Source: Pseudomonadota bacterium (GTDB lineage Bacteria; CALINM01). Taken from it: a stretch of 13,915 nt of DNA. This document shows positions 1 through 13,915 of the stretch, piece after piece. The position numbers and the translations under genes are program-made. The stretch is from NCBI GenBank assembly GCA_026415985.1, contig JAOAGA010000026.1, positions 1-13,915 of the forward strand, in the 5' to 3' direction. The notes under the pieces were generated by a model. It did not search any database, was not told the origin of the DNA, and saw nothing but the letters and a program-made list of their open reading frames with translations. Position 1 is the stretch's first letter, and every line of letters begins with the position of its first letter.

Positions 1-1053
1 AGACAGTCTGTAATCCCTGAAGTTTATATCGTCATAAAACTTTAGAACATCAAATACATTTTTCCATGGAAATACGTTTGTTCTTGGATCGGTTAAGCCG
101 ATCTTTTTGCTGAAATCGTCTTTCTCAAAGCCGGGATTACAGGCATATTCTACATGACACTGAGCACATTGCAGAACAGAATCTTTTTTCTTAAGTAAGC
201 CTATTTTTCTGTATCCCCTGAACTCAACCACATTCAAGGCATTTTTATCATTATTTTTACTATAGGGTCTGTCACCCTCTTTCTGAACCACTTCTATTAG
301 CGCATCTCTTATAATCCTGTGTTTTGCCGAGTGGGGATCATGACATTCAATACATCCTGCAGGGTTCTGAACATCTTTTATTACCTGCATTACATCTGAG
401 GTTCTGTCCCATTTTGCCTTAGGATTTTTCTCACCTAAATAGGCCCATTTTAATACCATATCGGAGGTTTTACAGGTCATACAGGTTGGGTTTGCCGCCC
501 GTGCCGTCTCAGGAAGGGTTTTCCCCGTATCAATAAGAATATCCCAGGCCTTTCCGTATTTTGTAATATCACTCCAGTTCTTATACTGAAATCTTCCACC
601 ATAGGCTCTGTCAACTGTAATGTGATCTATTAACATATATGGATGACTTCTTGGTTCTGCATGTTCTCTTGTAAAACCATGTCCTGAAAGAAGTTTATCA
701 AGTAAGGGTGCTCTGCCATCGGGTGTTGCCTTTTCTTTCTTTGCTCTTTTATGATAGTTTACCCCGAAAAATGAATCGTACTGATCTTTGTGACATTTAC
801 CACAGGCTTCCAAATCTAAGTTTGTAACTGGCTTAGTATCGGGATTACCCAAATGCTCCTTAATACCACTATGACATAATCCACAGTCTAATTTTGAATG
901 CTTTGACCCCTCCTTTAATGATTTAATCTCATTATGACACTGATAACATTGCTTCCCATCAATCTTTTCATTTGCAACCTCTTTCTTTGCCCCTATTGAA
1001 TATCCAGACAAACTAAAGAAGAATAACAACAATAAAATAAAATATTTCTTCAT
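1..1053 (-). CDS. Octaheme nitrite reductase (ONR/TvNiR type), N-terminal 351 residues, cut by window edge
   Basis: Read from an ATG at 1053 on the minus strand, the frame stays open to base 1, so the C-terminus is missing. It starts with a Sec signal peptide (KK, then a hydrophobic run, residues 4-20; likely cleavage near 22), so the product is periplasmic. Heme motifs are CYQCH (36-40), CGLCH (57-61), CGKCH (84-88), CMTCK (191-195), CIECH (234-238) and CAQCH (296-300). Three N-terminal CXXCH motifs before a CXXCK fourth heme is the octaheme nitrite reductase order. The lysine is the proximal ligand of the catalytic heme in NrfA and ONR. QCHVEY (298-303) is an NrfA-family signature and includes the probable active-site Tyr303. 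Cys305 gives the Tyr-x-Cys pair that is cross-linked in Thioalkalivibrio TvNiR. Arg135 (PRSHPYM) is the probable catalytic arginine. Hemes 7-8 should lie beyond the edge. Family activity is six-electron reduction of nitrite to ammonium, often also of sulfite or hydroxylamine. It lies downstream of a heme-sensor kinase/regulator pair. Confidence 0.9.
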   Translation of the reverse strand, partial: MKKYFILLLLFFFSLSGYSIGAKKEVANEKIDGKQCYQCHNEIKSLKEGSKHSKLDCGLCHSGIKEHLGNPDTKPVTNLDLEACGKCHKDQYDSFFGVNYHKRAKKEKATPDGRAPLLDKLLSGHGFTREHAEPRSHPYMLIDHITVDRAYGGRFQYKNWSDITKYGKAWDILIDTGKTLPETARAANPTCMTCKTSDMVLKWAYLGEKNPKAKWDRTSDVMQVIKDVQNPAGCIECHDPHSAKHRIIRDALIEVVQKEGDRPYSKNNDKNALNVVEFRGYRKIGLLKKKDSVLQCAQCHVEYACNPGFEKDDFSKKIGLTDPRTNVFPWKNVFDVLKFYDDINFRDYRLS

Positions 1054-1084
1054 CTTAACCCCCCTTTTTTGTTTCTTAATAAAA

Positions 1085-1112
1085 TTATTAGCAGGTTTTA
1101 AGAAATCTGCAA
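1085..1112 (-). promoter_or_regulatory. Possible core promoter of the octaheme nitrite reductase
   Basis: On the minus strand a poor -35 (TTGCAG, 1112-1107) is followed after 16 bases by TAATAA (1090-1085), about 30 bases before the ATG. The weak -35 with activator-like repeats directly upstream is typical of promoters activated by OmpR-family proteins. This was assigned by eye; the -10 could be shifted by one base. Confidence 0.35.
1091..1110. repeat. Imperfect inverted repeat inside the reductase promoter
   Basis: GCAGGTTT (1091-1098) and AAATCTGC (1103-1110) are complementary at 7 of 8 positions around a 4-base centre. The element covers the proposed -35/-10 spacer, so a bound dimeric regulator could block RNA polymerase. 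If transcription starts further upstream it could instead be a leader hairpin. I do not recognise it as a known FNR, NsrR or HcpR box. Confidence 0.4.
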
Positions 1113-1120
1113 GGTTAATG

Positions 1121-1150
1121 GATGTAAAAATTTGTAAAAGTTTGTAAATA
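1121..1150 (-). promoter_or_regulatory. Three tandem 10-bp direct repeats, probable OmpR-family operator
   Basis: TGTAAA occurs on the plus strand at 1123-1128, 1133-1138 and 1143-1148, exactly 10 bases apart (TTTACA reading toward the reductase). Copies 2 and 3 share the longer TTTGTAAA. Direct repeats at about one helical turn are the usual binding pattern of OmpR/PhoB-family regulators, which bind as head-to-tail dimers. The block ends 8 bases before the proposed -35 of the nitrite reductase and lies 38 bases past the stop codon of an OmpR-family regulator gene. That regulator is the obvious candidate binder, by inference. Confidence 0.6.
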
Positions 1151-1187
1151 AAGGGTGTCTTAAAAAACTTCTTAGAAATTTTTCTTC

Positions 1188-1880
1188 TTAAGAAATCTTT
1201 AACTTATAGCCCTTCTGGGGGACAGTAACTAAAAACTCAGGGTCTTCAGGGTTGTCTTCAATCTTTTCTCTTATATGACTTATGTGGACATCTATGGTTC
1301 TGCTCCATTGGTAAAGTTCCTTTTCTTTCCATAGAGCATTTTTTATCTCATTTCTCGTAACAACTTCGTTTGCCCTTCTTAAAAGATATTTAAAGAGCTC
1401 AAACTCTGTATATGTAAAAAAAACTTCTTTGTCTTTAAGCTTAACTTTTCTTTTTTCTTCATCAACAAAAATATCTTTAGGAGTAATAATATTATTTTTT
1501 TCTACATCTTCATCATATCTTCTCATGACCGCTTTTATTCTCGCAAGAAGCTCGGAAGTGTCAAAGGGTTTAACAACATAATCATCTGCTCCTAACTCTA
1601 AACCTAATATTTTGTCTGAAGTTCTGTCTTTTGCGGTGAGCATGATTACAGGAACCTTACTTTCCTTTCTGATTACCTGTATTATCTGAAAACCATCTAC
1701 ATCAGGAAGCATAACATCAAGTAAAACCAAAGCAAGAAGATCTTTATTCTCACGAAAAATATCGATACCCTTTAAACCACTCTCGGCGGTTAATACTTCA
1801 TAACCCTGAATTTTTAAAACCGCTGACAGAACCTCTCTGATGTCTTCTTCATCATCAATTATCAGTATTGTTTTTCCCAT
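1188..1880 (-). CDS. OmpR/PhoB-family response regulator
   Basis: This 230-residue protein has an N-terminal receiver (about 3-121) and a C-terminal winged helix (about 131-229). Receiver residues are intact: acidic pair Asp9/Asp10, phospho-acceptor Asp55 in LLDVMLPD, Thr82 and Lys104 in VKPF. The winged-helix part has the family hallmarks TYTEFELFKYL, a recognition helix around RTIDVHISHIREKIE (194-208), and a C-terminal GYKL hairpin. The gene starts 26 bases inside the end of the histidine kinase gene, with GAGGT ahead of its ATG, so the two are translationally coupled and almost certainly cognate. The next gene downstream is the octaheme nitrite reductase, with three 10-bp repeats in its promoter. 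I infer that this protein activates or represses that gene. Confidence 0.92.
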   Translation of the reverse strand: MGKTILIIDDEEDIREVLSAVLKIQGYEVLTAESGLKGIDIFRENKDLLALVLLDVMLPDVDGFQIIQVIRKESKVPVIMLTAKDRTSDKILGLELGADDYVVKPFDTSELLARIKAVMRRYDEDVEKNNIITPKDIFVDEEKRKVKLKDKEVFFTYTEFELFKYLLRRANEVVTRNEIKNALWKEKELYQWSRTIDVHISHIREKIEDNPEDPEFLVTVPQKGYKLKIS

Positions 1881-3405
1881 TTTCTACCTCAATCAGTGGA
1901 AGTTTTACAAAAAATGTTGTGCCTTTATTAATTTCAGTTTCAAACCATATCTCTCCGTTATGCATCTCTGTCACATATTTAGCAATATAAAGCCCCAAAC
2001 CTGTACCTTTTTCTCTGTTTTCTCTATCTCTGTGATAGAACTTATCAAAAACCTTTGTTTTATCTTCTTCTCTTATGCCAACACCCTCATCCCTCACCTT
2101 TATTAATGCAAAATTTTCTATTCTTTCAATATCTATAATAACTTCTCCCTCTGGCTTATTAAATTTTATTGCATTATGGATTAGATTTTCAAAAAGATAG
2201 TATAGCATCTCGTAACAGCCATATACCCAAAGGTCTACCGGACAATGTATTTTTATTTTATAGCCACCAAAACTCTGAATAATCTCTTCAATTAGCACTT
2301 TCAAACTAATTTTCTCATTAAGATTATCAGTAATCCCCATATCTAACTGAGCTGATTTCAGGATCTGATTAACAGCCCTTTTCAATGAAGAAACATTTCT
2401 TTTAAGAAGGTTTAAATATTTTTCCTCCTCAGAGCAACTTCCTTTCATAAGGAGATAATCAATACTTGTTGCTATCACCGTTAAAGGAGTTTTTAATTTA
2501 TGACCGATTTGTAAAAGAAAATCAGATTTTTTTTCATTTAGGCTTCTTAATTCTCTCGTTGCCTTTTCTATCTCTTCTTCCAAAATTTCCTTAATCTTTT
2601 TATCCTTTATTTTTGAATCTCTCAGGTTTTCAAAAAGAACAAGAAGTTCTGCCACATTAAATTCACTATCTTCAAGATTTTCATTACCCATAGCGTACTT
2701 GGCAAGTTTATTTATAGGATCTACAATAAACTTGCCGAGAAAAGACCAGAAGCCTAAAAATATTACTATATGAAAAAAGGTAAGTATGAGAAAAAAAAGA
2801 AACTTTGTATTTTTAAGCTTTAATAAAAGCTCATCGGAAGGAAGGAATATGCTCAACGCACCCCTGACATCACCGACATTATAGTTTTTGTGACATTTAA
2901 GGCAGGAATCTTCCACATAGAGTGGTATGATATATCTGAATGTTTTTCCAACCAAAGATGTCTTCTCGCTGATCTTTTTACTGTCAAAATCCAAGAGTGC
3001 TGATCTTTCAAACTCATCGGGGCTGTTTTTAGGATTAACTGCTTTCAGGCTTACAACCCTGAAATGAAAACCTTTCTCTTTCTCAGCCAATTTTGCTATC
3101 TCTCTTGTTACAAAGGCTGGATTCATTTTTACAAAGATTCTCCCCTTTTCATCAACAACATAGGGTTCTTCTAAAAATGGGTTGGGTTCAATATCCTTGT
3201 CTTTTTTTACTAAAACAGCACCATGCAGAGCTACCCATTTTCTTGTAATAAGTATTTGCTGGGCAAGAATCTTTGCAGTTGATTGTAACTCATTCAATAT
3301 TATTTTTTCATATCTTTCTGTTATAAAAAAATAGGAAAGCAGGTAAGAAAAAATAAAGATTAACAATAAAAAAGAAGTAATATAAAATTTAAGGTTTTTT
3401 TTCAT
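1855..3405 (-). CDS. Membrane histidine kinase with periplasmic c-type heme sensor domain (DUF3365/Tll0287-like)
   Basis: This 516-residue kinase has a TM helix near 8-27, a periplasmic domain (about 28-200), a second TM (about 201-222), a short linker with predicted helix (about 260-290), a HisKA domain and a HATPase domain. The periplasmic domain carries CLKCH (168-172), followed by NYNVGDVRGALSIFLP, the pattern of the DUF3365/Tll0287-like fold that binds one covalent heme. The HisKA motif is GHKLKTPL with His302. The N box is ENLIHNAIKF with Asn411, G1 is DEGVGI (439-444), and G2 is GTGLGLYI (467-474). Catalytic residues look complete. Covalent heme outside the membrane suggests sensing of redox potential or a ligand such as NO or nitrite. 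The start lacks a clear Shine-Dalgarno sequence. The 62-base gap upstream holds a GGTTA direct repeat at 13-base pitch (3450-3467) and AT-rich sequence that might be a weak internal promoter. Confidence 0.9.
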   Translation of the reverse strand: MKKNLKFYITSFLLLIFIFSYLLSYFFITERYEKIILNELQSTAKILAQQILITRKWVALHGAVLVKKDKDIEPNPFLEEPYVVDEKGRIFVKMNPAFVTREIAKLAEKEKGFHFRVVSLKAVNPKNSPDEFERSALLDFDSKKISEKTSLVGKTFRYIIPLYVEDSCLKCHKNYNVGDVRGALSIFLPSDELLLKLKNTKFLFFLILTFFHIVIFLGFWSFLGKFIVDPINKLAKYAMGNENLEDSEFNVAELLVLFENLRDSKIKDKKIKEILEEEIEKATRELRSLNEKKSDFLLQIGHKLKTPLTVIATSIDYLLMKGSCSEEEKYLNLLKRNVSSLKRAVNQILKSAQLDMGITDNLNEKISLKVLIEEIIQSFGGYKIKIHCPVDLWVYGCYEMLYYLFENLIHNAIKFNKPEGEVIIDIERIENFALIKVRDEGVGIREEDKTKVFDKFYHRDRENREKGTGLGLYIAKYVTEMHNGEIWFETEINKGTTFFVKLPLIEVENGKNNTDN

Positions 3406-3467
3406 TGTTTAAATTTATAATTTAGACAGATATAACTAAAGAAAAACTCTAACCTGAATGATTAACC

Positions 3468-3875
3468 CTAAGTTTTGATATTCCTGAGAAAATCCCCGAT
3501 AGCCTTGTCTGTCTTTCTTATATGGTTTATTAACCATTTTATTAATAAGTCGTTGAGTTTAAAGGTAGCCAGAAGCATCTCATTTTTGCTTAGATGATCT
3601 TCCTTAATTTTATTAAAGGTTTCAAGAAAATATTTATGTTCTTTTCTATGGGTCTCAATATCAGGATAATTATATACCTGCATATACTGCTCTTCTGTTG
3701 AGAAATGAAAAACTACATATTTTTCTAAAAATTTAACTATATCATTTATAGCGGTTCCCCCTTTTCCCTCCTTACAGGCATCAAAGAGCTCATTAATCTT
3801 GTTTATTAACTCTTTGTGTTGTTCATCAATCTTCTGAACATTTACAGATAAATCATCATTCCAGCTAATTGACAT
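3468..3875 (-). CDS. Bacteriohemerythrin, single-domain
   Basis: This 135-residue protein is a complete, free-standing hemerythrin domain. All seven diiron ligands of the family are in place: His20 (DEQH), His57 and Glu61 (FHFSTEE), His76 and His80 (ETHRKEH), His118 and Asp123 (NHIRKTD). Hemerythrins reversibly bind O2 at a non-heme diiron centre; bacterial ones act in O2 delivery, sensing or scavenging, and some react with NO. The protein is cytoplasmic (no signal peptide). A strong GAGGAG lies upstream of the ATG. The gene is 21 bases downstream of the REC-TPR gene and appears to be the last gene of the tightly packed signalling operon. Its place among sensor genes suggests a sensory or buffering role rather than simple storage. 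Confidence 0.93.
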   Translation of the reverse strand: MSISWNDDLSVNVQKIDEQHKELINKINELFDACKEGKGGTAINDIVKFLEKYVVFHFSTEEQYMQVYNYPDIETHRKEHKYFLETFNKIKEDHLSKNEMLLATFKLNDLLIKWLINHIRKTDKAIGDFLRNIKT

Positions 3876-3896
3876 AAAAAACTCCTCATAATCTTT

Positions 3897-4970
3897 TTAA
3901 TAGCTACTTTGGTTGGTAATCTTATCCAGTTTTTTTTGTAAAATATCTATGTTAACATCTAATATCTTATCATCTGGTTTAATTTTCTTGGCTTCAAGCC
4001 ACAGTTCCAATGCCTCTTTGTAATGCCCTGTCCTGTAAAGTTCGAAGCCCTCCTCAAGTAAAACATTAAAATCTTTACCATCCTTTTTGTTTTCACTTAT
4101 CTTGGCTGTAATCTTTTCCTTAATTTTATTTTCAAGACTTCTGTGAAGCTCCTCTATATCTTTTATCACCTTGGCATCTTCCAACCCGTCTTCTATCTTT
4201 TTAGTAAGCTTATCTATAATCTTTCCACCCAGATCAGCAATTGACTGAATGTGTAAATAGGGATAGTTTGCTACTTCAGTTTGAATTGTTATTACTTTAT
4301 CTTTGATATTTATCTTCGATAAAAGCCCTTTCATCTTAACTGAACTGGAAATACTTTTTTTATAAAGTTTATCACTCCCTACGGGGCTTTGAGAAAAAAT
4401 TATCTTTCCTGCAGAGTTTAATATCTTGGCATTTAGCTCTTCGCTTAGTTTGCCTTCGGAAATCTGATATGTTTCATACATATCATTGTTTACCAGAGTT
4501 AACTGGGTATTGTAAAACTCATTTGAAAGTATCTTTAATATTTTTTCCCTATCGGAATTTGCTAAATCAATACTTATTTTAGATTTTCTCTTTTGCTTGA
4601 CATACTCAATTGCCTTTTCAATCTTAACGGACAAAACCTTTTCAGAAACTGGCTTTATAAGATAATCATAAGCATAATCTGCAAGTAAACTGCTTATTTT
4701 TTCTGGATCATCTACAGATGAGAGAAATATAATGACTGTATCTCTGTAACTGTATAACTCCCTGTAATTCTTTGCAAACTCAATCCCATCAATCTCTGGC
4801 ATCATGACGTCACAGATTATTACCTCTGGCTCTTCACTATCTAACTCAATAAGAGCTGTCTTTGCACTGGAAAAACATTTTACCCTATAACTATCTTTTA
4901 AAAGGGATTCCAAAAAAAATAGGACGTCTTCTGAATCATCTATACAGTAAACTAATTCCTTAACTTCCAA
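3897..4970 (-). CDS. Response regulator with unfamiliar middle region and TPR-like C-terminus
   Basis: This 357-residue protein begins with a receiver (about 4-125): Asp11/Asp12, phospho-acceptor Asp54 (IICDVMMPE), Ser84/Ser85, and Lys106 in IKPVS. There is no DNA-binding, GGDEF or HD output. Residues 150-260 form a region I do not recognise, with a strand-rich segment ITIQTEVANYPYLHIQSIAD (227-246). Residues 262-298 are charged and probably helical or coiled. Residues 301-349 resemble one TPR plus capping helix (EEGFELYRTGHYKEALELW). The likely role is a phosphorylation-controlled scaffold for protein contacts. The start is a TTG with GGAG seven bases upstream; no ATG or GTG lies near the receiver N-terminus. 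It overlaps the upstream gene by 11 bases. Confidence 0.8.
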   Translation of the reverse strand: MEVKELVYCIDDSEDVLFFLESLLKDSYRVKCFSSAKTALIELDSEEPEVIICDVMMPEIDGIEFAKNYRELYSYRDTVIIFLSSVDDPEKISSLLADYAYDYLIKPVSEKVLSVKIEKAIEYVKQKRKSKISIDLANSDREKILKILSNEFYNTQLTLVNNDMYETYQISEGKLSEELNAKILNSAGKIIFSQSPVGSDKLYKKSISSSVKMKGLLSKINIKDKVITIQTEVANYPYLHIQSIADLGGKIIDKLTKKIEDGLEDAKVIKDIEELHRSLENKIKEKITAKISENKKDGKDFNVLLEEGFELYRTGHYKEALELWLEAKKIKPDDKILDVNIDILQKKLDKITNQSSY

Positions 4971-5502
4971 TCTCTTTCTCCAGCATCTTTGTTGATATAA
5001 TTATTTCCTCTTTCTCAAGAACAGATTGTGGCATGATATAAATCACAGTATAATTGCTTCCTTTTACCTCAAACTGCTTCACCACTAACTTATCAAAGCT
5101 ATTTATCTCAAAGGTTATATAATCAAGGGAGTAATTTGGAAACAGTCTGTTAAATTTATCTCTCATCTCAATTATGATAGAAGAAACGGCGCTTAATAAC
5201 TCAGGGTCATTGACATTGTGGTAAGCGAGAGGTAATCCCGCCGAATCAGTAATGAGCCCAAGTTTAAAACCAGCTCTCAGGCATGTCTTTTTCAAAATCT
5301 CCGTTAATCTGTCCTCTTTATAGGTTAAACCGGTTAAATCGATTGATTTCTCTTCTTTGACAATGTAAACTTGTTCTGGCTTAACCTGCTCGGTTTCCGC
5401 CTCCTCTATGAGAACTTCCGCAGAAACAGCTCTCTGTCTCGGACTCTTTATAAATTTCTCGAAATATTTTTTTGCTTCATTAATCTCAAAATAGTTCAGC
5501 AT
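4960..5502 (-). CDS. Roadblock/LC7-like protein with N-terminal extension (divergent)
   Basis: This 180-residue protein has a charged N-terminal extension (about 1-60, including a Glu/Val-rich low-complexity stretch) and a roadblock-like domain at about 65-178. Supporting residues are GLITDSAGLPLAY (82-94), the long helix ELLSAVSSIIIEM (101-113), and the strand pair YITFEINSFDKLVVKQFEVKG followed by YTVIYIMP. That matches the beta-alpha-beta-beta-beta-alpha order of MglB/roadblock folds. It differs strongly from the canonical roadblock protein encoded at 10919-11287. Roadblock proteins in bacteria bind or activate MglA-type GTPases or act as dimeric scaffolds; no such GTPase is visible here. 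The gene overlaps the ParA gene by 17 bases and the REC-TPR gene by 11, so it is made with them and is a likely partner. The family call is from pattern, not a profile search. Confidence 0.72.
   Translation of the reverse strand: MLNYFEINEAKKYFEKFIKSPRQRAVSAEVLIEEAETEQVKPEQVYIVKEEKSIDLTGLTYKEDRLTEILKKTCLRAGFKLGLITDSAGLPLAYHNVNDPELLSAVSSIIIEMRDKFNRLFPNYSLDYITFEINSFDKLVVKQFEVKGSNYTVIYIMPQSVLEKEEIIISTKMLEKEIGS
4978..4981 (-). promoter_or_regulatory. Ribosome binding site deciding a TTG start
   Basis: GGAG (minus strand, 4981-4978) lies seven bases before the TTG at 4970. It supports the rare start codon of the REC-TPR gene, which otherwise has no initiator before its receiver domain. Confidence 0.6.
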
Positions 5503-6277
5503 AGTCTTTATCTACCTCTTCATTTTTTTCTCTCTCAAGAAGCTCCAAGGCTAACTCGAAATAATCCCTTTTTGCATCGAAGTTTCTGCTCAAAAGAAAT
5601 TGCGGAACTCCTTTAATATTTGAAGTCTCAAAATCTTCTGAATAGGCTATCATCTTTTTAAAAATCAGCTCTTCGGGGATTATCTTTTTTAACTCCTGAA
5701 GCATATTCTTTTCCTGCTCGGTGCCTCTGTACATAGTAATCAGAATACCGTCCAAGGCAAGTCCGCTGTTCTTTTCTGCCCTTATCTTATCCATAACCTT
5801 GAAAACAAGAGGAAAAGATTTAATAGATAAGATTTTTAAAGTAGTTGGTATTATAACGGAATCAGAGACACTCATATAGGTATATAATAATGAGTTCATT
5901 GAGTAGGATGAATCAATTATAATATAATCAAAAAATTCCTTTAGTTTATTTATAACAATTTTAATCAGCTCAAGTTGCTTCTCGTCTTCAAAACACTCAA
6001 AATCATCACTTTCAAGATTACCAATGCCCAAAACACCAAAATTTTTATTCTTTGCATATAGAATTACCTCATTAAGTTTCGCCTCTTTCTTAATAACATT
6101 GATTAATCCTCTAAGGGTCTTATCTCTGAGATTCACTGACATTGATATTCCACCCTGAGGATCTCCGTCAAAAACAAGAACCCTTTTACCGATAATACTT
6201 AGACAATAACCTAAGTTTAAAACAGTTGTTGTCTTTCCAACACCACCTTTTGCGCTTGTAACTAATATTGTCTTCAC
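5486..6277 (-). CDS. ParA/MinD-family ATPase, orphan
   Basis: This 263-residue SIMIBI-class ATPase has a deviant Walker A, KGGVGKTT (10-17), with signature Lys10 and P-loop Lys15. Next come FDGDPQGG (36-43, ParA-type Asp-x-Asp-Pro-Gln) and Walker B YIIIDSS (118-124, Asp122). The usual DCPP or DTPP after Walker B is replaced by DSSYS. Such ATPases dimerise on ATP and position DNA, chemoreceptor arrays, flagella or other cargo. No ParB, parS-like repeat or replication gene is nearby, so plasmid or chromosome segregation is unlikely. The position between a REC-DUF4388 and a roadblock gene suggests positioning of a signalling complex, by inference. The start is GTG, forming a GTGA overlap with the upstream stop and preceded by GGTGAGG. 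It has no extended N-terminal HTH region, as in the small ParA type. Confidence 0.88.
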   Translation of the reverse strand: MKTILVTSAKGGVGKTTTVLNLGYCLSIIGKRVLVFDGDPQGGISMSVNLRDKTLRGLINVIKKEAKLNEVILYAKNKNFGVLGIGNLESDDFECFEDEKQLELIKIVINKLKEFFDYIIIDSSYSMNSLLYTYMSVSDSVIIPTTLKILSIKSFPLVFKVMDKIRAEKNSGLALDGILITMYRGTEQEKNMLQELKKIIPEELIFKKMIAYSEDFETSNIKGVPQFLLSRNFDAKRDYFELALELLEREKNEEVDKDYAELF

Positions 6278-7191
6278 TTTTCCTCACCTTTTATTTTTAT
6301 TCTCTTGTTCTCAAACAAATTTTTCAAAATCCAGATACCTTCTTTTAAATCCAACGGATAGAGAGATAACAGTTCTAAGATGTTTACCTCTTCTTTTGTT
6401 AAGTTAAATTTTGAGCTTAAAGACTTATCCATTATGATTATAACTGAGTTTTCTTCAAACTCCGGCTGTATATCTCTCTTGAGCTCGTCAATATAAGAAA
6501 GACAATCCAAAAGCACATCTGAAATCCTAAACCCCTTAACATCTTTCACTGCAAAATCAAAATCTACCTCAAACTTCCCATAGTTAAACAACAAAATACG
6601 TCTGAGGGCATCCAAACCAAGAAAATTTTTATATCTGATATCGGCGAAGCTACCATTTGCTATATCAATCTCACCATCAATATCTAATAACCTAACCTTA
6701 CCTTTTTTCTTATTGATATCAAAAAACTGTAAAAGGTCAACAAGAGTAAATCTGGCAAGATCCCCTTTTAGTAAATCGTCTTCTTTTATTTCCTTTGCCC
6801 CGGTGTTCTTTTCATATCTTCTCAAAACTGCCCTGACCCTTGCCAAAACCTCAGCCTTCTGAAAAGGCTTGGTTATGTAATCATCAGCACCCTCTTCCAA
6901 ACCCTTTATCTTGTAATTTATATGATCGTGGGAAGTAAGTAAAATGACACCCGTATTATTGAAAAGAACATTATTTCTGATTTTTTTCAAGACGTCAAAA
7001 CCATTCATCTCTGGCATATTCAAGTCTAACAATATAACATCCGGATTGATTGAAGAAAGGTCATTTAATGCCTCCACCGGATTTTGATTGTAGCTTACCT
7101 CAAAATCAGATAGCTTAAGATAGTCGGAGAGAATCTCAATAACGGACACATCATCGTCTATTATGTGTATTTTTTTTGTCTGCTCCTTCAT
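6274..7191 (-). CDS. REC-DUF4388 (PATAN/PatA-type) response regulator
   Basis: This 305-residue protein has a receiver at about 6-125 with Asp12/Asp13, phospho-acceptor Asp56 (LLDLNMPE), Thr86 and Lys108 (ITKPF). Residues 141-212 match the DUF4388/PATAN pattern: LKGDLARFTLVDLLQFFDINKK, then KVRLLD, and a strand/helix segment LGLDALRRILLFNYGKFEVDF. That domain occurs in PatA of cyanobacteria and in many delta-proteobacterial regulators, and mediates protein interactions rather than DNA binding. The tail (about 222-303) is an unassigned, mainly helical region. The gene overlaps the kinase gene by 4 bases (ATGA) and the ParA gene by 4 bases. The upstream PAS kinase is the likely phosphodonor, and the output may act on the ParA or roadblock proteins. 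Confidence 0.88.
   Translation of the reverse strand: MKEQTKKIHIIDDDVSVIEILSDYLKLSDFEVSYNQNPVEALNDLSSINPDVILLDLNMPEMNGFDVLKKIRNNVLFNNTGVILLTSHDHINYKIKGLEEGADDYITKPFQKAEVLARVRAVLRRYEKNTGAKEIKEDDLLKGDLARFTLVDLLQFFDINKKKGKVRLLDIDGEIDIANGSFADIRYKNFLGLDALRRILLFNYGKFEVDFDFAVKDVKGFRISDVLLDCLSYIDELKRDIQPEFEENSVIIIMDKSLSSKFNLTKEEVNILELLSLYPLDLKEGIWILKNLFENKRIKIKGEEK
6282..6288 (-). promoter_or_regulatory. Strong ribosome binding site for the GTG start of the ParA gene
   Basis: GGTGAGG (minus strand, 6288-6282) sits four bases before the GTG at 6277, within the end of the upstream coding sequence. It confirms the non-ATG start and shows translational coupling. Confidence 0.65.
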
Positions 7192-8906
7192 AATTTTTCC
7201 AAACCGAGTCCCTGAATTTCATCTTCTTTTATGATAATATTTGCAAAATCATATCTTTTGCCTTCAGAAGATATGAGCACAATCTTAAGTTTATCATCAT
7301 TCAGATTTTTTAAAAAGTCCTCTATCTCTTTATCAAGGTATTGGCCATAAACAAATATATAATCCGGCTTTTCCAAACCATAGATTCTTTTCAACTCATA
7401 GAGGTTTTTAGTTATGTAAACATTGATACCGAATGATTTCAGCCTTTCCTGAAGAGTGTTTATAATACTGTTAGAGGGGTCAAAAATTACAGCTGATAAA
7501 GCATTGGGAACTCTGTTGGCATCCTTATATATTATTAATGAAAAGACATTTCCGCGTCTGTCATCTCTTTCTTTAATCTCAAGTTTCCATTTATGAAGAG
7601 AGATATATTTCTGAGTAATATATAACCCAAGACCAAAACTGTTTTTTGTTTTAAAGTCAGAGTAAAAGGGTTCAAAAATTTTTTCCCGATCTTGTTTGCT
7701 AATGACATTGCCTTCATCTTTAAAATTTATAAAAATAACATCATCAGAATTGATATATTCTACGGAAACTGTCCCACCTTCAGGAGTATGTTTTATCGAG
7801 TTTTCAAGAATATTATTTATAATCTCTTCAGTTTTTATAACATCACAACCAATAGGCTCATCCTCTCCAAAGGTAATAAATTTTATCTTTACATTTTTTT
7901 TAATAGCCATTGCTTCAAAGCACCTGATACTGTCTGATAGAAGATAATAGATATGACATCTGGAAATCTTTAAAATATCTAAATTTTGCTCCACCTTAGC
8001 CAGAGTTATTGTTTCTTTAATAAAGTTACTCATAGAAAAGGCAATCTGCAATGATCTTTCCAGATAGTCTTTATAGTTCTCCCTGTTTTTGGCAAGCTCA
8101 AGATAATTTATAATCGAGTTTAAAGGGCCTTTCAGATCATGAGAGATTATGCTTAACATATTGTAAAATTGCCTATAAAGATTTTTTAGTTCATCTTCTC
8201 TTGTTTCTGCTTTAGTTTCTGAATACTTTAACCTTGAGAGATTCATATGGGTTGCTACAAAACCCGCTATCTTCCCCCTGAAATCAAAAACGGTGGTTAT
8301 AAATGCAAAAACGGTCACTTCTCTGCCATCTTTTCTTCTGTTTATTACCTCACCGGAATAGTTCCCTATATTCTTATCAAGGATAGAGTTCCATATCTTT
8401 TTATAAACATCCGGTGACTGTCTGAAAGACTTAAGAATTCTTGGGTTTGTGCCTACGACCTCTTCGAGACTATAGCCATAGAAATCAAGAAAAGACCTGT
8501 TGGCATCCAAAATATTACCATCTATATCGGTGTAAAACATTGGAAGAATATTATTGATAAAGTTTTGATACAGAAATAATAGTTTGTTCCAGACACTTAT
8601 TCTTTCTGTAAGATCTTTAAAAAAACATCTAAGATACCTACCATCTTTGACAAATAATGACTCGAGGGTTGAACCGTTATTAGTTGTCAGATAGGCCCTG
8701 TCAAACTCCTTTCCTTCAAGACCATATATAACATCCATCAAAATTTTTTTTGAGTTATCCTCAAAACATGATAATAAATCACATTGGGGTATAAAAAATG
8801 CGCATTTATCCTCACAAACGTTTATTATTTCCAGTTTATCATTTACTATAATCATCTGCCATTTTTCCATCTCCATAACTATAGAAGACATCAGTTCTTT
8901 ATTCAT
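7188..8906 (-). CDS. Soluble PAS sensor histidine kinase with C-terminal pseudo-receiver
   Basis: This 572-residue cytoplasmic kinase starts from the ATG at 8906. An in-frame GTG at 8930 would add 8 residues, but only the ATG has a well-spaced Shine-Dalgarno sequence (TGAGGT). Order of parts: a short PAS-like region (about 12-100); a clear PAS/PAC (about 110-227: YTDIDGNILDANRSFLDFYGY and a PAC with RRKDGREVTVF); HisKA with SHDLKGPL (His256); an N box (NNILENSIKH, about 363-373); G1 changed to DEGNVI, so the second glycine of DxGxG is a valine; G2 SFGLGLYI; then a receiver-like tail (about 470-565). In the tail the phospho-acceptor position is a tyrosine (Tyr520 in PDYIFVYG), so it cannot be phosphorylated in the normal way. 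There are no TM segments. It overlaps the HD-GYP gene by 8 bases and the REC-DUF4388 gene by 4, and probably phosphorylates the latter. Confidence 0.87.
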   Translation of the reverse strand: MNKELMSSIVMEMEKWQMIIVNDKLEIINVCEDKCAFFIPQCDLLSCFEDNSKKILMDVIYGLEGKEFDRAYLTTNNGSTLESLFVKDGRYLRCFFKDLTERISVWNKLLFLYQNFINNILPMFYTDIDGNILDANRSFLDFYGYSLEEVVGTNPRILKSFRQSPDVYKKIWNSILDKNIGNYSGEVINRRKDGREVTVFAFITTVFDFRGKIAGFVATHMNLSRLKYSETKAETREDELKNLYRQFYNMLSIISHDLKGPLNSIINYLELAKNRENYKDYLERSLQIAFSMSNFIKETITLAKVEQNLDILKISRCHIYYLLSDSIRCFEAMAIKKNVKIKFITFGEDEPIGCDVIKTEEIINNILENSIKHTPEGGTVSVEYINSDDVIFINFKDEGNVISKQDREKIFEPFYSDFKTKNSFGLGLYITQKYISLHKWKLEIKERDDRRGNVFSLIIYKDANRVPNALSAVIFDPSNSIINTLQERLKSFGINVYITKNLYELKRIYGLEKPDYIFVYGQYLDKEIEDFLKNLNDDKLKIVLISSEGKRYDFANIIIKEDEIQGLGLEKL

Positions 8907-10152
8907 ATTGAACCTCACAGTAATACTCACGGGATATCTTATTAATCAACTCTCTTAGATCCTGTTTAATTTTTGATATCTTATCAACAAGTCCCCTGTC
9001 AAGTTTACCATTATTGGCGGAATCCATAAGTATTTCGATGGTCTCTTCGAGAGACAGTGCGGATCTGTAGGGCCTCTTTTCCAAAAAGCTTGCCAGTATA
9101 TCGCAAATCATGAGTATTTTTGAAGAAATTGATATCTCATCTCCTTTCAATGACCGGGGATAACCACTGCCATCTATCCTCTCATGATGATTTGAGGCTA
9201 TATCGGCAATCTCCTGAAAGTCTGAAATATTATTTAGTATTTTGCGGGTAAAGAAAGGATGAAGTGAGATTATCTCCCGCTCCTCTTTGTCAAGGGGCCC
9301 CCGCTTCTCAAGTATTTCCACAGGAACAAAAATTTTTCCCAGATCGTGTAAATAACCACTAATATATAAAAGATTTTTTTCATGCTCAGAGAGCCCTAAA
9401 TAATCACCTATCAAATAGGCTACCTTGGCAACAAAGACTGAATGACATTTTGTAAAACTCGAATGAGAATCAATTATCTCACCGAAGAACGGAACGGTTT
9501 CTTTCAGCTCAACCTCATCTAAGTATATGGGGTTAATGAAAAAGGTCCTGACAAGTGTTTTGAAATCCAAATCTCTTATAAAGAAAAGATTAAGCCAAAA
9601 CTCTTCATAGTTTTGTATCTTGTCAAGAAAAAGATCAGCAAGTTCAGGAGAAAAGTTTGTTCCCCTGTTGTTTTTAATTAAATCAATAACAGCCTTTTTC
9701 CCTTCCTTTATATCATAATAGTTACTGCAGTTTATGACAAAGTTTACCGATATCCTGTCGGATAAATTGATAATATGAGATATAACAGGAACTTCTCTAT
9801 CTAAAGATTTTGCGTTACTCCAGCTTAAGTGGTGAAAATTGATGGACTCTGCCAGATGGGATAGATATTTATATTTTTGAACAATTTTAGCTCCTGCCTG
9901 TTCATGGTCATAATATTTTTTAGGTATGGTTTCCAGAAAAGAGGTTACTTCTTTCTGCTTTAGCCTGACAACACCAATGTCATGCAAAAGTGCTGAAAGT
10001 AATACGTCCTCTGCCTTCAAACCATTGTTTTCCCATTTACTAAATATTGTAAGAGCGGTATAGGCAACCATCCTGCTGTGGAAATCAAACTTCGGATTTA
10101 TGCCATCAACCGCCCGGGTAATACTGAAAACAATCTCATTTAAGTTATACAT
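8899..10152 (-). CDS. Tandem HD / HD-GYP protein, probable c-di-GMP phosphodiesterase
   Basis: This 417-residue protein carries two HD domains. The first (about 20-180) has His25, His57-Asp58 (LLHDIG), His83, His107-His108 and Asp132 but no GYP motif. The second (about 225-400) is a full HD-GYP: His237, His269-Asp270 (LHDLGK), His298 (HPFF), HHERIDGSGYP (322-332), and Asp351. HD-GYP enzymes hydrolyse cyclic di-GMP to pGpG or GMP at a di- or tri-iron site. The first domain keeps most metal ligands but lacks the GYP loop that contacts substrate, so it may be regulatory or use another ligand. There is no TM segment or receiver. The gene begins 3 bases after the ODP gene ends, with no own Shine-Dalgarno sequence, which implies coupled translation and possible functional linkage to the diiron protein. 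Confidence 0.88.
   Translation of the reverse strand: MYNLNEIVFSITRAVDGINPKFDFHSRMVAYTALTIFSKWENNGLKAEDVLLSALLHDIGVVRLKQKEVTSFLETIPKKYYDHEQAGAKIVQKYKYLSHLAESINFHHLSWSNAKSLDREVPVISHIINLSDRISVNFVINCSNYYDIKEGKKAVIDLIKNNRGTNFSPELADLFLDKIQNYEEFWLNLFFIRDLDFKTLVRTFFINPIYLDEVELKETVPFFGEIIDSHSSFTKCHSVFVAKVAYLIGDYLGLSEHEKNLLYISGYLHDLGKIFVPVEILEKRGPLDKEEREIISLHPFFTRKILNNISDFQEIADIASNHHERIDGSGYPRSLKGDEISISSKILMICDILASFLEKRPYRSALSLEETIEILMDSANNGKLDRGLVDKISKIKQDLRELINKISREYYCEVQYE
8912..8917 (-). promoter_or_regulatory. Ribosome binding site fixing the PAS kinase start
   Basis: TGAGGT (minus strand, 8917-8912) lies five bases before the ATG at 8906, inside the last codons of the HD-GYP gene. It favours this ATG over the in-frame GTG at 8930, which has no comparable site. 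Confidence 0.6.
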
Positions 10153-10155
10153 AGT

Positions 10156-10905
10156 TTAAATTGCAAATGAGTATCCATGACCAATCAGATCTACACCACA
10201 TTCCAAATTATACAACCAATCGTAAAACTTGTTAACATTTTCTTTGCCCTTAATAATAGCTCCGTGTTGAGGAGCGATGGTTTCAATATCCAAACTTTTA
10301 ACCAAATCAACCCAGATTTTTAAAACCCTGTTTGACGCTATATAACGTTTGTGAAAACCTTCCATATACTTAACATGCTCTTCAAAATTATCCACGAAAA
10401 TTTTTTCGGGACCCAAGGATGCCCCTAAGTCGCCCGAATATAAAATTTTTGAAACGGGATCATAGACCTGAAAGTTTCCGGGGGAATGTAAGAAATGAGC
10501 AGGGATAAACTTTATCTCAACGCCACCTAAACTGACTGACCCTCCGCTATCGGGAATAGGAACAAGTCTGTCAACAAGATAGTCGTCTACTCCAAAATGT
10601 GGGATAAACCTTGTCCACAGGCCTGTAATATAAGCCTTTGCATCTGTTACCATTAGCCAGCCATTGGCAGCAGCGACAATATCCGGATCCTGATGTGAGA
10701 AAAATATATACTTAATCTTTCCTGTAGATATGATTTTTCCTATCTCTGACAAAAGTTTAGGATAAACCTTATGTCCGCCGGGGTCAAGTATCATAGCCTC
10801 ATCCTGATGGACTATTATGTGCTGGTTTGCCTGAACCATAGCCCCTGAGGTAAGCTCATTATACAAAATATTCTTGTGTTCACTATTTTCAAACAAAGAT
10901 AACAT
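10156..10905 (-). CDS. ODP-type diiron metallo-beta-lactamase-fold protein, standalone (no flavodoxin domain)
   Basis: This 249-residue protein matches the N-terminal diiron half of flavodiiron proteins (FprA/NorV). Likely ligands are His71, Asp73 and Asp75 in SHQDPDI, His140 (HFLHSPGN), Asp158 (YSGDLGA) and His214 (PQHGAII). The family consensus H-x-E-x-D-H is changed: the Glu is Asp73 and the following His is Ile76. The flavodoxin domain and any rubredoxin are absent, so electrons cannot come from an internal FMN as in O2/NO-reducing flavodiiron enzymes. Standalone proteins of this kind (oxygen-binding diiron proteins, ODP) have been linked to bacterial chemotaxis as O2/iron sensors in Treponema. 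A sensory role fits the surrounding signalling genes. AAGGAG precedes the ATG, and the upstream roadblock gene ends 13 bases away. A minor NO/O2 reductase with an external donor remains possible. Confidence 0.87.
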   Translation of the reverse strand: MLSLFENSEHKNILYNELTSGAMVQANQHIIVHQDEAMILDPGGHKVYPKLLSEIGKIISTGKIKYIFFSHQDPDIVAAANGWLMVTDAKAYITGLWTRFIPHFGVDDYLVDRLVPIPDSGGSVSLGGVEIKFIPAHFLHSPGNFQVYDPVSKILYSGDLGASLGPEKIFVDNFEEHVKYMEGFHKRYIASNRVLKIWVDLVKSLDIETIAPQHGAIIKGKENVNKFYDWLYNLECGVDLIGHGYSFAI

Positions 10906-10918
10906 AGGCTTCTCCTTT

Positions 10919-11287
10919 TTAACCGAGGATTTTCTTTACTTCTTCTGCGGTTCTCTGCATATCAAGAAAAAGCAGACCCAGCTTTGCCTCTTTCCTTGCC
11001 AGGGCAACTAATACCGCATGTGCACCCGCATGCATAAGCACTATAAAACCAAACTCACCTTTAACAAAAATCTGCTCCAACTTCCCTCTTTTCAGCTCAA
11101 GTCCTATCCTGTCTCCGATTGATAGCATTGCGGAACTCATCGCAGCAACCCTTCCTTCTTCAATCCCCTGCTGAAGGGCACTTGCAATAATAAGCCCATC
11201 TTCAGAAACTATTGCTGAACCTTCAATATCACCGGAACTTGAAAGTAACCCTTGCAGAGCCTTGTTTAACTCGTCTATTCTTGCCAT
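10919..11287 (-). CDS. Roadblock/LC7 (MglB-like) protein
   Basis: This 122-residue single-domain roadblock protein shows the family pattern: an N-terminal helix (LNKALQGLLSS), IEGSAIVSEDGLIIAS (21-36), the central helix GRVAAMSSAMLSIGDRIGLE, strands EQIFVKGEFGFIVLMHAG and AVLVALA, and a final helix. It resembles MglB-type proteins that act as activators or scaffolds for Ras-like GTPases in polarity and gliding systems. No MglA GTPase is present in the window. The alanine-rich helices are unlike the divergent roadblock protein at 4960-5502, so the two are not recent duplicates. It is the first gene of the minus-strand operon, with a strong Shine-Dalgarno sequence (GGAGGAG) and a good sigma-70-type promoter upstream. 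Confidence 0.9.
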   Translation of the reverse strand: MARIDELNKALQGLLSSSGDIEGSAIVSEDGLIIASALQQGIEEGRVAAMSSAMLSIGDRIGLELKRGKLEQIFVKGEFGFIVLMHAGAHAVLVALARKEAKLGLLFLDMQRTAEEVKKILG

Positions 11288-11317
11288 TTTCTCTCCTCCT
11301 TTTTTTTTCTATTTATA

Positions 11318-11346
11318 AAGATATCTTAGGTCCTATTTTCTGTCAA
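11318..11346 (-). promoter_or_regulatory. Sigma-70-type promoter of the signalling operon
   Basis: On the minus strand TTGACA (11346-11341) is followed after exactly 17 bases by TATCTT (11323-11318), about 30 bases ahead of the roadblock ATG. A small inverted repeat, TTAC-N6-GTAA (11348-11361), lies just upstream of the -35 and could be an operator half-site pair; that is weak. Confidence 0.65.
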
Positions 11347-11397
11347 GTTACCACCAAGTAAAAAGTTCAGGATATTAATAAGCCTACTCAAAAAAAT

Positions 11398-11425
11398 TTG
11401 ACAATTAAATTTTTAATGGCATAAT
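11398..11425 (+). promoter_or_regulatory. Sigma-70-type promoter of the bacterioferritin gene
   Basis: TTGACA (11398-11403) and CATAAT (11420-11425) are separated by 16 bases, 28 bases before the ATG. The spacer contains an inverted repeat ATTAAA-TT-TTTAAT (11404-11417). It may be an operator or just AT-rich sequence; it does not match a Fur or PerR consensus well. GGAGG (11442-11446) is the ribosome binding site. The promoter diverges from that of the signalling operon, with the two -35 boxes about 50 bases apart. Confidence 0.65.
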
Positions 11426-11453
11426 TTTAAATAAAAACAACGGAGGCGAAAAA

Positions 11454-11918
11454 ATGAAAGGAGATGCAAAAATTATAAAAACACTTAACTCACTATTATC
11501 AGATGAGCTTACCGCAATTAGTCAGTATATGGTTCATGCAGAGATGTGTGCCAACTGGGGTTACAAAAAATTACATGAACATTTTGAAAAAAGGGCATTT
11601 ACAGAAATGAAGCATGCAGAAAAACTTATTGAAAGAATACTATTCCTTGAAGGCAAACCAATCGTATCAAATTTGAAAGAGATGCATATCGGTAGTGAGG
11701 TTCAAAAACAGTTAAACAGCGATTACTCATTGGAACTTTCTGCTGTTAACGCATACAACGACGCGATAAAATTAGCAAGAGAGCTGAATGATAACGCCAC
11801 AGCAGAGATACTTACCAATATTCTAAATGATGAAGACAGACATGTAGATGAGATTGAACAGTTAAGAGACCAGATAAATCAGCTCGGGATTCAGATATTC
11901 CTTTCAACACAATTTTAA
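11454..11918 (+). CDS. bfr: Bacterioferritin
   Basis: This 154-residue protein has normal family length. The ferroxidase centre is complete at the standard positions: Glu18, Glu51, His54, Glu94, Glu127 and His130. Met52, the axial ligand of the heme b shared between subunits in bacterioferritins, is also present (FTEMKHAE). It should assemble into a 24-subunit cage that oxidises Fe(II) and stores it as ferric mineral, lowering Fenton chemistry. It has its own promoter and ribosome binding site and is followed after 17 bases by a UPF0173 hydrolase gene, probably co-transcribed. It diverges from the diiron/redox signalling operon, which hints at a shared response to iron or oxygen, though no common operator is obvious. 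Confidence 0.94.
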   Translation: MKGDAKIIKTLNSLLSDELTAISQYMVHAEMCANWGYKKLHEHFEKRAFTEMKHAEKLIERILFLEGKPIVSNLKEMHIGSEVQKQLNSDYSLELSAVNAYNDAIKLARELNDNATAEILTNILNDEDRHVDEIEQLRDQINQLGIQIFLSTQF

Positions 11919-11935
11919 AAACGCGGGGTGCAAAA

Positions 11936-12625
11936 ATGGTTAAAATAACCTACCATGGACATGCCTGTATAGAGCTAAATGATGGTGAATACGATATTAT
12001 TTTTGACCCATTCATCACTGGAAATCCTGTAACCAGGGCAAATCCGGAAGATATGAAACCTACCGCAATACTAATAAGTCATGGCCATGGTGATCATTTA
12101 GGAGATGCAATAGATATATCAAAAAGGACAGGGGCTTTAATCATAGCCCCCTTCGAACTGGCAGATTTTTGTCAGAAAAATGGTGCAGTCAATGTCCACC
12201 CTATGCATATAGGAGGCAGTTACAGTTTCAACTTTGGAAAAGTAAAGCTCACTCAGGCACTCCACGGATCAGCCTTTGTTACACCTGATGGCACTCACTA
12301 TACTGGTAACCCCTGTGGTTTTATCGTTAATTTTGGTGGTAAGTGCTTCTATTTCGCAGGAGACACGGGACTTTTCGGTGATATGAAAACTATCGGTGAG
12401 AACAATGATATAGATATAGCTTTTTTACCCATCGGTGATAACTTTACTATGGGACCGGAGGATGCCATTAAGGCTTCTAAATTACTTCAGGCTAAAACAG
12501 TGATACCCATTCATTATAATACATGGCCAATCATAGAACAGAATCCTTACGATTTCCAAAACAGGCTAAAGGAGATTGGTATTGAAAGCATTGTTATTCC
12601 GTTTAACAACTCAATTGAGGTCTGA
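11936..12625 (+). CDS. UPF0173 metal-dependent hydrolase (metallo-beta-lactamase fold)
   Basis: This 229-residue protein has the normal length for UPF0173. It starts MVKITYHGHACIEL, the usual opening of this family. Metal ligands are SHGHGDHLGD (His49, His51, Asp53, His54), His110 (ALHGSA), Asp143 (FAGDTGL) and His193 (PIHYNTWP). The fold binds two metals, usually zinc, and hydrolyses small substrates; the physiological substrate of UPF0173 is not established. It is unrelated in motif detail to the ODP-type protein on the other strand. It has a GC-rich ribosome binding region (CGGGGTG) in the 17-base gap after bacterioferritin. Co-transcription with bfr is likely but does not define its role. 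Confidence 0.9.
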   Translation: MVKITYHGHACIELNDGEYDIIFDPFITGNPVTRANPEDMKPTAILISHGHGDHLGDAIDISKRTGALIIAPFELADFCQKNGAVNVHPMHIGGSYSFNFGKVKLTQALHGSAFVTPDGTHYTGNPCGFIVNFGGKCFYFAGDTGLFGDMKTIGENNDIDIAFLPIGDNFTMGPEDAIKASKLLQAKTVIPIHYNTWPIIEQNPYDFQNRLKEIGIESIVIPFNNSIEV

Positions 12626-12710
12626 ATTTTTTTTAAATAAACTGACTCAGGCAAATTCATTATCCTTTACTCTCTTGATATTAGAAGAAGAAATAAAGTA
12701 AACTTATGGA

Positions 12711-13328
12711 ATGATTATTACCTTTGAAGGTATCGAAGGCTGTGGTAAATCTACTCAAATAGAAAAGTTTAAGGAAAGCCTTAAAAAACTAAAGCTTGAT
12801 TATGTAACTTTCAGAGAGCCGGGCGGGACAGAGTTATCTGAAGAGATAAGAGAGATTTTACTCAACAAAGATTTAGATATCTCTCCACTCTCTGAACTCT
12901 TACTCTTTGAATCTGCCAGGGCAGAACTTATAACAAAAAAAATATTACCTGAAATTGGGAAAAAAATCATTATTATCGACAGATTTATTGATTCCACAAC
13001 TGCATATCAAGGTTACGGAAGAGGAATTCCTATTGAGATAATATCAAAATTAAATGAGATAGTGGTTGGTGATATAAAAATTGACAGAACCTACCTTCTT
13101 GATGCGCCTATTGAAATTTTAGAAAAAAGAAACTCTCACAAAAAAAAGGACAGAATAGAGAGAGAAAGCTTTGATTTCCATAACAGAATCAGAATGGGTT
13201 TTCTCAAAATAGCTCAAAAAAACATTGATAGAGTTCTTATAATTGATGCGACGAAAAGCGTTGAGGAAATACAAAAAATAATTTTAGAGGATTTTTTGAA
13301 GATTTATGGATATTCAACCACAGGGTAA
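12711..13328 (+). CDS. tmk: Thymidylate kinase
   Basis: This 205-residue enzyme phosphorylates dTMP to dTDP with ATP, an essential step of dTTP synthesis in the cytoplasm. The P-loop is GIEGCGKST (7-15). The dTMP site is FREPGGT (34-40), DRF (90-92) and STTAYQGYGRG (95-105). The LID region is at about 140-152. The start is the ATG at 12711; an ATG five bases earlier opens only a two-codon frame whose TGA overlaps the true start (ATGGAATGA), and the Shine-Dalgarno sequence is weak. The gene overlaps holB by 23 bases, the common tmk-holB arrangement. The 85-base gap before it holds no clear promoter or GC-rich terminator. Confidence 0.95.
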   Translation: MIITFEGIEGCGKSTQIEKFKESLKKLKLDYVTFREPGGTELSEEIREILLNKDLDISPLSELLLFESARAELITKKILPEIGKKIIIIDRFIDSTTAYQGYGRGIPIEIISKLNEIVVGDIKIDRTYLLDAPIEILEKRNSHKKKDRIERESFDFHNRIRMGFLKIAQKNIDRVLIIDATKSVEEIQKIILEDFLKIYGYSTTG

Positions 13329-13915
13329 TAGATCTGTATTAAAAATCTTGGAACGGCTTTCTGCAAATAAAAAGATACCCCACGCCTATATCTTCTCCGG
13401 CAGGGAAGGGATAGGAAAAAAGCTCTATGCCCTCTTTTTTGCAAAGATGCTAAATTGTTTGGCTGAAAAAGGTCAGAAACCTTGTAATGTCTGCAGTAAT
13501 TGCATAAAGCTCGGTAAAAATATCCATCCCGACATAAAGATTATATCTACAGATAAGAAACAGATAAAGGTTGAGGAGATAAAATCTGCAATAAGTTTCA
13601 CAAACTCATCACCTATTGAAGGAAGGTATAAGTTTATAATAATAGACGACGCCCATAAAATGAACCAGTTTTCTTCCAACTCTCTCCTTAAAACACTTGA
13701 AGAACCCCTTTCTGACTCAATTTTTATACTAATAACAGATAATGATAAAAACTTATTGCCAACTATATTATCCCGATGTGTTAAAATTTCCTTCGGACCT
13801 CTTACTGAAAAAGAATTAGAAGAAATTCTTATACAGAAAGGTTACAGAAAAGAACAGATTTTTCAGATAGTTCCCTACGCCAACGGTTCCGTAAAGATAG
13901 CGGAAGATCTGCTAC
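13306..13915 (+). CDS. holB: DNA polymerase III delta-prime subunit, N-terminal 203 residues (cut by window edge)
   Basis: Read from ATG 13306, inside the end of tmk, the frame stays open to the right edge. Hallmarks of the clamp-loader delta-prime subunit are PHAYIFSG (25-32), a P-loop-like GREGIGKK (32-39), a zinc-binding cysteine set Cys51, Cys60, Cys63 and Cys66, a Walker-B-like IIIDDAH (111-117), FSSNSLLKTLEEP (122-134), and the SRC motif (156-158). The P-loop ends in Lys rather than Thr/Ser, consistent with this subunit not hydrolysing ATP. It helps load the beta sliding clamp during replication. Roughly the C-terminal third is missing. Confidence 0.93.
   Translation, partial: MDIQPQGNRSVLKILERLSANKKIPHAYIFSGREGIGKKLYALFFAKMLNCLAEKGQKPCNVCSNCIKLGKNIHPDIKIISTDKKQIKVEEIKSAISFTNSSPIEGRYKFIIIDDAHKMNQFSSNSLLKTLEEPLSDSIFILITDNDKNLLPTILSRCVKISFGPLTEKELEEILIQKGYRKEQIFQIVPYANGSVKIAEDLL

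Follow-up and report, generated by a model that had tools for sequence, protein, structure and literature searches.

Do the nine same-strand genes that crowd one stretch of a pseudomonadotan genome, encoding two roadblock proteins, an oxygen-binding diiron protein (ODP), a ParA-like ATPase and several signalling proteins, belong to a single system, and if so what does it sense and act upon? In the 13,915-nucleotide stretch analysed here (hereafter the window), the nine closely packed minus-strand ORFs reported by an earlier sequence-only reading were recovered at the same coordinates. In the 5' to 3' direction the junctions from RB1 through REC-TPR measure +13, +3, -32, -4, -4, -17 and -11 nt, followed by +21 nt to a hemerythrin gene, in agreement with the overlaps of 4-32 and gaps of 3-21 bases given earlier. 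Pfam and NCBIfam also concur with the labels roadblock, ODP, HD/HD-GYP, PAS kinase, REC-DUF4388, ParA, REC-TPR and hemerythrin. The "one good promoter" was too generous a description: a candidate sigma70 promoter, TTGACA-17-TATCTT (11318..11346, minus strand; consensus scan and sequence reading), lies ahead of RB1 and is plausible with its 10/12 consensus match, but the scan returned 63 such sites against 51.8±8.5 by chance, a number not above expectation. A putative ribosome-binding site, AGGAGGAG, was read 3' of it (~11291-11300, minus strand). The minus-strand gene run goes on beyond these genes, a presumed next operon encoding a Tll0287/haem-Cache kinase 62 nt past the nine-ORF stretch, so the nine-gene operon may extend further 3'; a bacterioferritin gene lies upstream. 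As for anti-phage defence, PADLOC gave generic, weak matches only, and this function was set aside.

Comparison with other genomes shows that eight of the nine genes, RB1–ODP–HD-GYP–HK–REC-PATAN–ParA–RB2–REC-PATAN-TPR, are one inherited signalling unit, characterized by its order and composition, its fold assignments, a frame-shifted overlap of ParA and RB2 and the exchange of a chemoreceptor for a roadblock protein. All eight recur in identical order in locus L133, whose search group was started from a genome of the Desulfobacteraceae. The order is also kept in the Myxococcota loci L052 and L127, with the HD-GYP and kinase genes fused, and L134 has the complete unit except for its final gene (REC-PATAN-TPR). 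A shorter five-gene form, RB1–ODP–REC-PATAN–ParA–RB2, is seen in L040, L044, L045, L060 and L068, which represent additional Desulfobacterota and Myxococcota. A cultured bacterium, Desulforhopalus sp. IMCC35007, is among the carriers of this five-gene form. Conserved co-occurrence and order, which the sequence-only reading had proposed as a check, were strongly upheld for 8/9 genes, and the set recurs across phyla rather than being unconserved even among close relatives, the outcome it had named as refuting. Among 35 ODP loci with sufficient flank, ParA is present in 14 of the 18 with an upstream RB1 and in none of the 17 lacking RB1; the contig of G001 stops within the kinase gene, and the best ParA elsewhere in G001 is only 31% identical. 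All 30 RB1-adjacent ODPs fall inside one 51-row set (99/97), separate from the chemoreceptor-adjacent L005 and L006 and from the main Aquificaceae group. The ninth gene, encoding a bacteriohemerythrin (135 aa; 3468..3875, minus strand; NF033749, 128 bits, cut-off 84), had been counted within the system; it is co-directional, but no homologue was found in any other module locus and it was rejected as a member in favour of a local addition.

The presumed sensor end of the unit consists of its first two genes. RB1 (122 aa; 10919..11287, minus strand; Robl_LC7, E 5.9e-14) is 56-65% identical to the product of the gene directly upstream of ODP in other phyla. The profile built on it also took in a window-genome paralogue, C161, so that its counts are too high for ODP-linked RB1, and most of its matches are without an adjacent ODP; C161, the second roadblock gene of this genome, adjoins aroQ and a peptidase gene, with no mglA. 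The ODP itself (249 aa; 10156..10905, minus strand; Pfam ODP, E 2.6e-74), of the metallo-beta-lactamase fold, belongs to the PF19583 family with 249.7 bits against a cut-off of 27.2, and its closest solved homologues, PDB 6qrq (E 5e-75) and 6qnm (E 5e-69), are both O2-binding ODPs. Residues H71, D73, D75, H137, D159 and H214, invariant in 15 sequences, are presumably the iron ligands of these solved proteins, judging from what is known of flavodiiron proteins. Previously studied ODPs signal via chemoreceptors, the MCPs (PMC7666581, PMC6978683). Here the gene stands beside a roadblock protein, in the place usually held by a chemoreceptor, and no MCP was found either in the window or among the core genes of the other module loci; chemoreceptor-like ORFs, identified by sequence reading, adjoin the distant ODPs L005 and L006. 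Other loci have fusions next to ODP, namely AAA_22-roadblock in L059 and DUF4388-roadblock in L047. With cydAB immediately upstream in L134, and ODP and SCO1/SenC overlapping by 4 nt in Aquificaceae, these neighbours join the orthology of ODP and its intact presumed ligands in supporting the O2/redox input suggested earlier, and O2 is, from such sequence evidence, a well-supported input of the unit. A ligand such as NO, peroxide or Fe(II), making the unit a nitrosative or iron-stress switch, is in our estimate unlikely: ODP does have the flavodiiron fold and matched nitric oxide reductase 1ycf, and the window contributes its bacterioferritin and a kinase whose Tll0287/haem-Cache domain shows nitric-oxide-sensor properties (PMC12889525), but the nearest solved homologues bind O2, the neighbours in other loci are oxidase-related, and both the haem-Cache kinase and bacterioferritin were seen in the window genome alone.

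At the other end of the unit, the fixed association is that of ParA with RB2. The ParA/MinD-superfamily ATPase (263 aa; 5486..6277, minus strand; AAA_31, E 4.5e-33) has Soj/ParA as its nearest solved relatives and scored below cut-off against the NCBIfam equivalog models for MinD, ParA-partition, BcsQ and RepA. Its deviant Walker A motif, KGGVGKTT, conforms to KGGxGK[T/S]; the signature lysine is missing in L068 and both lysines are missing in L081, so the ATPase cycle may not be universal. RB2 (180 aa; 4960..5502, minus strand) combines an N-terminal helix, a disordered linker and a C-terminal roadblock domain. It had been guessed to be a divergent roadblock, correctly as it turns out: despite the lack of a Pfam match, the AlphaFold (AF2) model, with pLDDT ~90 for the C-terminal domain, is predicted to have the roadblock fold with MglB nearest, the best Foldseek matches among known structures being 3t1r/1j3w/6hjm (E 2.4e-7). 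Both roadblock proteins are thus MglB-like, RB1 by Pfam and RB2 by structure. The two genes overlap by 17 nt (5486..5502, minus strand) in shifted frames, the same bases encoding the ParA C-terminal -LF-stop and the start of the RB2 N-terminal motif, and this arrangement is found in 15/15 loci across phyla. The -LF terminus was considered as an independent docking peptide and set aside, since selection on it is not assignable where the overlap also encodes the conserved RB2 motif. The proposal that a ParA ATPase accompanies roadblocks where Mgl and conservon systems have a Ras-like GTPase fits this anatomy; the constant overlap of ParA with RB2 and the AAA-ATPase-roadblock fusion beside ODP lend it further weight. 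No GTPase, and hence no operon-borne MglA, is encoded among the nine genes; a genome-wide PF00025 search for MglA was unspecific and picked up ordinary translation GTPases. A separate roadblock–GTPase pair occurs in G064.

Between these two ends lie an HD-GYP protein and a kinase. The tandem HD/HD-GYP protein (417 aa; 8899..10152, minus strand; HD_5, E 1.4e-39, plus a second HD) has HDLGK and HHERIDGSGYP in its C-terminal domain, the N-terminal domain being without GYP. Hydrolysis of c-di-GMP, as previously proposed, has partial support: HDxGK and HHExxDGxGYP are intact in the window, L039, L133, L052 and L127, and altered in L134 and L075 (2/7 loci). The cytoplasmic PAS histidine kinase (580 aa; 7188..8930, minus strand; PAS_9, HisKA, HATPase_c) keeps the phospho-acceptor motif SHDLK in 6 loci, and its C-terminus, read as a degenerate receiver, gave no receiver match in profile searches. 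The unit might retain its O2 input and yet have c-di-GMP and biofilm or exopolysaccharide as output, in which case ParA would be an on/off switch similar to BcsQ or FleN and not an ATPase that positions its cargo. In favour of this are the HD-GYP protein within the unit, its fusion to the kinase at several loci (L052, L075, L127, L134), the presence of BcsQ among the ParA family models (PF06564, 35 bits) and a cyanobacterium in which c-di-GMP governs pilus direction (PMC9090330). We consider it improbable, because the Desulfobacterota and many Myxococcota forms keep RB1–ODP–response regulator–ParA–RB2 without HD-GYP, the HD-GYP motifs of L075 and L134 are not intact, and no EPS or cellulose gene adjoins the unit among annotated neighbours.

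A candidate output is suggested by the two response regulators, in which we take PF14332 (DUF4388) to be the PATAN domain, a model that also matches in Synechococcus among the control genomes. The first (305 aa; 6274..7191, minus strand; Response_reg, E 2.5e-28) is a REC-PATAN protein without a DNA-binding domain, its DUF4388 scoring 26.8 bits, barely above the cut-off of 25. The second (357 aa; 3897..4970, minus strand; Response_reg, E 8.7e-20; TPR_2) had been labelled REC-TPR; both domains were confirmed, but the label is incomplete, as a worn PATAN/DUF4388 domain is also present and is clear in orthologues (31.6 bits in L052). A fold search with its AF2 model gave chiefly receiver-domain matches among the 50 matches listed. 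Cyanobacterial PATAN-REC proteins bind the pilus motor PilB1 (PMC7690835, PMC9090330), and MglB genes occur near PATAN genes, with roadblocks implicated in regulating NTPases (PMC4316618). By this analogy we infer a pilus output, and the "cellular machine" that the sequence-only reading left unnamed would now be better matched by type IV pili than by flagella. PilT is above cut-off in 14/14 genomes tested, alongside PilB-family genes in module genomes; the link is weak, because no pilus gene was seen within any module locus and PilT is common in the carrier groups. The marginal DUF4388 score and a domain order opposite to that of cyanobacterial PATAN-REC proteins also count against this reading. 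That the unit instead tunes flagellar motility or chemoreceptor arrays, with ParA placing the array or flagellum in the manner of ParC or FlhG, would accord with the known role of ODP in Treponema and with an MCP two genes past the unit in L068. It is nevertheless very unlikely, as FliG was not found in 5/10 carriers (the window and L133 genomes included; MAG gaps are possible), the module is without an MCP and PilT is in every genome tested. Chance juxtaposition of unrelated signalling genes, each from an individually common family and with RB1 and ODP separated in Aquificaceae, has a negligible probability and is already refuted by a gene order identical across phyla, along with the fixed overlap and the correlated pairwise distance matrices of five module proteins (r 0.61-0.93, with L127 RB2 entered in the wrong frame).

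The reading that we favour, tentatively and at somewhat under even chances, is an O2/redox-gated switch in which a ParA ATPase and PATAN adaptors that act on type IV pili are governed by a phosphorelay and an ODP–roadblock pair. ODP would load iron and bind O2, or report redox or iron state, as in Treponema denticola, and its state would be relayed to RB1, a roadblock dimer in the place of the chemotaxis MCP. The PAS kinase would phosphorylate both DNA-independent response regulators, and the HD-GYP protein would tune local c-di-GMP. MglB sets the nucleotide state of MglA, and partner peptides act likewise on other ParA proteins; RB2 might similarly be a dedicated partner whose N-terminal helix or roadblock dimer sets the ATP state of ParA, the cycle of which would position or switch an intracellular complex. 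The PATAN regulators would be adaptors to the machine, which precedent suggests is most probably the motor of type IV pili; O2 would then govern whether pili are active and at which site (surface aerotaxis). More speculatively, this may be an undescribed class of spatial control, in which roadblocks act on ParA rather than a Ras-like GTPase and a diiron O2 sensor sets the assembly site of pili or another machine. If so, roadblocks, whose known partners are Ras-like GTPases, can also pair with the ParA/MinD class, a diiron O2 sensor familiar from chemoreceptor systems has been put to use in a different behaviour, and an unnamed recurrent gene set of Desulfobacterota, Myxococcota and one little-known lineage is accounted for.

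No named system with this gene set was found, and the unit is not described in the literature searched, but several systems share parts of it. The ODP-MCP sensor of Treponema denticola and Thermotoga has the same ODP family, diiron ligand set and a signalling adaptor as operon partner, whereas here that partner is a roadblock, with no MCP, and a kinase, two PATAN regulators and ParA are added. Myxococcus MglA/MglB (with RomR, SgmX and FrzS) likewise combines MglB-fold roadblocks, DNA-independent receivers, a TPR protein and a P-loop NTPase, but has a Ras-like GTPase for ParA and lacks the second roadblock protein and the ODP sensor. The Streptomyces conservons (CvnA kinase, CvnB roadblock, CvnD GTPase) are similarly conserved operons of kinase, roadblock and P-loop NTPase; the unit differs from them in NTPase class, in having ODP, PATAN regulators and HD-GYP and in lacking a CvnC-like gene. 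ParA-type positioning ATPases (McdA, PpfA/ParC, Soj) share the deviant Walker A and a dedicated adjoining partner gene, which encodes ParB, McdB or a CheW-like protein rather than a roadblock. The cyanobacterial PATAN-CheY regulators (PixE, PixG, LsiR) are also non-DNA-binding PATAN-receiver fusions, but they respond to light rather than to O2/redox and place PATAN before REC, the reverse of the order in the window.

The eight-gene unit of the window, which encodes a roadblock/LC7 protein (RB1), an oxygen-binding diiron protein (ODP), an HD-GYP protein, a PAS histidine kinase (HK), REC-PATAN, ParA, RB2 and REC-PATAN-TPR (REC-TPR), recurs at several other ODP loci. A scan for close ODPs, taking one genome per species, yielded 56 loci. 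All eight genes are present in window order in L133, drawn from a search group for which a Desulfobacteraceae genome was the seed, and L134, from the same group, is without the last gene only. The order is likewise kept in L052 (Myxococcota) and L127 (Myxococcota search group), where HD-GYP and HK form one fused protein. The family comparison comprised two relatives, the window itself lying within a contig of 18.9 kb from a MAG that is 84% complete; one of these relatives (CALINM01 locus L039) shows RB1–ODP–HD-GYP–HK in window order up to the contig end. A short version, RB1–ODP–REC-PATAN–ParA–RB2, is seen in Desulfobacteraceae, Desulfobulbaceae and Desulforhopalus, and runs of HK–RB1–ODP–response regulator–ParA in further Myxococcota. 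Among the 35 ODP loci whose flanks were long enough, RB1 is directly upstream of ODP in 18, and ParA is present in 14 of these 18 versus 0 of the 17 without RB1. An RB1 homolog is encoded in 15/15 genomes tested via their ODP loci, including an Aquificaceae genome with RB1 unlinked. The unit's distribution is sporadic: good RB1 matches occur in 10/193 genomes of the Myxococcota group and good ODP matches in 11/247 of the Desulfobacteraceae-seeded group (groups being assigned from the phylum search that drew each genome), with the full unit not in all matched genomes of either; absences carry little weight because most loci are MAGs. Distance matrices of five module proteins from ten loci correlate (r 0.61-0.93), which would be compatible with joint inheritance, as it would with common descent of the hosts.

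In the window, an ORF check recovered nine minus-strand ORFs with the boundaries proposed in the sequence-only reading, hemerythrin being the ninth, with 5' to 3' junctions of +13, +3, -32, -4, -4, -17, -11 and +21 nt and, as read from the sequence, a ribosome-binding site before the first gene. Pfam and NCBIfam agreed with its domain calls except for 4960-5502 (RB2), which had no hit. REC-TPR has a worn DUF4388 domain (PF14332, which we take to be PATAN) between receiver and TPR; its L052 ortholog scores 31.6 bits for DUF4388. Of the "good promoter" claimed by that reading, a TTGACA-17-TATCTT site found by consensus scan does lie upstream of the unit at 11346-11318 (-), but such sites are not in excess in the window (63 observed against 51.8±8.5 expected). 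A bacterioferritin gene (11454-11918, +) diverges from the unit across a 166-nt spacer, and shared iron/O2 regulation is possible. The next operon (1188-3405 and 1-1053, both -) encodes a Tll0287/haem-Cache histidine kinase that carries a CLKCH motif, together with an OmpR-type regulator and a multihaem cytochrome c552-like protein.

The window ODP closely matches two solved ODPs that bind O2, 6qrq (E 5e-75) and 6qnm (E 5e-69), from Treponema denticola and Thermotoga, and its presumed iron ligands are invariant in the alignment. ODP also lies beside chemoreceptor-like genes in distant genomes, and the Treponema ODP works via a chemoreceptor (MCP; PMC7666581, PMC6978683). In the ODP tree, all 30 RB1-adjacent ODPs fall within one 51-row set (support 99/97), separate from chemoreceptor-adjacent ODPs and the main Aquificaceae group. 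Given this split and the MCP partner elsewhere, RB1 has replaced the chemoreceptor as the operon partner of ODP. Two ODP genes lie near each other in L040, L044, L054, L067, L076, L079 and L169, the second copy forming its own branch in the Desulfobacteraceae loci L040 and L044; an ODP relative (L094:3185-3973) comes from a contig assigned by binning to a Pyrodictiaceae archaeon.

RB2, the only one of the nine genes without any hit, was folded together with eight homologs. Its C-terminal domain is predicted to adopt the roadblock fold (pLDDT about 90) with MglB as best PDB matches, in keeping with its earlier description as a divergent roadblock. The parA and rb2 genes overlap in shifted frames in 15/15 loci examined. 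In the window the overlap is 17 nt; in the other loci with measured ends it spans 17-47 nt. The shared bases encode both the ParA C-terminal hydrophobic pair plus stop and an RB2 N-terminal motif, mostly [S/F]S[E/D], which leads into a conserved N-terminal helix and, across a disordered linker, the roadblock domain. Given this fixed overlap, ParA and RB2 are very likely made together as functional partners.

Roadblock proteins have been implicated in regulating NTPases, and MglB genes noted close to PATAN genes (PMC4316618). ParA is the only NTPase of this sort in the unit. This logic gains support from two fused proteins encoded next to ODP. In a Competibacteraceae MAG (L059:8517-9926), an AAA_22 ATPase is joined to a roadblock domain, with ODP and an OmpA-family gene coming next; in a Chloroflexi MAG with six RB1-type matches (L047:2534-5307), a DUF4388–roadblock fusion precedes tandem RB1/ODP genes. 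The HK phospho-acceptor histidine is kept in six loci; the HD-GYP C-terminal domain is intact in the window, and residues are altered in L075 and L134. In the proposed chain, O2/redox state would act on ODP–RB1 and the kinase, these might in turn control phosphorylated REC-PATAN proteins and ParA–RB2, and both of the latter could place or switch a machine. The unit most resembles the conservon/Mgl module in its working, but ParA replaces the GTPase; the operon is without MglA and hence not Mgl, and unlike the ODP–MCP pair it has no MCP. The window ParA is below every NCBIfam equivalog cut-off. No description of this gene set was found in the open-access literature searched, and it may, with a real though less than even chance, represent a new class of spatial-control system.

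O2 is the favoured input, given ODP itself and oxidase-linked neighbours in other loci: cydA-cydB immediately precedes rb1-odp in the same orientation (L134:9912-12806), and in Aquificaceae a SCO1/SenC gene overlaps odp by 4 nt (L053:3249-4585, L074:3297-4639), a second such context for the family. The alternative is that the ligand is NO, iron or peroxide. Beside the Aquificaceae odp is also a conserved divergent block that comprises a methyltransferase gene and two genes matching no Pfam family (360 and 128 aa; L053:1068-3171), with similar blocks in L048, L049, L066 and L074.

As for the machine, the pilus motor PilB1 of Synechocystis is a binding target of PATAN-receiver proteins (PMC7690835, PMC9090330), and PilB reaches the pole in Myxococcus through a pseudo-receiver protein and a TPR protein (PMC11580455). 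No pilus genes lie within the unit. FliG had no match in 5/10 carriers, the window genome and that of L133 among these, and PilT exceeded the cut-off in 14/14 genomes tested. This pattern speaks against flagella and would allow type IV pili, which are common in these groups anyway, as the output.
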